Source: a virus. Taken from it: 64,000 nucleotides of DNA. Location of the stretch: the IMG/VR virus record IMGVR_UViG_3300029922_000054, positions 1 through 64,000 of that record. One strand, 5' to 3'. Positions 1-64,000 of this stretch are shown piece by piece. Every line of letters begins with the position of its first letter. Positions within the stretch are counted from its first letter, which is position 1. Position numbers and translations under genes: made by a program. Below the pieces are notes generated by a model, which saw only the letters and a program-made list of their open reading frames with translations, had not been told where the DNA came from and searched no databases.

Positions 1-128
1 AGTAGCCTTGTTTGTGCGTTCTCTCGCTCTTTGGCGAAGGCGTCGCGCTCTTTGGTCAGCCGCTCAATATCTTTTTGGAGGGCATTCACTCCGGCGAACT
101 CGCTTGCATTCGTTCTGCGCTCTACCAT
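1..128 (-). CDS. Partial coiled-coil protein, cut by the window edge
   Basis: The reading frame begins with ATG at 128 after a good ribosome site (GGGAGATAAG) and stays open to the left edge. The 42 visible residues begin MVERRTNASEF and continue with a highly charged helical stretch (LQKDIERLTKERDAFAKER), as in a coiled coil. It follows the fibre-like gene ending at 151 by 22 bases, so it is probably the next gene of the same leftward unit. Nothing can be said about function; the C-terminus lies outside the window. Confidence 0.65.
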   Translation of the reverse strand, partial: MVERRTNASEFAGVNALQKDIERLTKERDAFAKERENAQTRL

Positions 129-150
129 CTTATCTCCCAAATCTGCTTGC

Positions 151-1722
151 TTAGTCAATGATCCATGTGTAGACAGATCCTGTCGCATTGAAGATGCACT
201 GGACAGGAATCGAGTAGGGTCCGCCGCCAGCATAAGTTGTTCCCGGTGTAGCTGCGGTAGCATCGCTCACAGCATAACGTTCAAGTAGGTAGGTGCTAGA
301 GCATGATGGCAATGGAGTTCCTGCCACGCTGTAGATCGTGCCAGACTGCCAGGAGGTTGTTAGAAGCGCGGAAGAACCTATAGACGCACTAACAGCCCCG
401 CCTCCGGTTAAATCTGACAACGTGACCGTCGGAACAGACGTGTAGCCACTTCCGCCGTTTGTCACCAGTGCGTTCATCATCCGAAATGGTCCATGGCCGG
501 ATACAGAACTGCAAATAATTACGCCCGTGGCTCCAGATCCACCGCCCCCACTTATGGTTACTCCTGGACAACTTCCGCTGTATGATCCAATTGCGTCGAT
601 CGACAAAGCTGTTACTGACCCGACGCCTGAAGATGGAGCATACAAGAGACCTGGGCCTATCGTTACGGCGGTAGGATTCCCAATATTGTCGGTCCCGATC
701 ATTTCTGACGATAAGAGGGAGGCGCCAGAGAACAGATTTTTCAGAGCGGTCAATTTATTGCTGACATCGCCGAGATTGTGTGCAGGATCTAGAGGGACAT
801 AGCCGAGAGTGGTTTCAATGTCTGCGTAATTTGCTATGCGCGCATTGGATGGATCAACTATGAATTGGATTCCAGGATAACCACCAAGTGGACTCGCTCC
901 GAGCGCTATGAGCGCTGCTGCCGCGCTCTTTCCACTCACGGCATTTCCGTTTGCTGGATAGTAGGCGAATTGTCCTGTCGTGCCGGCGTTTACAGTGCCT
1001 GATCCTCCACCGCCGCCACCCGTAGAATTTATCGTCACTGCCCCAGTCCCGCCAGTGGGAGAGATCGTGACATTTGTTCCTGCGATGATCTGCGATACAC
1101 CCGCTGTACCGCCGCAGGACACGCTTGCCGCCGTAAACTGACCGCCGGTTCCAATTTGAACGCACTTACCAACGCTGCCTGCGAGTCCTGTCGAGATAAA
1201 CGTCGCGGCCTGCCAGGTTCCACTCATTGACCCGCTTACACCCGAAATAAATCCAGTCAGATTGAGGTTTCTGTATTGTTGATCGGCCGGGTTCGGAGCG
1301 GATTGAGAACAGATGATCGGTTGCTGAGTCTGCAGGTTCCATGTTCCCTGGGTGGAAACGACTTGGTAGCACTGTGGCGTGCCCTGGACTGCGCCATTGG
1401 CGGTGTAGGAGAGCTGGTACTGGCTGTTTCCTGTGGTTCCGTTGCATGTGATTAGGTCGTTTGGCCAGACCGTCGTGTTGACGAGCCCTGAGCCATTCGC
1501 CATGACCTGATAGCCCTGCTGAACAATGACCGAATAGCCAGCGATCGAGACAGGACTCGCGCAGTTCTGGAGTTGAATTGACACCCCGGCGTACTGCTGG
1601 CCGTTTCCGATGATCGATGAGAGATTTCCCTGAACTGGGAGAGGATTGGGAGCTTGGGCAAGCGCCATGGCGGCGCCGAATGTTACGAACAGGCAAACCA
1701 GAAGTCTGATGATCCTTTGCAT
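151..1722 (-). CDS. Fibre-like secreted protein with Sec signal peptide
   Basis: This 523-residue protein opens with a clear signal peptide (MQRIIRLLVCLFVTFGAAMA, cleavage expected after ALA in ALAQAP). The rest is rich in Gly, Ser, Thr and Asn. It has Gly-rich linkers near residue 240 and, near residues 370-440, repeats of the type GSGYTSVPTVTLSD and GGGGSGATGVI that are common in phage tail-fibre and host-recognition proteins. There is no visible enzyme motif. A copy of the putative late promoter lies 20 bases before the start. The combination of a fibre-like body with an export signal is odd and is shared with the fibre at 48372-51767. I infer a surface or adsorption role. Confidence 0.7.
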   Translation of the reverse strand: MQRIIRLLVCLFVTFGAAMALAQAPNPLPVQGNLSSIIGNGQQYAGVSIQLQNCASPVSIAGYSVIVQQGYQVMANGSGLVNTTVWPNDLITCNGTTGNSQYQLSYTANGAVQGTPQCYQVVSTQGTWNLQTQQPIICSQSAPNPADQQYRNLNLTGFISGVSGSMSGTWQAATFISTGLAGSVGKCVQIGTGGQFTAASVSCGGTAGVSQIIAGTNVTISPTGGTGAVTINSTGGGGGGSGTVNAGTTGQFAYYPANGNAVSGKSAAAALIALGASPLGGYPGIQFIVDPSNARIANYADIETTLGYVPLDPAHNLGDVSNKLTALKNLFSGASLLSSEMIGTDNIGNPTAVTIGPGLLYAPSSGVGSVTALSIDAIGSYSGSCPGVTISGGGGSGATGVIICSSVSGHGPFRMMNALVTNGGSGYTSVPTVTLSDLTGGGAVSASIGSSALLTTSWQSGTIYSVAGTPLPSCSSTYLLERYAVSDATAATPGTTYAGGGPYSIPVQCIFNATGSVYTWIID

Positions 1723-1741
1723 GGGCGGTGGTCCCCTTCGA

Positions 1742-1755
1742 GGGAAAGAGTACCA
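1742..1755 (-). promoter_or_regulatory. Putative phage late promoter, copy 1
   Basis: On the minus strand this reads TGGTACTCTTTCCC, one base off the shared element TGCTACTCTTTCCC found at four other sites. It ends 19 bases before the ATG at 1722. It could be read as an extended -10 (TG-n-TACTCT) with no clear -35. Confidence 0.55.
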
Positions 1756-1761
1756 TCTGCC

Positions 1762-2031
1762 TTAGACTGGGCGGCTGCGCTTCCTGAGAGTGGCCTTTTT
1801 GGAGTGGATGAACTCGACTTTCGTGTCTTCCGGCCGGCGCGGCTTGCTCACAAATGGAACTGGATTCTTCCCGAGTCCGCGGCATTCATCTTCCAAAGTC
1901 CAGCAGGCTACACACTCAGGACACGGGATAGGACGTTCAGGCTTCTCCACGGTGCGCGCCGTGTACTTGCCATGGATGGCGCATGTCATCTTCGAGAACC
2001 AGTAGCGATGGAGCTGCGAAGGGTCAATCAA
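1762..2031 (-). CDS. Small zinc-binding-like protein (89 aa)
   Basis: The protein starts with TTG at 2031, which overlaps the TGA of the gene before it (TTGA) and follows a strong ribosome site, AGGAGGGG. Near residues 17-46 it has spaced Cys and His residues (CAIHGKY, then CPECVACW, then C), consistent with one zinc ribbon, and the C-terminus is basic (KKATLRKRSRP). It is the last of three translationally coupled genes. I do not recognise a family; a small metal-binding regulator or accessory protein is possible. Confidence 0.7.
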   Translation of the reverse strand: MIDPSQLHRYWFSKMTCAIHGKYTARTVEKPERPIPCPECVACWTLEDECRGLGKNPVPFVSKPRRPEDTKVEFIHSKKATLRKRSRPV

Positions 2032-2303
2032 ATCCCCTCCTTTTCCAGTACTGCCCCAGTACGTCCCGTTTGTAACCGCTCAGCCCGGATGGCCAACTGG
2101 TGCTCATCGCAGAACTGCGATCCGCATATGTTAACCGTAGCCTCATGGGGGCAATCTGGCTTAGAGCATCCGCACCATTCTGAATCACATTTAGGGTGAA
2201 TATCACCTTGTGGGGCCTCGGACCAGTGCGCGTAGACCTGGACGTGCAGCCGATGAGCGAACCACATCACAATGTGCCATCTCCATGAGCGTCCGTAGGT
2301 CAC
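2028..2303 (-). CDS. Small Cys-rich protein (91 aa)
   Basis: I place the start at GTG 2303, where GTGA overlaps the stop of the upstream gene. The frame is open further upstream, but that part reads as a shadow of the neighbouring gene. The second half carries a dense Cys/His cluster (CDSEWCGCSKPDCPH, then CGSQFCDEH), typical of a zinc-binding fold. It is coupled on both sides by stop-start overlaps and is therefore probably made together with its neighbours. Function is unknown. Confidence 0.65.
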   Translation of the reverse strand: MTYGRSWRWHIVMWFAHRLHVQVYAHWSEAPQGDIHPKCDSEWCGCSKPDCPHEATVNICGSQFCDEHQLAIRAERLQTGRTGAVLEKEGI

Positions 2304-2695
2304 GCGACCTCCCGATGATGGCACTCTGGGCAATCGTATAGCATGTGCTTGCAGCGCGCGTTGACTGACCGTTTCAATGCTTCCTCTCTTTCGAGGTACT
2401 GTTCGAGGATGGTCACGCTGCTGTCTAGACGCTCCTGCATTGACGGCACAAGCTCTTGCGCAACAGGACCATCGAACGCGGATATGATCTCTTCCGGCGA
2501 GTCCTGCACTGGTTTCTTCCGGCGCCGGTCGACTCCCGCGGCATTCCAACGTGTCGATTTGCACTTTCCGCAGCGCTTGGAATTCTCAGGCTTTTCGAAG
2601 AGTGGATTCACTGTCCCGTCGGCCGCACGATGTTTTGGCAGCCATGGCTCACCACACACGTCGCAGAACGGAACCGGGATTTTCTTGACTGCCAT
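2300..2695 (-). CDS. Zinc-ribbon protein (131 aa)
   Basis: The N-terminus holds a zinc ribbon with CDVCGEPWLPKH and, about 30 residues on, CGKCKSTRWN. A charged helical middle follows, and a second Cys/His group (CKHMLYDCPECHH) lies at the end. The first ribbon closely resembles the one in the gene at 6722-7141 (CDECGHRWLPEQ and CRSRRWND), so the two look like paralogues. It is the first gene of the three-gene unit 2695-1762. DNA or RNA binding is an inference from the fold. Confidence 0.75.
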   Translation of the reverse strand: MAVKKIPVPFCDVCGEPWLPKHRAADGTVNPLFEKPENSKRCGKCKSTRWNAAGVDRRRKKPVQDSPEEIISAFDGPVAQELVPSMQERLDSSVTILEQYLEREEALKRSVNARCKHMLYDCPECHHREVA

Positions 2696-2741
2696 GAATG
2701 CAATATATCACCATCGGTACATACGCACAACGGTGAGATTG

Positions 2742-3221
2742 CTATCGTGTCGCTTCGAATAGGAACCACGCGCGCCGCTCTGCCTCATCGATCCAGACTT
2801 CTATCAGCGCCGTACTGGCGTAGTCGCCCACGCTCTCTGTGACCGCATGGCACGACCGCAGACGGGTGATCAGCGTCCTGTTGTCGGCCAGCAACTCGAG
2901 CAGCATGGCTTTGGGCTCGATGCCGGCATCGTCGCAGTCCTTGATCTTCGCCAACCGGGCAATTTGGCCAATTGACCTGATCGTGGTACAGCCGATCTTG
3001 CGCACCCGCTCGGCAATGTCGTCAGTTATGTCGTAGATTTGCGTGGCCTGATCGTCCAGCATCAGATGCCAGTCGCGGAAGTGCGGCCCGCTCATGTGCC
3101 AGTGGAAATTTTTGGTCTTGATGTAGAGCGCATAGCAGTCGGCTAGGAGGCAATTGAGCGAGTTCGATAGCTTGAAGACTTCAACAGGACTAAAACCGTC
3201 TTGCACTTCTGATTCGGCCAT
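2742..3221 (-). CDS. dps: Dps-family ferritin-like protein
   Basis: This 159-residue protein matches the Dps family, 12-subunit shells that oxidise and store iron and protect DNA from hydroxyl radicals. The family signature is visible: HWHMSGPHF, then WHLMLDDQ, then DDIAERVRKIG, which supplies the His, Asp and Glu ligands of the ferroxidase centre between subunits. Length is normal for the family. I start at ATG 3221 (MAESEVQ) with AAGGTG upstream; the longer open frame adds a non-conserved stretch. A phage copy could protect DNA or manage iron during infection. Confidence 0.88.
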   Translation of the reverse strand: MAESEVQDGFSPVEVFKLSNSLNCLLADCYALYIKTKNFHWHMSGPHFRDWHLMLDDQATQIYDITDDIAERVRKIGCTTIRSIGQIARLAKIKDCDDAGIEPKAMLLELLADNRTLITRLRSCHAVTESVGDYASTALIEVWIDEAERRAWFLFEATR

Positions 3222-3271
3222 GGTGGTCACCTTGGGAACATGATAACGCGCCGGAGTCCTGCCAGAAACAG

Positions 3272-3294
3272 AAAACCCGGCTGGTATGCCGGGT
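3272..3294 (-). terminator. Leftward intrinsic terminator
   Basis: ACCCGGC and GCCGGGT form a perfect 7-bp stem around a 6-base loop. On the minus strand the stem is followed by TTTTCTGTTTC, so it should stop leftward transcripts arriving from about 3.3-3.7 kb before they enter the Dps gene. A second small hairpin (GCCAGC/GCTGGC) lies at about 3301-3319. Confidence 0.65.
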
Positions 3295-3596
3295 CTCTGT
3301 GCCAGCGCTCTGTGCTGGCCTCTCTGTGGTGTTTTTCGGAAGGGGGAGCAGTGTTTCGAAACTGTCGAGGAATCGAAGTCTGCCCTAGGAGGGAGTTGCG
3401 CCACTTCTCCCCCGTCCTGTTGACATTCTATCGCAGTTGTTGTATTTCTGGAAGCGTCGAGGAATGAAAGTTTGCAAATGACCCCGAAAAATTCGGCTTG
3501 CTCATTTCAAATGCGGTTTTGCGCCTCGGCTGCGCCTGTGCATGGGGAATCCATCCCGCAGGTGGGCATACGCATACAGGATGAGCTATCTGTCCA
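3295..3596. other. Intergenic stretch with small hairpins, no supported gene
   Basis: I find no convincing protein here on either strand; the open frames present lack ribosome sites and have unnatural composition. At about 3475-3507 there is a nested inverted repeat (AAATGA...TCATTT around CCGAA...TTCGG). Together with the leftward terminator at 3272 it hints at a short leftward RNA, which is only an inference. Confidence 0.35.
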
Positions 3597-3773
3597 ATGC
3601 CCAACAAACAATCCAGAGAATTTGTGCCCTTCAAAAGCAACTTTGGTGTCGATGATGGCCATGTCGCCGCGCCGCCAGAGCCACGGGGATGGGCAAATCA
3701 GCGGGTAAGAGTTCCTCCCGCTGAGAGGCGGGTCTTTCCGGGCAACGGTTCGGCCTACGCCCCGGTCACGTAA
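3597..3773 (+). CDS. Possible small Pro-rich protein (58 aa)
   Basis: An ATG at 3597 opens a 58-residue frame starting MPNKQSREFVPFKSNFGVDD, followed by a Pro/Arg/Gly-rich part. It reads more like a real protein than the other frames here, and it lies in line with the next rightward gene. The ribosome site is weak. A CAGCGGG/CCCGCTG hairpin falls within it. Function is unknown. Confidence 0.4.
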   Translation: MPNKQSREFVPFKSNFGVDDGHVAAPPEPRGWANQRVRVPPAERRVFPGNGSAYAPVT

Positions 3774-3891
3774 AGGGACACTGCAATGAACTCATAGAAC
3801 CTTGCTGGTTGGCTCTCTTGATTCAGCACCACAGGAAGCAGGGCCGACTACTGGTCCCTACGGGGATGGTCGAAGTGTATCTGAAAGGAAG

Positions 3892-4509
3892 ATGATGATG
3901 CCCACTTTTGAGATCGACGATTCTGTAATTCATGTCCGCACAACTGAGCATGGAGAAGTTTTGGCAGTTCGAGGGAAAACTGCCGTCATGCTCCAAGTGA
4001 AATGGTCGATAAACGGTAAGGAGGAATGGCTTCCTGCCGATCTTCTCCGCAAAGATGACCGACAGGAGCGCAGCGTTGCGCACGATATTTTTCACCAGCA
4101 GAATGGCGATGTGACGAAAGCCTACTACGATGCCATGAACGCGAAAGGGCTACCAGGCCAGCTCGCAGTTGCCCTATTTCGCGCGCAGAAACGCTCGACA
4201 GCAGCCAAGAAGTACCGCGGCCGGCGCTTCACGCAGGACGCCTACTCGGTCAAAAACTGGTCAATGAGTGAAGTATGCAGGATTTTGACTACCATGCAGG
4301 CATTCGAGAGCGCGCCGCGGTGGGGATGGAAGCGAGATCCGAAGACGCCAGGATACGAGTGGGTTCTCTACGTCGATCTTCCGACTGGGCAGTGCTCATT
4401 CCATTCTGCAGACCGTCTGAGCGGGCCGGATTACGCTGGTGACTGGGATGGAGCAGGAATGAGCACGGAGCGCATCTGCCGTTATTGCGATCTGGTGGCG
4501 GCGAACTAA
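3892..4509 (+). CDS. Unknown phage protein (about 205 aa)
   Basis: Three consecutive ATG codons (3892, 3895, 3898) follow the ribosome site AAAGGAAG; the last has the best spacing. The protein has a beta-rich N-terminal part, a charged middle (RAQKRSTAAKKYRGRRF), and a C-terminal region with KNWSMSEVCRIL and a Trp/Gly/Pro-rich block (WGWKRDPKTPGYEW, then VLYVDLPTGQCSFHSADR). That last block looks like a conserved phage domain, but I cannot name it. It converges with the leftward operon ending at 4526. Confidence 0.7.
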   Translation: MMMPTFEIDDSVIHVRTTEHGEVLAVRGKTAVMLQVKWSINGKEEWLPADLLRKDDRQERSVAHDIFHQQNGDVTKAYYDAMNAKGLPGQLAVALFRAQKRSTAAKKYRGRRFTQDAYSVKNWSMSEVCRILTTMQAFESAPRWGWKRDPKTPGYEWVLYVDLPTGQCSFHSADRLSGPDYAGDWDGAGMSTERICRYCDLVAAN

Positions 4510-4525
4510 TGTCTTTCGAGTCCTG

Positions 4526-4699
4526 TCAGAACAGCTTAGTCTGGAGATCCTCAGCCGGCTTCTCGACGGGCTTAGTCTTTCCATAACACTCTCGGCAGTA
4601 TTGCGGTCGGCCGCCGGATACCGCCCAGATGGTGTCTTTTCCGCACTTTTTGCAGTAGATTGATGCCTCGACCGTCGTTTTGGTAAAGAAGTGTCGCAT
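4526..4699 (-). CDS. Tiny zinc-ribbon protein (57 aa)
   Basis: Translation from ATG at 4699 gives a 57-residue protein with a clean zinc ribbon, CKKCGKDTIW and YCRECYGKT (two CxxC pairs about 17 residues apart), and an acidic/Lys tail. Its start overlaps the stop of the gene before it (TGATG), which supports the call. It is the last gene of the leftward operon 6452-4526. Function is unknown. Confidence 0.7.
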   Translation of the reverse strand: MRHFFTKTTVEASIYCKKCGKDTIWAVSGGRPQYCRECYGKTKPVEKPAEDLQTKLF

Positions 4700-4935
4700 C
4701 ACATTTCCTCAGTCCTGCACCGATGATCGTCCCCCATCGGCATACACCGTTTGTGGCAATCGCAGGTACAGCGCAGTGAGAAGCACGTCCCGTGATGATT
4801 ATTCCCACATGCGGCCGTCACGAATTCCGAGGGATCGCCATCCAACTCAGGAAGAACAACCCTCCGCCTCGCCCGCACCTTGCGCCCCTGCGCCACACTC
4901 GCGCGCCCTCTTGCACGTTTCAACATGTCCGTCAT
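4699..4935 (-). CDS. Small basic protein with Cys/His motif (78 aa)
   Basis: The start at 4935 follows GAGAGGGAACG. The N-terminal half is strongly basic (KRARGRASVAQGRKVRARRR). The second half holds a Cys/His group (CGNNHHGTC, CTCDCHKRC, DDHRC) that could bind zinc. Basic arm plus zinc site suggests nucleic-acid binding, by inference only. It sits in the leftward operon, coupled to the tiny zinc-ribbon gene. Confidence 0.65.
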   Translation of the reverse strand: MTDMLKRARGRASVAQGRKVRARRRVVLPELDGDPSEFVTAACGNNHHGTCFSLRCTCDCHKRCMPMGDDHRCRTEEM

Positions 4936-4944
4936 CGTTCCCTC

Positions 4945-5409
4945 TCAGAGTCCTGTCGAAGCATTTGATTGTTGGCGCTCACGCTTTACTGCATCGCAGA
5001 GAGTCTTGACGGCTGCGCTTGCAGGCTTGTAGAAGTCAACATCCTGCGAGCCAATAGCCTCGGCCACGAGCAACTTTATGTGATAGCTTTCGCTGGCATC
5101 CAAGACAGGAATAATAAGTCGAGAAACTTCAGTTTCGTTGGAGCGATGGATCTGCGCCATTGCCGCTTGATAGGATTCAAAGATTTGCTTTGAGAATCCG
5201 AGCAGTAGGAGAGTCAGATCGTCGTAAGAGACCATCGCTCCCCCATGCTTCCGATACACCCCAGCCATACTTAGGAAGGAACGTACCCTGCTGAGCGCAT
5301 TTTCCCGAGCTATATTGAACTGCATCATGGCGCCTGAAGCCGTTCTCGGCGCCTCAAACTGGTCCTTTTCGGCCAGCTTCATCAAGAACTCACGAAACAC
5401 ATCGTCCAT
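4945..5409 (-). CDS. Unknown helical protein (154 aa)
   Basis: The start at 5409 follows GTGGAGGAACG. The sequence is soluble, mainly helical and without Cys clusters or membrane segments; recognisable stretches are FLMKLAEKDQFEAPRT and VSRLIIPVLDASESYHIKLL. The last residues are polar and probably loose. It belongs to the overlapping leftward operon of small genes (6452-4526). I do not recognise a family. Confidence 0.7.
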   Translation of the reverse strand: MDDVFREFLMKLAEKDQFEAPRTASGAMMQFNIARENALSRVRSFLSMAGVYRKHGGAMVSYDDLTLLLLGFSKQIFESYQAAMAQIHRSNETEVSRLIIPVLDASESYHIKLLVAEAIGSQDVDFYKPASAAVKTLCDAVKRERQQSNASTGL

Positions 5410-5448
5410 CGTTCCTCCACGCCCGCAGGCGCACTGCCTAGACCTCGC

Positions 5449-5643
5449 TCACAGCCTCCGGAGAGGCGAGATGCACTCGGGAGAGGCAGTAGCCAAGCGT
5501 AGCGCACGCTCCACCAGCGCGCACTGCGTCTCTGTGAAGTGGTCCCGCCCATCCGGCCACGCCTCGCGCACCTGAGAAAGAATCTCCTCGCGGTCCACGT
5601 GCGTCTTCTCGAAAACCTCGTCGATCAGATCAAGTAGCGTCAT
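5449..5643 (-). CDS. Unknown small protein (64 aa)
   Basis: ATG at 5643 overlaps the upstream stop (ATGA), so it is translationally coupled. The protein is short, acidic at the N-terminus (MTLLDLIDEVFEKTHVDREE), with a Trp/Asp middle and an amphipathic C-terminal helix. No motif is recognised. Such 60-90 residue coupled genes are typical of phage early accessory operons. Confidence 0.62.
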   Translation of the reverse strand: MTLLDLIDEVFEKTHVDREEILSQVREAWPDGRDHFTETQCALVERALRLATASPECISPLRRL

Positions 5644-5831
5644 TCAAGCTCCTTCATCAGACTATTGACTATTCGAGCCGCGGCAATGTCTCCTCGATCT
5701 ATCGGCCAAGATTCATCACGCATCACAAGATACCAGCACACTCTCTCAAGTTTTAGCCATCCAGCGTCTCGTCGCGCACGCTCAGCCCATTTAGGCCAGA
5801 TCAATTCCTTCATCCACAAAGGCAGCGTCAT
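5640..5831 (-). CDS. Unknown small Trp-rich protein (63 aa)
   Basis: I start at ATG 5831 (MTLPLWMKELIWPKW), where ATGA overlaps the stop of the 42-residue gene before it; a longer frame begins at 5867 but runs through that gene. The protein is unusually rich in Trp (at least six) and Arg. Function is unknown. Confidence 0.62.
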   Translation of the reverse strand: MTLPLWMKELIWPKWAERARRDAGWLKLERVCWYLVMRDESWPIDRGDIAAARIVNSLMKELE

Positions 5832-5956
5832 CTTGGCTCCAATGCCGCGGTAATAGCTTCTGCCCAACTGTCACACCAGCGCCAGAACATGTATCCACAG
5901 GCGCACCATTTGCCGCGGAATTTGTACACCCTACGCTTGTACTCGGGATTTTTCAT
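5828..5956 (-). CDS. Very small basic protein (42 aa)
   Basis: ATG at 5956 overlaps the upstream stop and the stop overlaps the next start, so this frame fits exactly into the coupled operon. The product begins MKNPEYKRRVYKFRGKW and then has CACGYMFWRWC, a compact Cys/Trp cluster. It could be a metal-binding or membrane-touching microprotein; that is inference. Confidence 0.55.
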   Translation of the reverse strand: MKNPEYKRRVYKFRGKWCACGYMFWRWCDSWAEAITAALEPR

Positions 5957-6249
5957 CTCAGCCTCAATTCTCGCCGGATATGCCGCGCCAAGTCCTGAAC
6001 TTCAGCCGGCCTAAACACAAACTGACGAACCTTCCGCTTAGGATGCAACTGTCTCTCCACCGTCCTGTGCTCGAACGTCTCCGGATCAACCTCGTCCACG
6101 AGCACAGTCCCAGGGTCTACCGTTGCGTCACGCTGCTCGTACGGCGCCATCCACTCTCTCACAACAGCATCTAGACCTGCATACCTGTCAAAGTCTGCCG
6201 GCAACCGAGCAAGTCTTACTGCCTGTCTCTTGCACTCCATTGCGTTCAT
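5953..6249 (-). CDS. Unknown protein (98 aa)
   Basis: ATG at 6249 overlaps the preceding stop by ATGA. The protein is charged and soluble, with an Asp/Glu-rich middle (VLVDEVDPETFEHRTVERQL) and a basic C-terminus (RRELRLR). I do not recognise it. It is the second gene of the leftward operon. Confidence 0.62.
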   Translation of the reverse strand: MNAMECKRQAVRLARLPADFDRYAGLDAVVREWMAPYEQRDATVDPGTVLVDEVDPETFEHRTVERQLHPKRKVRQFVFRPAEVQDLARHIRRELRLR

Positions 6250-6452
6250 CTCACACCCCGCGGCGCATGGCTCACAAACCGTATCGGCCGCACCCGAACT
6301 GAAACAAACATTGGTCTTATGTGCTCGTTTGGCTTACTGCTTATTTCGATCAAGGCTCCTGGAATTGCGTTCAACGCTTCAACGTCAATCACATCGGCGT
6401 CATAGAGACAGCGCTGAACTGTTTTTTGTCGAGCCCACTTTACAATGTCCAT
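6246..6452 (-). CDS. First gene of the leftward operon (68 aa)
   Basis: The start is taken at ATG 6452 (MDIVKWARQKTV), preceded by TAGGAG at good spacing; a GTG five codons earlier would lack this. It reads as a small mixed alpha/beta protein with no known motif. Its upstream region on the minus strand is AT-rich and should carry the operon promoter; TACACT about 20 bases upstream is a possible -10 but I see no convincing -35. Confidence 0.6.
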   Translation of the reverse strand: MDIVKWARQKTVQRCLYDADVIDVEALNAIPGALIEISSKPNEHIRPMFVSVRVRPIRFVSHAPRGVR

Positions 6453-6721
6453 AAGTCTCCTATCCACACCAATAGTGTACTAGTCTTTTTGCTCAGTTTT
6501 GGTGATTATTTTTTGCCATTTTTCTGCACAGAGTGTGGATTTGCATATACGTGTAGTATCCGCGGAAAGTCGGCGTCGAGGGAGATTCGAGATTTGGGAG
6601 GGCAGTTTTGGGATTGGGCTGGGGGGAGGGGGATGGAGCGGGGGATAGAGATGATCGTGATGGGATGGTCGATAGGACAATGCGGATGGTCAGAGTGGGA
6701 TGGTCACCATGGTTGAGGGCT
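6453..6721. other. Non-coding stretch with G-rich tract and GATGGTC repeats
   Basis: No gene is supported. The plus strand is T-rich at 6480-6530, then G-rich at about 6597-6655. It ends with three direct copies of GATGGTC at 6664, 6685 and 6699. It separates the zinc-ribbon gene ending at 6722 from the operon starting at 6452 and probably carries that operon's promoter. The repeats could be a binding array. Confidence 0.4.
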
Positions 6722-7141
6722 TCAGATTCGAGCGCCACGAGTGTGTTTGACCTTAAAGGTGTGCTGTCTGAGGCCACATTGATAGGTCTCGCCGCTCTCA
6801 GGGTCGTATTCAGTGTAGTCGCACATCGGTAGGAGGGGCTCGTCGTCCTCGACAGGAGTAAGGATGGGCGCTGAGGGCTGTTCGTGCATCCTTGAGGCCG
6901 TGGTGAGCCCAAGGCGTGCCATAAGGTCAGCTGGGGAAGCTGGCGCGGCTGTGATGGGTTGAGGAGCGCAAGGCGCCAGAGTTGCCTCTGTCTGGCCAAT
7001 GATGGTCTGGCTGTCGTTCCACCGACGAGAGCGGCATTTGCGGCTGGGGCATTGAGTGGGTATCGCATCATCTTGCTCTGGAAGCCAGCGGTGCCCACAC
7101 TCATCGCACTGGAAGACTCGAATGTTGTACTTGATTGCCAT
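6722..7141 (-). CDS. Zinc-ribbon protein under operator control (139 aa)
   Basis: Residues 8-42 form a zinc ribbon: CDECGHRWLPEQ, then CPSRKCRSRRWND. A Pro/Ala-rich linker follows, then a small domain ending with CDYTEYDPESGETYQCG and LRQHTFKVKH, which may hold a second metal site. It is a paralogue of the 2300-2695 protein by its ribbon. The ATG lies inside the palindrome TGAGTACAATGTACTCA and only six bases after a possible -10 (TACAAT), so its mRNA may be leaderless and repressor-controlled. Confidence 0.72.
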   Translation of the reverse strand: MAIKYNIRVFQCDECGHRWLPEQDDAIPTQCPSRKCRSRRWNDSQTIIGQTEATLAPCAPQPITAAPASPADLMARLGLTTASRMHEQPSAPILTPVEDDEPLLPMCDYTEYDPESGETYQCGLRQHTFKVKHTRGARI

Positions 7142-7157
7142 GAGTACATTGTACTCA
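7141..7157. promoter_or_regulatory. Palindromic operator over a start codon
   Basis: TGAGTACATTGTACTCA is a perfect 8-bp inverted repeat around one base. It covers the start of the leftward gene at 7141 and a possible -10 box. A further half-site, TGTACTCA, lies at 7173-7180. This is the architecture of a dimeric repressor operator; the repressor is not identified. Confidence 0.6.
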
Positions 7158-7344
7158 AAAGGGTGAGGCAGATGTACTCAGCGTCATTTGCTCATTCTGC
7201 CGTTGTTTAACACTTTGGGCCCCAAAACACCCCCAAATGCCGTCACCAGAGCCCCTCAGACGCGTTCCTGAGACCTCCAACAGGGGATTGTATGGCCGTT
7301 TTCACCTTGAGGCATTCTGTTCGCTCTCGCATCTATATACAAGA

Positions 7345-8022
7345 TCAATCGCTTACATCCTCATCCATAGAACTCACGACGATCTTTGAACCCCTCATAC
7401 GCCCTGGATTGCTGCTTTTACGCCCATTCTCACGCCTCCAACGCTCCCAACGCTCCGCACGCCGATCACCCCAGTTTGGAAGCACAGAACGCAGAATATC
7501 GGGCAAACTGTGCACAGAATGGCTCGAAACGCACAAGCCATCATATTGATTGCATGGGATTGGTGTATTTGATGCAGGAATGATGCCTGCAATGGTGAGC
7601 ACGGACTCAAGCTTGGCAAAGTTGCGGCGCATGGCGACCTCACGGTGGAGCAAAGTGTAGGCCTTGAAGCCCGTGAACGAGTAGCATTTGATTGGATCGT
7701 GGCCTTGAGGCTTGAGTGAGTGGGCAGGATTAAGAAACTCACGACCGACGCGGGCGGCACGCCCCCGCTCCCCTTCCGTCCCCCACCAACAGCCTAGACA
7801 TACAAGGGCGATATGAAGGGTCCTGCGGGACACCCCAAGCGCAGCACAAACCTCGTCGCAGTCGATGATAACCGGACCATTCTCGGGGCCTGAAATGCCG
7901 TCTGGCGAGTCCTGTGGGGCCGGATGATGCCACTCAAGGTAAGTCAGCACCAGCGCGAGGGTGGGGCCGTGAAGCACTTTGGCGAGTCCTGCATAGTAGG
8001 GAATGGGGTCATTTGCGTCCAT
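7345..8022 (-). CDS. Helix-turn-helix-like protein (225 aa)
   Basis: I start at ATG 8022 (MDANDPIPYYAGLAK); a TTG at 8055 is also open. Around residues 56-75 there is a plausible helix-turn-helix, CDEVCAALGVSRRTLHIALV, within a winged-helix-like layout. The C-terminus is very basic (RRAERWERWRRENGRK). It is divergent from the rightward early block and shares an operator-rich spacer with it, which suits a regulator or replication initiator. I cannot decide between these. Confidence 0.6.
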   Translation of the reverse strand: MDANDPIPYYAGLAKVLHGPTLALVLTYLEWHHPAPQDSPDGISGPENGPVIIDCDEVCAALGVSRRTLHIALVCLGCWWGTEGERGRAARVGREFLNPAHSLKPQGHDPIKCYSFTGFKAYTLLHREVAMRRNFAKLESVLTIAGIIPASNTPIPCNQYDGLCVSSHSVHSLPDILRSVLPNWGDRRAERWERWRRENGRKSSNPGRMRGSKIVVSSMDEDVSD

Positions 8023-8059
8023 GCGTCCATCATATATGGAGTGATTTTCAGCCAAATAA

Positions 8060-8095
8060 GATCGTCGTGCGATCTTTGATAGCGTTGATTATCAA
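8060..8095. promoter_or_regulatory. Two inverted repeats in the divergent spacer
   Basis: GATCG-TCGTG-CGATC (8060-8074) and TTGATA-gcgttgat-TATCAA (8076-8095) lie side by side between divergent genes, about 40 bases before the rightward promoter. They are likely operator sites for a dimeric regulator, perhaps the HTH protein at 7345-8022. Confidence 0.45.
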
Positions 8096-8132
8096 GCACT
8101 TGCAGAAAGTTGAATTAAAGCTAAAATAAAGC

Positions 8133-8161
8133 TTGACAAGTATTCGGCATAAGCGCACTAT
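8133..8161 (+). promoter_or_regulatory. Rightward sigma-70-type early promoter
   Basis: A perfect -35 TTGACA (8133-8138) is followed by a 17-base spacer and CACTAT (8156-8161) as -10. It points into the rightward block; the first gene starts 52 bases downstream. It is the best host-type promoter in the window and is likely the main early promoter. Confidence 0.65.
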
Positions 8162-8212
8162 TGGGACAGTTAAGCAATACAGCGGCAATCAACCGCATAA
8201 GGAGCAGCAAAA

Positions 8213-8383
8213 ATGAATCTCGTACGAATCAACAAATTGCCCGCAGGCGCTGTGAAGGAAGGCCCCACTATGCGCCACGAAGTTTCGCGCGCTACCTCTC
8301 AATCTTATCGCATCGGCGACCAACTCTATGAGCGCATCATCCGGGACAGCGGAGAAATCACTGTCTACAAACTCGTGGATTAA
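8213..8383 (+). CDS. First rightward early gene (56 aa)
   Basis: ATG at 8213 follows AAGGAGCAGCAAAA. The 56-residue product begins MNLVRINKLPAGAVKEG and ends GEITVYKLVD; it is soluble and mixed alpha/beta. No motif is recognised. As the first gene after the early promoter it may act on the host early in infection, which is an inference from position. Confidence 0.65.
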   Translation: MNLVRINKLPAGAVKEGPTMRHEVSRATSQSYRIGDQLYERIIRDSGEITVYKLVD

Positions 8384-8462
8384 CCTCCGCCGCGCGGTAC
8401 TTGCCGTAAGCGGTAGCGTCCGGTCGATCACCGGCAAGCCAGGCGAAAGATGGCACCCATTC

Positions 8463-8484
8463 GCAGGACTCACGAGGGTCCTGC
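8463..8484 (+). promoter_or_regulatory. Motif-built leader hairpin before 8511 gene
   Basis: GCAGGAC (8463-8469) and GTCCTGC (8478-8484) form a 7-bp stem extended by a T-G pair. The same CCAACCT sequence follows this hairpin and the one at 8707. It lies 26 bases before the next start codon. Confidence 0.55.
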
Positions 8485-8510
8485 CAACCTCTTTACCGGG
8501 AGGCAACACC

Positions 8511-8696
8511 ATGGCATCACGACGCACAATCTTTGCTCGTCCTGGAAGCGCACTTCGCGCCGCTACAAGCAACAATCCCCGCAATCTCCCGTGCCCCACG
8601 TGCGGCAAGCCCAACAAGCTCACGCCGGCCGATGTGCGCCGCGGCTACCAATGCGACGAGTGCGCCGGCCGTGAAGAAGGGTTCGGTTGCTGCTGA
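8511..8696 (+). CDS. Small zinc-ribbon protein (61 aa)
   Basis: ATG at 8511 follows GGGAGGCAACACC. After a basic N-terminus (MASRRTIFARPGS) there is a zinc ribbon, LPCPTCGKPNKL and YQCDECAGR, and the chain ends GFGCC. The ribbon is similar to that of small single-domain nucleic-acid-binding proteins. It is flanked by two hairpins built from the GTCCTG motif. Confidence 0.65.
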   Translation: MASRRTIFARPGSALRAATSNNPRNLPCPTCGKPNKLTPADVRRGYQCDECAGREEGFGCC

Positions 8697-8706
8697 ATCA
8701 CTCCCA

Positions 8707-8731
8707 CAGGACTCTGACCATTTGAGTCCTG
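8707..8731 (+). promoter_or_regulatory. Motif-built leader hairpin before 8778 gene
   Basis: CAGGACTC (8707-8714) and GAGTCCTG (8724-8731) are a perfect 8-bp inverted repeat with a 9-base loop, placed between the stop at 8696 and the start at 8778. It lacks a U-run, so it may be a weak terminator, an RNA-processing site or a translational element. Confidence 0.55.
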
Positions 8732-8777
8732 CCAACCTCAACCGGCACCATCAACCTCTTTTACAGGAGAGACGACA

Positions 8778-9428
8778 ATGCCAAGATATGGAAACAATGC
8801 ACGCGGGGTTCGTAAGATGATCGCCGACGATAAAGCTGAAGCCCACGTACAGCGCACCCAGCCCAAAGTATGCGGTTGCGGCTATCCTCCTCATGTGGGA
8901 CGCTGCCAGCCCAAGCTAATGCCATCCCCACCCCAGCAGGCCGTGATTATGCTCCAGCACATCATCAATCTGTTTCCCGATGAGCCAGACGTGATCTTTG
9001 TCGCAGCCGTGGCCATTGCCGACATTGCAACCGAGGCCGCCAACAACGGGACCATCGTAGACCCGCTCATGGGATCAGACTTTGTTCCTCCGAGTCCTGC
9101 ACCATGGAAATTCCACCTCGAATTGCAGCATCCCCAAAGCGATGAGCACTTGGCCGCTTGCCCATCGTGCATGATGGCGCATGACAAAGCGCTCCCCGAT
9201 GTACCGAGTCCTGCCGCCACAGCGACCGAGAGCAGCACAGGACCCATCCAGGTGTTCAGCGACCGCGAGCTGGCGACGGTGCTCTATGCGCTCAGGGAGA
9301 TTCAAATGGGGCTGCACGATACTGACGATGTACGCGAAGAAATGGCAGTCAGTGAGCACTTTGACCATTGCACACCGCTTGACGAAAGCGAGATAGACGT
9401 ACTCTGTGAACGGCTGAACCTCGCATGA
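8778..9428 (+). CDS. Unknown Cys/His-containing protein (216 aa)
   Basis: ATG at 8778 follows ACAGGAGAGACGACA. Early residues hold CGCGYPPHVGRC, a likely metal knuckle. The middle is a helical, hydrophobic stretch (VIMLQHIINLFPDEPDVIFV) that may pack as a domain, then HPQSDEHLAACPSCMMAH, a second Cys/His group. The C-terminal part is acidic and helical. The function is unknown. Three GTCCTG-type motifs fall within the gene. Confidence 0.68.
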   Translation: MPRYGNNARGVRKMIADDKAEAHVQRTQPKVCGCGYPPHVGRCQPKLMPSPPQQAVIMLQHIINLFPDEPDVIFVAAVAIADIATEAANNGTIVDPLMGSDFVPPSPAPWKFHLELQHPQSDEHLAACPSCMMAHDKALPDVPSPAATATESSTGPIQVFSDRELATVLYALREIQMGLHDTDDVREEMAVSEHFDHCTPLDESEIDVLCERLNLA

Positions 9429-9432
9429 ACCG

Positions 9433-9550
9433 GGCAGGCTTGCCCTGCCTAGGATGTCGAAGCCTGGGGCACCATGAAACCTTGGGCGGTGGTACCACAG
9501 TAGCTCTGCTTCATGGGAAACAGACTACGTGAAATACCCGGCATCCTAGG
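9433..9550 (+). promoter_or_regulatory. Structured intergenic element A
   Basis: Directly after the stop at 9428, GGCAGG/CCTGCC (9433-9449) forms a short hairpin. CCTAGGATG (9448-9456) then pairs perfectly with CATCCTAGG (9542-9550) around about 85 bases. The next start is at 9583. The two stems share CC, so they compete. I see no protein in this 154-base gap. It belongs to the same class as elements at 13.4, 13.5, 15.7, 16.0, 20.3 and 28.9 kb. Confidence 0.5.
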
Positions 9551-9582
9551 GAGCGCAAGATACTCCAGAATTGAGGAACCAA

Positions 9583-9714
9583 ATGACCATTCTTGTCCTG
9601 TTGTTCTCGCTGTTGCTGCATGTTCACCCAGTCGGACCCGAGCCCAGTCGCATCGGCGTCCATGTCTGCCATCCCTCAACTGTTACCACCCAATCCGTTC
9701 GCAGGACTCTCTAG
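9583..9714 (+). CDS. Possible small membrane protein (43 aa)
   Basis: ATG at 9583 follows TTGAGGAACCAA. The N-terminus MTILVLLFSLLLHVHP is hydrophobic enough to be a short membrane anchor or signal; the rest is polar. Its last codons coincide with a GTCCTG-motif hairpin (9702-9720), and the next gene starts 21 bases on. Function is unknown. Confidence 0.45.
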   Translation: MTILVLLFSLLLHVHPVGPEPSRIGVHVCHPSTVTTQSVRRTL

Positions 9715-9720
9715 GTCCTG
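9702..9720 (+). promoter_or_regulatory. Motif-built leader hairpin before 9736 gene
   Basis: CAGGAC (9702-9707) and GTCCTG (9715-9720) form a 6-bp stem with a 7-base loop, 15 bases before the ATG at 9736 and just before its ribosome site GAGGAG. It is in place to affect initiation. Confidence 0.5.
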
Positions 9721-9735
9721 TCGAGGAGCGCAACC

Positions 9736-10005
9736 ATGCAGGTAATCCTCCATTGCACAGTTATCGACGTGAGCGGAGTGGCTGAAGCTAGCGCGCAAGA
9801 CCAGGCAGAGGCCACGCGCGCAGAGGCTCGTGAGATAGTGGCCGAGATGAACGAGATCGCTGCCGAGTGCCTAGCTACTGGCTATAGCGGGGATGGACGC
9901 TGGCATAAACCTCAACAGGAATCATCATGGAAGCGCATGGCAGCTCTCTACGCCGTATACCTCCTGCTCATCTGCGGCACCGCCTGGGACATCACGCATT
10001 GGTAG
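9736..10005 (+). CDS. Small protein with C-terminal membrane segment (89 aa)
   Basis: ATG at 9736 follows GAGGAGCGCAACC. A soluble N-terminal part rich in Ala/Glu (EATRAEAREIVAEMNEIAAE) is followed by a basic patch and a membrane segment (MAALYAVYLLLICGTAWDI) at the very end. After the TAG the same frame continues with another membrane-type stretch (see 10021-10092). A membrane-anchored accessory or lysis-related role is possible but not shown. Confidence 0.62.
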   Translation: MQVILHCTVIDVSGVAEASAQDQAEATRAEAREIVAEMNEIAAECLATGYSGDGRWHKPQQESSWKRMAALYAVYLLLICGTAWDITHW

Positions 10006-10020
10006 CCAAGTATCGAGGTT

Positions 10021-10092
10021 TTGTGCGCGGTGCTGGTATTTGCGCTGCTGGTCTGCCTTATCGTGCATCGGAATACGGGAGGCCGCGCATGA
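10021..10092 (+). CDS. Possible tiny membrane peptide (23 aa)
   Basis: In the same frame as the 9736 gene, after its TAG, a TTG at 10021 could start a 23-residue product whose core VLVFALLVCLIV is a clear membrane helix, ending HRNTGGRA. The TGA overlaps the ATG at 10089. It may instead be reached by readthrough of the TAG at 10003. Low certainty. Confidence 0.3.
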   Translation: MCAVLVFALLVCLIVHRNTGGRA

Positions 10093-10251
10093 GGACACCA
10101 GCAGAGAACCAGCAGTTCGTGCGGGATCACTGGGTGCGGGTGTGGATTCATTCTTGGCTTGTTCGTTTGGCAGATCACCGACACAATTCATGGCAAGCGT
10201 TGGCTTCGGCAGGAACGCCGCAGGGCTGAGCGCAGAAAAGAGGGACAATGA
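10089..10251 (+). other. Possible frameshifted small membrane protein
   Basis: ATG at 10089 opens a 46-residue frame (MRTPAENQQFVRDHWVRV...) ending at 10229. Its first third reads naturally, but the later part reads better in the next frame: GFILGLFVWQITDTI followed by a basic tail ending KRWLRQERRRAERRKEGQ, with a TGA overlapping the ATG of the 10248 gene. The switch would lie near 10137-10150. Either a sequence error, a programmed frameshift or a decayed gene could explain this. Confidence 0.35.
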
Positions 10252-10469
10252 GCAAGATTTTCGTTCCGTTGACCCCAGAGGCAGAGGCACTCGTGGAATA
10301 TCACGAAAAGCGTTACGCCGCCCTGCAAGCTTCACACGAGGAGCTGATTGACGCTCTGCATCGGGCGGTAACCGAGATGAAGTTTTGGGCGAAAGGGCAC
10401 GCCGATGCGGAGATCTTCATCGCGGAAAAGGCCCTAGCCAACGCGGCGAAGCTGGATCCAACCAAGTAA
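10248..10469 (+). CDS. Unknown helical small protein (73 aa)
   Basis: ATG at 10248 follows AGAGGGACA and overlaps a TGA. The protein is almost entirely helical and charged (LTPEAEALVEYHEKRYAALQ, then HEELIDALHRAVTEM), like a short coiled coil or three-helix bundle. No family is recognised. Confidence 0.62.
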   Translation: MSKIFVPLTPEAEALVEYHEKRYAALQASHEELIDALHRAVTEMKFWAKGHADAEIFIAEKALANAAKLDPTK

Positions 10470-10509
10470 CGTCAACGTTGGTGCTATGACACCTGAAAGG
10501 AGTAAGGCA

Positions 10510-10794
10510 GTGAACGCGAATTATGTGATTGGTAGCGAATTCCCAGAACGGAGATTACAGCAAAGCGCAGAAGAACACCCTCTCCTACACAGCAGGATTA
10601 CTGAACTACAGGTTCACACTCTCCTAAGCGTGAATTTCAATGATCACGAGGTGTGGACAACGAACGAAATATACGCCCATCTCAGCAAGGTAGCAAAGGG
10701 TTTGAATGCGACGGCGGTGATGATCTACTCGAACACGCTTTCCGATGAAGGATGCTTCCACCATTATGTTGGAAATCCCACCATCAAAGTCTAG
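10510..10794 (+). CDS. Unknown small protein (94 aa)
   Basis: I choose GTG 10510 because AAAGGAG sits at proper distance; an ATG at 10486 is open but poorly placed. The product has ELQVHTLLSVNFNDHEVWTT and a helical ITEL/HLSKVAKGL part, ending with VGNPTIKV. It is soluble, mixed alpha/beta and unrecognised. A gap of 58 bases without features separates it from the next gene. Confidence 0.58.
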   Translation: MNANYVIGSEFPERRLQQSAEEHPLLHSRITELQVHTLLSVNFNDHEVWTTNEIYAHLSKVAKGLNATAVMIYSNTLSDEGCFHHYVGNPTIKV

Positions 10795-10852
10795 GCACCG
10801 TCTCGATACCCACTAACCCGTACCGGCGGCTCCGGCTGTGAGAGGTGAGAGA

Positions 10853-11008
10853 TTGAAGATCAAGGTAGGGTTGAGCATAGGTTTTGTTGCTGACCGCAAA
10901 GATGAGATTGAAGTCGAAGACGGCCTCACCGACGAGGAGATTGAAATCGAAGTAAGAGATTGGGCCAACAATTACATCGAAACATGGTGGGAAAAGGTGC
11001 CTAAATGA
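10853..11008 (+). CDS. Small acidic protein (51 aa)
   Basis: A TTG at 10853 following GAGGTGAGAG starts a 51-residue product, beginning KIKVGLSIGFVADRKDEIEV and then rich in Glu/Asp with a Trp-rich end (NNYIETWWEKVPK). Its TGA overlaps the ATG at 11005. The strongly acidic, Trp-containing character is seen in DNA-mimic or host-takeover peptides, but no function can be assigned. Confidence 0.55.
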   Translation: MKIKVGLSIGFVADRKDEIEVEDGLTDEEIEIEVRDWANNYIETWWEKVPK

Positions 11009-11301
11009 CTGCTCTCTTAGTCCTGTCCGCGCCAACCCTGCTGGCCGTGCCTGTGCCGGGGAAAGAAAGGTGTGCTGTGATTGAGAAACTGGAACGGTAC
11101 GGGCGAACGATCATCAATGATCCAGATGGGCCGCAAGGTTTATTTGTTCTCGCCGACAAGGCCCACGCCCGCGAGGATGCGCTGCTAGAGGCAGCAAAGC
11201 GTTCTCTATTCTCCACCGATTGCGGCGGGGATTGTGTAAGTGAAGGATGTTCCCACAGAAAATTGCGGTTAGTAATTCAAGAGATTGAGGCCACCCAATG
11301 A
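11005..11301 (+). CDS. Unknown small protein (98 aa)
   Basis: ATG at 11005 overlaps the preceding stop. A GTG at 11077 with AAAGAAAGG upstream is an alternative start that would drop the hydrophobic first 24 residues. The conserved-looking part is VIEKLERYGRTIINDPDGPQ through a helical region and a Cys/His patch (CGGDCVSEGCSH). It may bind metal. It overlaps the next gene by ATGA. Confidence 0.55.
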   Translation: MTALLVLSAPTLLAVPVPGKERCAVIEKLERYGRTIINDPDGPQGLFVLADKAHAREDALLEAAKRSLFSTDCGGDCVSEGCSHRKLRLVIQEIEATQ

Positions 11302-11507
11302 CACTCCGCAATGGCTCCTGGACCAACCGCCCCGACCCGATGTACGACCACTCCCACGAGATGCCGAGCAAAGACTACCCGCTCTCAACCGTCTTGACTG
11401 AGCATCGCTGGTGGCAAGATGTGCCCTGGGGCCAAGTCGTCGCCGCAATCGTAATCGCTCTCATCATCTTCGGCGCGTGCCACTGCGCTGGATGCTTTGA
11501 CAAGTGA
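11298..11507 (+). CDS. Small single-pass membrane protein (69 aa)
   Basis: ATG at 11298 overlaps the preceding stop (ATGA). A polar N-terminal half rich in His and Pro is followed by one membrane helix (VVAAIVIALIIFGAC) and a short Cys-containing tail (HCAGCFDK). The orientation is likely N-out or N-in with a cytosolic head; this cannot be decided. A holin-like role is conceivable, but there is no endolysin beside it. Confidence 0.6.
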   Translation: MTLRNGSWTNRPDPMYDHSHEMPSKDYPLSTVLTEHRWWQDVPWGQVVAAIVIALIIFGACHCAGCFDK

Positions 11508-11515
11508 GGAAAACC

Positions 11516-11776
11516 ATGATCGAGATACCACCCCAATACGAAGCTCTGAGTCCTGCCAAGGTCGCCAAGCTGCTCAAGGTTTCAATCTCTGCCATCACGC
11601 AGGCCCGTAGGCGCACCGCAGGACTCTGCAGGTACTGTGACAGCCCAGCACTCGATGGCCTGACGGTCTGTGCAGCCCACAGGACACAACGCAACAGCAC
11701 GACCAGGCAGCGCATGGGATCGAATCCCTGGAAAGCCGGGGGCCGCGGTCGTCCACCCAAGAAAGCAGGTGAGTAA
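11516..11776 (+). CDS. Helix-turn-helix plus zinc-knuckle protein (86 aa)
   Basis: ATG at 11516 follows GTGAGGAAAACC. Residues 10-30 (LSPAKVAKLLKVSISAITQA) fit a helix-turn-helix. The next part, RYCDSPALDGLTVCAAHR, fits a small zinc site (CxxC...CxxH-like), and the end is basic and Gly-rich (GRGRPPKKAGE, AT-hook-like). It is probably a small DNA-binding regulator. The HTH turn overlaps a GAGTCCTG motif. Confidence 0.62.
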   Translation: MIEIPPQYEALSPAKVAKLLKVSISAITQARRRTAGLCRYCDSPALDGLTVCAAHRTQRNSTTRQRMGSNPWKAGGRGRPPKKAGE

Positions 11777-12024
11777 TGGCACAGCGTGATTTGCTGGCAT
11801 TGTCGAAGATCGACGAGTTTGCAACCTGGGCGAAGACTCAAGGCTTCGAGCGCGAACCGATCCGTGGTCCTTATGAGGTCCTGCGGCTGAGGTTCGAGGA
11901 CTCTCCACCGCTCCTCTATTTCACCCGGTCCACGAGTTTGAGTGGCGGTAAACCAGTCCACGCCACAGCCCAACATGACGGCGCGCAGCTCGTCCGCAGA
12001 TGGATCAGAAGCAGGACAAAATAA
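11776..12024 (+). CDS. Unknown small protein (82 aa)
   Basis: ATG at 11776 overlaps the TAA of the previous gene. The sequence has FATWAKTQGFEREPIRGPYE, then VLRLRFEDSPPLLYFTR and ends HDGAQLVRRWIRSRTK. It is a compact alpha/beta protein with a basic end and is of a type I associate with phage early regions. No function is assigned. Confidence 0.6.
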   Translation: MAQRDLLALSKIDEFATWAKTQGFEREPIRGPYEVLRLRFEDSPPLLYFTRSTSLSGGKPVHATAQHDGAQLVRRWIRSRTK

Positions 12025-12087
12025 TTATGGCTTTTATGTCCCAATGGTGCTAATGTAAGATTCACAACCGGCCAGAGGAGGCCACGA

Positions 12088-13374
12088 ATGACCGAACAGA
12101 ACGCTCTCGAAGTCCAACAGCAGACCCAGATTCAGCCGTACCAGGAGCAGAACATCTCCATGGTCCAGCAGTACGCGACGGCGCGCATCCAATCCGCCTA
12201 CACGATGGCTCTCCGCAACCCGCGTGACAACCGCATCGAGATGATCCGTCAGAATGTCCTGCGCGAGTGCCAGAGGCCGTCTTTCTGCGCACCCGACGAG
12301 GCCAAGTATGGCTCCAGCCTCGCCATCTATGCCGTGCCGCGTGGCAAGGTCCAGGTCAATGGCAAATGGGTCGACAACCTGATCCAAGGCCCGACCATTC
12401 GCTTTGCCGAGATGCTGCTCCGCGAGTGGGGCTTCCTGTCCATCGAAGTCAACCCGATGGGCGAGACGGACGACTATAAGCTGCTTCAAGTGGTCTGCAC
12501 TGATTACCAGTCGTGCAACTTCACCAGCGAGATCGTGAACGTCCCCAAGAGCATCGAGCGCAAGAAGCTGCGCGACGGCGACGAACTGATCAGCCAGCGC
12601 ACAAACAGCTACGGCGATCCGGTCTATCTGGTGTGGGCAACCGACGATGAGATCGCCATGAAGACCAATGCGCTGGTCAGCAAGGCGCGTAGGAACCTGA
12701 TTCTGCAAGCTGTCCCCGGCTGGCTTATCGAGGAGGCAATAGTCAAAGTACGCGAGACAGCGCGGCAGAAGGATGCAGCCGATCCGGACGCTGCCAAGCG
12801 CAAGCTATTCGATGCCTTCGCCACCGTGGGCGTATCAGCGCAACAGTTGAGCGAGTTCGTAGGACACGGCAATGCTTTGAGTCCTGCCGAACTGGAGGAC
12901 CTGCGCGGCTACTTCAGCGGGATCAAGGAAGGCTACACAACCTGGGCGGCCATCATCGCGGCCAAGGAAGAGCACAAGGACGACGACGGCACCGCCGCGG
13001 CGATCGCAGCAGCTTTCGAGTTCTTGGAACTGCCTCTCGCTCAAACCCGCAAGATCAAAGGCAAGTATCTGAAGGTGGGCGGAGACAAGGAACTGCTGAC
13101 GTGGCTCCAGGGCGAAGTGGCGAAGAAGCAGAACACCGGCGCCAAGCAGGAAGAGAAGAAGCCAGCGGCCGCCAAGCAGCAGGATGATCTCAAGCACGCA
13201 GGAGACGTGGCAGAAAAGGAACTGAACCGCATGGCCGATGAAGTTGTCGCGGATCTCAAGCAAGACGCCGAACCTGAACCGCCAGCGAAACAGGACTCGA
13301 AGCCTGATCCTGCACCAGCCAAGCAAACCAGCCGGCCAGCACCCATTCCGGTATCTGACGACGACGATTTTTAA
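12088..13374 (+). CDS. Probable single-strand annealing recombinase
   Basis: This 428-residue protein (ribosome site AGAGGAGG) resembles a phage single-strand annealing family. A block near residues 100-215 carries GPTIRFAEMLLREWG, then ATDDEIAMKTNALVSKARRN and LQAVPGWLIEEAI, the pattern I recall from RecT-like proteins. After residue 330 it is a disordered Lys/Pro/Gln-rich tail ending SDDDDF, like the acidic tip of SSB proteins that docks partners. It would anneal single strands made by the nuclease at 14398-15708. Family assignment is from memory and is moderate. Confidence 0.55.
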   Translation: MTEQNALEVQQQTQIQPYQEQNISMVQQYATARIQSAYTMALRNPRDNRIEMIRQNVLRECQRPSFCAPDEAKYGSSLAIYAVPRGKVQVNGKWVDNLIQGPTIRFAEMLLREWGFLSIEVNPMGETDDYKLLQVVCTDYQSCNFTSEIVNVPKSIERKKLRDGDELISQRTNSYGDPVYLVWATDDEIAMKTNALVSKARRNLILQAVPGWLIEEAIVKVRETARQKDAADPDAAKRKLFDAFATVGVSAQQLSEFVGHGNALSPAELEDLRGYFSGIKEGYTTWAAIIAAKEEHKDDDGTAAAIAAAFEFLELPLAQTRKIKGKYLKVGGDKELLTWLQGEVAKKQNTGAKQEEKKPAAAKQQDDLKHAGDVAEKELNRMADEVVADLKQDAEPEPPAKQDSKPDPAPAKQTSRPAPIPVSDDDDF

Positions 13375-13404
13375 CCAGCTTTCCGTGCGGTAACACGGAG
13401 AGGA

Positions 13405-13500
13405 TGCGCGGCGGGGACCAACGCGATGAGCAGAACAGCCCCACAGACGATGCGCCCGTACTGAAGACCCTCAGAAGGCTACGAAACGGGCAGCCGCGCA
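13405..13500 (+). promoter_or_regulatory. Structured intergenic element B
   Basis: TGCGCGGC (13405-13412) pairs perfectly with GCCGCGCA (13493-13500) across 80 bases in the gap after the annealing protein. An open frame of 38 codons (13404-13520, MRGGDQRDEQNSPTDD...) runs through it and cannot be excluded as a microprotein. Followed at once by element C. Confidence 0.45.
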
Positions 13501-13511
13501 CACTTCAACAA

Positions 13512-13595
13512 GGCAGGTAGGTGTCCTGCCGAAGCCGATCTAGCGTACAGCGTTGTAGTTTGACTGATGTGGCGCAAGTTGGACCGGCTTCGGCA
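13512..13595 (+). ncRNA. Structured leader element C (related to G)
   Basis: TGCCGAAGCCG (13527-13537) pairs perfectly over 11 bp with CGGCTTCGGCA (13585-13595). A shorter hairpin, GGCAGG (13512-13517) with CCTGCC (13525-13530), uses the same TGCC, so the two folds exclude each other. The 3' side (GGCAGCACATTCA) is shared with element G at 28.99 kb. Next comes CACCAGGAGACAGGACC and the ATG at 13620. A cis-acting switch is inferred. Confidence 0.5.
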
Positions 13596-13619
13596 GCACA
13601 TTCACCAGGAGACAGGACC

Positions 13620-13784
13620 ATGGACCGAACAGGACCTCAATATTGCCCTTTGTGTGGGGCTCACGAGTTTGAACAGGAAGAGGGAACCTCAACCGATGCT
13701 GAGATCCTGAAGCGCCACGATGAGATCATCGCCCTCTACAACAAACTCATCAACCTTGAACTCAATCCGCCGAAGCCAGAATAG
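13620..13784 (+). CDS. Small protein with N-terminal Cys pair (54 aa)
   Basis: ATG at 13620 directly follows structured element C and the ribosome site CCAGGAGA. The product starts MDRTGPQYCPLCGAHEFEQ, half of a zinc knuckle, and continues with a helix (ILKRHDEIIALYNKLINLEL). It may dimerise through shared metal. Function is unknown; its placement makes it the likely target of element C. Confidence 0.6.
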   Translation: MDRTGPQYCPLCGAHEFEQEEGTSTDAEILKRHDEIIALYNKLINLELNPPKPE

Positions 13785-13793
13785 GACAGCACC

Positions 13794-13976
13794 ATGCCGA
13801 GATGTACCGCATGTGATGGAACGGGCTGGCTGCGCACTCAGCGCGATGTGAGCAAGATCTACGGCAGGACTCAGTTCAACAGCTACTCCCGTCCATGCCC
13901 ATGCTGCGGGGCAACCGGGAAGGTCGAGTTACCGCCATTCGACCGTAAACAGGCAGCAGCAGGAGAAACGCAATGA
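13794..13976 (+). CDS. DnaJ-type zinc-finger microprotein (60 aa)
   Basis: The chain contains CTACDGTGW and CPCCGATGK, the CxxCxGxG repeats of the DnaJ zinc centre, without a J-domain. It starts at ATG 13794 and its stop overlaps the next ATG (ATGA). In phages such stand-alone fingers are small nucleic-acid or protein-binding modules. It could assist the chaperonin set, which is only an association. Confidence 0.65.
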   Translation: MPRCTACDGTGWLRTQRDVSKIYGRTQFNSYSRPCPCCGATGKVELPPFDRKQAAAGETQ

Positions 13977-14401
13977 AGAGTTTCCACATCAGCGATGTTT
14001 TGAGCGTCACCACAGGGAGGCTAGTGTCCTGCCGCCACATGGAAGGGATCTACGACATCCTCAACTTCCTCACTGGCGACAATCTGTTCACTCACCAGTT
14101 ACCGCGCGCTGGCCGCGAATGTGAGCCGTGGTTGCGCACTCAATTCCCTCAGTTGTTCCCGGATCAGCCGTTGATAGCTCTCGCCCTGACTCGTCTCGAT
14201 GAGTTAATGGAAGATGGCGACACGCGAGAGGACCGAGCCGCAAAGATAACCAAGTGGGTAGAAGAACTGCGCACCGTTCTAGAGTTGCCAGAGCAGATCC
14301 CCGTTTACGAGATGGACGAAGAGATGCACACCCACATTGACCCCGTAGAAGAACTTGGCGCTATGATAGGCGACCAGAAAGTCATCAAGGTGCAGTTATG
14401 A
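13973..14401 (+). CDS. Conserved phage protein, DUF7736-like (142 aa)
   Basis: ATG at 13973 overlaps the preceding stop. The N-terminal block SDVLSVTTGRLVSCRHMEGI followed by YDILNFLTGDNLFTHQLPRA and CEPW is a sequence I recall from many phages as a domain of unknown function (DUF7736, from memory). The rest is helical and acidic. It is coupled (ATGA) to the nuclease gene, so it may work in the recombination module. Confidence 0.62.
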   Translation: MKSFHISDVLSVTTGRLVSCRHMEGIYDILNFLTGDNLFTHQLPRAGRECEPWLRTQFPQLFPDQPLIALALTRLDELMEDGDTREDRAAKITKWVEELRTVLELPEQIPVYEMDEEMHTHIDPVEELGAMIGDQKVIKVQL

Positions 14402-15708
14402 CACGTCCAGTTCCACCCCTCACGCAGACATTGAGTAACGAGATGAGTTGCGAATACGGATACTCCCTCGTGGAGATCCAAGGCCTGAAGACGCCGAGCA
14501 CACCCGCCAGTTGGCGCGGCACAGACATTCATGAAGCTCTGGCGCCCTACGCCATGCACTGCGCACAGAAGCACGTCCCCGCAGACTTCATGTTCCTCGA
14601 CTCGCTCACCAGCAGCCTGGGAGAAGAGGCCGCAAGCATTCTTGAGTCCTGCCGCGACAATCTTACAATCGATTGGCAGAACCTGTTTGCCTGCGAGATT
14701 CTGTGCGGACTTGACCGCGACTTTCAGCCCACCTATGCAATCGACCATGATGGCAAGCCCCAGCCCATCAATCATGTGTGGGGATTGGACGCCAACGGAA
14801 CCGAACCATCTTACTGCGGGACACTGGACGTGATCTACCTCATGCCCGGCGGCAAGGTTGCGCGCATCGTGGACTGGAAGAGTCACCCGCGGCCATTCGA
14901 TGCCGACACCATCCAGGGCAAGATGTACAGCCTATTTCTGTTCATGCACCTGCCCGAGTTGACCGAAGTTGAGTTTGGGCTCCGGTTCGTGCGCTATCAA
15001 AATGTGACCAAGACACACAAATACTTCCGCTCTGACGTGCCGCAGATGATGGAGGACGTTCGCAGGACACGCAATCGGCAGTTGGACATTCACCGCAAGG
15101 TGGAAGAGGGCGGCGAACTGCGGTGCCATGGTGGCTCTCATTGCGTTTACTGCCCGTGCGCCATCGACCCCATCGGCATCCCCTGCCCCAACGGTGCGCT
15201 GAATCCGATGCTCAAGAGTCCTGCGGAGATGCTGAACTGGATGCTGTCGACCGAGGTTCAGTTGCGCCAAGTGAAGGACGCGCTCAAGCAGTTCGTCGAC
15301 GGGACTCAGGAACCAGTCGTGAGTATCGACGCGAACGGAAAGGCATATACCTACGGTCCGAAGCCACGCGAGAAGGTCACCTATCCGCTGTTCGAGGGCA
15401 GTCTCGAAGAGGGCTTCAACATGCCCATCCTCGATGCACTGTTGGACTGGGTGAGGGCCAACCCGAAAGACTTGGTTCCGCGTAAGGGCAGCCAGCCGTG
15501 GTTCAACAATCTCGCCATCGGCGCGACGAAGCTGAACAGCTATCTCAAGGCCAACAAGCGCGAGATACTGCACAACAGCATTCGCGGACTGGCAAAGATT
15601 GAGACGGTCGTCCAGTTGGGAATTACGCGAGACGCCAGTGTGGACGATGGCCAGGGCTCCGAGTATCACACCTGGGATGCGTCCGGGGATGAGTTGATTG
15701 ATTTCTAA
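14398..15708 (+). CDS. Cas4/RecB-type PD-(D/E)XK nuclease
   Basis: The 436-residue protein has the family layout: an N-terminal GTDIHEALAPY motif, then GTLDVIYLMPGG with the metal-binding Asp, RIVDWKS as the D-x-K catalytic motif, and TIQGKMYSLFLF as the QxxxY motif. A Cys cluster after it (CHGGSHCVYCPC and IPC) is in place for the iron-sulphur cluster seen in Cas4/AddB nucleases. It likely resects DNA ends for the annealing protein at 12088. ATG 14398 overlaps the upstream stop. Confidence 0.8.
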   Translation: MTRPVPPLTQTLSNEMSCEYGYSLVEIQGLKTPSTPASWRGTDIHEALAPYAMHCAQKHVPADFMFLDSLTSSLGEEAASILESCRDNLTIDWQNLFACEILCGLDRDFQPTYAIDHDGKPQPINHVWGLDANGTEPSYCGTLDVIYLMPGGKVARIVDWKSHPRPFDADTIQGKMYSLFLFMHLPELTEVEFGLRFVRYQNVTKTHKYFRSDVPQMMEDVRRTRNRQLDIHRKVEEGGELRCHGGSHCVYCPCAIDPIGIPCPNGALNPMLKSPAEMLNWMLSTEVQLRQVKDALKQFVDGTQEPVVSIDANGKAYTYGPKPREKVTYPLFEGSLEEGFNMPILDALLDWVRANPKDLVPRKGSQPWFNNLAIGATKLNSYLKANKREILHNSIRGLAKIETVVQLGITRDASVDDGQGSEYHTWDASGDELIDF

Positions 15709-15712
15709 CAGT

Positions 15713-15805
15713 TTGCGCGGCTTTACCGGGGTAAGCAGGACTGCCCGCTAGATTGAACGTCCTTTGCTCGGCTGAAACCTGAGCGTCGCAATCTAGCCCG
15801 CGCAA
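15713..15805 (+). promoter_or_regulatory. Structured intergenic element D
   Basis: TTGCGCGG (15713-15720) pairs with CCGCGCAA (15798-15805), enclosing TTACC/GGTAA (15723-15734) and a 9-bp stem GCTAGATTG (15747-15755) with CAATCTAGC (15789-15797). This gives a branched fold that fills the gap between the nuclease and the 54-residue gene, whose ribosome site follows at once. Confidence 0.5.
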
Positions 15806-15826
15806 TTCAATTCTAAGGAGAATGCT

Positions 15827-15991
15827 ATGAAGATTCTCGGAATGTATTTCATGAAAGGTCCGACGGCTTACGAGTTCCAGGCTGGCAGACTAGGGATACG
15901 AATCTGCCATCTCTGGGGCGGCTATTGGAATACCATCGCGCACAATCTCCGTTATCGAGTCACCTTCTATTGGTGGCCGAAAGAGTTCTAA
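15827..15991 (+). CDS. Small aromatic-rich protein (54 aa)
   Basis: ATG at 15827 follows TCTAAGGAGAATGCT. The 54-residue product begins MKILGMYFMKGPTAYEFQ and is rich in Tyr, Trp and Phe, ending RVTFYWWPKEF. It is enclosed by two structured elements, D and E. It looks like a small beta protein; the function is unknown. Confidence 0.55.
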   Translation: MKILGMYFMKGPTAYEFQAGRLGIRICHLWGGYWNTIAHNLRYRVTFYWWPKEF

Positions 15992-15995
15992 CAGT

Positions 15996-16128
15996 TCGTG
16001 GGGCTACGGCCTGTAGAAGAACAGGACCCTCTGGGGGAGACGACCCTGGATATGAAATGTGAGGATCGTTCCGAACGTGCTCCCGTAGCGGCTTGACCGG
16101 CTAGAGCGTTCGCCTCACAGCCCCACGA
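15996..16128 (+). promoter_or_regulatory. Structured intergenic element E
   Basis: TCGTGGGGCT (15996-16005) pairs perfectly over 10 bp with AGCCCCACGA (16119-16128) around 113 bases. Like element D it begins with AACAGTT right after a stop codon and carries a CAGGAC motif on the 5' side. The SbcC-like gene starts 40 bases later. No protein is seen in it. Confidence 0.5.
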
Positions 16129-16167
16129 TTCACCCGCCTCCCGCCAGAGGCAAACAGAAAGGGAATC

Positions 16168-18069
16168 ATGCAAATCGCCGCAATAGCGCTCAAGAACTTT
16201 GGAATCTGCGAGGAAACCGAACTCGCATTTGACCAGCCGCTCAACATCCTCATCGGTGAGCACGCAAACGGAAAGACAACCGTCGCCAACGCCATTCGCC
16301 TTAGCTTCACACAGCGTGCCGGCAAGACCACCGACCGCAAAGGTGGAGGCGCCATGGACAACGTGAGACTCGGTGCCAAGAAAGCCGAGATCACCACTAT
16401 CGTGGAGACAGCCAAAGGACCACTCCAGATCTTCACGACGTATGGGCCGGGAGCATCACGCAGGAATCAAAACATCACTGCAGGTGAAGGAAAGGGAGAC
16501 GGCGCGGGTCCTGTCGCAGCCTTTGAGCACTTCCTCGACCGGCAATCTGAGGCGCTGTCGTGCGTCCTTGATTCCGCTTACTTCTTCGACGCCAAGACGC
16601 CACAGAAAGACATTCTGGCCGCGCTGATCCTGCCTGCATCGCACGAGTTCGACGCCGAGAAGATTGCGCTCGTCGAGAAGCACCTGGGCAAGTTTGTATG
16701 GACGAAGAGCCCTGTTGCCGTCATCGACCAGGTGTACAGCGCGGCCTACAGCGCCCGGAAGGATGCCAAGGCCGCTCTGGGGGCCATCTACATACCGACG
16801 CAGCCACAGCGGCCCGAATACGACGCCGAGCACGTACAGGAGCAGATAGCGTCCTGCCGCGCTACCGTCCAGAAGGAAGCCAAGAAGATCAAGGCGGGAG
16901 GTACGGTCCAGATCGGCCGCATCGAGCAGAGTCTGGAGCAGGAGAAAGAGAAACTGGCAACGGCGCGCACCGACTATGCCGAGGCCAGGAAGCGTACCGG
17001 CGAGATCGACCAGGCTATCCTCGACGCGCCGAACCTCAAGAAAGCCGAGCGTGCAGCCGCCGGCAGGACTCTCTGGAACCAACTCCAGGAGCAGATTCAC
17101 GAGTTTGTACGCGAGATCACCGCGCAGCAAGAGGCACAGGAGATTTACCGCGACCTGGGCTCCAACCCGCATTGCCCAACTTGCACACAGAAGATCACCA
17201 AAGAGTTCATCGCTGGCAAGGTGGAGGAGCACAAGAAGCTGGAGGACGAAGCGCGCACGGCCAAGCTGAGCGTGGAAGCCGAGCAGCAGGGCCTGGGCGA
17301 CCTCGCCGAAGCAGAGGCCGTGATTGCCACCCACAAGGCGCTGACCGAGAAGAAGCTCCAGAACGTCAAAGACGTGGCCGATGCAACAGGACGCATCGAA
17401 GGGTTGGAGCGGTCGCTCCAGCAGCTTGAAACAGCACTTCTAAATGCCAAAGCGCAGGAGACGGCACCAACCGACACCAGCGCCCTAGACGCAGCCCAGA
17501 ATGAACTAAGCACTTGGGAAGCTCGTTTGAGTCCTGCGCTGAACTACGATGCAACCCTGGTTCAGATTGAACAGGCTACGGCGCGCCAGAAAACACAGAA
17601 AGAAACGGTAGCGGATCTCGAAACGCTGGTAGCCTACTTCGGCGACAAGGGCATCAAGGCTGACCTGATCGCTGAAGGTTCGGCGCACTTCATGGCGACC
17701 GTCAACGGCGTGCTGGCTGCCTGGGGCTACGAGGCCAAGCTATCAGATGAGGCTGACAGCTTTAGCGTCCTGACGCCGAGTGGATGGCTGCCGACAAAGC
17801 AGCTCTCAGGCTTCGAGGAGTTCATGTTCCGGGTGGCGCTCCAGTGCGCGATTGCCGTTCACTCCAAGCTCAAGATAGTGGTGATTGACGAGGCGCAGGA
17901 CATTATCGACGCGCACAGGACCCGGCTGTTCAAGGCCGTCCAGGGGATGCTGAGGGATGGTCTGCTCGACGAGGCCTTCATCATCATGGCGGATAACCGC
18001 GATACGGTTCCTGTCAAAGAGGGGATCGCGTACTACCGCATGACCAATGGCACTGCTACGAGGCTCTGA
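16168..18069 (+). CDS. Rad50/SbcC-like ATPase with zinc hook
   Basis: This 633-residue SMC-type ATPase has a Walker A (GEHANGKTTV, residues 31-40), long coiled-coil halves, a zinc hook CPTC near residue 338, and a Walker B (KIVVIDEAQDII) near residue 570. It is short for SbcC (about 1000), so the coiled coils are reduced. Such ATPases hold DNA ends and drive a partner nuclease (SbcD/Mre11). I see no metallophosphatase gene in the window, so it may use a host or other phage nuclease. Ribosome site AAAGGGAATC. Confidence 0.82.
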   Translation: MQIAAIALKNFGICEETELAFDQPLNILIGEHANGKTTVANAIRLSFTQRAGKTTDRKGGGAMDNVRLGAKKAEITTIVETAKGPLQIFTTYGPGASRRNQNITAGEGKGDGAGPVAAFEHFLDRQSEALSCVLDSAYFFDAKTPQKDILAALILPASHEFDAEKIALVEKHLGKFVWTKSPVAVIDQVYSAAYSARKDAKAALGAIYIPTQPQRPEYDAEHVQEQIASCRATVQKEAKKIKAGGTVQIGRIEQSLEQEKEKLATARTDYAEARKRTGEIDQAILDAPNLKKAERAAAGRTLWNQLQEQIHEFVREITAQQEAQEIYRDLGSNPHCPTCTQKITKEFIAGKVEEHKKLEDEARTAKLSVEAEQQGLGDLAEAEAVIATHKALTEKKLQNVKDVADATGRIEGLERSLQQLETALLNAKAQETAPTDTSALDAAQNELSTWEARLSPALNYDATLVQIEQATARQKTQKETVADLETLVAYFGDKGIKADLIAEGSAHFMATVNGVLAAWGYEAKLSDEADSFSVLTPSGWLPTKQLSGFEEFMFRVALQCAIAVHSKLKIVVIDEAQDIIDAHRTRLFKAVQGMLRDGLLDEAFIIMADNRDTVPVKEGIAYYRMTNGTATRL

Positions 18070-18384
18070 ATGGCTAAAAGCAAACTCAACCTGCATGAGT
18101 CCCACATCGCCGAAGCGACTCAGCAGTACATCGCCTCTCTTACGGCCCTGGGCGTGAAGTCGTTCATCGTCGGTTACGCTCTGACGGAGGACCCCGAGGG
18201 AGATGGTCTAGTCGTGATGCAGGGAACCTCCACAATGCTCATGAACCTGATCTGCGGCATGATCCACCGGCTGGTCCCGGATGACTTCCACAACCTGCTG
18301 GCGGTGTTGCTTTCAGGAGATTACTTCTCTACCCACCGCGGCGAGAAGAAAGAGCAGCCAACAAAGAAAGCGATGGTGAACTGA
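18070..18384 (+). CDS. Unknown protein (104 aa)
   Basis: It starts one base after the ATPase stop, so it is very likely co-translated. The sequence has a helical N-terminus (HIAEATQQYIASLTALGV), a beta stretch (SFIVGYALTEDPEGDGLVVM), a hydrophobic helix (MLMNLICGMIHRLV) and a basic tail. No family is recognised. Position suggests a role with the ATPase. Confidence 0.62.
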   Translation: MAKSKLNLHESHIAEATQQYIASLTALGVKSFIVGYALTEDPEGDGLVVMQGTSTMLMNLICGMIHRLVPDDFHNLLAVLLSGDYFSTHRGEKKEQPTKKAMVN

Positions 18385-18385
18385 A

Positions 18386-18964
18386 TTGACCGCCATCAAA
18401 CCCAGCATCAAAGCAGGGGCGCTCTTCCAACAAGACGCGCACACCACTTTCATGACGATCACTGGCAGCCGTTACCGGAACATGGTCCTGCGCTGCCAGA
18501 AGAAGAAGCTCCCACGGCCGTCATTCACGCTGGAAGAGTTCCGCCGCGACCTGCTCGACAACGTGATGGGCGGCAAAGAGGATGCTCCGATCCAGTGCAG
18601 ATATTGTGGACGCTGGTTCACGCTGGCCGAGGTTGACGTTGACCACGGAACCGCCCTCAGCGAGGGAGGATCGACTGGGCTCGACAACATCGATTATCCA
18701 TGCGCGCAGGACAATGATCGCAAGGGATCTCTCTCGGTCGCCCAGTACAAGGACCTCCTAGCCTATCTCGAAACGATTCATCCACGCGCTCGGCAGGACA
18801 TACTGTCCAGGCTGGAGAAGGCCAACAAACTTGCAGCATCGGCAAACAGAGCGCGCGGGCTAATGGCCGAACTGGACCGGCTCAAGAAAGGCGGGAAAGC
18901 CAAGCAGCCGCAGGACACCGAATACTTTACCGAGATCCCTGATTCCGATCTTGGCCAGTTCTAA
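18386..18964 (+). CDS. HNH endonuclease (192 aa)
   Basis: The core CRYCGRWFTLAEVDVDH with SEGGSTGLDNI and CAQDNDRKGSL gives the first Cys pair, the catalytic DVDH His and the Asn/Asp part of an HNH nuclease. A long Lys/Ala-rich helix follows (LEKANKLAASANRARG). The start is TTG 18386, one base after the upstream stop. Given its neighbours it more likely serves in recombination or DNA processing than as a homing enzyme. Confidence 0.72.
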   Translation: MTAIKPSIKAGALFQQDAHTTFMTITGSRYRNMVLRCQKKKLPRPSFTLEEFRRDLLDNVMGGKEDAPIQCRYCGRWFTLAEVDVDHGTALSEGGSTGLDNIDYPCAQDNDRKGSLSVAQYKDLLAYLETIHPRARQDILSRLEKANKLAASANRARGLMAELDRLKKGGKAKQPQDTEYFTEIPDSDLGQF

Positions 18965-18993
18965 CCCTCAACCCTCCTGAAAGGAGACAGACA

Positions 18994-19632
18994 TTGGCAA
19001 AACCCAAAGTGACAAAGCTCATGAACTTCTTCGAGAGCCACCGGCGCCGGGCATCCCTGACCGCCTGGAGCCACTTGAAGACCAAGGCCGGCGAGTCCCG
19101 CATCAAGCTCGATCTCCGGATTCCCCTCCTCAATGAACCAGTCGTAGGCATGAACGATGCAATCGGCGAGGCTTTCACGGTGATGGCCAAGGACGAATCC
19201 AAGATCGACAGGACCAGTCTCAACGTCGAATTGGATGGCATGACTCTTGAAGCTTTCTCTACCGGCGACGTGAAGCATGTCTCCGTATCCAGCACTGGCG
19301 TCAAGATGATTAAGCTGGCGCTCGTGGCGGCCGGCGAGGGCGAGAAGCGCACCGTAGACCTCTTGCTTACCGCCTACGCCCCGGCAAGCATCCAGCTCCG
19401 TGACTGGGCCTGGGATCACATGCACGCCGAATTTCACATCGAGGCCGTCTACAGCCAAAGCGAATTGGAGTTCAGCGACGAGCCAGACGAGGGTGATTCC
19501 GACGAAGAAGATAGCGAGGATGAGGATCTCGATCCCGACAACGAGGAGGACGTTCTCACCTATCCATCCCGGCCAGCCAATAAATCAGGACCCAAAGAAC
19601 TGGTCGAGTTCCACACCAAGCAGGTTCAGTAG
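18994..19632 (+). CDS. Unknown protein with very acidic C-terminal region (212 aa)
   Basis: TTG at 18994 follows AAAGGAGACAGACA. The first 150 residues look like a beta-rich domain (KLDLRIPLLNEPVVGM, HVSVSSTGVKMIKLALVAAG). Residues 165-190 are almost wholly Asp/Glu/Ser (EGDSDEEDSEDEDLDPDNEE). A beta fold with an acidic tail between recombination and replication genes might be an SSB-like or DNA-mimic protein, but this is speculation. Followed by a possible weak stem TGCGGG/CCCGCA (19639-19675). Confidence 0.58.
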   Translation: MAKPKVTKLMNFFESHRRRASLTAWSHLKTKAGESRIKLDLRIPLLNEPVVGMNDAIGEAFTVMAKDESKIDRTSLNVELDGMTLEAFSTGDVKHVSVSSTGVKMIKLALVAAGEGEKRTVDLLLTAYAPASIQLRDWAWDHMHAEFHIEAVYSQSELEFSDEPDEGDSDEEDSEDEDLDPDNEEDVLTYPSRPANKSGPKELVEFHTKQVQ

Positions 19633-19722
19633 GGTCCTGCGGGGTACTCTCAAGGCTGTACTTGGGACTGCGCGCGTGGTCCCGCACTCCAACCAGCAAC
19701 CCATTTCCTCTGGAGGAAATCA

Positions 19723-20343
19723 ATGTCCGAAGAAAAAGTTCCCGTTATCGGTGGCGCTGTTCTGGTCACCTTCTACAGCGATACCCTGAAGCTCTCCACG
19801 CTCGTCGCTCACGTCCTGGCTATCACCGGCTCGGCCGCAGGACTCGCAACTGCAGACGGCCAGCCAGCGCTCACCGTAGCCTATCCCGATCCCAACGCTG
19901 ACCCGGCCATCCTCTCCAGCCCAAACTGGCAGAAGGCCTACATCCGCAAGACCGGCGTGGTCCACTTCAGTCACCAGTCAGCCGTAGATGGGCAGGAGTC
20001 AATCGTCTGGGGCTATCCCGTAGGCGTAAACGATCTTCCCACGCTCATCAAACCGGAAGGAGCCGCAACCAACCCGATCTTCGAGCGTCCTGTCGATGCC
20101 GAGGTTCCCGAGGTTCCGCTGGGGCAGGCTGGTGCGGTGACACTCAGAAGCGAGTCGGAGCCGATCATGCCAGCCGATCCAACCAGTGCGGAATCCGTTG
20201 CCGCGGCGCAGAAGGCTGACGAAGAAAGGCAGGCTGCTGCTACCACGGAAACTGCTGAAACCACAGCAAGCGCGACTGGGGGCGAGACGGCTACAGGAGC
20301 CACGGAAACCACAGGTGAGGCCACTGGGGGCGCAATCTCCTAG
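19723..20343 (+). CDS. Unknown protein with Thr/Ala/Glu tail (206 aa)
   Basis: ATG at 19723 follows CTGGAGGAAATCA. The first 140 residues form a mixed domain (VPVIGGAVLVTFYSDTLKLS, VHFSHQSAVDGQESIVWGYP). The rest is a low-complexity tail with repeated TETAETTASATGGE-like units. The domain is not recognised. Codon use matches the neighbours. Followed by structured element H. Confidence 0.6.
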   Translation: MSEEKVPVIGGAVLVTFYSDTLKLSTLVAHVLAITGSAAGLATADGQPALTVAYPDPNADPAILSSPNWQKAYIRKTGVVHFSHQSAVDGQESIVWGYPVGVNDLPTLIKPEGAATNPIFERPVDAEVPEVPLGQAGAVTLRSESEPIMPADPTSAESVAAAQKADEERQAAATTETAETTASATGGETATGATETTGEATGGAIS

Positions 20344-20344
20344 C

Positions 20345-20457
20345 CGTGGTACTCTCGCTCGTGCGTGGAGGCAGGACTCTTATTGGCGGTAGGGGTCCTG
20401 CCAGCGGCACCACGCCGAGCGGTCGATGCGTCCAGGTGCTCCTTTCCATCTGGACGC
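20345..20457 (+). terminator. Structured element H and possible terminator hairpin
   Basis: CGTGGT/ACCACG (20345-20414) encloses GGCAGGAC (20370-20377) paired with GTCCTGCC (20395-20402), and GCGTCCAG (20428-20435) pairs with CTGGACGC (20450-20457). No strong U-run follows, so termination is only possible. The remaining gap to 20559 has TTTTCAG/CTGAAAA (20470-20495) and a TTGACA at 20514 without a good -10. Confidence 0.45.
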
Positions 20458-20559
20458 TCCCGCCAAACCTTTTCAGTCACCGCCATGGCTGAAAATAACC
20501 CGAAAAATAATCCTTGACAACACTTCACCAGATTCTCTCTGACCGCCATTGGAGACAAC

Positions 20560-21042
20560 ATGATCACGGAAGATGAACAAATTGAAGCGATTCGACTTGC
20601 TTACCCAAGACGAGTTGCGCCCGACGCTGCAAGAAAGATGATCGCCCGAGCTGCATCCCGGCTTGTGAAGAAGAAGCGATTCCCAGATGAATATGCCAGC
20701 CGTCGGTTCCTCTACAAGAAAGCGGCCGAGTTTGCTCTGAGTCCTGCCGGGCAGCCAGTTCCCAAAGGAGATCCAGATTACCGGCCCTATCCAGCGACAT
20801 GGTTCAACGCAGGACACTACGACAACGATCCTGCCGAATGGCAGAAGCCCAACGGGGGAAGCAATGGTAGACAGAACAGCACTGCAACGAAGGCAGAACG
20901 CACAGTTGATGCAGTCAGAGCCGCTGTCTCCCAAGCAGCAGATCATAGTCGCCCTCGGGACACTGGCATTGATGAGGGGCGGCGAGTACAGCCAAGCGAC
21001 GCTGACAGCCTTTTCGGAAGGACTATTGAAGGAACCGTTTGA
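20560..21042 (+). CDS. Replication initiation / helicase-loader-like protein (160 aa)
   Basis: The protein (ribosome site TTGGAG) reads AIRLAYPRRVAPDAARKMI at the N-terminus and RPYPATWFNAGHYDNDPAEW near residue 80. These two blocks are typical of phage O/DnaD-like replication proteins (pattern PATWLNxGxxxDDPxEW). The last 60 residues look disordered and overlap the next gene by 179 bases in another frame. It sits upstream of a DnaB-like helicase, which suits a loader role. Confidence 0.6.
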   Translation: MITEDEQIEAIRLAYPRRVAPDAARKMIARAASRLVKKKRFPDEYASRRFLYKKAAEFALSPAGQPVPKGDPDYRPYPATWFNAGHYDNDPAEWQKPNGGSNGRQNSTATKAERTVDAVRAAVSQAADHSRPRDTGIDEGRRVQPSDADSLFGRTIEGTV

Positions 21043-21391
21043 GGATGTGATTGCAACCATCCAAAAGATCGCAGAGAGCCCGCGGCGTGACCGGGAAACC
21101 GCGTGTCCTGACTTCGGTACGCTTCTGGTGGCCGTCCGGTCCATCCGGCATCCGCAACGGCATCTGCGCGAGATTGTGTGCCGTCTGGCGCGCATCTACG
21201 GTGTGATTGTAGACGAGGAGATGTTGACCGAATACGAGGCCGAAGCAGGACACAGAACAGACGATGACTTGGACAAAGCTCTTGGAGTCCTACGGGGCGA
21301 TGAGAATCTGAAGCGGATGCCGACGCCGGCACAGTTTCGGGCAGCCTGCGGGATTCCTAAGGTCTACCGGGATGGGACGAGGCCAGAGTGA
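20864..21391 (+). CDS. Unknown replication-region protein (175 aa)
   Basis: ATG at 20864 follows GGGGGAAGCA, a good ribosome site that lies inside the preceding gene, so 179 bases are read in two frames. The protein is helical and soluble (SPKQQIIVALGTLALMRGGE, then FEDVIATIQKIAESPRRDRE) and ends with a helical region LKRMPTPAQFRAACGIPK. It may be a helicase-loading partner. The overlap with the methyltransferase start is four bases. Confidence 0.6.
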   Translation: MVDRTALQRRQNAQLMQSEPLSPKQQIIVALGTLALMRGGEYSQATLTAFSEGLLKEPFEDVIATIQKIAESPRRDRETACPDFGTLLVAVRSIRHPQRHLREIVCRLARIYGVIVDEEMLTEYEAEAGHRTDDDLDKALGVLRGDENLKRMPTPAQFRAACGIPKVYRDGTRPE

Positions 21392-22518
21392 GCAAGCCTA
21401 TTTGCTATGACGGGTACTGCGTACTTGGGGGCTGGAGCGAAGGATTTCTCTCTGAAGGATACCGATGCGTAGGCTTCGACATTGAGGCACACGATTATGG
21501 GACCGGGGGCTATCCCGGCGAACTGATACTACGCGACATGCGCCAGGTTCATGGAAGCGAGTTGAAGGACGCGGCGTGCCTTGTGTTTTCTCCTCCCTGC
21601 CAGGAGTACAGCTACATGGCGATGCCGTGGAGTCGCTCAAAGCAGATAGCTAGGGCGTTGCAGGGGAAAGATGAGTTCCCGGAAGGATACAGCGGATCGC
21701 GCTCCGTCGAGCAACTGAACGAGTTATTCAACACATGCTTCCGCATTCAGCGCGAGGCGTGCGAAGCCGCAGGACACTACATCCCGATGGTGATCGAGAA
21801 CGTGCGCGGGGCACAGAAGTGGGTCGGCCGGGCGAAAGCGCACTACGGATCGTTCTTCCTGTGGGGAGATGTGGGCATGGTCGGGAACCGGGTGGTAGCG
21901 ATCGTTAACGGTAAGATACTGGGGCGCGGAGTGGCACCAATACGAGCTCAGAAGTTCAACCCAGACGGGACTCAGCACGGGGCCGGATCATGGTTTGCAA
22001 TTGCCAATAGCCAAAACAGAGGCGCAAATGCTGAGAAGGTGCCCAGTTTCCGCTTCGATGGCAGCGGCGGTTCGTTTCAGAGTGCGGCAGTGGAAACAGT
22101 CGGTCGCAGTCTGAGCAAGGGCGCTTTGAAGTGGGGACCGCACAACATGGGTCCGGGCGAAGAGATGATGGCCGAGATTGCAGCTAACCAGCGGGAGAGC
22201 GATGCGGTGAAAGGGGACGGCTCAGGATGGACGGAGAAAGGTTCGCTCAAGTCGCACAATCGGCTGGTGGCGAATACTGGCGTGAAACAGCACGGGAGTG
22301 GAGCGGCATGGTGGGATGACGCACTCAATGAACGCAGAAAGGAAGCCACTGCCGTCAAGAATGGCGGTGATTGGTTCGGTTCAGGAGATAACGCATATGA
22401 GCAACGCAAGCACGGCAGTAAGTCTAGCTCTCGCAAGGCCGCATCCGCGCTGATCGCCAAGATTCCATTCGCACTCAGCCAATACATTGCTCAATCGTTC
22501 AAGCCGGAGGAAGCGTGA
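21388..22518 (+). CDS. C5-cytosine DNA methyltransferase
   Basis: The protein starts with GTG 21388 and ends after 376 residues. It shows the catalytic PCQ motif (LVFSPPCQEYSYM), the ENV motif (MVIENVRGAQKWVG), an N-terminal cofactor region (YCVLGGWSEGFLSEGYRCVG with DIEA) and the last motif (ASALIAKIPFALSQYIAQ) that closes the fold. The target-recognition part, about residues 200-330, is unusually Gly/Ser/Asn-rich. It would methylate cytosine in phage DNA, perhaps to avoid host restriction. Its target is unknown. Confidence 0.82.
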   Translation: MSKPICYDGYCVLGGWSEGFLSEGYRCVGFDIEAHDYGTGGYPGELILRDMRQVHGSELKDAACLVFSPPCQEYSYMAMPWSRSKQIARALQGKDEFPEGYSGSRSVEQLNELFNTCFRIQREACEAAGHYIPMVIENVRGAQKWVGRAKAHYGSFFLWGDVGMVGNRVVAIVNGKILGRGVAPIRAQKFNPDGTQHGAGSWFAIANSQNRGANAEKVPSFRFDGSGGSFQSAAVETVGRSLSKGALKWGPHNMGPGEEMMAEIAANQRESDAVKGDGSGWTEKGSLKSHNRLVANTGVKQHGSGAAWWDDALNERRKEATAVKNGGDWFGSGDNAYEQRKHGSKSSSRKAASALIAKIPFALSQYIAQSFKPEEA

Positions 22519-22565
22519 AAGCGGACCTCCAGATAGACAGCCTACCGGCGAATTCAAAGCATAAT

Positions 22566-22616
22566 GTGATAAGGTTGTGGAGTGTCGGGACGCCAATCCC
22601 GGCAAAGCCTTATCGC
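22566..22616 (+). promoter_or_regulatory. Nested hairpin before the HNH gene
   Basis: GTGATAAGG (22566-22574) pairs with CCTTATCGC (22608-22616), with one G-U pair, and encloses TGTCGGGA (22583-22590) paired with TCCCGGCA (22597-22604). It lies in the 112-base gap after the methyltransferase and ends 14 bases before the HNH start, next to its ribosome site. It differs in sequence from the other elements. Confidence 0.45.
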
Positions 22617-22630
22617 TTATAGGAGCGAGA

Positions 22631-23374
22631 ATGACACCCCACGAATCTAGTATACCTGTCGGCCTGTGCCAGTGTGGATGCGGTCAGAAAACACCTATAG
22701 CCCAGCGAACGCGCACTGGGGACGATGTATTCAAAGGATTCCCTTTGAGATTCATCCTCAACCATCATGCAAAGCTGCAAAAGAGAACAGTTCTGACTGG
22801 GTGCATCTGCGGCAATGCTGATTGCTCTATCCCTTATGGGCTTTGTCATTGCGGTTGCGGGAAGCGCACACGGACAGCGAGAGTAAGCAATGCTGCCCGG
22901 CATCGCGTCAAAGGCCAACCTTATCGCTATTGCCACGGACATGCCCTATGCTTATCCGGCCCCGAATATCTTATCGAGGATCGCGGTTACAAAACCCCTT
23001 GTTGGGTGTGGCAGAGACACATTAACCACAAAGGATATGGCATGATGCGTGACTTAGAGAAGTCAGGGAAACTGCGCTCTGCCCATCGGACTTATTACGA
23101 GCGCAAGTTCGGCCCTATCCCTGAAGACCTCACCTTGGATCATCTTTGTCGTGTTCGGTCCTGCGTTAATCCCGATCATCTGGAAGCTGTGCCGCTTGTT
23201 GTGAATGTTGATCGCGGAATTTCATGTACCATCACGGCCGAGCAGATTTCCAAGACGAAACGCTTGCTCGCTCTGGGGCATATCCAGGTTGATGTTGCAT
23301 CTTTGGTGGGCATTTCTCAGGCGGCTGTTAGCGACATAAATCTTGGGAAGAAAGATCATCGGCTCAATGGGTAA
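22631..23374 (+). CDS. HNH homing-type endonuclease with paired Cys motifs
   Basis: ATG at 22631 follows TATAGGAGCGAGA. Two copies of a Cys motif, GLCQCGCGQKT and GLCHCGCGKRT, lie at about residues 14 and 70. The HNH core follows (CWVWQRHINHKGYG, LDHLCRVRSCVNPDHLEAV) and the C-terminus has a helix-turn-helix-like part (QVDVASLVGISQAAVSDINL). The layout is that of free-standing phage homing nucleases. It sits between methyltransferase and helicase genes, has only one GTCCTG motif, and is probably an insertion. Confidence 0.78.
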   Translation: MTPHESSIPVGLCQCGCGQKTPIAQRTRTGDDVFKGFPLRFILNHHAKLQKRTVLTGCICGNADCSIPYGLCHCGCGKRTRTARVSNAARHRVKGQPYRYCHGHALCLSGPEYLIEDRGYKTPCWVWQRHINHKGYGMMRDLEKSGKLRSAHRTYYERKFGPIPEDLTLDHLCRVRSCVNPDHLEAVPLVVNVDRGISCTITAEQISKTKRLLALGHIQVDVASLVGISQAAVSDINLGKKDHRLNG

Positions 23375-24704
23375 ATTAATCGACACTGGACTACCGGCAG
23401 ACATTGACTGCGAGCGAACCCTTTTAGGCGCCGTACTCAAGAACAATGACGCGTGGGAAGACGTCGCACAACTCGCAAGAGATGACTGGGCGCTCGAAAG
23501 CCATCAGCGCATTCGGCAGGCAATGAAGCGGATTCGGGATGCAGGTTCTGGAATTGACGAAATTACTCTTTGTAACGATCTTCGTTCCCGCGGAGAGCTG
23601 GATGCTATCGGAGGGGTATCATACATCTCCGGTCTACAAGAGGGTGTATACCGCAACATAGCTATTGATGACCATCTGCGCATCGTGCGGGACAAAGGGA
23701 TGTTGCGTAGACTGTTGAGTTTTGCTAGTGAAATATCTGACCGCGCACAAGGCATGGGAGAGCCGGCGCTTGAAATATTAGGGTCTTTGCAGTCGCAACT
23801 GGACGCCATGGCCGAACCTGCGATGCAGTCGAACAAGGCCCCAATTCAGAGCCACATCGTAGAACTCATGGACCGGGTAGTGCGGGAGTACACAGAGAAA
23901 ACGCCCCGCGGCATTCCAACCGGCAACGCATGGCTCGACGACAAGATGGGCGGTGGATACCGAAAAGGGCGCTACACCATCGTTGCGGCGCGGCCGAAGA
24001 TCGGAAAGTCAGGATTCGGAACAATGTCCACGGCCTATAACTGCCTTCGCGGGACTCGCGTCGTCTGGTTCTCGCTGGAGATGGACCATGAAGAGGTTGA
24101 ACTGAATCTCATCCCGTATGTAGTGGACCTTCCGAATATCGTCGTGGTCAAACCGGAACTCAGGACTCCAGAGCAGCAGTCTTTGGTCCTGCAAGGTTTG
24201 GGAATCATCGGCGAATGGCCGCTGACCATCTATGACGGCGACATGGACTGTGACCAAATATGCTGGTCGATTGACCGTGAGGCGCGCAAGGAAGGTGATG
24301 TGCTGTTTGTATTGGACCACTTCGGGCTTATCTCCGGAGGCGACAAGGATATTCGCAAGCGGTACGTGGAGAACTCTGAGCGGCTGCGCAAGAAGATCAA
24401 GCAGCACAAGAACGCAGCGCTACTCAACCTATTCCAGCTCGGGGAAGTGCCGAGAGAGTTTGCAGACAAGCGGCCACAGCCAGGAGACATCAGCGAGAGC
24501 AAGAAGCCGCTGCAAGACTGCTTTGCCATGGTCCTGTTGCATCGGTATCAGGACAAAGAGACGCTGAAGATGACCAAGAAAGCAAACATCAACCTAGCAT
24601 TGGTCAGAGGCGGCGGCGCACCGGGCAATGTGGATGGGGAATTTAACACGCGCACACTCAGCTTTGAAGCCGAGGCTGAGCTTGACATGGACAGTTACGA
24701 ATAA
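23367..24704 (+). CDS. Replicative DnaB-family helicase
   Basis: The protein (445 residues from ATG 23367) has an N-terminal domain like DnaB (ERTLLGAVLKNNDAWEDVAQ) and a RecA-type core. Visible are RGIPTGNAWLDDKMGGGYRKG, Walker A ARPKIGKSGF, VVWFSLEMDHEEV, Walker B VLFVLDHFGLISGG, and the Arg/Gln region LLNLFQLGEVPRE and ISESKKPLQDC. It unwinds phage DNA at the fork. It overlaps the HNH gene by eight bases. No separate primase is seen in the window. Confidence 0.85.
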   Translation: MGKLIDTGLPADIDCERTLLGAVLKNNDAWEDVAQLARDDWALESHQRIRQAMKRIRDAGSGIDEITLCNDLRSRGELDAIGGVSYISGLQEGVYRNIAIDDHLRIVRDKGMLRRLLSFASEISDRAQGMGEPALEILGSLQSQLDAMAEPAMQSNKAPIQSHIVELMDRVVREYTEKTPRGIPTGNAWLDDKMGGGYRKGRYTIVAARPKIGKSGFGTMSTAYNCLRGTRVVWFSLEMDHEEVELNLIPYVVDLPNIVVVKPELRTPEQQSLVLQGLGIIGEWPLTIYDGDMDCDQICWSIDREARKEGDVLFVLDHFGLISGGDKDIRKRYVENSERLRKKIKQHKNAALLNLFQLGEVPREFADKRPQPGDISESKKPLQDCFAMVLLHRYQDKETLKMTKKANINLALVRGGGAPGNVDGEFNTRTLSFEAEAELDMDSYE

Positions 24705-24728
24705 CCAGCAACCGAAAGGGATGGCGTC

Positions 24729-25592
24729 ATGGAAAAACTGACACTGAGACAATCAATTCGAGAGGAACTTAGGAAGCATCGCTCTATAAACCAGAACCTG
24801 CTTACGCTAGATGAAGAAAGAGCCCTTCTCGATGGCCTAGCGGAAGTTATCAAGGAGTACGCTCCCACGGAATCAGGAGCGCCGCTGAGCGATGAAGAGT
24901 GGAAAACTCTTGTGCGATGGAGTTTTCCATCAAAACATCCAGACAACACCTGCGTCACACGCCTCCAACTGGACACTATTCTCGCCAAGCGCAACACTGC
25001 GCAGTCGATACCACCACAAAGCCAACAGGACGCAGAAACATGCGCTCTCTGGCGCAAGGTACAAGACGGGCACAGCGTCAAGCAGCCCACACCACCGTAT
25101 ATGAATACGCCGAATGCTTTTGTTGGTGAGCGACCGGGCAAGAGCTGGAAGGATGCGCAGCCAGAGCCCATCGCATCCACAGCGCAGGACGACTGGAATG
25201 ACCAGCACGGCCACAGGAGCGAGATACTGCCACTGATTGGCGGTGAGCCGGTGAAGAAAGAAAATGCTGCTCCAGTGGATGGCGATCTATCCGAGAAAGC
25301 ACGCAAGGCGTTCTTGAGTGCTCCAGATAATTCTTGGGATACAGCGTTCGGTGTGATACAGCGGGACCGTGATGCACGGTGGGAGAAAGCAATTGTCGAA
25401 GAATGCGAGCACCGCAGCTACATGGTCGGTATAGGTCAAAAGTTAGTGAATGATACTCGCGCCCGCATCGAAGCCAAGCCGCAGACCTTGGAAGAGCGTA
25501 TCCACGCAATTCTGATTGGCTCCGATTCCGTCACAGACAAGTTCAACGCGGTAATGGCTCTGATTCCGAAACCAGCAAAGGAGCAGCGATGA
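24729..25592 (+). CDS. Unknown protein (287 aa)
   Basis: ATG at 24729 follows AAAGGGATGGCGTC. The N-terminal part is helical and charged (LRQSIREELRKHRSINQN, DEERALLDGLAEVIKEY). The middle is polar and low in structure, with many Gln, Pro and Thr. A helical C-terminus follows (LEERIHAILIGSDSVTDKFN). No catalytic motif is seen. It lies between helicase and HNH genes in a tightly packed unit. Confidence 0.55.
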   Translation: MEKLTLRQSIREELRKHRSINQNLLTLDEERALLDGLAEVIKEYAPTESGAPLSDEEWKTLVRWSFPSKHPDNTCVTRLQLDTILAKRNTAQSIPPQSQQDAETCALWRKVQDGHSVKQPTPPYMNTPNAFVGERPGKSWKDAQPEPIASTAQDDWNDQHGHRSEILPLIGGEPVKKENAAPVDGDLSEKARKAFLSAPDNSWDTAFGVIQRDRDARWEKAIVEECEHRSYMVGIGQKLVNDTRARIEAKPQTLEERIHAILIGSDSVTDKFNAVMALIPKPAKEQR

Positions 25593-25774
25593 GCCGGGAG
25601 TTATCCCAACGCAGCAAGGCTGATGCGCGGCAACCATTCACAACCGCGGAATTGGCTATCAAGTGTGCTGAAATACTTGAGCACATGACTGGGGAGAAGT
25701 GCGTAGTTATCTCCAGGGGACAGGCATACCATTACATCCTGCGTCAGTCAGGAACAAAGTTGGTGAGGGGATGA
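25589..25774 (+). CDS. Unknown small protein (61 aa)
   Basis: ATG at 25589 overlaps the preceding stop (ATGA). The product has a helical middle (FTTAELAIKCAEILEHMTGE) and a basic end (QAYHYILRQSGTKLVRG). Its stop overlaps the next ATG. Coupled placement is the main support. Function is unknown. Confidence 0.55.
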   Translation: MSRELSQRSKADARQPFTTAELAIKCAEILEHMTGEKCVVISRGQAYHYILRQSGTKLVRG

Positions 25775-25971
25775 CGAAGATATGCCCCACCTGTGGTCAG
25801 CCGCTTCCGCAACTCAAAGGAAAGCGTATTTGTGCTGACTGCCATAAGACCATCGGTCGCCACGACAAGTATTTCAACGGGAACGATGGCCGGCTGCATC
25901 ACTACTCCTGCCAGGAGCCGACAGGATACGGAAAGCCGGATCCGCCTCAGAATTTGGAGCTGATCGCATGA
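25771..25971 (+). CDS. Zinc-ribbon protein (66 aa)
   Basis: ATG at 25771 overlaps the preceding TGA. The chain starts MTKICPTCGQPLPQLKGKR and continues CADCHKTIGRHDKY, then HHYSCQEP, forming one or two zinc sites (CxxC, CxxCH, HHxxxC). It is one of many small zinc proteins here. It is coupled to the HNH-like gene that follows. Confidence 0.62.
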   Translation: MTKICPTCGQPLPQLKGKRICADCHKTIGRHDKYFNGNDGRLHHYSCQEPTGYGKPDPPQNLELIA

Positions 25972-26324
25972 GCTACCTGAAGCGCTACACGCCAATCAAG
26001 AAGAAGCGGGACAAGCCGCGCCGGGGTGAGCCGACCAATGAAGAGAAGCAGGCCGCACGCGCTCTTTGTTTCTCTCGTGCAGGAGGCATGTGTCAGCTTC
26101 ACGTCAACAATCAATGCCTTGGATATGCTCCCTTGAACGCGGAAGATGGAGATGAGCACCAGGGACAACTTTGCCACCTGAAAGGCAAACGCAGGTTCGG
26201 ATGGCCTGAGTCAGAAGTGACCGGACAAAAGCATCTGTGGGGTTGCTGGAAGTGTCATGCAGCTAGTCACAACTGCGGTGGAAGGCCGCTCTCAACCAAC
26301 AACACCAATAGTGAGGTAAGATAA
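25968..26324 (+). CDS. HNH-like nuclease (118 aa)
   Basis: ATG 25968 overlaps the preceding stop. After a basic start (LKRYTPIKKKRDKPRRGE) comes LCFSRAGGMCQLH, then DEHQGQLCHLKGKRRFGW and LWGCWKCHAASHNCGG. The paired Cys, the His in QLCHLK and the final CxxCHxxxHNC arrangement fit a small HNH/McrA-type fold such as in phage recombination nucleases. The exact role is not known; a DNA-junction or packaging role is possible. Confidence 0.6.
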   Translation: MSYLKRYTPIKKKRDKPRRGEPTNEEKQAARALCFSRAGGMCQLHVNNQCLGYAPLNAEDGDEHQGQLCHLKGKRRFGWPESEVTGQKHLWGCWKCHAASHNCGGRPLSTNNTNSEVR

Positions 26325-26328
26325 GCCC

Positions 26329-26670
26329 ATGAAGACACCAGCATTCCGCCCAGGTGGTAACCGCTATCTCGTGCTGCCTGACCAGATCGCAGAGGACAGC
26401 GAAACAATCGGAGGGGTCACGCTCTCGATCCCCAAAGACCCCAACAAGCAGGCCATTGAAGGAACCGTAGTTGCCCGAGGTCTGGCCGCTAGCGACTATG
26501 AAGTGAACGACAAGGTGATGTACGGCCAGTATTCCGGCTATGACCTGAAGCTGGAGGGCGTCGACTACAAGGTGCTCCAGGAGAATGAGCTGCTCGGCCA
26601 GCACCTTTCTACGCCTTTTGATTCGGATCAGTCCGCTCTGCCGCTCGTGATGGGCACAATTCAGCTCTAA
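26329..26670 (+). CDS. groES: GroES-type co-chaperonin
   Basis: This 113-residue protein follows the Cpn10 pattern: NRYLVLPDQIAEDSETIGGV at the start, a mobile-loop region (IGGVTLSIPKDP), then IEGTVVARGLA, VNDKVMYGQYSGYDLKLEG, and VDYKVLQENELLG. It has a 15-residue C-terminal extension. It should cap the GroEL-like protein encoded at 27166, one gene away. Phage co-chaperonins (T4 gp31) normally serve host GroEL; here both partners are encoded. Confidence 0.88.
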   Translation: MKTPAFRPGGNRYLVLPDQIAEDSETIGGVTLSIPKDPNKQAIEGTVVARGLAASDYEVNDKVMYGQYSGYDLKLEGVDYKVLQENELLGQHLSTPFDSDQSALPLVMGTIQL

Positions 26671-26724
26671 CCTCACCGCCAACCGCTCTACCAACCGCCA
26701 AGCACCACAGGAGAAGAAGCCGCC

Positions 26725-27150
26725 ATGGCAATCACTGAAGAATCTAACCTCGTCCATCATGCACGGCGAGAACTTGAAAACGCAGGCTGGTTTAAAGAGG
26801 ACTCCGACTTTGGAGGATTAGTCGGTCCTGCCGTCCTCAAAATGGTCGAAACGTTCAGCGATGAAGGACACAGCGGGTTCTCTGCTGGGTTGTGCATTGA
26901 TCTCTTCAAAAGAGTTGCATCGTTCAAACTCCTTTCTCCTATCAAGAATCCAATGGAGACGGGAGAATACATCGACCACACAGACATAAGCGGTGGCCAT
27001 CCAGTGTTTCAATCCACTCGTCTCTCCAGTTTGTTTTCAAACGATGGAGGCAAGCACTGGCACGACATCGACATTCACGTTCCACGCTGGAGACGCATAT
27101 TCCTCCGTCAGAACGTGGTCTTAGTGAACTTCCCCTACCTACCGGAGTGA
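26725..27150 (+). CDS. Conserved phage protein of unknown role (141 aa)
   Basis: ATG at 26725 follows CAGGAGAAGAAGCCGCC. The N-terminal pattern HHARRELENAGWFKEDSDFG with VGPAVLKMVETFSDEGHSG and FSAGLCIDLFKRV resembles a family found in many phages whose function I do not know. The C-terminal half is beta-rich. It lies between the two chaperonin genes, probably by operon packing and not by function. Confidence 0.62.
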   Translation: MAITEESNLVHHARRELENAGWFKEDSDFGGLVGPAVLKMVETFSDEGHSGFSAGLCIDLFKRVASFKLLSPIKNPMETGEYIDHTDISGGHPVFQSTRLSSLFSNDGGKHWHDIDIHVPRWRRIFLRQNVVLVNFPYLPE

Positions 27151-27165
27151 AAGGAAAACAGGAAA

Positions 27166-28896
27166 ATGGCAATCACTATCAAGACAGGGAAGGAAGCTCG
27201 CGCAGAGATCCTTTCAGGAGCAACGCAACTCAACCAGGTAGTCAGTTCGTCACTGGGCCCTGCCGGCCGCTGGAGCCTGTTTCGGCACGGCAACATGGTC
27301 GTACTCAGCAAAGACGGCGTTACGCTGGCAAACGAGGTCAACCTCCCCGGCGTATACGAGTCTATGGGGGCCGACCGGCTCAAGGGTGCAGCGCGTCAAG
27401 CAGTCGACGAAGCTGGCGACGGGACCACCACAGCCGTCCTGCTGGGCCACGCCATCCTTGAGGCAGGACACAAGGCCATCAATGATGGTGCGGAGCCTGT
27501 GAAGCTCACCCGCGGCATTGAGCGTGCGCGGAAGGCCATTGTGGGCGATTTCGACCAGAAGAAACGGAAGTTCACAGGCGGCATTCTGGAGTCGTTCGCC
27601 ATTCCCTGCACTCCGGAGCTTGCTTTTCAGGCAGCGCGGATCAGCGCCAACGGAGACGACACGATCGCCAAGGCCGTCTCCGAAGTAGTGCTGAAGGTGG
27701 GCACTGACGGAGATGTGACGATCGCCAACAGCTACTCGACAGAGCATTTAGTCGAATTCCAGGAGGGGATGGGGATCAACACAGGACTCGTACATCCCGG
27801 CTTTGTGAATGATGCCTATCGGAACCGCGCCATGCTTGAGAAGGCTATGGTCCTGTGCGTCAACAGACAAATCTCAACTTCCGTTGAAGTCGTCAACATC
27901 ATGAAGAAAGCGGCGCAGAAGGCGAAGTTAGACAATGTGCCATTCTCCCTGTTGGTGATCGCTGACGAGTACACACCCGAGGCGTTGGGACAGTTCCTGC
28001 ATCACCGGAAGCCGCAGAACTTGGGCGGCGATGGGCTGGAGATCGCCATCGTTCGGGCGCCACTCTTCAAGGACTCGCGCCGGGATATTCTTGAGGATAT
28101 TTGCCTGCTGACCCAGGGAACTCGAGTAGAGAACCCGCAGGGGAAGGCGCTCGAACAGTTGAGCGTCAACTCTTTCGGTCTTGCCGAGCGCGTAATCGTC
28201 ACCCAGAGCCGGACCACAATCACTGCCGGCACGTCCGATGACGACTACAGGACCAGTACCATCGAGCCCTACCTCGCGCGCCTCAAGGCCATGTCGGAAG
28301 ACACGTCACTGCGCGCAGACGAGATCAGCACGCTCAAGAGCCGGCTGGCAGCTCTTACTGGCGGCGTGGCCGTCATCAAGGTTGGCGGGACCAGCATCAA
28401 CGAAGTGGAGAAGCTGAAGTTCCAGGTAGAGGACGCCATCCACGCCACACGGGCAGCCGTCTCAGAGGGCGTTGTACCGGGCGGCGGTAGCGCGCTGCTG
28501 TTCGCCAAAGAGGCAGCGTCCGACGTTGACGATGACTCGCTACTGGAGGACTCAGACGAGAGCAGGGGCTACGTGCTGCTGCTCGACTGCCTCTCGAAGC
28601 CCATCCAGCAGATTGCTTTGAACGCAGGGTACGACGGAGAGAAGATCGCTCAGGCCGTACATAATGCGAATCATGGTCCTTACGCAAACGACCGCAATGG
28701 CTTCGACGCTTCCACAGGACTCTACCCTGCAGACATGTTTGAGGCTGGTATTGTGGATCCACTTCGAGTTGTCCGCTCGTCACTCAACGCCGCGGCAAGT
28801 GAAGCCTGCTTGCTCCTGCTCACCGAGGTTGTGCTGGGCAACATTCCAGAGCCAGCACAGCAGCAGATGAGCGGCCAAGTCGGTCCTCGTCGGTAA
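27166..28896 (+). CDS. groEL: GroEL-type chaperonin, divergent
   Basis: The 576-residue protein aligns by eye along the whole of GroEL. It has SSSLGPAGRW, the ATP site KDGVTLANEV and AGDGTTTAVLLG (P-loop equivalent), the apical domain with EFQEGMGINTGLVHPGF, and the conserved GGVAVIKVGGTS, VEDAIHATRAAVSEGVVPGGG with the catalytic Asp of VEDA. No Gly-Gly-Met tail is seen; it ends SGQVGPRR. It would form the folding chamber with the phage GroES. Ribosome site AAAGGAAAACAGGAAA. Confidence 0.93.
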   Translation: MAITIKTGKEARAEILSGATQLNQVVSSSLGPAGRWSLFRHGNMVVLSKDGVTLANEVNLPGVYESMGADRLKGAARQAVDEAGDGTTTAVLLGHAILEAGHKAINDGAEPVKLTRGIERARKAIVGDFDQKKRKFTGGILESFAIPCTPELAFQAARISANGDDTIAKAVSEVVLKVGTDGDVTIANSYSTEHLVEFQEGMGINTGLVHPGFVNDAYRNRAMLEKAMVLCVNRQISTSVEVVNIMKKAAQKAKLDNVPFSLLVIADEYTPEALGQFLHHRKPQNLGGDGLEIAIVRAPLFKDSRRDILEDICLLTQGTRVENPQGKALEQLSVNSFGLAERVIVTQSRTTITAGTSDDDYRTSTIEPYLARLKAMSEDTSLRADEISTLKSRLAALTGGVAVIKVGGTSINEVEKLKFQVEDAIHATRAAVSEGVVPGGGSALLFAKEAASDVDDDSLLEDSDESRGYVLLLDCLSKPIQQIALNAGYDGEKIAQAVHNANHGPYANDRNGFDASTGLYPADMFEAGIVDPLRVVRSSLNAAASEACLLLLTEVVLGNIPEPAQQQMSGQVGPRR

Positions 28897-28905
28897 CCAT
28901 CAACT

Positions 28906-28994
28906 GGCAGGGTGTCCTGCCAAGACGGCTGGGGCCGCAAGGCAAGGAATGGTAGACCTCTCGCCAGAAGGAGAGGATGCCAGCCGTCTTGGCA
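28906..28994 (+). ncRNA. Structured leader element G (related to C)
   Basis: TGCCAAGACGGCTGG (28918-28932) pairs perfectly over 15 bp with CCAGCCGTCTTGGCA (28980-28994). An inner CCTCTC/GAGAGG hairpin lies at 28957-28976. A competing 5' hairpin GGCAG (28906-28910) with CTGCC (28917-28921) shares its CTGCC with the long stem. GGCAGCACATTCA on the 3' side is identical to element C. The next gene starts at 29025. It is a strong candidate for a cis-acting RNA. Confidence 0.6.
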
Positions 28995-29024
28995 GCACAT
29001 TCAAACCAAAAAAGGAGAAATTCA

Positions 29025-29306
29025 ATGTCTTGGAGCATCTCACTATCGGGTGGAAAACAACAGGTGCAGGACGAATTGCGCCATGCGGCAATCGAGATCA
29101 GTCACACAATGGACGCTCTTGATCGCGCGTCTGGCCCTCTCGTCAACGTGTCAGTCAGCGGGTCAGCGTATGCGAGTCCTGCTGATTCAAACGGCAACAG
29201 CAACAACGGAACAGGCGCATCTTTCAGTGTCGGAAGCTATGCGCCCGAGCCGCCTCCCGCTCAGCCGCAGGACATTCCCGCAGAAGCTGCACCGTCCGCA
29301 AGCTAA
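29025..29306 (+). CDS. Small secretion-free Ser/Pro-rich protein (93 aa)
   Basis: ATG at 29025 follows AAAAAAGGAGAAATTCA, right after element G. The first half is a small domain (SWSISLSGGKQQVQDELRHA, then SHTMDALDRASGPLVNVSVS). The end is Asn/Gly/Pro/Ala-rich and disordered (EPPPAQPQDIPAEAAPSAS). It is the last gene of the rightward block and converges with the terminase; the 17-base gap shows no clear terminator. Function is unknown. Confidence 0.6.
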   Translation: MSWSISLSGGKQQVQDELRHAAIEISHTMDALDRASGPLVNVSVSGSAYASPADSNGNSNNGTGASFSVGSYAPEPPPAQPQDIPAEAAPSAS

Positions 29307-29323
29307 ACCGCCAACCGCAGGAC

Positions 29324-30529
29324 TCACCGACCGTAAACCCCATGGCGCTTTCGCAGATCCACTGTGCAGGCGCCATGTTTCTTTGTAGGCCGTCCGTCTG
29401 CTCCCAGCTTCCCCTGCCGTGCCAGATCGCTCATCATCCACTTGCTTGCAATCTGCGCTGTGAATGGGTCCTTGCCCTCAATGGCGGCCGCTAAGGCCTC
29501 GTTGGGGTCGATTCCTGCCGGGTTACGGAGAGTGCCCAGGATCTCTTTGAGGGTGTCGAGCAAGTGGTTGTTTTTATTTTGCAATCCCTCTGACGGGTTC
29601 CGCGTGAGCAACTGCCGGCTCGTCATCTCGACTCGCTTGGCGCGCTTCATTTCCCACAGCAGGTTGGGGCAGTCGAACTCATGCAGGCCAGGCTGAGGAC
29701 GTTCACTCGGATAGCGGCATACGATGTACAGACGGGGTTTGAGTCCTGTCCAGTGCCCGTCCAGGGTTGAGATTCCCCTCCACCAATCAGACATGACCCA
29801 CTCGACGAATGTCACGTCAGAGCGCACGCCGTCGTAGGGGCTCATCTTCCACATGTTGTTTTTCTTGTAGGTCTGGTAGATGTTCGTGGGAGCGCCCTTG
29901 TCGGTGGCCACGGCGTCATAGAAGATGGACGGGTCAGCTTTGATCCAGCGCGCCCGCTCCAGGTCAGGCATCTTCTTCATGACTTTGACGTTCTCATCGA
30001 CGTTGTTATTCCACTCGGCCGAGCGGTAGCGGTAGAACTCCCCAGCCAGATACAGTTCAGGAGGATTCTTGGCTCCTGTGACGGGATTGATCGTTTCCTT
30101 GGGGACGTAGCCCTTGAGCAACGCCGTGGCATTCGTGACGCCATGATCGAATCCGGCCACAATGTCGGGGTTGGCTGGCATGTAGGGCGGCCCCGGATAC
30201 CAGTTCGGGTCAGAGATCACGACGATCTGGTAAAGCTCCTCATTGCCCAGGATGGAGCCAAAGACAGCCTCGCCGCCGGTGGCGTAGGGGTCCATCTCCT
30301 GCTCTTTCTTCCACCGGGCAGGTGAGGCATAGCGAGAGGCGTTCTCTTCGTACCATTTTGCGCCCTTTGGCGTCTCTGGATCACGGTCAGGTATGGCAGA
30401 GTAATGCAGGCTCATGATTGTCAAGCCATTTTTTTTACGCCTGACTGTTACTCCTCTGATTACCTCCATCCGGGTCTGCGGAGGAACGTCCTTGAGCCTC
30501 TTGATGGCCTCTTGTAGTTTGGTGGGCAT
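29324..30529 (-). CDS. terL: Terminase large subunit, nuclease half
   Basis: The 401-residue frame begins with ATG 30529, one codon after the TAA that ends the ATPase half, in the same frame. It carries LHYSAIPDRDPETPKG, then WKKEQEMDPYATGG and the start of an RNase-H-like nuclease (DIVAGFDHGVTNATALL, with the first catalytic Asp). A later Asp (TFVEWVMSDWW region) may complete the site. It cuts concatemeric DNA during packaging. The single intervening stop makes a split or readthrough product likely. Confidence 0.75.
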   Translation of the reverse strand: MPTKLQEAIKRLKDVPPQTRMEVIRGVTVRRKKNGLTIMSLHYSAIPDRDPETPKGAKWYEENASRYASPARWKKEQEMDPYATGGEAVFGSILGNEELYQIVVISDPNWYPGPPYMPANPDIVAGFDHGVTNATALLKGYVPKETINPVTGAKNPPELYLAGEFYRYRSAEWNNNVDENVKVMKKMPDLERARWIKADPSIFYDAVATDKGAPTNIYQTYKKNNMWKMSPYDGVRSDVTFVEWVMSDWWRGISTLDGHWTGLKPRLYIVCRYPSERPQPGLHEFDCPNLLWEMKRAKRVEMTSRQLLTRNPSEGLQNKNNHLLDTLKEILGTLRNPAGIDPNEALAAAIEGKDPFTAQIASKWMMSDLARQGKLGADGRPTKKHGACTVDLRKRHGVYGR

Positions 30530-30532
30530 TGT

Positions 30533-31291
30533 TTACACCATCTCCGCATCGTTGTTGTGGTCCCAGAATGGCCCCATGTTCGAAGTCGAGTTCATGATGA
30601 TCTTCGGCGTGCCGGCCGCCATCGCCTCATCGAACGCGATCATCGCCTCTGGCTGGAATGCGGATTCGTCCGAGAAGAATCCCCAGGGGTGATAGGCCCT
30701 GATCTTTCCCTCGCCCGACGGCAGCACGAACATGACGCTGGACCCTACGCGGAATTCGTTCATCGGCTGCTTGTCGGTGGGCTTCGGAAGCGGGAACTCA
30801 TCTTTGAGCCACTGGGGCTGTGAGTCGTAGAGCTGCTTGGCGTAGGTGATGACCTCTGACCCCTTCTCGTCAGTGATCGTCTGGACGGCAATCTCTCGCT
30901 CGTCCACCAACATGCACTGAAGGGTAAGGTAGGCGGTGATCGCCCAGGTGACCATCATGGTCCTGCTCTTCTCGAAAATCTTCACCCTGTTCGCATCATC
31001 CTCCAGGTACTCGAAGACGACAGGAAAGAACGGCCAGTCAGGGAACGGCTCCCAGGGCGTTGGCCGGTTCTGCTCTTTCCAGTGCTGGTTGAAGGTCTTG
31101 GTGTAGCCGGTGGCCCAGGTGAGGGTGTCGTTGGTGGCGGCGCGGACCTCGTCGGCCCGTTTACGCTGCTCTGTATCCGTCAGCTTGTTCTCAGACCGGA
31201 TGGCCCGGTCGAATGCTTCTTGCTGGAGTTCCAAGCGCATGGCGGCGCGCGCGGCAAGCAGGAGTTCTCGATCTTCGGCGGCTGTACTCAC
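30533..31291 (-). CDS. terL: Terminase large subunit, ATPase half
   Basis: The 252-residue frame has a helical N-terminus, a Walker-A-like FEKSRTMMVTW motif (residue about 106), VQTITDEKGSEVITYAKQLY, and a Walker B with the catalytic acid pair in GFFSDESAF near residue 210, then IIMNSTSNMGPF as the coupling motif. It would pump DNA into the prohead with the portal. It ends ...DAEMV before TAA 30533 and the frame then continues as the nuclease half. Confidence 0.75.
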   Translation of the reverse strand: MSTAAEDRELLLAARAAMRLELQQEAFDRAIRSENKLTDTEQRKRADEVRAATNDTLTWATGYTKTFNQHWKEQNRPTPWEPFPDWPFFPVVFEYLEDDANRVKIFEKSRTMMVTWAITAYLTLQCMLVDEREIAVQTITDEKGSEVITYAKQLYDSQPQWLKDEFPLPKPTDKQPMNEFRVGSSVMFVLPSGEGKIRAYHPWGFFSDESAFQPEAMIAFDEAMAAGTPKIIMNSTSNMGPFWDHNNDAEMV

Positions 31292-31295
31292 ACGG

Positions 31296-31883
31296 TCAGT
31301 TTACAGGAGGGGTCCTGTTGCCTTCGATGAACTTGGCTTTGCTCAGCACCAGCTTCTGCAATTCCTCTGGCGTCATGTTCTCTGTGGGGTCAGATTCCTT
31401 GCCGTAGCCAAACCGCGTGGCGAGGGTATTCAGGGCCTTCACTTGCCCGTCCACGGAGCCCTTGGTACGCTCGGGGTCCAGCATAGCCAGTTCCATAAGC
31501 CGCTGCTCAATCGTCGCCCGGCAGATGCCTACCTTCCGCATGACGCGGACCTTGACCTTGGCCAGTTCCGTAATCGTCCGATCTTGGAGCTTCTGCAGGT
31601 AGAGACGCACTGGCGCCGACTCCATGACCTCGTTCACTTCGGTCAGGCTCATGTTGAGCTGGATCGCCGCTGTCTCTTTGTCCTTCTCAACGCAGATGAT
31701 GGCGCAGGCTTGCTCGATCTCGGTAAGCGCCAGGCACTCAGTCTCGGCCTGCTCGGGACTCTTCTGGTCCTTCTTCCGGAGAGGCTTCAGCTTCTCAGGC
31801 TTGCGCTTCTCCGCAGGACGCGCAACTGGGTCAAATCCTACCGGACGGCGCGGCATGAGGGGTTTCTGGGGTTCGTCTGACAT
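31296..31883 (-). CDS. terS: Terminase small subunit
   Basis: The start is taken at ATG 31883 (MSDEPQKPL), with GGAAGTAGCCAG upstream; an earlier ATG overlaps the giant gene's end. After a basic, Pro-rich N-terminus the middle has ETAAIQLNMSLTEVNEVMES, a helix-turn-helix in the position usual for small terminases. A long helical oligomerisation region follows. It lies directly upstream of the large subunit (4 bases), which supports the role of DNA recognition for packaging. Confidence 0.75.
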   Translation of the reverse strand: MSDEPQKPLMPRRPVGFDPVARPAEKRKPEKLKPLRKKDQKSPEQAETECLALTEIEQACAIICVEKDKETAAIQLNMSLTEVNEVMESAPVRLYLQKLQDRTITELAKVKVRVMRKVGICRATIEQRLMELAMLDPERTKGSVDGQVKALNTLATRFGYGKESDPTENMTPEELQKLVLSKAKFIEGNRTPPVN

Positions 31884-31887
31884 CTGG

Positions 31888-34800
31888 CTACTTCCTTCTG
31901 GCGGATTTGATGGCATTGATGCGCTTCTTGTCGAGGAACGGTTTCAGCTCTGTGCGCTCTGCCACTGTCGTCTTGGGGTCATCATAGACGGCCTTGGCGT
32001 CAGTATAGCTGAGGGTCTTGAAGATGCGCTCCAAGTAATCGAGGTTCTTGGCCCTCGCTGCGGCACGGATGCTGTGCCGAGTTGGTGTCTCCTGTGAATA
32101 TGCGCGATCCGCTTGCTGCTCTGGAGTTAATGGTGTGTGAGGATGGGCCACGTCCCTCAGTTCGATTGCTTGGCTGAGAGCGTGGGAGCGGTCCAGGCTC
32201 TTCGGCGCGCCACCAATTAGGCCGGTGAACCGCTCAGCCTTGCTTGCGGGGTCCTGCGGGCCGTAGGTGCGCAGCCAGTTGTCCGCGGACATAGGCGTCA
32301 GATCGCCGACGGCGTTGTATTTCAGGCCCTGCCACATCTGCACGTAAAAGGGATCGTTCGGGTTGAAGATGTAGTCGCCCTGGTAGGTGCGGTTCATTGC
32401 CGTGTTCCAGGCATTCACCGCCACGTCAGAGACCTTGCCTTTGGCGTAGCGGCCGGGGTTCTCGTAACCGTGCTCGTAGTCTTTGAGTCCTGTCGGCCAC
32501 GACATTCTGATAGGCTCACCGTGCGCGTCCAGGGGTCCAGTACGGGGGTGCATTGCCTCCAGAGCAGAGTTGGTCTCGACCGACATGCCGTTGTTCTCTG
32601 TGTCCTGTTGCGCCCACTCCCAAGGGAACTTGTCAGTCGCCAGTTTCTCGGTCACGCTGCCGAGGGTGCTGGTCAACAGAGCCATTGACAGTATCCAGCC
32701 AGCATTGACGCCGAGCTGCGGCAGGCGGGATGTAGCGCGCCGGGCCTGACTCAGCCAGTTGCCTTTCTTCGCCTGCGCGTCCATCTTCTCGAACATCTTG
32801 TCGTCGAACATTTTGGAACTCGCCTGCTCCTTCACGGCCTGAGCTGCGCCGCGCCATGAACCGATGGCCCAAGTTGCCGAGCGGAAGAAGAATTGCATTG
32901 CGCTCTTCAGGTCGTTGTTGAGATAGAGAGAATCCCAGTTCAGTTCACCAAAGCGGTTGTCGGTAGTCTGCGCAACCTCGCGCGCAATCTCCTCTTCTGT
33001 CCTCTCGCCAGAAGCGATTGCGTAGCTATACTGCGCAAGCTTGGTAGAAAGCAATTCAACGGCAAACGCCCACTTCGACCGCGGGATGTAATGGTTGAAC
33101 AGCGGGGTCATCAGACCATGGCTGAGCCACGGGAGGAACTTGGCAATCCCCTTGCCGATCTCTCCATCCTTCCAAGCGTCGAGGCAGTGGTCGCCAAACG
33201 ACCCTTGGAACTGGCCGGCAATGTTCCAACGCAGACCGCCGGTGAAGAGCAGTTCCATCAGGTGGGGGAAGTCTGGATACCGCTCGGCGAACTTCTTGCC
33301 TTCGGGAGATTCGAGGAACTCATCCGGGTTCCGAGCGTACTGAACGATCTGGCCGCCGCGCTTGATGGCCGTGTAGGGAGCAACCATCGTTTTGGCTATG
33401 TCCGCGAGTCCTGCGGAAACCTTGGTCGGATCCAGTCCGCGAATGCCTTGATTGACCACCTTGTCCATGCCGGTGTTCAGGACAGACGCCATATTCTCGA
33501 CGGTGATGTAGGCCCAGTGGAATGCCGAGATCGCCAACTTCATCTCGGTGGAGAAGTTCTTGAGCTTCACGAATGCGCTCAGGACCTCACCGCCTTTGAT
33601 GTGGTCGACGCTCAGGTAGTTGTTGAGCAGACGGGCTGCGTCCTTTTGAATGATCCAGCGTCCTGTCTGAACCGGGAAAGTGTCGCCATCGACCGATTGA
33701 ACCATGCGCCATACGTTGCCGCTCTTGTCGTCGACGTAGGAGTAATCCTTCGGCAGCTTCTTGCTGCCCTTCAGGAACATCGCCAGCCCCTGGTCCTTGA
33801 AGTTGTACCAGGCGTACCGGGCCGCTACGAACTTGGCACCCTCCTGCAAGCGCCTGAGCAGCATCTCAACAGGATTGCCCAAAGGAACTGCGCCATCGGC
33901 CACCGCTTCCTTGAGGGTGTACCGCTGCTGCTTCATGAATCCCTTGGAGCCTTCGAACGGCCGGCGGGACACTTGGCCAAGCCGGGCTATCTGCTGATCC
34001 TCTGTCAGCGCCTTCTCGCCTCCCGGCGCCACCTTGTAGCGGTTGGGGAAGTAGTTGGTCTTGTCGCTCAACTCCACTTCCTGGTTCTTGCGCTTGCCCA
34101 GGTTGATCGCTACCTGTTCGCGTAGCCTCTGCTGGCTTAGTACCTCTTGCATGAACTCCTGAGCGTTCTGCAGGTCCTGCGTGGGTTGTTCTTTGCCCGT
34201 CTGCCAACGGTCAACAAACTCGATGCGCTCTTCAGGGGATAGACTATCGAGCATCTGGCTGATGCTGTGCAGGAACTGACCAGCCTCGAAGAGACGAAGT
34301 GCAGGCTCTCCCAGTGCTTTTCCCATGATGTCGAGCGCATCAGTATCAGCTACAGAGGCGGGGGCAAACGCCGCAGCAACCTCATGCCCCATAGCTTTAG
34401 CACTCGCCCCAGCCATCTTCACCGCGCTGGTAGCTTCTTTCCATGTGGCTACTGTTGCTTTCTTGGTGTAGTCCACGACGGGCTGCAAGAGCTTCGTGGC
34501 TAGCGGGTCCAGCGCTCCCATACCCAGGAAGGACATTGTGACCGAACCCTTTGCGCGCTTTGGCATCTTCGGCTTGTCGAGTTCAGTCTTGGCCTTCTCG
34601 TCATGCTCGCGCGCTTTATCAATGTGCTCAGGATTCGCGTAGAGCGAAATCTTGCCCATGATGGCTTTGAGCGCATCCAGTTCCCGGCCATCTTTGATCG
34701 TGGCTTTCATCAAGCCGTTGCTCGAAGCGAATTCTCCGCCCTGCACTGTATCAAGCAACTTGGGATCAAGGAAGAACTTGCCGGCCGCAGACTTTGAGGT

Positions 34801-37800
34801 CTTGGTCTTGATCTCGTAGCCTTCTCTGCGATTGGACGGCCCCACCACGCCGATCTCTTGCCCGCTGCTCTGGAGATATGCGTCTCCTGTTTCGAGGAAC
34901 GAGAGCGCTCCCTCTGGCGTCCGCATGGCGTAGGTTCCGTTCACGTCGGACTTGATGTCGAACTTGGACGGCATCAGGATTCCGAGTTTCGTGGTCCCGT
35001 CTTCCATCGTGAAGCTGATGATCCTGCCTTTGGATCCAGTCTTCAGTTCGCCGTATGCGCCCAAGAGGTTGCCGGTGATGATCTTGGCCTTCTGCCGATC
35101 GCTGCCATAGTCCTTGAAGAGTTGCCGTACGTCTGCGTTACGTCCCAGGTTAGATGTGACCAACGCATCCATCTGTGAGCCGGGCACCTTGGTCTGCCGC
35201 AGGCCACTGTTGACCGCAATGGTGAACTGGAGGGCCGACGGGGCATAGGGGTTGCCGGATGGCTTCTTGGCGCCCTCTATGTTGGTGATGATGCCGTTGT
35301 ACTGCTCCCCGTTGAGTTCGATCCGGACTCCGGTGCTCACACGGTAATCATTCAGAAGCTGGCGGCCGCGGGTGCGCATCTGCTGCGCGCGCTCTATCGA
35401 TCCCTCGTTTGTGAGTCCTGTGACGTACGGCTTGTAAAGCTCCTCGAAGTGTGCGGCTAGGTCACGTGCAGCCAGCGTGTCACGCTCTCTTGGGGGAAGC
35501 TGCATTGCAGCAGGACCGAAAGTATCGGCGATCTTCTCCATAACCTCTTCAGGAGTGAACGGCTTGCCTTGACGCTTGATTGAATACTCGCCGTATTGCG
35601 CGTCCTGTCCGAATGGCGAAGTGGGATCGATGCCCTGGTACATCCGCTCGATATGGTTCTCTCGCGCTGCAAAGTCATAGGTCCGGGGCTCCAGATCATT
35701 CTGGCCGGTCTCGTCGAGGAAGTCGATGTAGTTGGTGTATGCCTCCGAGATCGAGTCCATGAACTCTTGCTGTTGAGCAACAGGAAGAAGAGCAGAGTGC
35801 CCGGTCGCCTTCATGGCCAGCCCCTCATTGCCTGTCGGTTCGCCTTTCTCGTTCGTGTCGGCCTTCAGGCCCAACAGCCGCGCCATCTCCGGGTTGTCGG
35901 ACAGGTACTGCGCGACGATCTTGTCGCCGTACTTGTTCATCAGGTCGACGGCCTTGACCGACGTCGCCGCGCGCGTGTTGCTCGAAACGTTGGCGTTCAG
36001 CGACTTCATCTTTTTGGCGAGGTTGATGGCCGGTCTCTGCTCGGCCGGGAGCGCCGCAGCCAGCATTGTGTATTTCGGCAGGACCATCTGTCCGGTCCTG
36101 TTGACGCGACCTAGGATCTGCATGACGATGTTCACGTCGCCGGCAGGCTGCCCGACGATCATATGCCGGGGGCGCTGGTCGCGGAACTTCTCGCCCGCGT
36201 GGAGCGAGATGCCGGTAGATCCTGCGCGGTTGATGATGAGCGCGTCCAGACCGCCGTTGTTGAACTGCGTGGCCGTGTTCACCCGGTCCTTGCGCTCGAT
36301 GCCGGGCACTGTCGCCAGCTTGGGAACATCCCCGCTATAGTCGATGCGCCAGTTGCGCCCGGTGATCTCTGCGATCTTGTAGCCAGCCTTCTCCACTTTG
36401 GCGCGGATGTAGTCGATGGGTGAAACAGGAAGATCAACCTGGAGCGCGTCAATGAGCGCCTGAGTCTCGTCATAGGCTTCACGCACCTGTGGGCTCAGAT
36501 CGTCCAGCGGAACCTCCACGCGGTTCTTGTTGCCCATCGGGTCAGTCTCGTTGTAGTAGCGCGTCCGCATCAGGGCCCGGTCGCTGATCCGCGAGTAGTC
36601 GAGTCCTGCGAGGGAATCGCCTTCGCTCAGGTTGTGGCCCTGGATGTAGCTGTCGAGGAAAGCGCCCATGGTATTTTCAAGGGCGAACACAGGCTTTTCT
36701 CCGCGCTCAATTGCGGCGATGATCTCGTTGGCTGCCGTATCGGCCTTGAGCGCAAGAAGGAGCTGTTTGACGAGGTTGTGGACGATGGACGAGAACTCCA
36801 TGTGCTGCACAACGACGCCCTTGCTCTGTGCGCCCCCGCCTTTACGCTTGGCTTCCTTTTGAATCCTGTCGAAGTCGAGGTTATGGAATAGAGCATCGGC
36901 CTTCACAATACCCCGCAGGACCTCAGTCACCTTGTCGGAGATGCGCGTGTGCTCGGCCTCGTTCTTCTCGTCCACGACGTTCTTTATGTCGATCCCGTCG
37001 AAGGAACGCTCCCGGCGCACGAACTGGCCAGTCTCGGCCAGCAGGCTTGTGAGGACGGCTTGGAGCGGTGCGCCGCCGGCGGTGATGGCGTCTGCAACCA
37101 GCGCCCGGTCGGGGATAGCTGTCGATATGTCCGTCATGCCAGCGTAGAGCGGGAGATTGTCGGGACGCTTCGCCCAGGTGGCAGAGAGGAAGACAACGCC
37201 TTTTGATCCTGTCAGCAACTCTGAGAGGAAGTTTCCCGTGTTCGAATCGCCGCCGGCATTATGGCTCTCGTCGAGGATGAATATTGCATTCGGCGCAATC
37301 CGATGCAGGGTGAGCTGCTGCCGGTTGTCCGTGTTGATCTGCGAGTACGTGAGGAAAACCGCATTACGTCCCTTTGGTAGTTCCCCGGTTTCTCGTATCC
37401 TCTCGAGCACAGGACGCATAGCGCCTGGATTCTGGAAGATCTTCGCTCCAGTCTTCGGGTCCGTGATCGAGGCATCGGCATTGAAGAGCAGCGGAGAAAT
37501 GGTCTGGCCAGAGCCAATGTCCTGAAGGTCGGCATACATGGGGGAGAACAGCGGCGCGCTCTCGGTCACAAAGATGGGGATGTGGCCATGCAGTTCAGCC
37601 CAGCGGATCATGGCGGCTGCCACGCGCCCCTTGCCGACGCCAGTCTGGTCGCCGATCACCGTGCCCTTGCCGCGCTGCATCTGGTAGATTGCCGCGGCGA
37701 TGGCGTCCGTCTGGATGCCCATGAACGCCTCGTGCATCGTCTCCACGTCCGGATATCCGAGTTGGTCGGTGACCCACTGATCAATGTCGCCTACCTCATC

Positions 37801-40800
37801 AGCAATCCTGTCCATGGCTGTCTGCATGGGATCAATCAGGGCCTTTGGCGCCATGACCGCTACATCCTTCTTCGAGGAGTGCGGCCGGTAGCTGGTCTGG
37901 AACTGATTGGTTTCGTCCGCTAGAGCATTTGCAGAATGTCCATCAGGCTCGGCAGTTCCTCGTCTGACAGTTCGCGGGGCGGGTTGTCCTTCTGCCAGTC
38001 GATCTGACCGAGCAACATCGCCATCCGGTCTAACTGTGCTATCTGTGGAGCCCACTCTTGGACTGGCGACCCGACCGCTATGTGCGATAGGTCCGGGCTG
38101 GGGCTCGGTCCCCCCATCGCTTCCAGTTCGCGCCGGGCTCGCTTCGGGTTCTCCTGAATCAGTCGGTCGATTGCGTCCTGTAGCAGTTCTGGATACTGCT
38201 CCGGTGTCGGCGCTTTCGTCCCGCATGGGACCGCCAGCGACATTGTCGGCCGGTCGTTGCCCTGCAAGATTGGTGCCCAGATGTTCAGCGGCTTTGTCAT
38301 ATACTTCTCCCCATGTTTTCAGGCGTTGGATGGCGGCGGCGTCCGGGCTAACTTTGGCGGAACGAACACGGCCGTCGATTGCAATCATGCGAACAGGGTA
38401 GGATGCGCCCTGGCGCGAGTAGAGGTCGCCTTCCAATTCGAAGTCGGAGACGACGTTGTAGTGGGCGTAGAGCCAGTTGAAGAACGGGCGGACTTGGTTC
38501 GTGATCTCGCCCGGCTTCTCCCGGTCCCCGGCGGCGATGATGATGGCTGCCTTTCCAGCATCCTTCATCGCTCCCAGAGCCTTGGCAACTATCAGATGGT
38601 CCAGCTTGACTACGTTGTAGCCATCGACCTTGACGGGTCCTGCCAGCGGCCCGAATGGGGGATTGGCGACTACCGCATCCTGGCGCTTGGTAGGACCCCA
38701 CACGGTTGCATCTTGACGGGTGACGCTGAAACCTTCATATTCAAGCGTCTGAGCGCGCGCCGGGTTCAACTCATTCGCCAGCGTCAGTTCAGGATTGGCA
38801 GCGATCAGCAGTGCGCCATTGCCCGCTGTCGGCTCGTAGACGGTGGCCTGCTTGTCGATGCCCGCGAACCTGTCAGCGATGAATGCCAGCGGAAGCGGCG
38901 TCGAGTAGGCCTGATTGGCGATGCTGGTGCTGGTCCTGATGGAGAGATTGGGCTGCCCCTCGTAGAGCGAGACCAACTTATTGAAAGCCTGCTCATTCGT
39001 AAGGCCGTGGCCATATCCTTCAGTGCGAGCAACAATGTCGCGCCCGGCCCGGTTCAGCATGGCCTCATAGGCTTCCTGGCCTTCCTTCATTCGAAGTTGG
39101 TCAGGTTCCTGTCTGTCGTACAGTTCGACAAGGTTTTTCAGGTCGTTGTAGTTTTTTGGAGCACGGCCGTTTTCGAAGCGATCTTGAAGATAATCAACCA
39201 GCGAGGTACCGTGAGTCTTCTTTGCGGGTTCCGCAGAACTCTCGATCGGCTTCACATCCTCGATGTTCTTGTTGACCGTCGATCCGTTGTCGGTGACTCG
39301 AACCTTTTTCCCGTCTGTCCAGGCTACTTCTCCGGTGAGCTCCTTGCCCTTGTTGGTCCTATAGGTTACCTTGTCGCCCTTGGCCAACGGGCGCGCTACT
39401 TCCCGTTTTGCTCCACTATTTGCGGAGAGCGGCCTGCGCGGTCCGGTTATTGATGATTCGAGTTCGATGGTAGATTTCGGCACGACTCCTTGATCTAGGG
39501 GATCGTTTGGATCGTAGCCGCGCAGTTCGTTGAATTTATCGGTTGGGATGTCCACATATTGAAGTTCTGCCCCAGAACGATAGTTCCGTGCATAATTTTC
39601 GTCCGTAGAGAACCACGCAGGACCGTCGTAGCGCCCATGCTGCGCGCTTCCGTGGTACAACCGCGTCGTCTCGTTGTTAGCCGGTTTCATCTCTTCGACT
39701 AACGGCTGGCTAACAGACTTTTCAACCGGCTTGAGTCCTGCCTTGAACTGCTCCTCGGTGAGTTCCGTCCCGAACGCCAGATTGAAGTCGAAGAAGGGTT
39801 TGTCGCTCGGATCGTGATTCGTGGCCGCAACCGCGAACGAGGAGAACGCGGCCCGCACCTTGTCAATCGGATCGTCCAGCTTCTTGAGGATGGCCTCAAC
39901 GACAGGACCTTGATCGTGCGTATCCAGCCCACGGAAGATTTGCCCGTACCGCTCTGTGGCCGCGACGATCTGGTCTTGTAGGTTCCAGCCTTCACCGGCT
40001 GACTGGATACCCTTGATTGCGCCCATGGTGCCTAGAAGCTTCTGTTTCAGGAACTCGGGCGTTTGCTCTATCACTGCTGGTGGCAACAGTTCGGCGAGTA
40101 GGGCATCCCCTACTTTGGCTTTGGCGGAAGTGGTCAGTAGTCCTGTTTTTGGGTTCACGTTGTCTGCACTATTGGTGATAATACCATCGTTCACCAGAGC
40201 CTGAGCGATAAAGTTTCCGGTGTCCTTGTGCCGCAGAACGTCGTCCAGCGTGGCCGTGGGGTCTGTTGAGGCGTGGTCATCGACCAAGACGGTGAGTCCT
40301 GTTGCGGCCTCGGGCGGGAGAGTGATCGGCTCCGGCATAGTCCCAGCCTGAGAGAGCAACTTGAGCGGCCCGTCTTCCGGGTTGGAGTCTTTCGCTAGTT
40401 TCTTGAGGGCTTCTTTGACCCGGCGCGCATGGGGTTGGAGTCCTGCCGTCGTCCCGAACTGGTCCCGGTAGTATTGCAGGAATCGGTCTTGCGCTTTGTT
40501 GGGCGTCTTCTGGGTTAGAGTGTATGCAGCCAAGTCGGTTGGGTCTTCAAAGTCAACCTCAAAGTTCTTGTCGCGGTATCCGTAGCGAGGCTTCGACTTA
40601 GAGAGGTCGGATGGCAGGACGGCACCCTCGGGCTTCTCTACGAGTTCAACGTCGCGGGGAGGGCCAACCGCTTCCGCTCCGGCTGCTCCCTGTTCCTGCC
40701 GAGCCTCCAGCATCTCCCCATCCCCGGCGCCACGGTGGGTCAGTTCCCTCAACTTCTCGGTCGCGGCCTGTTCACGCGGAGTCGCCGCTGGCACCTGAGA

Positions 40801-43170
40801 GACTTCCTCCGTCTCAACGTCTTCGGACTTCAGCTCGACCGGCTTCTGCTCGGGAGCTTCGCTTTTCCACTTGGCCGTCAGCGCATCCAGTGCGCCCTGG
40901 GCGTTCGTCTTGTCCCGCGCCGCCTTGCGAATGTCGGCCGGGCTGATCTCCTTGGCGTGGTAGTAGGTCCCGCTGAAGGGTCCTGCGCCCTTCACTTGCG
41001 TCCGCGCCAAGTTCTCGGCATTGGCCGGCTTGAACTCGGATGCGGCAGGAACGTGAACGTAGGGATGCTCGCCTTTAACCACGGCATCTGTCCAGCGCTG
41101 CAATTCCTCTCGGCTCTGGCCCGGCGCGATCGGTTCGCCCATCATGCCGGCTTGCGCGTGATCTTCCTGCCGATGAGCCCGGCGCTGAATCTCTTGCTCG
41201 ACCAGCCGCTTACGCACTCCAGCCGTAACCGTCGCCGTTCTGCGAATCAGCGCGTCAAGCTGTTCCGCGGTCGTTTCCATTGGGGCCGCTGCCAGCACCA
41301 CAGCAGCCTTCTGAGTTGCAGGCGTATCAGGGATTTCCACTGGCTGTTCGAGTCCTGTGGACTTCTCGGCTGGCTTCTTCGTCTCGGGCGAAATTGCTTG
41401 ATCACGTTCCTCCTGGGCTTGCTTGGCGCTCTCCTGGCGCTCCTGGATGGCTTGCTGTTGCTTCTCCTGCACCGCCTTGGCCTGTTCGGTCTGCCGGTCT
41501 ACCTCATCGTTGATGATGCCTACAGCAGTCGTCTGAGCAGCCTTCTGGCTGTCTACGTTGACCACTTTGCCATCAGGACCGATGGCCGTCTTCTGGCCAA
41601 AGAGCCACTTGGCGAGGTTGCCGGTAGCTTCGAGGATGGCATGGGGGCGCAGCGCGGGGGGCAATGCCTGGATCGCTGCTCCTGTGTGATTTACCGTGTC
41701 CTGCGTCAGAATCCCTTGGTCTATTCCGGCAGGAGGAGGAATCTGCTTTGAACCAACTTCTCCGGGCTTTGGTGCTGGGGGCGGCGGCGGCGCGAGTCCT
41801 GCAATCTGGGCGGCCTGCTTATTGATGTTGGCAGCGCTGGCCGCAACTTCAGTGATCGTTTGCGATTGCGCTTTCTGCTGGATGGCAACAGGATCAGGTG
41901 GAGCGGGCGGCGCGGGGCGCGGCAGACCGGCCGACGCAAACATGCTGCCGACTACCTGCTGGGCTTGCGCAGGACTCGTAATCGGAATCGGTTTCCCATT
42001 CATTCCGAGGATGCTGCCCTTGGCGATGGCCTGCTTAATCGTCTGATCGTGCGCCTGGAGAGTGAGCTGGTCACGCATCTCTGGAGGCGCGTTTTGTACC
42101 AATCCTGCAATCTGCGAGACCAGCTTCGGGGTAACGACTCCCGCCGGGTCACTGGATTGCAGATAGAAGTTTGGAGCTGCGCCGCCATTGGGTGATGGCG
42201 CGGATGTAGCGCCGGGGGTAGACGTGGGTGATTCTGGACCACCACCCAACCCGGTTGTCGGCCCCTGGCTGCTGAAGTCCACGTTTGGATTGCTGCGCGG
42301 CTTGGCCCATCCAAATTTGAACGAACCCACCTGCCCGGCAACGCCCACCGCATCAGGACTCGTCGCGGCAACGCCTTTTACTTTTCCACCAAAAGCCTCA
42401 ACCCCGGCACGCTGCGTATTTCCCTGCGTTTCCGTGAAGGCTTGAACGCCAGCCAGCTTCACCATCGTGTCGGGAATGAAGAACGCTGTGGTCTTGAAGA
42501 ATTCTTGTTCGTTCGGCGTCGCGCCCATTTTGGCAGCAACGTCCTGCGCGGCATTTCCGGCAAGGATTCCTGCTCCATAAGAGATGGCAGCGCGGATTGG
42601 AGCTGCGGCGATTCCAACGGCCATCAGCGGCTTCGTTACGCCCATGGTGCCCGACAGGACTTGAGTCCCGCCAAGGGCAGCCTGATCTATCGGATTATGT
42701 TCTCGTCCCTTAGGACTTTGGGCATTCTCGTAACTCTCACCGAAATTAGTTAACCCTGCGCCGATCTGCTTGATGGCTCGGACAGGGTGATACTCGAACG
42801 CGCTGGTGTCCGACTGGCGCTGCTGGCGCGCCGTCTCTGATTCTGTCGGCTGGATGTTCAAGGCGCGCGATACGCCCGGCGCGTAGGTTTCAAGCGCTTC
42901 TCCAGGACCAGAGTTGGCAACCCATTCCCGTGCGCGCTCAAACATGCCCGGCGCAGGCGCGGCGCTAAGAGTCGCATTGTGCGGTCCTGCGCCTTGAGGT
43001 TGTGGCGTTGGCTTCTGCTGATTGGCGTAGGGATTGACAGGACCCTGCTGTTGCGGAGCGCCTTCAATCTCAACATCGGAAGAGGAAAGTGATGGCGTTT
43101 GGCTTCCACCGGAGGATGGAGGCGCGAGTTCTACATCTGCCGAGGACAGATTGACCGTCGAAGTGCCCAT
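31888..43170 (-). CDS. Giant polyvalent protein: ART-like, DarB methylase, helicase (3760 aa)
   Basis: The N-terminal 600 residues are Pro/Ala/Gln-rich with one hydrophobic stretch (about 181-205). Around 1170-1210, LYHGSAQHGRYDGPAWFSTD resembles ADP-ribosyltransferase domains of polyvalent proteins. Around 1440-1510 an N6-adenine-type methyltransferase is visible (EPTAGNGALLIA, VANPPFG). From about 1830 a strawberry-notch/DarB-like helicase follows: GDQTGVGKGR, LDESHNAGG, FLSATW, then GSTGISLHAG and QILGRVNRTGQ near 2350. The last 1100 residues form a large alpha-helical region. It lies among virion genes, so it is probably packaged and injected, as P1 DarB is. Confidence 0.85.
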   Translation of the reverse strand: MGTSTVNLSSADVELAPPSSGGSQTPSLSSSDVEIEGAPQQQGPVNPYANQQKPTPQPQGAGPHNATLSAAPAPGMFERAREWVANSGPGEALETYAPGVSRALNIQPTESETARQQRQSDTSAFEYHPVRAIKQIGAGLTNFGESYENAQSPKGREHNPIDQAALGGTQVLSGTMGVTKPLMAVGIAAAPIRAAISYGAGILAGNAAQDVAAKMGATPNEQEFFKTTAFFIPDTMVKLAGVQAFTETQGNTQRAGVEAFGGKVKGVAATSPDAVGVAGQVGSFKFGWAKPRSNPNVDFSSQGPTTGLGGGPESPTSTPGATSAPSPNGGAAPNFYLQSSDPAGVVTPKLVSQIAGLVQNAPPEMRDQLTLQAHDQTIKQAIAKGSILGMNGKPIPITSPAQAQQVVGSMFASAGLPRPAPPAPPDPVAIQQKAQSQTITEVAASAANINKQAAQIAGLAPPPPPAPKPGEVGSKQIPPPAGIDQGILTQDTVNHTGAAIQALPPALRPHAILEATGNLAKWLFGQKTAIGPDGKVVNVDSQKAAQTTAVGIINDEVDRQTEQAKAVQEKQQQAIQERQESAKQAQEERDQAISPETKKPAEKSTGLEQPVEIPDTPATQKAAVVLAAAPMETTAEQLDALIRRTATVTAGVRKRLVEQEIQRRAHRQEDHAQAGMMGEPIAPGQSREELQRWTDAVVKGEHPYVHVPAASEFKPANAENLARTQVKGAGPFSGTYYHAKEISPADIRKAARDKTNAQGALDALTAKWKSEAPEQKPVELKSEDVETEEVSQVPAATPREQAATEKLRELTHRGAGDGEMLEARQEQGAAGAEAVGPPRDVELVEKPEGAVLPSDLSKSKPRYGYRDKNFEVDFEDPTDLAAYTLTQKTPNKAQDRFLQYYRDQFGTTAGLQPHARRVKEALKKLAKDSNPEDGPLKLLSQAGTMPEPITLPPEAATGLTVLVDDHASTDPTATLDDVLRHKDTGNFIAQALVNDGIITNSADNVNPKTGLLTTSAKAKVGDALLAELLPPAVIEQTPEFLKQKLLGTMGAIKGIQSAGEGWNLQDQIVAATERYGQIFRGLDTHDQGPVVEAILKKLDDPIDKVRAAFSSFAVAATNHDPSDKPFFDFNLAFGTELTEEQFKAGLKPVEKSVSQPLVEEMKPANNETTRLYHGSAQHGRYDGPAWFSTDENYARNYRSGAELQYVDIPTDKFNELRGYDPNDPLDQGVVPKSTIELESSITGPRRPLSANSGAKREVARPLAKGDKVTYRTNKGKELTGEVAWTDGKKVRVTDNGSTVNKNIEDVKPIESSAEPAKKTHGTSLVDYLQDRFENGRAPKNYNDLKNLVELYDRQEPDQLRMKEGQEAYEAMLNRAGRDIVARTEGYGHGLTNEQAFNKLVSLYEGQPNLSIRTSTSIANQAYSTPLPLAFIADRFAGIDKQATVYEPTAGNGALLIAANPELTLANELNPARAQTLEYEGFSVTRQDATVWGPTKRQDAVVANPPFGPLAGPVKVDGYNVVKLDHLIVAKALGAMKDAGKAAIIIAAGDREKPGEITNQVRPFFNWLYAHYNVVSDFELEGDLYSRQGASYPVRMIAIDGRVRSAKVSPDAAAIQRLKTWGEVYDKAAEHLGTNLAGQRPADNVAGGPMRDESADTGAVSRTATGRNRPTDSGEPEASPARTGSDGGTEPQPGPIAHSGRVASPRVGSTDSTVRPDGDVARSDRLAEGQPAPRTVRRGTAEPDGHSANALADETNQFQTSYRPHSSKKDVAVMAPKALIDPMQTAMDRIADEVGDIDQWVTDQLGYPDVETMHEAFMGIQTDAIAAAIYQMQRGKGTVIGDQTGVGKGRVAAAMIRWAELHGHIPIFVTESAPLFSPMYADLQDIGSGQTISPLLFNADASITDPKTGAKIFQNPGAMRPVLERIRETGELPKGRNAVFLTYSQINTDNRQQLTLHRIAPNAIFILDESHNAGGDSNTGNFLSELLTGSKGVVFLSATWAKRPDNLPLYAGMTDISTAIPDRALVADAITAGGAPLQAVLTSLLAETGQFVRRERSFDGIDIKNVVDEKNEAEHTRISDKVTEVLRGIVKADALFHNLDFDRIQKEAKRKGGGAQSKGVVVQHMEFSSIVHNLVKQLLLALKADTAANEIIAAIERGEKPVFALENTMGAFLDSYIQGHNLSEGDSLAGLDYSRISDRALMRTRYYNETDPMGNKNRVEVPLDDLSPQVREAYDETQALIDALQVDLPVSPIDYIRAKVEKAGYKIAEITGRNWRIDYSGDVPKLATVPGIERKDRVNTATQFNNGGLDALIINRAGSTGISLHAGEKFRDQRPRHMIVGQPAGDVNIVMQILGRVNRTGQMVLPKYTMLAAALPAEQRPAINLAKKMKSLNANVSSNTRAATSVKAVDLMNKYGDKIVAQYLSDNPEMARLLGLKADTNEKGEPTGNEGLAMKATGHSALLPVAQQQEFMDSISEAYTNYIDFLDETGQNDLEPRTYDFAARENHIERMYQGIDPTSPFGQDAQYGEYSIKRQGKPFTPEEVMEKIADTFGPAAMQLPPRERDTLAARDLAAHFEELYKPYVTGLTNEGSIERAQQMRTRGRQLLNDYRVSTGVRIELNGEQYNGIITNIEGAKKPSGNPYAPSALQFTIAVNSGLRQTKVPGSQMDALVTSNLGRNADVRQLFKDYGSDRQKAKIITGNLLGAYGELKTGSKGRIISFTMEDGTTKLGILMPSKFDIKSDVNGTYAMRTPEGALSFLETGDAYLQSSGQEIGVVGPSNRREGYEIKTKTSKSAAGKFFLDPKLLDTVQGGEFASSNGLMKATIKDGRELDALKAIMGKISLYANPEHIDKAREHDEKAKTELDKPKMPKRAKGSVTMSFLGMGALDPLATKLLQPVVDYTKKATVATWKEATSAVKMAGASAKAMGHEVAAAFAPASVADTDALDIMGKALGEPALRLFEAGQFLHSISQMLDSLSPEERIEFVDRWQTGKEQPTQDLQNAQEFMQEVLSQQRLREQVAINLGKRKNQEVELSDKTNYFPNRYKVAPGGEKALTEDQQIARLGQVSRRPFEGSKGFMKQQRYTLKEAVADGAVPLGNPVEMLLRRLQEGAKFVAARYAWYNFKDQGLAMFLKGSKKLPKDYSYVDDKSGNVWRMVQSVDGDTFPVQTGRWIIQKDAARLLNNYLSVDHIKGGEVLSAFVKLKNFSTEMKLAISAFHWAYITVENMASVLNTGMDKVVNQGIRGLDPTKVSAGLADIAKTMVAPYTAIKRGGQIVQYARNPDEFLESPEGKKFAERYPDFPHLMELLFTGGLRWNIAGQFQGSFGDHCLDAWKDGEIGKGIAKFLPWLSHGLMTPLFNHYIPRSKWAFAVELLSTKLAQYSYAIASGERTEEEIAREVAQTTDNRFGELNWDSLYLNNDLKSAMQFFFRSATWAIGSWRGAAQAVKEQASSKMFDDKMFEKMDAQAKKGNWLSQARRATSRLPQLGVNAGWILSMALLTSTLGSVTEKLATDKFPWEWAQQDTENNGMSVETNSALEAMHPRTGPLDAHGEPIRMSWPTGLKDYEHGYENPGRYAKGKVSDVAVNAWNTAMNRTYQGDYIFNPNDPFYVQMWQGLKYNAVGDLTPMSADNWLRTYGPQDPASKAERFTGLIGGAPKSLDRSHALSQAIELRDVAHPHTPLTPEQQADRAYSQETPTRHSIRAAARAKNLDYLERIFKTLSYTDAKAVYDDPKTTVAERTELKPFLDKKRINAIKSARRK
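37920..38300 (-). CDS. Gene embedded out of frame in the giant gene (126 aa)
   Basis: Within the linker between methyltransferase and helicase (giant residues about 1624-1750) another frame of the same strand starts at ATG 38300, preceded at perfect distance by GGGGAGAAGTAT. It encodes a natural-looking protein: MTKPLNIWAPILQGNDRPTM at the start, then YPELLQDAIDRLIQENPKRA and a C-terminal helix (LSDEELPSLMDILQML). In the giant frame the same DNA gives low-complexity Gly/Ser/Arg/Pro/Asp. This asymmetry suggests a real overlapping gene. Function is unknown. Confidence 0.6.
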   Translation of the reverse strand: MTKPLNIWAPILQGNDRPTMSLAVPCGTKAPTPEQYPELLQDAIDRLIQENPKRARRELEAMGGPSPSPDLSHIAVGSPVQEWAPQIAQLDRMAMLLGQIDWQKDNPPRELSDEELPSLMDILQML

Positions 43171-43173
43171 AAG

Positions 43174-43740
43174 CTATTGTGCTCCTTTGCCGGTCTTCAA
43201 ATAGCTCTGCATCTTCTGCAAGATTTGAAGTTGTCTCGGTGAATACATGGTATTTCCAGATTCCTTTTGTCCTTGTCGCCCTTCACCTTCATTTGCAATC
43301 CATCCCCTTAGATATGCGTCATAGGTGGGGTTCCCGTGTGGTCCTTTGGACCCATTAACGTCATCCCACCATGTCTGGCGTTTCTGCTGGCGAGCGCTTT
43401 CCTGCGGAGTAAAGCTCTGCATGAACTGAGTGCGTAGACCATTCCAATATGGATCGCTAGACATCCCGTGCATGAGGTCTCCATAGACGGCCTGTTTCAG
43501 CGCGCCGGGATTATTCCTTAGTTTTGGGTCGTAGATTTCGAGAGCGTTCTTTCCAGGAGCAGGGTGTGGGAAGTCAGAAGTCCCCGCATCGTTGGACGAC
43601 CAAAACTCTAAACCGCCACGTTCTTTTAGTCCGCGTTGCGCACGTTGACCGTTGGCAAACACCACAGATGTATTGTTCGAGTTGAAATTCTTGGCTAACC
43701 CAGGATTCTCACTCAGCACCTGTTGCAAAACGGGATGCAC
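43174..43740 (-). CDS. Unknown virion-region protein (188 aa)
   Basis: It starts with GTG 43740 (MHPVLQQVLSENPGL). The middle reads GALKQAVYGDLMHGMSSDPYW, then a Gln/Lys/Arg-rich linker and YDAYLRGWIANEGEGRQGQK, ending with a helix (LQILQKMQSYLKTGKGAQ). It contains no clear enzyme motif. It lies between the giant protein and the internal virion proteins, so it is probably virion-associated. Confidence 0.62.
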   Translation of the reverse strand: MHPVLQQVLSENPGLAKNFNSNNTSVVFANGQRAQRGLKERGGLEFWSSNDAGTSDFPHPAPGKNALEIYDPKLRNNPGALKQAVYGDLMHGMSSDPYWNGLRTQFMQSFTPQESARQQKRQTWWDDVNGSKGPHGNPTYDAYLRGWIANEGEGRQGQKESGNTMYSPRQLQILQKMQSYLKTGKGAQ

Positions 43741-43766
43741 GGGAGCGGTTTGAGGAGCGCCGCTCC

Positions 43767-45275
43767 CTACTGAGGGTTTGGCGGTCCCAAGCCGCCTCCT
43801 GCTTGCTGTGCTCCAACAATCAATTTTCCCGTCTTAGGATTGAGCCCTTTGACCACCGCAGGCTTGCCATTGACCATGACGGTCTGGCCGGGCGTGAAGG
43901 TCTGGCCCTTGTACTGGAAGGCACCAGCTTGCTGCTGCGGGGCTTGTTGTGCCCGTGGAGCGGCTGGTGCCGGCGCGGCAGGACTCGCTACCCTCTGGCC
44001 GCCCCTGCTCCAAGTAAAGTCGGGATTGATTGTCATGTGCCCTGGGCCGCTCGGATCTACTCCGATCTTCTGCTCGAACGTGTCCTGTATCGACTGCATC
44101 TGTGTGGCTGCATCCTTGGGTGACAAGGTTCCCGCCTGCAGAGCAGTCTGTGCTGCTGTCATATCGTGCTGCTTGGCTTGTAGGATCACGTCCTTCTGGG
44201 CCTGGGTCATCCCCTGGTTCCTCGGTGCCACAGCGCTCCCATCCGGGTTCTCGCGGATGTTGATGTTGGTCCTGACGCTCGGCGTCACCTTGCCGCCGCT
44301 GGCGACGATGGCGCGCTGTTCAGGAGTGAGCTTCACTCCAGAGGCTTCGAGCGCCTTCAGAGTGGCTACTCCCTTTTGGGCCTGGGCATTCGCTACGTTC
44401 TGCGGCTGCTTCTCCCAGTTGGCAATCCACTTGTCAGGCGGCGGTACATTTTTGATGGTCCTGCCGTCGGCTGTCGTTCCGGTGCCCCCAGCGTAGGGGT
44501 TGTTCGGATCGTCGGGGGTGAATGCTGTGATCGCATTGCGCCGCGCCGCGGCCTGAGCTGCAAAGTTCCCTGCGCGTGCCGCATCCTGTTGGGCGATGAT
44601 TCGGTTTCGGTAATCCGACTCAGCGATGCGCCCCTGCTGTTCGGCTGAGGCATTTGCTCTCTGAGTTGCCGCGTCCTGCGCCTGGTCAGCGCCGATCCTT
44701 GCTTGGATAGGGGCCTCATCACGTGCCCATTGTTCTCGCGCTCGGTTGGCAGGAGCTTCATTGACGGCTTCCGCGACCTTCATACCCTCCGCAGGATTAC
44801 GCGAACCAAAAGCTACTGCTCCACCGGCAAGAGCTGCTCCCAGACGCCGCCAGCGACTCGGCTTGATGTTCTGCCCAGCCTCTTTGGCCTTCTGCACCTG
44901 CATGGCGGCGTAGTCGGCTGAGTGATCTGCAAACGGTGAGAGGGAAACAGCCGCAGGTGCAGTGATTGGCTTGTACGGATCTTCCGAACTGTCTACAGGT
45001 TGGCCAGAGACAGCATACTGCGCGGCTCCCGTGTCGCCATCTCCACCAACTTCAATACCAGAAAGGTCCTGCCCCTGGGTTTCAGGCTGCTCGGAAGATT
45101 GCCTATAGGCTGCTGCGTCATCCACCGGAACGACTTCAGGGGTACCCTGCTGTCCACCCGGTTCCGCAGGACTCGGAGTCTCGTTCTCTGAATCAGGTTC
45201 AACCGGGCCGCCAGAGAAGTCAGGAGCAGCACTCTGGGGAGTTTCTTCTTCTTCGTCTTGGCTAAAAAGTGCCAT
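43767..45275 (-). CDS. Probable internal virion / ejection protein (502 aa)
   Basis: ATG at 45275 follows GGGGAGATTGAAGC. The protein is acidic and disordered at the start (MALFSQDEEEETPQSAAPD), then long Ala/Gln/Arg-rich helical segments (residues about 100-240) typical of internal head or ejection proteins. The C-terminus holds a small beta domain (FTPGQTVMVNGKPAVVKGLN). No catalytic motif is seen. Its position beside the giant protein supports an ejection role. Confidence 0.6.
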   Translation of the reverse strand: MALFSQDEEEETPQSAAPDFSGGPVEPDSENETPSPAEPGGQQGTPEVVPVDDAAAYRQSSEQPETQGQDLSGIEVGGDGDTGAAQYAVSGQPVDSSEDPYKPITAPAAVSLSPFADHSADYAAMQVQKAKEAGQNIKPSRWRRLGAALAGGAVAFGSRNPAEGMKVAEAVNEAPANRAREQWARDEAPIQARIGADQAQDAATQRANASAEQQGRIAESDYRNRIIAQQDAARAGNFAAQAAARRNAITAFTPDDPNNPYAGGTGTTADGRTIKNVPPPDKWIANWEKQPQNVANAQAQKGVATLKALEASGVKLTPEQRAIVASGGKVTPSVRTNINIRENPDGSAVAPRNQGMTQAQKDVILQAKQHDMTAAQTALQAGTLSPKDAATQMQSIQDTFEQKIGVDPSGPGHMTINPDFTWSRGGQRVASPAAPAPAAPRAQQAPQQQAGAFQYKGQTFTPGQTVMVNGKPAVVKGLNPKTGKLIVGAQQAGGGLGPPNPQ

Positions 45276-45293
45276 GCTTCAATCTCCCCTGTC

Positions 45294-45872
45294 TTAACCT
45301 TTTGATAAATATCCGCCGGCCGCTGTTCCTACTGCTCCAATTCCCGCATCGATCATGCCATTGGTCGCCTGCTCCTGAGCGTCGGCACCCTGCTGTGCAG
45401 TCGATAGAGCGCTGTTTTGCCCATTGAGAGAAGTCGAGTAGAGATTCGATTCCAGACTGGCTCCCGTAGCCTCATCGCCGAGAAGAGACTGTTTCTCGTT
45501 TTCCCATTTGCTCTCGTTCTCTGTATTGCGGGTGGCGTTGTAATCTGTCATATCCCGCTGGCCTGCTCGAGCATTCTCAGAAACGGTGCTTGCGAGGGCT
45601 GCGCTGTTCGTCCCAGTCCTGGCTACAGTTCCCTGCTCCTTCTGCTGCGCCGCAGTATTCGCTGAATTCATGGCGCCAGAAGTGTCGAGGTTTTGCTGGG
45701 TCAGATAGTCTTTGGACTGATAGGGATTGCCGGCAGAAAGCGTCGAATTGACATTGCTCAGGTAGTTGCTAACGTCTCCCGAAGCCGAGCTATACGAACT
45801 GGCCGCGTTGGTGCCGTTCGTCGTAGCTGCATCATCGGCTACTGCTGCTTGGTCTCCTGCGGCTGAACTCAT
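45294..45872 (-). CDS. Probable internal virion protein (192 aa)
   Basis: The start is ATG 45872 (MSSAAGDQAAVADD) after GGGAGCGCCA. It is Ala/Ser/Asn/Gln-rich with helical coiled-coil character (SANTAAQQKEQGTVARTG) and a small Gly/Ala hydrophobic end (MIDAGIGAVGTAAGGYLSKG) that could insert in a membrane. This resembles small ejection proteins such as T7 gp14 in general properties only. A putative late promoter copy precedes it. Confidence 0.6.
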   Translation of the reverse strand: MSSAAGDQAAVADDAATTNGTNAASSYSSASGDVSNYLSNVNSTLSAGNPYQSKDYLTQQNLDTSGAMNSANTAAQQKEQGTVARTGTNSAALASTVSENARAGQRDMTDYNATRNTENESKWENEKQSLLGDEATGASLESNLYSTSLNGQNSALSTAQQGADAQEQATNGMIDAGIGAVGTAAGGYLSKG

Positions 45873-45888
45873 TGGCGCTCCCGTCCGA

Positions 45889-45902
45889 GGGAAAGAGTAG
45901 CA
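45889..45902 (-). promoter_or_regulatory. Putative phage late promoter, copy 2
   Basis: The minus strand reads TGCTACTCTTTCCC, exactly the shared element, 16 bases before the ATG at 45872 and just after the stop of the GNAT-like gene. Confidence 0.6.
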
Positions 45903-45907
45903 CGGGC

Positions 45908-46351
45908 TTACAGGTGGCGAGTCCACCGCGAAAAGGTGTCATCCCCGCACTTAAAGCCGAGCTTTTCCAGCAGCGGCCTCATGCGCTCCCGCAGTCCATG
46001 GTTTGTATTGATGATGGCCTGCTTGAATCCAATGCCTCTGAGCCACGCGTAGAGGTCTGCTTCGAGTCCTGCTGTTTCCTCGAAACCTGCTTCCGTGCAG
46101 GTGATCTTGCTGATTTCTACTATGGATTGGACATAGAGCGCATCGACGATCTTGCCGTGCTCATTTTCGGCCACCAGTGTCAACAGGACCGGAGGACTGA
46201 AAAGGCCGATCTGACTCTGCTTTTGATGGAGGAACCGCTCTGTCACGTTCCGCATCTTACGGATGCGCGGAAGATCATCCGGAACGGCCAACCTCCACGT
46301 CAGCCGTCCCGTCTTCTTGCTGTACCCTTTCCAGAACTCTGCAGGATTCAA
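45908..46351 (-). CDS. GNAT-like acetyltransferase (147 aa)
   Basis: I start at TTG 46351, which overlaps the TGA of the fibre gene (TTGA) and follows GGGGAG at six bases. The order RLTWRLAVPDDLPRIRKMR, then LLTLVAENEHGKIVDALYVQ and a final KLGFKCGDDTFSRW fits the beta-alpha-beta plan of GNAT N-acetyltransferases, though the acetyl-CoA loop is weak. Sitting between tail genes, it may modify a virion or host surface component. Family confidence is moderate. Confidence 0.6.
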   Translation of the reverse strand: MNPAEFWKGYSKKTGRLTWRLAVPDDLPRIRKMRNVTERFLHQKQSQIGLFSPPVLLTLVAENEHGKIVDALYVQSIVEISKITCTEAGFEETAGLEADLYAWLRGIGFKQAIINTNHGLRERMRPLLEKLGFKCGDDTFSRWTRHL

Positions 46352-48312
46352 ATCAAGCTCCCCTTGATAGCCACCCATCCACTTGAAGTGTAGATGTAAA
46401 GAATCTTCGCAGATCCATCTACAAGTTGCTCTCCCAAATAACCAGGGGCAGTCGGTGCGCCAGAGGTTGTACCGGCAGAGGTTGACGTGACCAGCACGGA
46501 TGCGGTGCTGTAGAAGGCCGGTACCGCCGTGCTGGCTGCTGCGATAGTGTGCGTGCCAGCCGTCACTGGAGGCGTGTAGACTCCATCTGCTGTGATGGTG
46601 CCGACTGTCGCGTTGCCGCCGACAATCCCATCCACTGACCAAGTGACCGTCTTCGTCGCATTTCCTGTCACGGTCGCAACGAACGTAATCGTTTGGTTGA
46701 TGTTCAAGATGGAGCTGCTAGGCGTAATCGACACCGCCATACCTGTTGCTGGTGATTCTGCCGAGGGAGTGAAGGTCCAGGCAAAGGCAAACCAATTCAC
46801 ATTTCCACCCCAGCTATTACCCGCTCCATCGACGTAGATAAGCTGCGCTGTCGTATCAGCAATGTCGCAGTTGGAAATGGCGTGCAGAACATTGTCTCCT
46901 GAACCAGAGAAGCTGGCAGGAGTGGCGATCGAGAGCATCTGAGTTGAGTTGTATCCTGTCGGCAATCCGAAAGAGCTTCCGGCCGGAATAGAGCCTGACC
47001 CAAAAGCCACTTGATTGTTTCTGCCAAGATTGATGAGAACCCACTCCCCACCCTGTACGGCCACTGTCTCGCGGCCCGGCATCCATGCTATGGCTATCCA
47101 GTTTACCGACCCTGGCCAGACGTTACTGGCACTCCCAGTATCTGCGTAGGTGGCTTGGATTGTCAGGCCATTCAGTCCGCACTGATTGACGCCGTGGGCT
47201 CCGTTTCCTGTACCAGCCCCGCCATGAATCGAGCAGATGGAACGCATGTTGCTAGCATTTATCCAGGGCGCATCGGTTGGTGTGAAGATTGTTTCGCCGT
47301 TTGCTCCTGATCCCTGGCCAATGGCGAACTTGGATCCGCCTGGAAGCGTGATGACCGTCCATGCCGATAGCCCGTCAGGACTCACATAGGTCTTGAGAGC
47401 GCCAGATATTCCTGCTGCTTCAGGGGTGAAGGCGATGGCAATGAAGTTTGCATTTCCGCTGTAGGTGCTTTGAGGCCAATTGCGATCTCCGTACTTCATG
47501 TCCACGGTAGGAGGATAATCTGCAATTCCCGATGTGCCGCTGTTGGCAGCTTCTACCGTGATGGCACAGGATGCAATATCTGTCACTTGAGGAGGAAGCG
47601 CGTTAAATCCGTTGGGTCCCGCTAGCGCAACCATCGAGGATGAATAAAGCCCCTGCGGAACACCGAACGTTGCTCCATCCTCGGCGAATCCATCTCCTAC
47701 ACCAATCAGGACGCCACCGGGCAAGCTAAAGAGAGCCCACACAGAATTTGATTGAGTCTCCACAGTAACGGTCTCAACCAAAGACGACTGGCCAGAGTTC
47801 GCATCCTTCCACGAGTTCCAATTAACGCCGTCGTAAGTAGACCTGAATTGAACATACCAAGTTCCAGTTCCGAGTCCTGTCAATGTCCAGTATGTTTGCG
47901 TCTGACCTGTATCCCCTCCAAACGTTTGCGTATTCGAGTTGACGTTGAAAGCCCGGCTTGTCGACACGCGAATCTGATGATAGATCGGAGTGACTGACTG
48001 TACAGATGTTTTCGCTGTCGCATTCTGAGCGGACTGAGCTGCTTGGAGTTGACTTATAGCTGATTTTCCACCAGGATTCACAAGCTGTACGATATACGAA
48101 CCATTCAGAAGGCTCACAGTTCCGGTGGCTTGCTTTGGCCGGGCAGCGGATGCGTTCGGTTGTCCCGCCGTAGTTCCTGCAACAGCAGTTGTCGATGTTA
48201 CTGTCTGAGTTTGCGAAGACACTTGACTGAGAGAATCAAGGACTTCGCGCAGATCCTGATTCCCCTGACTAGCCGCTATCGTCTTCTGCTGCGAAATTGT
48301 TGGCGATCCCAT
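46348..48312 (-). CDS. Repeat-containing tail fibre or appendage protein (654 aa)
   Basis: Start at ATG 48312 (MGSPTISQQKTI) after AGGAGAAAGA. The N-terminus is helical. Three tandem units of about 110 residues follow, each with the pattern V-x-x-LPGG...G-x-G and a C-terminal W-x-G-x-x-N-x-x-AIAW/F (units near residues 205-310, 315-420, 425-520). A bacterial-Ig-like domain (VTWSVDGIVGGNATVGTITA) follows. A short C-terminal domain (LGEQLVDGSAKILYIYTSSG) ends it. It is likely a receptor-binding or decoration protein. Confidence 0.68.
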   Translation of the reverse strand: MGSPTISQQKTIAASQGNQDLREVLDSLSQVSSQTQTVTSTTAVAGTTAGQPNASAARPKQATGTVSLLNGSYIVQLVNPGGKSAISQLQAAQSAQNATAKTSVQSVTPIYHQIRVSTSRAFNVNSNTQTFGGDTGQTQTYWTLTGLGTGTWYVQFRSTYDGVNWNSWKDANSGQSSLVETVTVETQSNSVWALFSLPGGVLIGVGDGFAEDGATFGVPQGLYSSSMVALAGPNGFNALPPQVTDIASCAITVEAANSGTSGIADYPPTVDMKYGDRNWPQSTYSGNANFIAIAFTPEAAGISGALKTYVSPDGLSAWTVITLPGGSKFAIGQGSGANGETIFTPTDAPWINASNMRSICSIHGGAGTGNGAHGVNQCGLNGLTIQATYADTGSASNVWPGSVNWIAIAWMPGRETVAVQGGEWVLINLGRNNQVAFGSGSIPAGSSFGLPTGYNSTQMLSIATPASFSGSGDNVLHAISNCDIADTTAQLIYVDGAGNSWGGNVNWFAFAWTFTPSAESPATGMAVSITPSSSILNINQTITFVATVTGNATKTVTWSVDGIVGGNATVGTITADGVYTPPVTAGTHTIAAASTAVPAFYSTASVLVTSTSAGTTSGAPTAPGYLGEQLVDGSAKILYIYTSSGWVAIKGSLI

Positions 48313-48371
48313 TCTTTCTCCTAGCCCTCGTACTCTTGCCAATACTGCTCAGGCACCGCAGTGCTTACAGC

Positions 48372-51300
48372 TTAGTTAGCATTGTTGCTCGTGCAACTGT
48401 ACGTTCCCGCGATAGTTCCGCTCACGGGAACATTCACGGTAAACCCCGTCGTGAGGGGAGATGTTGGGAACGGTTGCCCGGTGGCTGCTGAACTTGCCGA
48501 GGGAGGAACCGAGCAGCTCGTCGGGGCCGCGCTCATTGGGGTTGCAAATATCACCGCAGCAGACGTTGCGGCTGAAATAGACCATGTACCAGCACGCACT
48601 GGTATAGCCGCTGCTGGAGTAGTCCATACTTGCGAAGCTGAGCAGTACTGCGCTCCAGTTCCCCCCGCTGGGCAGGCGACTACCGGGTTGCCCCCAACAT
48701 ACTCACTCGCAAAACGCGCTACCCCATTCACGATGCTCCACGTTCCAGGCAGTACCAACCCGTATTGCGACGTTGCATACTGGCTAAAACTCTGAAGCTG
48801 AGTGGCAGTTAAAGCGCTTCCATAAGCCAACGTGTCCAAAATGTCACCGTTCCAAGGGCTGTTTCTATCTTGCCGCGCTCCGACCGTGATGCCATTTAAA
48901 TATCCAGCCGCTGTCCCTTGCGCTCCTGTTGCGACTTGTACCCCATCAAGATAGAGAGTGCCTATTCCTGTGCTTGAGATCGTATAAGCAGCGACATGGA
49001 CAGCATTATCGTCTGCGACTGTGGATGACAGACTTATGCTGTTATACCTTGCGTTGATGGATGTTGATGGATTGAAGTATATGGAGTTAGTCGCGGCACT
49101 AACATAATCATCAACCAAAAACCCACTAGCCCCAACGGTTTTTTTGTAAATTGTGATGATGGTGGTACCCGCCGTGAATGCGGTGCCGAACGGGCCTTGA
49201 TACCCGGTCCCGCTTCCAGCCAATCTCAATGCTGGCTTGCCATTGTAAACATTCATCTGGCAGGTGGCCCCCGTACCCGTAAGTGTATTGCCGTTTCCGC
49301 TTGCATCGATGAGCGTTGTTGGTGTGGTGCCTGTCGTGGAGCATGTAGATGATGCCGGGTACCATGCCGCTGGACTATACGGCGGTGCGGTTTGTGGTCC
49401 GTTGGCGATGCCATAAGGGAAGGGGAGAACATTTGTTTGCCCAGAAATCCACCCAGCAACAAAAGCATCAGTAGCTAGGTTGTTGCTGGCATCGGTGACC
49501 ATTTGGGTTACGGCTGTAGATCCGGAAGGCAAAGATTGTGGCGTGTTTGATGTGATTGTTTCAGGTGTAAAACTGGACGTATGAAAAGGAGTGGTTACTC
49601 CAGAGAAAAATGTGTTGGATACGCTTCCCGTGGCCGTGTAAATCTCATACCCGGTCTTCGCTCCGTAAATTTGATTATCGCTAGCGGAGAACTCTACGGG
49701 ACAAGTGTGATCGCTCGATGAATCGCCTATATCCATACCCCGCGCAAACGGGCCATAGATATGATTCCCGCTTATCTTCCCACGCTGCGTTGAACCGGAC
49801 GACGTGTGGCAACCAAAACCAATACCTCCAGAGCCAGCATCCGTGTTATCGGCGGCAGCATTTATGATGGCGTTGTTTAGTATTTGCACATCGTCACTGG
49901 CGCGCGTCAAGACTATTCCTCCGACCAGTCCAATTCCTCTAGCGTGAGCGCCAAATCCATTGCAGATGTTATCAGAAATAATTGCGTTTTCGGCATAGGA
50001 AATAATGCAACCATAGGTCTGCGCGTACGCGTCTGGAGTCTCAAAAACATTGTGAGTTACGGTGCAGTTTGTGCAACTCATTTCATACGCAGCATATTGA
50101 ATATACTGCGATGTTCCTGGCGCTAACTGAACGGTGTTTCCTGAGAATATAAATCCATCGCCAGCGACATTAGACCAACCGCCAAATATAGCAGCCTTGG
50201 CTATTCCGGTATCAGCCCCCGATCCGGTAGTGCAAGTTGTCCCGTTCGTGGAAAAACTCACACTTGTTCCGCTAGTAGATGTTGTCGGCAGGTCTTTTCC
50301 GTTTAGACAGGTAAATGTGGAAAAACCTGACAGAGTGACATATTCTTTCGCCCAAAATGGAGTCGCCACTCCAAGAGTCAAAGTGATAGTGCCCGTTGAT
50401 CCAGACCCCGAGATGACTACATTACTGACCGTCGGAGAGGCAGTTCCTGAGATTGTGCAGGTGGTCCCCATCACGGTTCCATTCAGGACAGAACCGAGTC
50501 CGGCAGAGCCCGAGTAAATACCAACGTTGCCACACGTGGCATCACCACCAACAGCTCGAAGATTGACGTCAGCCACGCGAAAATTTTTGATTACACCATC
50601 AGTGCTCCCAGTCCCACTAATAGGTAGAACCACGATGGCCAACGTGCCCATGTTTCCACCGATTACTTCGAAATTCTGCGATACGCCATTTCCGGGATTT
50701 CCCGAACCTCCAGCGGCAACTATTTCCATTCCGGCGCTACTTGTCCCGCCTAAGTTCATGCCATTGAACTTTCCTCCGTTGATGTTTATCGCACTCACGC
50801 AGCTGGGCATTGCGTTTATTGAATAGCAATTTACGACGGTAACCCCATTAAGAACAGTGTTGGTTGAACCTTGTAGGTCAAGCGTGGCTTGACCATAGTT
50901 ATATATTGGGACATTGTTGTTATCGAGCTTACACCCCGCACCGATAGTGTCGTTTGTCCCGGTAATTACCATCACCGCACTTGACGCAGTCCCGTTGATC
51001 AGCACGGACCCCGGCTTGCAATCAATCATCACGTCGTTTTGTGAAAGAGCGATTGTTGATGTTATTGTTTCGCTGTAATCGGGAGGAAGAACATAGGTAG
51101 CGTTTGCGCCATAGGTGAGCAGAAATGATGCCAGCGTGCCTGCCGATTGCACCCCGCCCGGAAGTTGGATCACTTTGCCGATACGTGAAGCGGGAGCCGC
51201 GACGGTGCCCGGAAAAGTGTTTACCTGCCTAGTCCCACTCCCAGTCTGCGTGCCACCCGTGATGCTGAACCATGTTCCCGCACCACCGCTACCACCACCT

Positions 51301-51767
51301 AACGTATTTTGCCCAGTAATAAGATTCAGAAAGTTGATTGGCTGCGTCAAGGCTGATATTTGCGCACTGAGATCGATGGGGACTGTCACAGACAAGGAAT
51401 AATTTACGGCCCATGGCGGTTGATAGGTAAGTATTTGCGTGCTCGTCGGATAGGAAATCGAGATTGCCCATCGAGTGCCAGATGGATTCGAGAGGATGTT
51501 ATTCGGAACCAACTGGATTGAAAAGTGTCCTGTCGCATCCAGAGTCGCCTGAACCTGCTTGGCATTGAAAAGCTGACCATTCGGAGTAGATGCACTCGAC
51601 ACTGGGTAGCCTGCCGAGTTGACCAGATTAGCAGTCAGAGCCGCATTCGCATAGGGATTGCCGTTCGGGTCAGTGACCGTCGCCGTGACGGTCGAGTAGC
51701 TAACCTGGGCGAAAGACCCGGTTGCCGTTCCAAACATGACTGCCAGCAGGACAAGAATTTTGCGCAT
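48372..51767 (-). CDS. Beta-helix tail fibre with signal peptide and LamG-like domain (1131 aa)
   Basis: ATG at 51767 follows GAGGAGATCGAG. A clear signal peptide (MRKILVLLAVMFGTATGSFA) is followed by a carboxypeptidase-regulatory-like domain (TVTDPNGNPYANAALTANLV). From about residue 200 come pectate-lyase-like right-handed beta-helix turns (IDCKPGSVLINGTASS, many NG and GxxxN turns). Around residues 830-1020 lies a concanavalin/LamG-like domain. The beta-helix suggests a polysaccharide-binding or cleaving spike. The export signal is unusual for a virion protein. Motif and GC are lower than in neighbours. Confidence 0.72.
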   Translation of the reverse strand: MRKILVLLAVMFGTATGSFAQVSYSTVTATVTDPNGNPYANAALTANLVNSAGYPVSSASTPNGQLFNAKQVQATLDATGHFSIQLVPNNILSNPSGTRWAISISYPTSTQILTYQPPWAVNYSLSVTVPIDLSAQISALTQPINFLNLITGQNTLGGGSGGAGTWFSITGGTQTGSGTRQVNTFPGTVAAPASRIGKVIQLPGGVQSAGTLASFLLTYGANATYVLPPDYSETITSTIALSQNDVMIDCKPGSVLINGTASSAVMVITGTNDTIGAGCKLDNNNVPIYNYGQATLDLQGSTNTVLNGVTVVNCYSINAMPSCVSAININGGKFNGMNLGGTSSAGMEIVAAGGSGNPGNGVSQNFEVIGGNMGTLAIVVLPISGTGSTDGVIKNFRVADVNLRAVGGDATCGNVGIYSGSAGLGSVLNGTVMGTTCTISGTASPTVSNVVISGSGSTGTITLTLGVATPFWAKEYVTLSGFSTFTCLNGKDLPTTSTSGTSVSFSTNGTTCTTGSGADTGIAKAAIFGGWSNVAGDGFIFSGNTVQLAPGTSQYIQYAAYEMSCTNCTVTHNVFETPDAYAQTYGCIISYAENAIISDNICNGFGAHARGIGLVGGIVLTRASDDVQILNNAIINAAADNTDAGSGGIGFGCHTSSGSTQRGKISGNHIYGPFARGMDIGDSSSDHTCPVEFSASDNQIYGAKTGYEIYTATGSVSNTFFSGVTTPFHTSSFTPETITSNTPQSLPSGSTAVTQMVTDASNNLATDAFVAGWISGQTNVLPFPYGIANGPQTAPPYSPAAWYPASSTCSTTGTTPTTLIDASGNGNTLTGTGATCQMNVYNGKPALRLAGSGTGYQGPFGTAFTAGTTIITIYKKTVGASGFLVDDYVSAATNSIYFNPSTSINARYNSISLSSTVADDNAVHVAAYTISSTGIGTLYLDGVQVATGAQGTAAGYLNGITVGARQDRNSPWNGDILDTLAYGSALTATQLQSFSQYATSQYGLVLPGTWSIVNGVARFASEYVGGNPVVACPAGGTGAQYCSASQVWTTPAAAIPVRAGTWSISAATSAAVIFATPMSAAPTSCSVPPSASSAATGQPFPTSPLTTGFTVNVPVSGTIAGTYSCTSNNAN

Positions 51768-51781
51768 CTCGATCTCCTCGT

Positions 51782-54541
51782 TTATCCAGGGTTCCCTGGC
51801 CATGTTGGAATGACCATCAAATTTGACTTGTAGACCATCCACCATGCACCGGCTACTCCTCCATTATCCATCCCGACAGCCCAGCGTGTTGAATAGGACT
51901 GTGCGCCCTGAACTGGCATTGGGATATTGACCTGGGTGCGCTGGCCGGGAGTCAAGAGGATTGGCGTCAATGGCCCGGTGAGCAGATATGCGTTCTCCTG
52001 GTCATCGTAGGCCTTCACGTTCCAGAGTCCATTCCCAGTCCCCCACATCTGCGCGCCGATGAGCTTATCAGCGGTCAAAGCGTCTTTCTCTCCAAGCACT
52101 CCACGCCACTCCGCAAAATATCCGAGTTGAGTCCCGTCGTAGTCCTCGTCGAAGTATTGGTCTTCGACCACGTTCTTGATTGAGCCATCGGCCGCAAAGA
52201 AGAGCATCTGGTTCTCAACATTTACTCCAGCCAACTGGACAGCATTCTTGGACTTTTGCGGGATGTAGAGCGCGTCATTGAAGTTCAGCGTGTCCTGCGA
52301 CCACTTGCGACCATCGGCTTTAGGTACCAACTTTCCGCTGCGAGTCTCGAACATGACAGGATCACCCGTACCAAAGTAATAATTCACGACTAGGCGGCAG
52401 TTGATTGTCGTCGAACCGTTGATAGGGCACAGGACATAAACGAGCCGCCTCACCTGATCGATCTTTACTTTGACGATGTGGCCATAGTCCCAATTGATCG
52501 TTTCCCAGGCTACTAGCTGTTCTCGGCTGATGAGAGTCGGATGCTGCCCGGCAAAGAGGTATAGTCCGCTTCGGTGAGCCCACACCGCAAACTCTGAATC
52601 GTCCTGTCCTGCTACGTCAATCGCTTGTGCTCCGACCGGCCCGTTTCCGCTCCATGATTGCCGTGGCGTCCATGTAGATGGATCACCTCCGTTCGTAATG
52701 ACTTCGAATCCCGAGTTTTCCTTGAAGGAGTATCCAATGCCGCGGATTTCCCGGTAGCATACGGTCCTGTCGCCGTCATTCTCCGAGACCTGGAAGTTTC
52801 CGCCTGGCACGCGCACTGTCTCCGCATCGGTAATATCCGAGAAGAGATGGCCGCTCTGGTATCCCACTGATCCCGTGTAGACCGTGCGCTGGAGCGTCTT
52901 GGCAAAGTACACGTCCACCGATGGAGGGATCTGGATCTTGTTGAAGTAGTTCGTGACGCTCGACGCGCCCGGCAGATACGTGTCCGTGAAGTTGAACAGG
53001 GCCGTGGTCGATGTATTGTCCTCAACAATGGTCGCTGTAATCGTCACGTTGGGCTGGTTGAATCCCGGCGATTCAATGTCTGCCTGGGAAATCCATGTGA
53101 GAGGACCCGCCGCGCTGGCGCCGGCCACAGTCGATGCGACAATGCGGGAGTTCCAGTTGTAAGGTCCAATTGGCAGCCGCAGACACTGAATAGGCCATCC
53201 AGACTGAGTTACGTTCAAGGCGACAGGACCCGAGTTCGAGAATCCTGTCTGGTACATTGAGTTCGTCTGACCGAAAACTGTGAGATAGCGGACACCCGTA
53301 TCCACGTTGCCAATCGTCGCCGTTGTGGCCGCCGTGCTCGTTGTGGAGAGCTGCACGCCTGTTGGGTAAGCCGAGATGGTAACGGTCGCTCCTGGGAGCA
53401 CTGGCGCAGGATTCACCAGCGCGTAATAAGCGGCATCGATAATCTCGCTTGTCGTTGCGCTCGAATCTGGATCAATAAAGGCGTAGAGGTTAAATTCTGT
53501 GGCTCCATAGGTCGCACCAAGTGACCCGGTAACTGCCACATAGTCCGGTATAGCAGGAAGCGTCACAGAAAGATCTACAGGTCCGCCTGTTGTATTTTTC
53601 CAGGTCAATACACGCTTGGGATCAAGATTGCCTTTGACGTCAACCAGCGAGTTCACGCCTTCGCCAATCGTATTGAGCATCGTTGCTGCGAGGTACACCG
53701 TTGCACCGTCAGCAATCGGAGATGCTGCATCGGCCGTTGTCGATCCAAAAATAGGCACAGAGGCATCTGGCAGCCCTGAAATGAAAATAGGTGTGCATTC
53801 TTTCCATTTTGTGGTGTTGTCGTCAACGGTTCCATCGATCACCGTGGGCCATGCAGGCTGGCTAGCGGAATTCCCGCTCGTACCTGCCGTCGTGCATTGG
53901 TAGACGAAACCTGTTTGATCTTCAACCCATGTTCCCTGGCCTCCAGTCTGCCCAAACGTCTGGAACGTGGATGGGGAAACGACTTGGCCGACACGATAGT
54001 AGGTGTCTGGATTCCATGGCGCGGCGAATGGAAGGTCTGAAGCCGGGTAAAGCGTTGAATCGGCCGAATTGTAGATCAGGACAGGACCCTTGGGAAGAAG
54101 TAGGTCTGTCAAACCAATGAGGAAGTTATTGAATGCTTGCCCCATGGTGGGGTTGAGTCCTGCCGAGATCGTAATACCAGAATTGGTTGTGAAGTTGGCA
54201 GTGTTGAGGACCGCCATTGCGGACTGAATGAATGGTGGGCAGGAAAATAGTGATCCGGTCACCGATCCATACGCAAAGATCAGGATGGTCTCAACGGCTT
54301 GCAGGTTGAGCGTCCCTGGTTGAGCGGCGAGATACCGAAGCAGGCCGCCGCCCGTCAAGGAGTCGTTCTGGCCAAAGGTAAGTTGGGTCGAATGCCCAAA
54401 ACGTGCGGCAACGGATCGCGCCGTGTACCGCACATTTTGAGCAACTTTCGCCAACCCGAGAGGCAGGTTCACTGAATCGTCATAGCTGCATGACGAGCCG
54501 TACCGCGGAATGACTATCGGCTTACTGCCTTCAAAGTTCAC
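51782..54541 (-). CDS. Tail tubular-type structural protein (919 aa)
   Basis: GTG at 54541 follows GAGGGGCGAATC. The N-terminus, NLPLGLAKVAQNVRYTARSV then AARFGHSTQ, resembles phage proteins that bind under the head-tail connector (tail-tubular B or stabilisation type). The remainder is a large, all-beta sequence with many Gly/Thr/Val and repeated immunoglobulin-like stretches. Together with the 55381 gene it likely builds the short tail. No enzymatic motif was seen. Confidence 0.62.
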   Translation of the reverse strand: MNFEGSKPIVIPRYGSSCSYDDSVNLPLGLAKVAQNVRYTARSVAARFGHSTQLTFGQNDSLTGGGLLRYLAAQPGTLNLQAVETILIFAYGSVTGSLFSCPPFIQSAMAVLNTANFTTNSGITISAGLNPTMGQAFNNFLIGLTDLLLPKGPVLIYNSADSTLYPASDLPFAAPWNPDTYYRVGQVVSPSTFQTFGQTGGQGTWVEDQTGFVYQCTTAGTSGNSASQPAWPTVIDGTVDDNTTKWKECTPIFISGLPDASVPIFGSTTADAASPIADGATVYLAATMLNTIGEGVNSLVDVKGNLDPKRVLTWKNTTGGPVDLSVTLPAIPDYVAVTGSLGATYGATEFNLYAFIDPDSSATTSEIIDAAYYALVNPAPVLPGATVTISAYPTGVQLSTTSTAATTATIGNVDTGVRYLTVFGQTNSMYQTGFSNSGPVALNVTQSGWPIQCLRLPIGPYNWNSRIVASTVAGASAAGPLTWISQADIESPGFNQPNVTITATIVEDNTSTTALFNFTDTYLPGASSVTNYFNKIQIPPSVDVYFAKTLQRTVYTGSVGYQSGHLFSDITDAETVRVPGGNFQVSENDGDRTVCYREIRGIGYSFKENSGFEVITNGGDPSTWTPRQSWSGNGPVGAQAIDVAGQDDSEFAVWAHRSGLYLFAGQHPTLISREQLVAWETINWDYGHIVKVKIDQVRRLVYVLCPINGSTTINCRLVVNYYFGTGDPVMFETRSGKLVPKADGRKWSQDTLNFNDALYIPQKSKNAVQLAGVNVENQMLFFAADGSIKNVVEDQYFDEDYDGTQLGYFAEWRGVLGEKDALTADKLIGAQMWGTGNGLWNVKAYDDQENAYLLTGPLTPILLTPGQRTQVNIPMPVQGAQSYSTRWAVGMDNGGVAGAWWMVYKSNLMVIPTWPGNPG

Positions 54542-54566
54542 GATTCGCCCCTCAGACCAGGTTGAG

Positions 54567-55295
54567 TTAGATCCTGCCCTTGGGACCCTCGATGAACAGG
54601 ATGAACACGCCAGCCAGAATTTCAGCCGGATAGGCTCCTGTTGCCAGTTCGGTGTTCTCCGCAGTGAAGATGCGCAGACGCCAGTTGTTCAAGGTTGTTC
54701 CCTGAACCAGTTGGGCCGTGCAGCCGGCTGGACAGGATATGACCGAGTACATAGTGATGGTTCCGGGATAGCCAACAGTCGCATCCGGCTGCGAAATAGT
54801 TGGTGTGATGGCCTGCAGGTTGACCGTATCGCCGCCGGGGATCGTCTCGACGAGGCTGGAAACTGTGATCGAGAGGACCTCAGCGCCCTTGTTCGTTGTG
54901 ATCGACAAGACCCCGTTGGTGATTGTCCCGGTGTAGACCGAGCCGCTGGCCGTGCCGAGTGCGCCGTTGGTGAGCGCTAGAGCCAGAGCAACCGCAGCCG
55001 CTGTAGCCGTCGCAGCCGTAGCGCTGGTCAGGTTGGTGTAGGTCGCCATGTTGACGGCCTGAGTTCCCGCGCCGGTCCCGCCAGACGTCGAGAAGGTGAC
55101 ACTTCCGGAGAGAGCTGACCCAGTTATGAATCCTGCCGTGGGACCCTTCAGCGCTGCGCCGGCGGCCGACTGAGTGAACTGGGTTGTCGGGACTGCTGTC
55201 GTCGGGCCCTGGTAGTTGCCGCTGGGCGTGCCGATGAGGTAGAGCTTCTTTGTACGAAGCTCGTGATTGACTGTCTGTACTGTGAGAGCAAGCAT
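54567..55295 (-). CDS. Structural protein, probably tail or capsid decoration (242 aa)
   Basis: I start at ATG 55295 (MLALTVQTVNHELRTKKLYL), with GGAGGAAAGAG upstream, because a late-promoter-like element lies upstream of it at 55353-55365 and the longer frame runs through it. The middle is very rich in Ala/Thr/Gly (TAATATAAAVALALALTNGA), and the end is FILFIEGPKGRI. The composition suits a beta-rich structural protein. Its exact role is unknown. Confidence 0.55.
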   Translation of the reverse strand: MLALTVQTVNHELRTKKLYLIGTPSGNYQGPTTAVPTTQFTQSAAGAALKGPTAGFITGSALSGSVTFSTSGGTGAGTQAVNMATYTNLTSATAATATAAAVALALALTNGALGTASGSVYTGTITNGVLSITTNKGAEVLSITVSSLVETIPGGDTVNLQAITPTISQPDATVGYPGTITMYSVISCPAGCTAQLVQGTTLNNWRLRIFTAENTELATGAYPAEILAGVFILFIEGPKGRI

Positions 55296-55352
55296 GATGA
55301 AGCTCTTTCCTCCGGGTCGAATCCCCGGCCATGCCGAGTTGATCTCGACAAT

Positions 55353-55365
55353 GGAAAGAGTAGCA
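55353..55365 (-). promoter_or_regulatory. Putative phage late promoter, copy 3
   Basis: The minus strand reads TGCTACTCTTTCC followed by A. It lies 57 bases before the chosen start at 55295 and after the stop of the connector gene at 55381. Confidence 0.5.
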
Positions 55366-55380
55366 TTCATCAGATTGGAG

Positions 55381-56106
55381 CTACGTGAAGTTCTTGCCAC
55401 CAGCCGCGATGGGATAGGCAGCGCCGCGCCGAGTCCCGCGGAAGTGGATCAACTGGGCCTGAGCGACCATCACCATGAGATTGCAGAGATTCTGCTTGTC
55501 CCGCGCCAGACTTCTTTCAAGCCGGGGAACCAATTTTCCCATGTTGTTGTTGAGGGAAGCGATCTCTAGAGCTACTTGGCGAGCGAGGATGAATCCCACG
55601 CCACGCATCACACTCTGCGCATTGTCCGAGTACACGTCGGCCAGCGCGTAGAAATAGACGCGAATCGTAACCGGTGTGTAGCTGGGAATCAACTGGATCG
55701 ATCCCTGGGCCCATCGATACTGCCAGCAGCCGAGATTGTCGGCCTGCACATCATCAAGCTCGTCGACAGGATCAGATTGCAGGTAGGCGGTGTCCGGCTG
55801 TCCTTGGACCTTCCAGTCGATCCTCTTGGGTCGCAGGAACCACTCAAGCGGCATACCGGGTGCAAATTGAGGGGAAAGGTCCACCGGTGGGCAGGTCCCG
55901 TTGGCGCCGGGGGTGGCAGATGGCAGATCAATGATGGCGATCTGTTCTTGCTGCTGGATTCCGAGTCTTTCGAGGGTGATCTCAAAAGACTCGTTCTCCT
56001 GGTCGATGAATGGGAGGATGTACGCGCTTGAGAACCGAGCATTGGCCGGGTCGTCCAGCATGACACCGACGCGCTTTACGATCTGGCCAACAGTCAGAAC
56101 TGCCAT
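55381..56106 (-). CDS. Head-tail connector / tail tubular A-like protein (241 aa)
   Basis: The chain begins MAVLTVGQIVKRVGVMLDDP then SSAYILPFIDQENESFEITL, which matches the helical start of podovirus connector adaptors. The middle reads RWAQGSIQLIPSYTPVTIRV and VYFYALADVYSDN, and helices with LERSLARDKQNLCNLM follow. It likely sits between portal and tail tube. Late promoter copy 4 ends 19 bases before its ATG. Confidence 0.65.
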   Translation of the reverse strand: MAVLTVGQIVKRVGVMLDDPANARFSSAYILPFIDQENESFEITLERLGIQQQEQIAIIDLPSATPGANGTCPPVDLSPQFAPGMPLEWFLRPKRIDWKVQGQPDTAYLQSDPVDELDDVQADNLGCWQYRWAQGSIQLIPSYTPVTIRVYFYALADVYSDNAQSVMRGVGFILARQVALEIASLNNNMGKLVPRLERSLARDKQNLCNLMVMVAQAQLIHFRGTRRGAAYPIAAGGKNFT

Positions 56107-56125
56107 GGAGTTTCACCCCTCGTTG

Positions 56126-56139
56126 GGGAAAGAGTAGCA
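56126..56139 (-). promoter_or_regulatory. Putative phage late promoter, copy 4
   Basis: The minus strand reads TGCTACTCTTTCCC exactly, beginning directly after the stop of the 56140-56823 gene and ending 19 bases before the ATG at 56106. Confidence 0.6.
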
Positions 56140-56823
56140 TCAATCGAAGATGCGTTCGCGCTCCATGCGCCTCAGTGTCTGCTCTGGAGTCTCGCCGGGG
56201 AGCATTTCCCACGAGCAACCGACACATCCACCTTTCCATGACCCGCTGCGCTCTCCCACTTCATCGTTGAACGCAACATCTATGGTCTGGCGAGATTTCT
56301 CGAAGAGTCCTGCCCAGGTGAACCCTGTCGGGCGCCACGCTCTGCGATCGACAAATACCGTCGCCGTGCGCTCCTGCACTTCCCCGCGCTTGAGTTTGTA
56401 CTGGTAGGAGAAAGTGAATTCTTCCCGTCCATCGCTGCCTTTTCCCTGCTCCCACGAGCCGATGAATGGAACCCATGATCCGTCGGCGCAGCGAACTTCG
56501 TGACGTTGGAAGACGCTTGAGAACCATGGCAGATTCCAGAATTTGCTGTGTTCATTCCAGTGGAAGTGAACCGCGTCGTCGCAGAGTGAAAAGCCATATT
56601 GCTGCCAATCGCGCTGCCATGCTTCCTGCTTTGATTTGGGGCGGAACGCGAAAGGGAAGTGGAGGAACAGATTCAACAACAGGAAGTGGAAATGCAGCAT
56701 CCACGGCGAACCGTATTCTGCATCGTGGTCAAAGATGAAACAGAAGGCGAGGCCGAATCGCTTCCAACTGAATTCAAAGAATCCGGGGACTCGAAGTCCC
56801 CGGCTTTCTGATATGACGTGCAT
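56140..56823 (-). CDS. Conserved phage protein of unknown function (227 aa)
   Basis: ATG at 56823 follows AAGGAGGAAACACTC. The protein reads FSWKRFGLAFCFIFDHDAEY, then hydrophobic LHFHFLLLNLFLHFPFAF, then beta-rich segments and GSWKGGCVGCSWEMLPGETP with TLRRMERER at the end. I recall this pattern (SWKGGCxGCxxEMxPGETPxxTLRRME) from many phage structural regions. Its role is unknown; Cys pairs may bind metal. Confidence 0.65.
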   Translation of the reverse strand: MHVISESRGLRVPGFFEFSWKRFGLAFCFIFDHDAEYGSPWMLHFHFLLLNLFLHFPFAFRPKSKQEAWQRDWQQYGFSLCDDAVHFHWNEHSKFWNLPWFSSVFQRHEVRCADGSWVPFIGSWEQGKGSDGREEFTFSYQYKLKRGEVQERTATVFVDRRAWRPTGFTWAGLFEKSRQTIDVAFNDEVGERSGSWKGGCVGCSWEMLPGETPEQTLRRMERERIFD

Positions 56824-56866
56824 GAGTGTTTCCTCCTTTTGGCGGTTGGAGATTAAGGTCGGCTAA

Positions 56867-58123
56867 CTACTCCTTTTCTGTCTTTTTTGCAGATTCCTTG
56901 GATTTTGGCGTCATGGCCTCTGCGACTGCCGTGGCAATCGCCGTGCCTGTCCGAGTGGCGTCAATGGCCTTGTACTGATCTTCTGCTTTCATCAGGCGCA
57001 TCGCGCTCAGACTCTTGGGCTTGATACCGCCCTGCTTCAAGCGCGCTGCCTTCTCTTCGCAGGACTCGGCCACGTAGTCCGAGATGCCCATCTCTATCAA
57101 AGTCTTGCGGGAAAGGCGTTCCAGAGACTCATCCTCTTCCGTGATGGCGTTGATCTCGTAGGCCTTTCGTGGGTCCAGCACATATGGGCCGCGCAGACCG
57201 CCGCAACCTGGATTTGTGCAGGACACAGCGCCAGGCTCGCACCGGCGCGCGCACTGTGGGCAAGTTGGGGGCTTTGTGTCCAAATCGCGCTTTTTCTCGA
57301 CCCAGTCTGGTAGGACCTGGATATGACCCAACTGAAAGAGCCGCTGTGCTGAAGCCTTCTCGGGATAGCCGGGACGCTCGTGCGCACGCTTGCTGAGGTC
57401 CATCGTAGTACCGCGGCTGAGGCGCTCAAACATCCATGCCACGCCGCTCTGTCGTTTGGCCTCCAGAGCCTCGCCGTAGGTCATGTTGTTGTGCTGCGGC
57501 TCCCGGCTCATGGACGCAAGCCACGTAGGATCTTCGAGCAACTCGGCCATCTTGCGATGAACCTCATCTTTGCTCATGCCATGCGTGCTGAAGTTTCCCT
57601 GGTAAACGAAAACTCCGGAGGGATTGGTCTTGCTGAAGTCCTCTGCCAACTGAATGGGAGCCCACTCGAAGGCTGTCGTAGGACTATCGACGTGCTGTTT
57701 TGTGTTGTCGATGAAGTATTCAGGGAAGACATAGAGCGCATACGGCTCTTTGTGCTGCGGCGGCTTGATGACGGCCGTCTTGAGCGGGAAGAGGTAGGAG
57801 TCGCTTCTCAGCTCGATCGGCAGGAAGCTGACCACGCCGGCCGCGATGGTTCCCAGGCTCCTGATGCGTCCCTTGACGCTGCGCTCACTGCGCTCGAATG
57901 CCGGATCCGTTTTCCGACCCATGGCCTTGTGATCGAGTGTCGGCAGAGTGACCGTCTCCCGATTGCCCTGGGCTGTCACCACGGTTACCGATGCCTCCGC
58001 GCCGATGCGGGGTCCGTTTTCGCTTCCCGCGAGATCGCGCTCGTGCGCTACATCGGCAGGAGTGGCCTGCTTGGTGATTGCGTTTCCGGTATAGCCTTTT
58101 GCTTTGAGATCGTTGACTTCCAT
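56867..58123 (-). CDS. Virion-region protein with zinc ribbon (418 aa)
   Basis: ATG at 58123 follows GAGAGGACC. A beta-rich N-terminal half leads to helical segments and a zinc ribbon near residue 285 (CPQCARRCEPGAVSC, then NPGCGGLRGPYVLD). The C-terminus is helical and Lys-rich (KSKESAKKTEKE). I do not recognise a family. Placed between capsid and connector genes, it may be a head or core protein. Confidence 0.58.
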   Translation of the reverse strand: MEVNDLKAKGYTGNAITKQATPADVAHERDLAGSENGPRIGAEASVTVVTAQGNRETVTLPTLDHKAMGRKTDPAFERSERSVKGRIRSLGTIAAGVVSFLPIELRSDSYLFPLKTAVIKPPQHKEPYALYVFPEYFIDNTKQHVDSPTTAFEWAPIQLAEDFSKTNPSGVFVYQGNFSTHGMSKDEVHRKMAELLEDPTWLASMSREPQHNNMTYGEALEAKRQSGVAWMFERLSRGTTMDLSKRAHERPGYPEKASAQRLFQLGHIQVLPDWVEKKRDLDTKPPTCPQCARRCEPGAVSCTNPGCGGLRGPYVLDPRKAYEINAITEEDESLERLSRKTLIEMGISDYVAESCEEKAARLKQGGIKPKSLSAMRLMKAEDQYKAIDATRTGTAIATAVAEAMTPKSKESAKKTEKE

Positions 58124-58147
58124 TTGAAATGGTCCTCTCTTTGGCGG

Positions 58148-58885
58148 TTAGTTGCCGTAATGGCTGGTGAGTCCTGCGTGTTCGGCGGCCAGTGCGCGGG
58201 CGCGTCCGGCTTCAAGGTAGGTTGAGAAAAACGGCTGCATGGCGGTCATGTTGGCGGCCGAAGCGTTCCGGCGCCACTCTGCATCGGCGTTGTCCTGCTC
58301 CTCGCGGAAATCCCGGTTGCGCTTCAGGATGTACGTCTCTGGGGTCATTGACAGGACCTCAGCCTGCATCATGTCCCACATTTCAATGAGACGGTCCAAG
58401 AAGGGTCCTGTGGGAGCCTCGGGATAGGGCCTGAATCCCTCACCCATCACCGAAATGTATCCGCCGCGGTACGGGTATGGTCCGAGCTTTGGCAGGCTTG
58501 TACCCGGTACAACCTCGCTTGCCCACCACTGCGGTGTTCCAAAGTAGGCTGGCGGCATCCACCGTTCGAGAATCCAGCCTGGGAATGACGCGAACTCGGC
58601 ATACTTGAGCCGACGGCGCATCTCCGTAACCTGGCGCTCAGCAATCGTGTTCGGCGTGAGGGATTTTCCGGTTTCGTCCGCTACAAGTGTCCCGCGGGAC
58701 TCGACTGGAAGGTTTGGATCCCAATCACTCCATTCTCCTGCTGAGAACTGCCAGATGAAAGCTGAATGAACGAGGCGGTAAAGAGGGTAGCCCATAAAGC
58801 ACTCGCCATGGCGTTGGCGAAGGTACTCGTTCGTTTCGACGTTCTCCGGGCCAGAGTAGGAGTCGAGTTCATTGTGGTCTGGCAT
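58148..58885 (-). CDS. Unknown virion-region protein (245 aa)
   Basis: The start is ATG 58885 (MPDHNELDSYSGPENV) with AAGGAGAAC upstream; it lies inside the end of the previous small gene. The protein is rich in Trp, Tyr and Pro (FPGWILERWMPPAYFGTPQW, PYPYRGGYISVMGEGFRPYP). A long charged helix follows (LKRNRDFREEQDNADAEWRR). No known motif is visible. Confidence 0.6.
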   Translation of the reverse strand: MPDHNELDSYSGPENVETNEYLRQRHGECFMGYPLYRLVHSAFIWQFSAGEWSDWDPNLPVESRGTLVADETGKSLTPNTIAERQVTEMRRRLKYAEFASFPGWILERWMPPAYFGTPQWWASEVVPGTSLPKLGPYPYRGGYISVMGEGFRPYPEAPTGPFLDRLIEMWDMMQAEVLSMTPETYILKRNRDFREEQDNADAEWRRNASAANMTAMQPFFSTYLEAGRARALAAEHAGLTSHYGN

Positions 58886-59048
58886 GTTCTCCTTTTTCTG
58901 CTGAGCAAAATACTTGTTGCTCAGTGATGGTCGCAAGAGTCGCGATCCGAGCAAGTGCTTCTTCTCTTGAGCATTTGGTCTGCACCATAAGCGCTCCAAT
59001 AAACGCGCACAGGAGAACATCGTATTTGTGTTGCAGATCATCCGGCAT
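58869..59048 (-). CDS. Small helical protein (59 aa)
   Basis: ATG at 59048 opens a 59-residue frame, MPDDLQHKYDVLLCAFIGAL then MVQTKCSREEALARIATLAT, that overlaps the next gene's start by 17 bases. The helical, Ala/Leu-rich character with few odd residues supports coding. The ribosome site is weak. The 89-base gap to the capsid gene holds nothing else I can see. Confidence 0.5.
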   Translation of the reverse strand: MPDDLQHKYDVLLCAFIGALMVQTKCSREEALARIATLATITEQQVFCSAEKGEHARPQ

Positions 59049-59137
59049 GAGCCAAGTCTATCAAATGGGCAAAAGGAAGCCAGTGGAACCCTTTCGGAAT
59101 CCCACTGGCCACTTCAGTCATTGTTCAGCCGCTGGCT

Positions 59138-60415
59138 TTAGTAGCCGACGGGCTCGGGCAGACCGCTGATATAGCACTGGTTCTTCGGATTAGAGCAGAA
59201 GTGCTGCTCGGTGTCGAGCATAAACGATGCGAACGTCGCGGTGGGCAGTCCATTGGTTCCGGTCTGGGTGAAGATCGTCCGGCCCTGGTCATTGAACCAG
59301 AACGGGGAGTCGCCCCACTTGATCGAGTTCCAGGTTTCCCGATAGAGGAAGTCCACCCGGCTCATGTTTGCGTGGATGTTCATGAGGAACGGGTTGCCGG
59401 CGGCCTTCATATCGCCTGAGGTCAGCAGATCGAATCCAGATCCGACGTTGCCATCCGTGCGCATGAAGTTGGTCAGCGACAGGCCACTCTGCTCGTAAAC
59501 AGCCTTCTGGCTCAAGTGCATGTGCATCTTGAACTTTCCGCTGGTCACTGCCTCTTCGCCAATGGCCTGGATGATCTGATCAAGGCCGAGACGGAAGAGA
59601 GGCGGGGTCAAGCTGGAGCCGCCGGCTGCCACGCCATTGGACAGAATGAAGTTGTTGGCCGCTTGGGTCCTGTCGATGCCGATAGTCAGGCCGGTCGAGG
59701 AATTGTTGTTCCAATAGGGCAGCCCATAGACGAACGACGGAGAGCCGGAAACGAGTCCGCCAAAGCGAATCACGTTGCCCTGAGCGCCGTAGGCTGTATC
59801 AACGGTCAGAATCTGCGAACCACCCAGCGCGTCCTGTACCGCGGTGACACTGGACGTGTTGACGTAGTTCAGGCCGTTGTAAATGTCGATGTTGTTGCCG
59901 ATGCCGAAGTTGCGCGCGCCGAAGTCTGCGGAACTTAGGGTATAGGTACCGCCGGCGCCCAGAGTCACGGCCGAGATGGTTGCCCAGTAGCCAGTTCCAT
60001 CGCCGTTGCACAAAGCCTCATCACGGGTGATGGCAAGCTGGTCAACCGCATCCGTCATGGTCTTGTCGACCACGTTGGCCACGGCCAGGGTGTCACTCGA
60101 AGTGGTGAGGGACGCCAACTGGGTCCAGCCAACAGACACAGCGTAGGCGACGGGCTGCATAAAGCCTTCCTGCCAGGCCGGCGAACCGGGACCGGGGAAG
60201 TTGGCCGAGCCGTCCAGATAGACCGCCGACCGAACGCCGGGGAGCGCATTCTGGAACGTCACACGATAGGTATGCTCGGAAACCTTCTGGGCCTTCGCGC
60301 CGCCCTTGAGGAACTTGTCGAGGGAGTGGTCCTTTTCCACCAGCAACTGAGGCTGGTTCCAGACACCTTCCAACATTACTGCCGCTGCTCCAACCGCTGC
60401 TTGAAGAGCTGCCAT
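59138..60415 (-). CDS. Major capsid protein
   Basis: This 425-residue protein lies where the capsid gene is expected, after the scaffold-like gene. It starts MAALQAAVGAAAVMLEGVWN, contains FKMHMHLSQKAVYEQSGLSL, then MNIHANMSRVDFLYRE and FASFMLDTEQHFCSNP, and is beta-rich with few charged tails. This fits an HK97-fold capsid protein of podovirus type by composition and order; no unique motif proves it. Two Cys near the end might cross-link. Confidence 0.65.
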   Translation of the reverse strand: MAALQAAVGAAAVMLEGVWNQPQLLVEKDHSLDKFLKGGAKAQKVSEHTYRVTFQNALPGVRSAVYLDGSANFPGPGSPAWQEGFMQPVAYAVSVGWTQLASLTTSSDTLAVANVVDKTMTDAVDQLAITRDEALCNGDGTGYWATISAVTLGAGGTYTLSSADFGARNFGIGNNIDIYNGLNYVNTSSVTAVQDALGGSQILTVDTAYGAQGNVIRFGGLVSGSPSFVYGLPYWNNNSSTGLTIGIDRTQAANNFILSNGVAAGGSSLTPPLFRLGLDQIIQAIGEEAVTSGKFKMHMHLSQKAVYEQSGLSLTNFMRTDGNVGSGFDLLTSGDMKAAGNPFLMNIHANMSRVDFLYRETWNSIKWGDSPFWFNDQGRTIFTQTGTNGLPTATFASFMLDTEQHFCSNPKNQCYISGLPEPVGY

Positions 60416-60487
60416 GGTTCTAACTCGCTTCTCCGGGTCCTGTCCCGGTGGTGATCGTCAATCCTATGTACGCAACGCGGGATAGAT

Positions 60488-62005
60488 TTAGGCTGCAATT
60501 CTACGAGATTTCGCATGGGCAAGCATCATGCCGATACGAACTTCCGCTTCACCGCTGGGTTCCCTGCCACCATTGGCCGCCTTGAACGCTTCGACTGCGC
60601 GCGCTTGCTGCTGCGCGGCATCTCCACTTCCAACGGCTGCTGGTGCCGGTGCCCGGCCTCCACCTACCTCGCTACGGGCTGCTTGCTCCCGTGCGGCCTG
60701 CGCTGCTGCGCGTTCCTCGGCTTTCTTGCCAATCGAAACCCCCGCTTCCTTGAAGATCGGTCTTGCGATCGTCACAAGTTTTTCGCGGGTGAACTGAGCG
60801 GCCAAAGCGACTTCTTTCTGCCGTCTTGCCGCGCTCAGAGGTTCCTGCCGGATGCGGTCGAGGCGAGTGTAATATGCCGTCGACCTGGGATCGCCACGCT
60901 TCAATGCCGCTGTAAACTCTGCATTGATCTGCCCTTCAACCGCCTTATGTTCAAGGGGGCTTAGGGCTGTGGCATGTCCCATCAGTCCAGTGAGAGCGGT
61001 TGTGAACTGCGAGAGCGACTCGCCGTCTACCGCCGACTGGTGCTGTTTGTACGCTTCCTGGCTGGCTTTTTGACGATCGGCTGCGATTTGCTGCCGTTCC
61101 GTCGCGAGTTGCGCTTTTTCGGCAAGAAGTCCAGCGTCCTGTGACTGGTCTTGATCCGCGGTGGAGGGCCGCAATCCTACACTCTCCATGACCAAATCCC
61201 AAGCTGCGCTCACGTTCTCGTCGTTCAGTGCTTCTACTTTCTGGGTGATCTTGAGGTTGATGTGACGGTTCCCGATCTGGTTAAAGAACTTCCCAGGTGT
61301 GCCGTCATTAAGGACATCCCCGTTGGCATCCTTGCGGATGCTGCCGTCCTCATTTCGCAGAGCAGCACCTTCAATCAGCTTTCTTACAAAGGCGTCTGTT
61401 CCTTTTTCCGGGTCACGGGAAATCTGGCTGTAGGCTTCCGCGAATGAGGCGTGCTCGTTGGCCGTATCGGCGGTGACCTTGGCCTCTTCCGGTGAGGAGA
61501 AAATCTGCTCATAGGGAGCCAAGCGCTCGGCGATGCGGGCGTTGGCCAGAATCTCATTCCTGAGTTCAGCGGGGAGAGCTGCCTTCAAAGCAGGATCGAC
61601 ATCGAGCTTGGCAGCGAGGTCGCGGGCTCCGACAGGACTCTCTTCGTCAAAGGAGTAGTCCTCAGATTCCTGCGCGGCTGGCGTTTCGGTCTCGCCCTCA
61701 GCTTTCGGTGTCTCGGCTGCCGGTGTTTCCACTGCCGGGGTCTCAACGGGATTCGGCTGCTCGACTACGGGCTCAGGCGTTTTCTCGCCTTGGCTCTTGG
61801 AGTAGGCGTCCACCATGGCCTGCTGCCGGGCATCGCTATCGAGTACAGGCGATGCGGCAGGAGTCGACGGCGTAGCGGCTGGAGAGGGGGTTACAGGAGT
61901 CGATGCGGCGGCAGGACTCGAAACGGGTGACGGCGATGCGGCGGCGGGTGTGGATGCCGGGGCGGCGGCAGGGGCGGCGGTGATCGGACTGGCTGGGGTG
62001 CTCAT
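60488..62005 (-). CDS. Scaffold-like protein with long disordered N-terminus (505 aa)
   Basis: The start is ATG 62005 (MSTPASPITAAPAAAPASTP). About 150 residues of Ala/Pro/Ser/Thr/Glu low complexity come first. The rest is helical and highly charged (ENAR, LATERQQIAADRQKASQEAY), as in phage scaffolding proteins that guide capsid assembly. It lies between the portal and the capsid genes, the usual place. The start lies only a few bases after late promoter copy 5, so the mRNA may be leaderless. Confidence 0.65.
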   Translation of the reverse strand: MSTPASPITAAPAAAPASTPAAASPSPVSSPAAASTPVTPSPAATPSTPAASPVLDSDARQQAMVDAYSKSQGEKTPEPVVEQPNPVETPAVETPAAETPKAEGETETPAAQESEDYSFDEESPVGARDLAAKLDVDPALKAALPAELRNEILANARIAERLAPYEQIFSSPEEAKVTADTANEHASFAEAYSQISRDPEKGTDAFVRKLIEGAALRNEDGSIRKDANGDVLNDGTPGKFFNQIGNRHINLKITQKVEALNDENVSAAWDLVMESVGLRPSTADQDQSQDAGLLAEKAQLATERQQIAADRQKASQEAYKQHQSAVDGESLSQFTTALTGLMGHATALSPLEHKAVEGQINAEFTAALKRGDPRSTAYYTRLDRIRQEPLSAARRQKEVALAAQFTREKLVTIARPIFKEAGVSIGKKAEERAAAQAAREQAARSEVGGGRAPAPAAVGSGDAAQQQARAVEAFKAANGGREPSGEAEVRIGMMLAHAKSRRIAA

Positions 62006-62008
62006 CGA

Positions 62009-62022
62009 GAAAAAGAGTAGCA
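62009..62022 (-). promoter_or_regulatory. Putative phage late promoter, copy 5
   Basis: The minus strand reads TGCTACTCTTTTTC, differing from the consensus only at the end. It ends three bases before the scaffold start at 62005, so a transcript starting there would have almost no leader. Confidence 0.5.
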
Positions 62023-62034
62023 CGGACCTTTGAT

Positions 62035-64000
62035 CTAGCTCCCCTGCTGCCCCGGCGCTCCCTGCCCCGCCCCGTTCTTCGCTCCCTTGTTTGCCTGAGC
62101 CTGCATCGTGAGCGCATTGGCTGCAGCGGCCTCCTTCGCCATCTGTGAACTGATGGTGAGATAAGCCAGCACGTTGCCGTAGCCTTTTGGATTCGTTTCC
62201 TGCTGCTCCCAATTGGCGAGCAACCACGATTTTGCCTCACTTGCGCAAATGGCCGGGTCATCCACATTCGACTCAGGAATGATCGACGGAACCACGACAG
62301 GCGGTCCCTGAGGATTCGCTGGGTTCGGTTGCGCAACAGGACCATTGGGGTCCTGCGCCAGCCGGTGAATGATCTTCTCGATCTTGGACAACTGCGCATC
62401 GAGCGGCAACTTGATCTCTGGCGGCAAGAGGTATTGCGCCATGACGCGCTGGATCTTCGGATCGGCAAGCATCTGAGCCACGATCGGCATCTTCTGGTTT
62501 TCAGCCAGGAGCTGCATGAGTCGGGCCTGAATCTCTTGGTAGGTTGCCGGGAATCCTGCATCCGACTCGGGATAGGTGAAGAAGTCGCCAGAGAGTTCCG
62601 CTTTGAGCATCCTGATCGTCTTCCAGGAGTTCTGCGTCTCGCCCTCTTCGACGATCTTGATTTCCTCGTCCATGTTCTGGACAGAGCACTTCACCGAGAG
62701 CCGCGCCGCGTCCGCATCCTCGCCGCGCATCTGGTCGATGTACTGCTTCAGTCTACCGAGAGCTGTATTGAGAGCTTGCTCCTGCCCGGCTGCTGTCTCG
62801 ACATGCTTGTCTGATCCGCCAAACACCTGGGGCATCACTCCGCATAGGAACTGGGCACGGGTGGTTAGGTTGTCGGCGTACTTCCAGATTTCAGGGTCAG
62901 GCTGGAAAGTGAAGTGGTGGAACAGGTCAGACATGGGCGTGCGCTGGCCGGTCTCTTCGTCGGTCCTGCTGACGCCTGTAAGGTTGCCCGGTGTCGCAAT
63001 CTTGTTCTGCAGGGCATTGCCGTCGATGGCATCTGCGTCGAAGAATCCCGCACCGAAAGCGATGCGGTCGGCATAGGCTTCAATCTTATTGACGATCTTG
63101 GTGACGCGCTCCTGCACGTCCAGAACGACTTTGCCGGCGGCGAATGGGTAGGCTCCCAGGCCTTTGATTGTTCCGCACCATGTCCAGTGATCCTCTTTGG
63201 CCTCATTCACGGCATCGAGGAAAGTGTCTTGGCCACACAGGACCAGCTTGCAGCCTTTCGGATACCGGGCGGCCAGCTCCTTAGCCAGCGTCTCGTCTTC
63301 AAGTTCATTGAAGGCCACGACGTCGATCCAGCATCTGCTGTACGTGACCAGTCCGTCTGTGGTGATGACGCGCGCGTTGGATCCAGGCGTCGTCTGCTGC
63401 TGGCGCCCACGCTTCGCCGCATCCCCGTCTACCGCGGAATCGCTGCCCATCGTCGCGGCAATGGCGGAATACATGGCAGGATAAGCTGCTCTGACTTTGG
63501 CGGCCGACAGCTCGATGGTGTAGTCAAGAATTTCTGTGTCGGCAATGGGGTCATCAAGAGCGTCTGGATTCACGTCAACCATCAGGCCGTTGGCGATCGT
63601 GAAGGCCGTCATTCCGTTTGCCTGCTCAATCTCGCCTACCTTGACAGGAAGATCGAGCAAATCCCCTTCAAACCAATCCTTCTGATTGAGGGGTGCTCCG
63701 CAGTTGGAGCATACCGGGTGTGATGAAAAAGGTGTGATTCCTGCGTCTGGATTGAACTTTCCACAGTTCGAGCAAATATAACCGTCTGGAGTAACTTTCG
63801 TCGGCTTCGTCTCATATTGAGGCGTGAACGATGTGCCGGCTTTCTTCTGGTCGATGGTGTACCGCGTGTACCGAAAGAATCCGCCGCAGGTCCAAAGATA
63901 GAGCAGCTTCAACTGGTGCAGAGATGCGATCTTGTTCTTGCGCTCATTGAACGCCTGGATGGTTGATGCCTTGTTGGCGATCTCCAGATCCTGATAATCC
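62035..64000 (-). CDS. Portal protein, N-terminus beyond the window
   Basis: The frame is open from the stop at 62035 to the right edge, at least 654 residues; a TTG at 63912 is not the true start. The visible N-terminal part reads DYQDLEIANKASTIQAFNER. A zinc ribbon near the start (CSNCGKFNPDAG, VCSNCGAPLNQ) is followed by a large portal-like body with YVGNPQ-like helices, AQFLCGVMPQVFGGSDKHVE and long charged helices, ending in Gly/Gln. It forms the 12-fold ring for DNA passage. Position next to scaffold and capsid supports this. Confidence 0.75.
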   Translation of the reverse strand, partial: DYQDLEIANKASTIQAFNERKNKIASLHQLKLLYLWTCGGFFRYTRYTIDQKKAGTSFTPQYETKPTKVTPDGYICSNCGKFNPDAGITPFSSHPVCSNCGAPLNQKDWFEGDLLDLPVKVGEIEQANGMTAFTIANGLMVDVNPDALDDPIADTEILDYTIELSAAKVRAAYPAMYSAIAATMGSDSAVDGDAAKRGRQQQTTPGSNARVITTDGLVTYSRCWIDVVAFNELEDETLAKELAARYPKGCKLVLCGQDTFLDAVNEAKEDHWTWCGTIKGLGAYPFAAGKVVLDVQERVTKIVNKIEAYADRIAFGAGFFDADAIDGNALQNKIATPGNLTGVSRTDEETGQRTPMSDLFHHFTFQPDPEIWKYADNLTTRAQFLCGVMPQVFGGSDKHVETAAGQEQALNTALGRLKQYIDQMRGEDADAARLSVKCSVQNMDEEIKIVEEGETQNSWKTIRMLKAELSGDFFTYPESDAGFPATYQEIQARLMQLLAENQKMPIVAQMLADPKIQRVMAQYLLPPEIKLPLDAQLSKIEKIIHRLAQDPNGPVAQPNPANPQGPPVVVPSIIPESNVDDPAICASEAKSWLLANWEQQETNPKGYGNVLAYLTISSQMAKEAAAANALTMQAQANKGAKNGAGQGAPGQQGS

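What the first reader, a model, noticed from the sequence alone, without database searches (positions are those of the whole stretch)
13512..13619. Two related leader elements (C and G) with mutually exclusive stems
Element C at 13.5 kb and element G at 28.9 kb share the plan: a short GGCAG/CTGCC hairpin containing GTGTCCTGCC, a long 11- or 15-bp stem that re-uses the same CTGCC, and the identical 3' GGCAGCACATTCA before the ribosome site. The stem sequences differ but pairing is kept, which is covariation. This is how riboswitches and attenuators behave.
Basis: seen in the sequence. Interest (0 to 1): 0.82.

Follow-up and report, generated by a model that had tools for sequence, protein, structure and literature searches.

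The report
Shared switch-like RNA hairpin between phage genes
A roughly 95-base RNA hairpin unit recurs between genes of otherwise different uncultured phages: its ends and a competing small hairpin are fixed while its long stem changes letters in matched pairs, so it is a real, unlisted, horizontally shared RNA element, but not a demonstrated riboswitch.

Summary
Elements C (13512-13604) and G (28906-29003) share GGCAGG...GTGTCCTGCC and GGCAGCACATTCA around perfect 12- and 16-bp stems of different sequence. Pattern and covariance-model searches found nine further contigs with the unit, giving seven distinct sequences: 11 of 22 pairs show double-sided changes (27 compensatory cells against 9 shuffled). 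A second in-window family (9433-9559) repeats the plan with another loop (CTTGC) and a matching 3' strand (GCAAG), so the base pairing covaries too.

Competition is real by sequence: hairpin GGCAGG/CCTGCC and the base of the long stem need the same CCTGCC strand. The upper stem survives in both states, and the predicted energy gap is 1-9 kcal/mol, but at equilibrium the long stem wins almost completely. There is no terminator, start-site masking, ligand-like conserved core, common downstream gene or Rfam match; one copy precedes a tRNA-like gene. "Riboswitch/attenuator" is therefore not supported.

New: the unit behaves as a discrete cassette. It is the only similarity, apart from one 64-bp leader, between the window and a 58-kb distant phage, and is cleanly absent from one related spacer. 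Best reading: a sense-oriented intercistronic RNA cassette, probably for transcript processing or insulation, with co-transcriptional strand exchange.

The parts
13512..13517 (+). Element C strand a (GGCAGG): 5' arm of hairpin 1
13521..13530 (+). Element C strand b (GTGTCCTGCC): 3' arm of hairpin 1, and 5' base of the long stem
13531..13537 (+). Element C variable upper stem, 5' arm (GAAGCCG)
13538..13584 (+). Element C loop region, 47 nt; similar only to the L034 copy
13585..13591 (+). Element C variable upper stem, 3' arm (CGGCTTC)
13592..13604 (+). Element C strand a' (GGCAGCACATTCA): pairs with b in the long-stem state
13607..13622 (+). Shine-Dalgarno AGGAG (13607-13611) and ATG (13620) of a 54-aa ORF 13620-13784
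13375..13511 (+). Second structured leader 5' of element C: hairpin CCGTG..CACGG, then closing stem 13405-13412/13493-13500 (TGCGCGGC/GCCGCGCA) with counterparts in related phages
28906..28911 (+). Element G strand a (GGCAGG), 9 nt after the GroEL-like stop codon
28912..28921 (+). Element G strand b (GTGTCCTGCC)
28922..28932 (+). Element G variable upper stem, 5' arm (AAGACGGCTGG)
28933..28979 (+). Element G loop region; 45 of 47 bases identical in L113/L119
28980..28990 (+). Element G variable upper stem, 3' arm (CCAGCCGTCTT)
28991..29003 (+). Element G strand a' (GGCAGCACATTCA)
29013..29027 (+). Shine-Dalgarno AGGAG and ATG (29025) of a 93-aa ORF 29025-29306
9433..9559 (+). Element B, same plan with other letters: hairpin GGCAGG-CTTGC-CCTGCC 9433-9449; long stem base CTTGC/GCAAG; stem CCTAGGATG 9448-9456/CATCCTAGG 9542-9550; 4 nt after the stop codon at 9426-9428

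Best explanation
C, G and (second family) B are cis-acting RNA hairpin cassettes between cistrons of phage polycistronic messages. Shown by sequence: strand a (GGCAGG) and strand a' (GGCAGCACATTCA) are both complementary to strand b (GTGTCCTGCC); a variable upper stem V/V' brings b and a' together; V/V' covaries, and in family B the loop/a' pair differs in a matched way (GTGT/ACAT against CTTGC/GCAAG). Inferred: as the RNA is made, hairpin a:b forms first, then V:V' zips and a' displaces a, giving an 18-23 bp helix whose 3' end stops just short of the next Shine-Dalgarno or a tRNA 5' end. In six of nine copies strand a lies 4-9 nt after a stop codon, so a terminating ribosome could cover a and favour the long stem. 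I think the long helix most likely acts generically on the transcript, as a processing, protection or insulation site of the RNase III type, rather than sensing a ligand. The cassette moves between phages as a unit. Rough probabilities: RNA-level structure 0.9; conserved two-state design 0.6; generic intercistronic processing/insulation role 0.45; RNase III itself 0.3.
For: Covariation on seven distinct sequences: 92% of cells paired; 11 of 22 pairs changed on both sides; 27 such cells against 9.0 in shuffles (0 of 500 as high) and 3-7 in slid controls. Conserved G-U pairs at the base (columns 9-116 and 10-115) and a G-U in L034 fit RNA pairing. All seven C/G-type copies lie on the strand of the flanking genes. 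In six the 3' end is 14-24 nt from an ATG; in the seventh it precedes a tRNA-like sequence. The a:b hairpin is kept where a' has drifted (L034). Family B repeats the plan with matched changes. Two-state gaps: 5.6 (C), 8.9 (G), 8.0 (L010), 2.2 (L034), 2.0 (L054), 7.3 (window B) and 0.9 (L034 B) kcal/mol. Downstream genes differ, which argues for a generic role.
Against: No transcript data, no host, no probing. At equilibrium hairpin 1 is negligible, so any exchange must be kinetic. In L034 the CTGCC/GGCAG pairs of the long stem are partly lost. C, L003 and L010 are not next to a stop codon (87-137 nt). RNase III alone does not explain the conserved GTGTCCTGCC and ACATTCA letters. The orientation count is small. 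Variable arms show almost no G-U, which a DNA palindrome would also give. L119 has G for the shared C, so its hairpin 1 has 5 rather than 6 pairs.
Confidence: 0.5

Rival explanations
1. Riboswitch or attenuator: ligand or translation state chooses between hairpin 1 and the long stem and so sets expression of the next gene.
For: Two competing structures sharing strand b, kept in two families; energy gaps of 1-9 kcal/mol; hairpin 1 close after a stop codon in 6 of 9 copies.
Against: No U-tract terminator; Shine-Dalgarno not paired by the element in the predicted folds; no conserved core, loops unrelated between types; unrelated downstream genes and one tRNA-like gene; no Rfam match.
Confidence: 0.15
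2. DNA-level mobile palindrome (REP/MITE-like or recombination site): conserved ends are recognised as DNA, and the stem is a by-product or a single-strand hairpin.
For: Behaves as a discrete unit: against 58 kb of the G016 phage the only nucleotide matches to the window are this element (112 bp, 88%) and one 64-bp leader; clean presence/absence between L010 and L037; ends TGTSCTGCC/GGCAGCACA are nearly inverted repeats.
Against: All seven copies are in sense orientation; base pairs include conserved G-U; at most two copies per genome; no nuclease linked to it; stems differ completely between copies, which simple transposition does not give.
Confidence: 0.2
3. put-like antiterminator: the nascent RNA binds RNA polymerase and makes it ignore terminators within long phage operons.
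For: About 95-nt RNA with two stem-loops and fixed base letters, generic to downstream gene. HK022 put RNAs are about 70 nt with two stem-loops (PMC9378689).
Against: put sites lie just downstream of early promoters; these lie mid-operon or near an operon's end (G is followed by convergent genes). No sequence kinship was tested or claimed.
Confidence: 0.1
4. Coding: the GTG in GTGTCCTGCC starts an N-terminal extension of the next gene.
For: In C and L003 the frame from this GTG runs open into the downstream ATG.
Against: The frame is closed by a stop in L010 and L034 and is not the downstream frame in G (ATG 29025) or L119.
Confidence: 0.02

Closest known systems
RNase III processing stems between phage early genes (T7, T3, lambda)
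   Same: Long, nearly perfect hairpins between cistrons, close upstream of the next gene or RNA; stem sequence little constrained (PMC5371410; T7 geometry from general knowledge).
   Different: Here base letters and a competing 5' hairpin are conserved across unrelated phages, and the unit is horizontally shared. Cleavage untested.
HK022 put RNA
   Same: Short cis-acting phage RNA with two stem-loops and a role not tied to one gene (PMC9378689).
   Different: put sits just after early promoters and its two stems coexist; here the 5' hairpin and the stem base compete. No sequence relation shown.
REP / REPIN / MITE-type palindromes
   Same: Small dispersed extragenic palindromes found beyond stop codons.
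   Different: REPs are 20-40 bp, high copy, mostly GTAG- or CGTC-tagged (PMC3733652, abstract). This unit is about 95 bp, one or two per genome, sense-oriented, with wholly different stems per copy.
Riboswitches and transcription attenuators
   Same: Two alternative base-pairings sharing a strand in front of a gene.
   Different: No expression platform, no conserved aptamer core, no common target gene.

Membership tests
Riboswitch | Conserved, largely unpaired ligand-binding core across homologues | tested here: not met
   Loops are unrelated between C/L034, G/L119, L003, L010 and L054 types
Riboswitch | Common class of downstream genes | tested here: not met
   Exonuclease, unknown small ORFs, tRNA-like gene
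Transcription attenuator | Intrinsic terminator (GC hairpin plus U-run) as one alternative | tested here: not met
   No U-run after hairpin 1 or the long stem in any copy (sequences)
Attenuator / translational switch | Two mutually exclusive pairings of one strand, kept in homologues | tested here: met
   a:b and a':b both possible in all copies, weaker in L034 and L119
Attenuator / translational switch | Shine-Dalgarno sequestered by the element in one state | tested here: not met
   SD is not paired by the element in the C, G, L003, L010, L034 or L119 folds
RNase III processing site | About two turns (roughly 20 bp or more) of near-continuous helix between cistrons | tested here: met
   18-23 bp including one mismatch in the predicted folds; the length criterion is from general knowledge
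RNase III processing site | Cleavage by RNase III | not testable with these tools
   No host and no transcript data
HK022 put | Two coexisting stem-loops that bind the RNA polymerase beta' zinc-binding domain | not testable with these tools
   Location differs (mid-operon); binding cannot be tested
REP / REPIN | 20-40 bp palindromes tagged with GTAG or CGTC, high copy | tested here: not met
   About 95 bp, one or two copies per contig, no shared tag
Any Rfam 15 family | Score above gathering threshold | tested here: not met
   No hit; only chance miRNA-like matches at E = 0.04 or worse

The most novel reading that the evidence does not exclude
A new superfamily of about 60-130 nt mobile phage RNA cassettes built as strand-exchange switches (5'-GGCAGG-L-CCTGCC-V...V'-GGNAG-C-L'-3', with L/L' and V/V' covarying and a recurrent C.C mismatch), dropped next to stop codons so that ribosome release at the upstream cistron decides which helix forms. 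Their stems diversify faster than their loops, possibly so that copies in one transcript do not cross-pair.
Probability: 0.2. Interest if true: 0.85.

Novelty: new variant of a known kind. Interest (0 to 1): 0.6.

Why it matters
If right, it is an undescribed RNA module that phages share independently of the genes around it, with built-in competition between two folds and strong covariation. That is a ready-made test case for how polycistronic phage messages are cut, protected or insulated. The design is short enough to test in a reporter, and the covariance model lets others search for it.

Tried and rejected
Rfam at gathering and relaxed thresholds: nothing credible. Isolated-phage collection: no nucleotide match to the 13.4-14.4 kb region or to G, and no relative of the exonuclease; GroEL only at about 35%. 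Genome collection with the exonuclease profile: one misplaced-looking MAG contig, so no host. Most pattern-scan hits were chance and were discarded because the arms do not pair. A weak model hit in G005 (L140) is coding sequence. GGCAGG hairpins in G005 and G001 (L158, L162) have no long stem. N-terminal coding extension rejected. The idea that hairpin 1 derives from the genome-wide GAGTCCTG word was dropped as unproven: L113/L119 carry the element without the word enrichment. An early scan of window 29026-29388 was one base out of frame; the ORF is 29025-29306.

Full report
Setting. The window is 64 kb of a 67.8-kb uncultured virus record. It carries a GroEL-like gene (27166-28896), a DnaB-like helicase, an SbcC-like gene, a PD-(D/E)XK exonuclease (14398-15708) and, upstream of the exonuclease, a phrog_3657 protein. 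L010 has a RecT single-strand annealing protein at the same place. Contigs with relatives of these genes were found in IMG/VR; no host could be named and isolated phages have no close relative.

The observation. Both elements are as described, with stems of 12 and 16 perfect pairs. The 16-bp stem is beyond chance; the 12-bp stem is not by itself. Folding z-scores are -3.3 and -5.5.

Homologues. Pattern scans of IMG/VR, checked for arm pairing, gave true copies in L003, L010, L054/L060/L064/L071 (one sequence in four contigs) and L113/L119 (one sequence in two). A diverged copy of C is in L034. Model R1 finds all of these, one per contig except two in the window. With C and G that is seven distinct sequences.

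Covariation. On A5 the whole helix is paired in 92% of cells; 11 of 22 pairs are changed on both sides, 27 cells against 9.0 in shuffles with 0 of 500 as high, and far above slid controls. The seven upper pairs are paired in 7 of 7 sequences with two or three pair types each. The structure used was taken from these sequences and the rows are few, but the margin is large.

Two states. Strand a (GGCAGG) and strand a' (GGCAGCACATTCA) compete for strand b (GTGTCCTGCC), and the variable upper stem stays formed in both states. Energy gap in favour of the long-stem state: 5.6 kcal/mol for C, 8.9 G, 8.0 L010, 2.2 L034, 2.0 L054; at equilibrium hairpin 1 is 1% or less. The values printed for L003 and L119 are not used because their input was misplaced by one or two bases. 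A second family, B (window 9433-9559 and L034 4835-4892), has hairpin GGCAGG-CTTGC-CCTGCC and 3' strand GGGAGCGCAA(G): the loop is complementary to its own 3' strand, in the same register and with a C.C mismatch at the same place. Its two states differ by 7.3 and 0.9 kcal/mol.

Not a riboswitch. There is no U-run, no masking of the Shine-Dalgarno by the element in the predicted folds, no conserved core, no shared downstream gene, and L054 precedes a tRNA-like sequence.

A discrete, shared unit. Against 58 kb of the G016 phage, whose homologous proteins are mostly 21-49% identical to the window's, nucleotide matches to the window are only the element (112 bp, 88%, from the stop codon to ACATTCA) and one 64-bp leader. 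L010 and L037 align on both sides of a clean presence/absence of the element. Arms change faster than loops: C/L034 10 of 14 against 9 of 47 (p = 0.0005), G/L119 6 of 22 against 2 of 47 (p = 0.01). L034 and L119 show that the unit sits beside different genes.

Geometry. In six of seven C/G-type copies ACATTCA lies 14-24 nt before an ATG. Strand a begins 4-9 nt after a stop codon in G, L034, L119, L054 and both B copies, but 87-137 nt after it in C, L003 and L010, where another structured leader intervenes.

Mechanism. Shown: conserved RNA-type pairing, competing pairings, sense orientation, cassette behaviour. Inferred: order of folding, strand exchange, influence of the terminating ribosome, and a processing/insulation output. 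The 18-23 bp helix between cistrons resembles RNase III sites (T7 geometry from general knowledge) more than anything else I could test. Many other spacers of this phage are also strongly structured (z -2.5 to -5.8 in six of eight spacers against a mean of 0.06 in genes), which again suggests a generic role.

Verdict. Real, not in Rfam, new variant of a known kind (intercistronic cis-acting RNA). The riboswitch label is not earned.

Noticed in passing
whole window, e.g. 8707-8731, 9702-9720, 20372-20400: The word GAGTCCTG/CAGGACTC occurs 54 times in 64 kb on both strands, in and between genes, and is enriched in most contigs of this phage group, but not in L033, L113 or unrelated contigs. Reason unknown.
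   Followed up: partly
13405-13500; 15713-15805; L034, L037, L036, L038, L040, L042-L044: A second stem family (TGCGCGGC..GCCGCGCA, GGTGCGCGG..CCGCGCACC, CGTGAGTCCTGC..GCAGGACTCACG) closes a variable interior in the spacer before the exonuclease, with apparent compensatory changes.
   Followed up: partly
20344-20559: 216-nt spacer folding at -85 kcal/mol (z about -5), with a 15-bp hairpin GGCAGGACTCTTATT..GGTAGGGGTCCTGCC.
   Followed up: no
15992-16167: Spacer closed by a 10-bp stem TCGTGGGGCT/AGCCCCACGA, the same style of closed leader.
   Followed up: no
L054 10265-10361: tRNA-like gene right after the element; ARAGORN with introns allowed reads tRNA-Arg(CCT) with a 22-nt insert in the anticodon loop. 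The same DNA flanks the element in L060, L064 and L071.
   Followed up: partly
22579-22640; L034 8450-8500: Leader ahead of the HNH endonuclease gene (CCGGCAAAGCCTTATCGC..) is the only other nucleotide match to the distant phage G016, and a similar stretch follows a small gene in L034.
   Followed up: no
L034 7590-8000; L119 9450-9700: Repeat-rich stretches next to the element: GGCTTGGGCATCGAG repeats in a gene before it (L034) and a long GGGTACGGGTCC simple repeat after the small ORF (L119).
   Followed up: no
L026 11820-11880, L027 11940-11975: After the GroEL-like gene, related phages have a different small hairpin, e.g. GCAGGGCT-TTCG-AGTCCTGC (UUCG tetraloop), where the window has element G.
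   Followed up: partly
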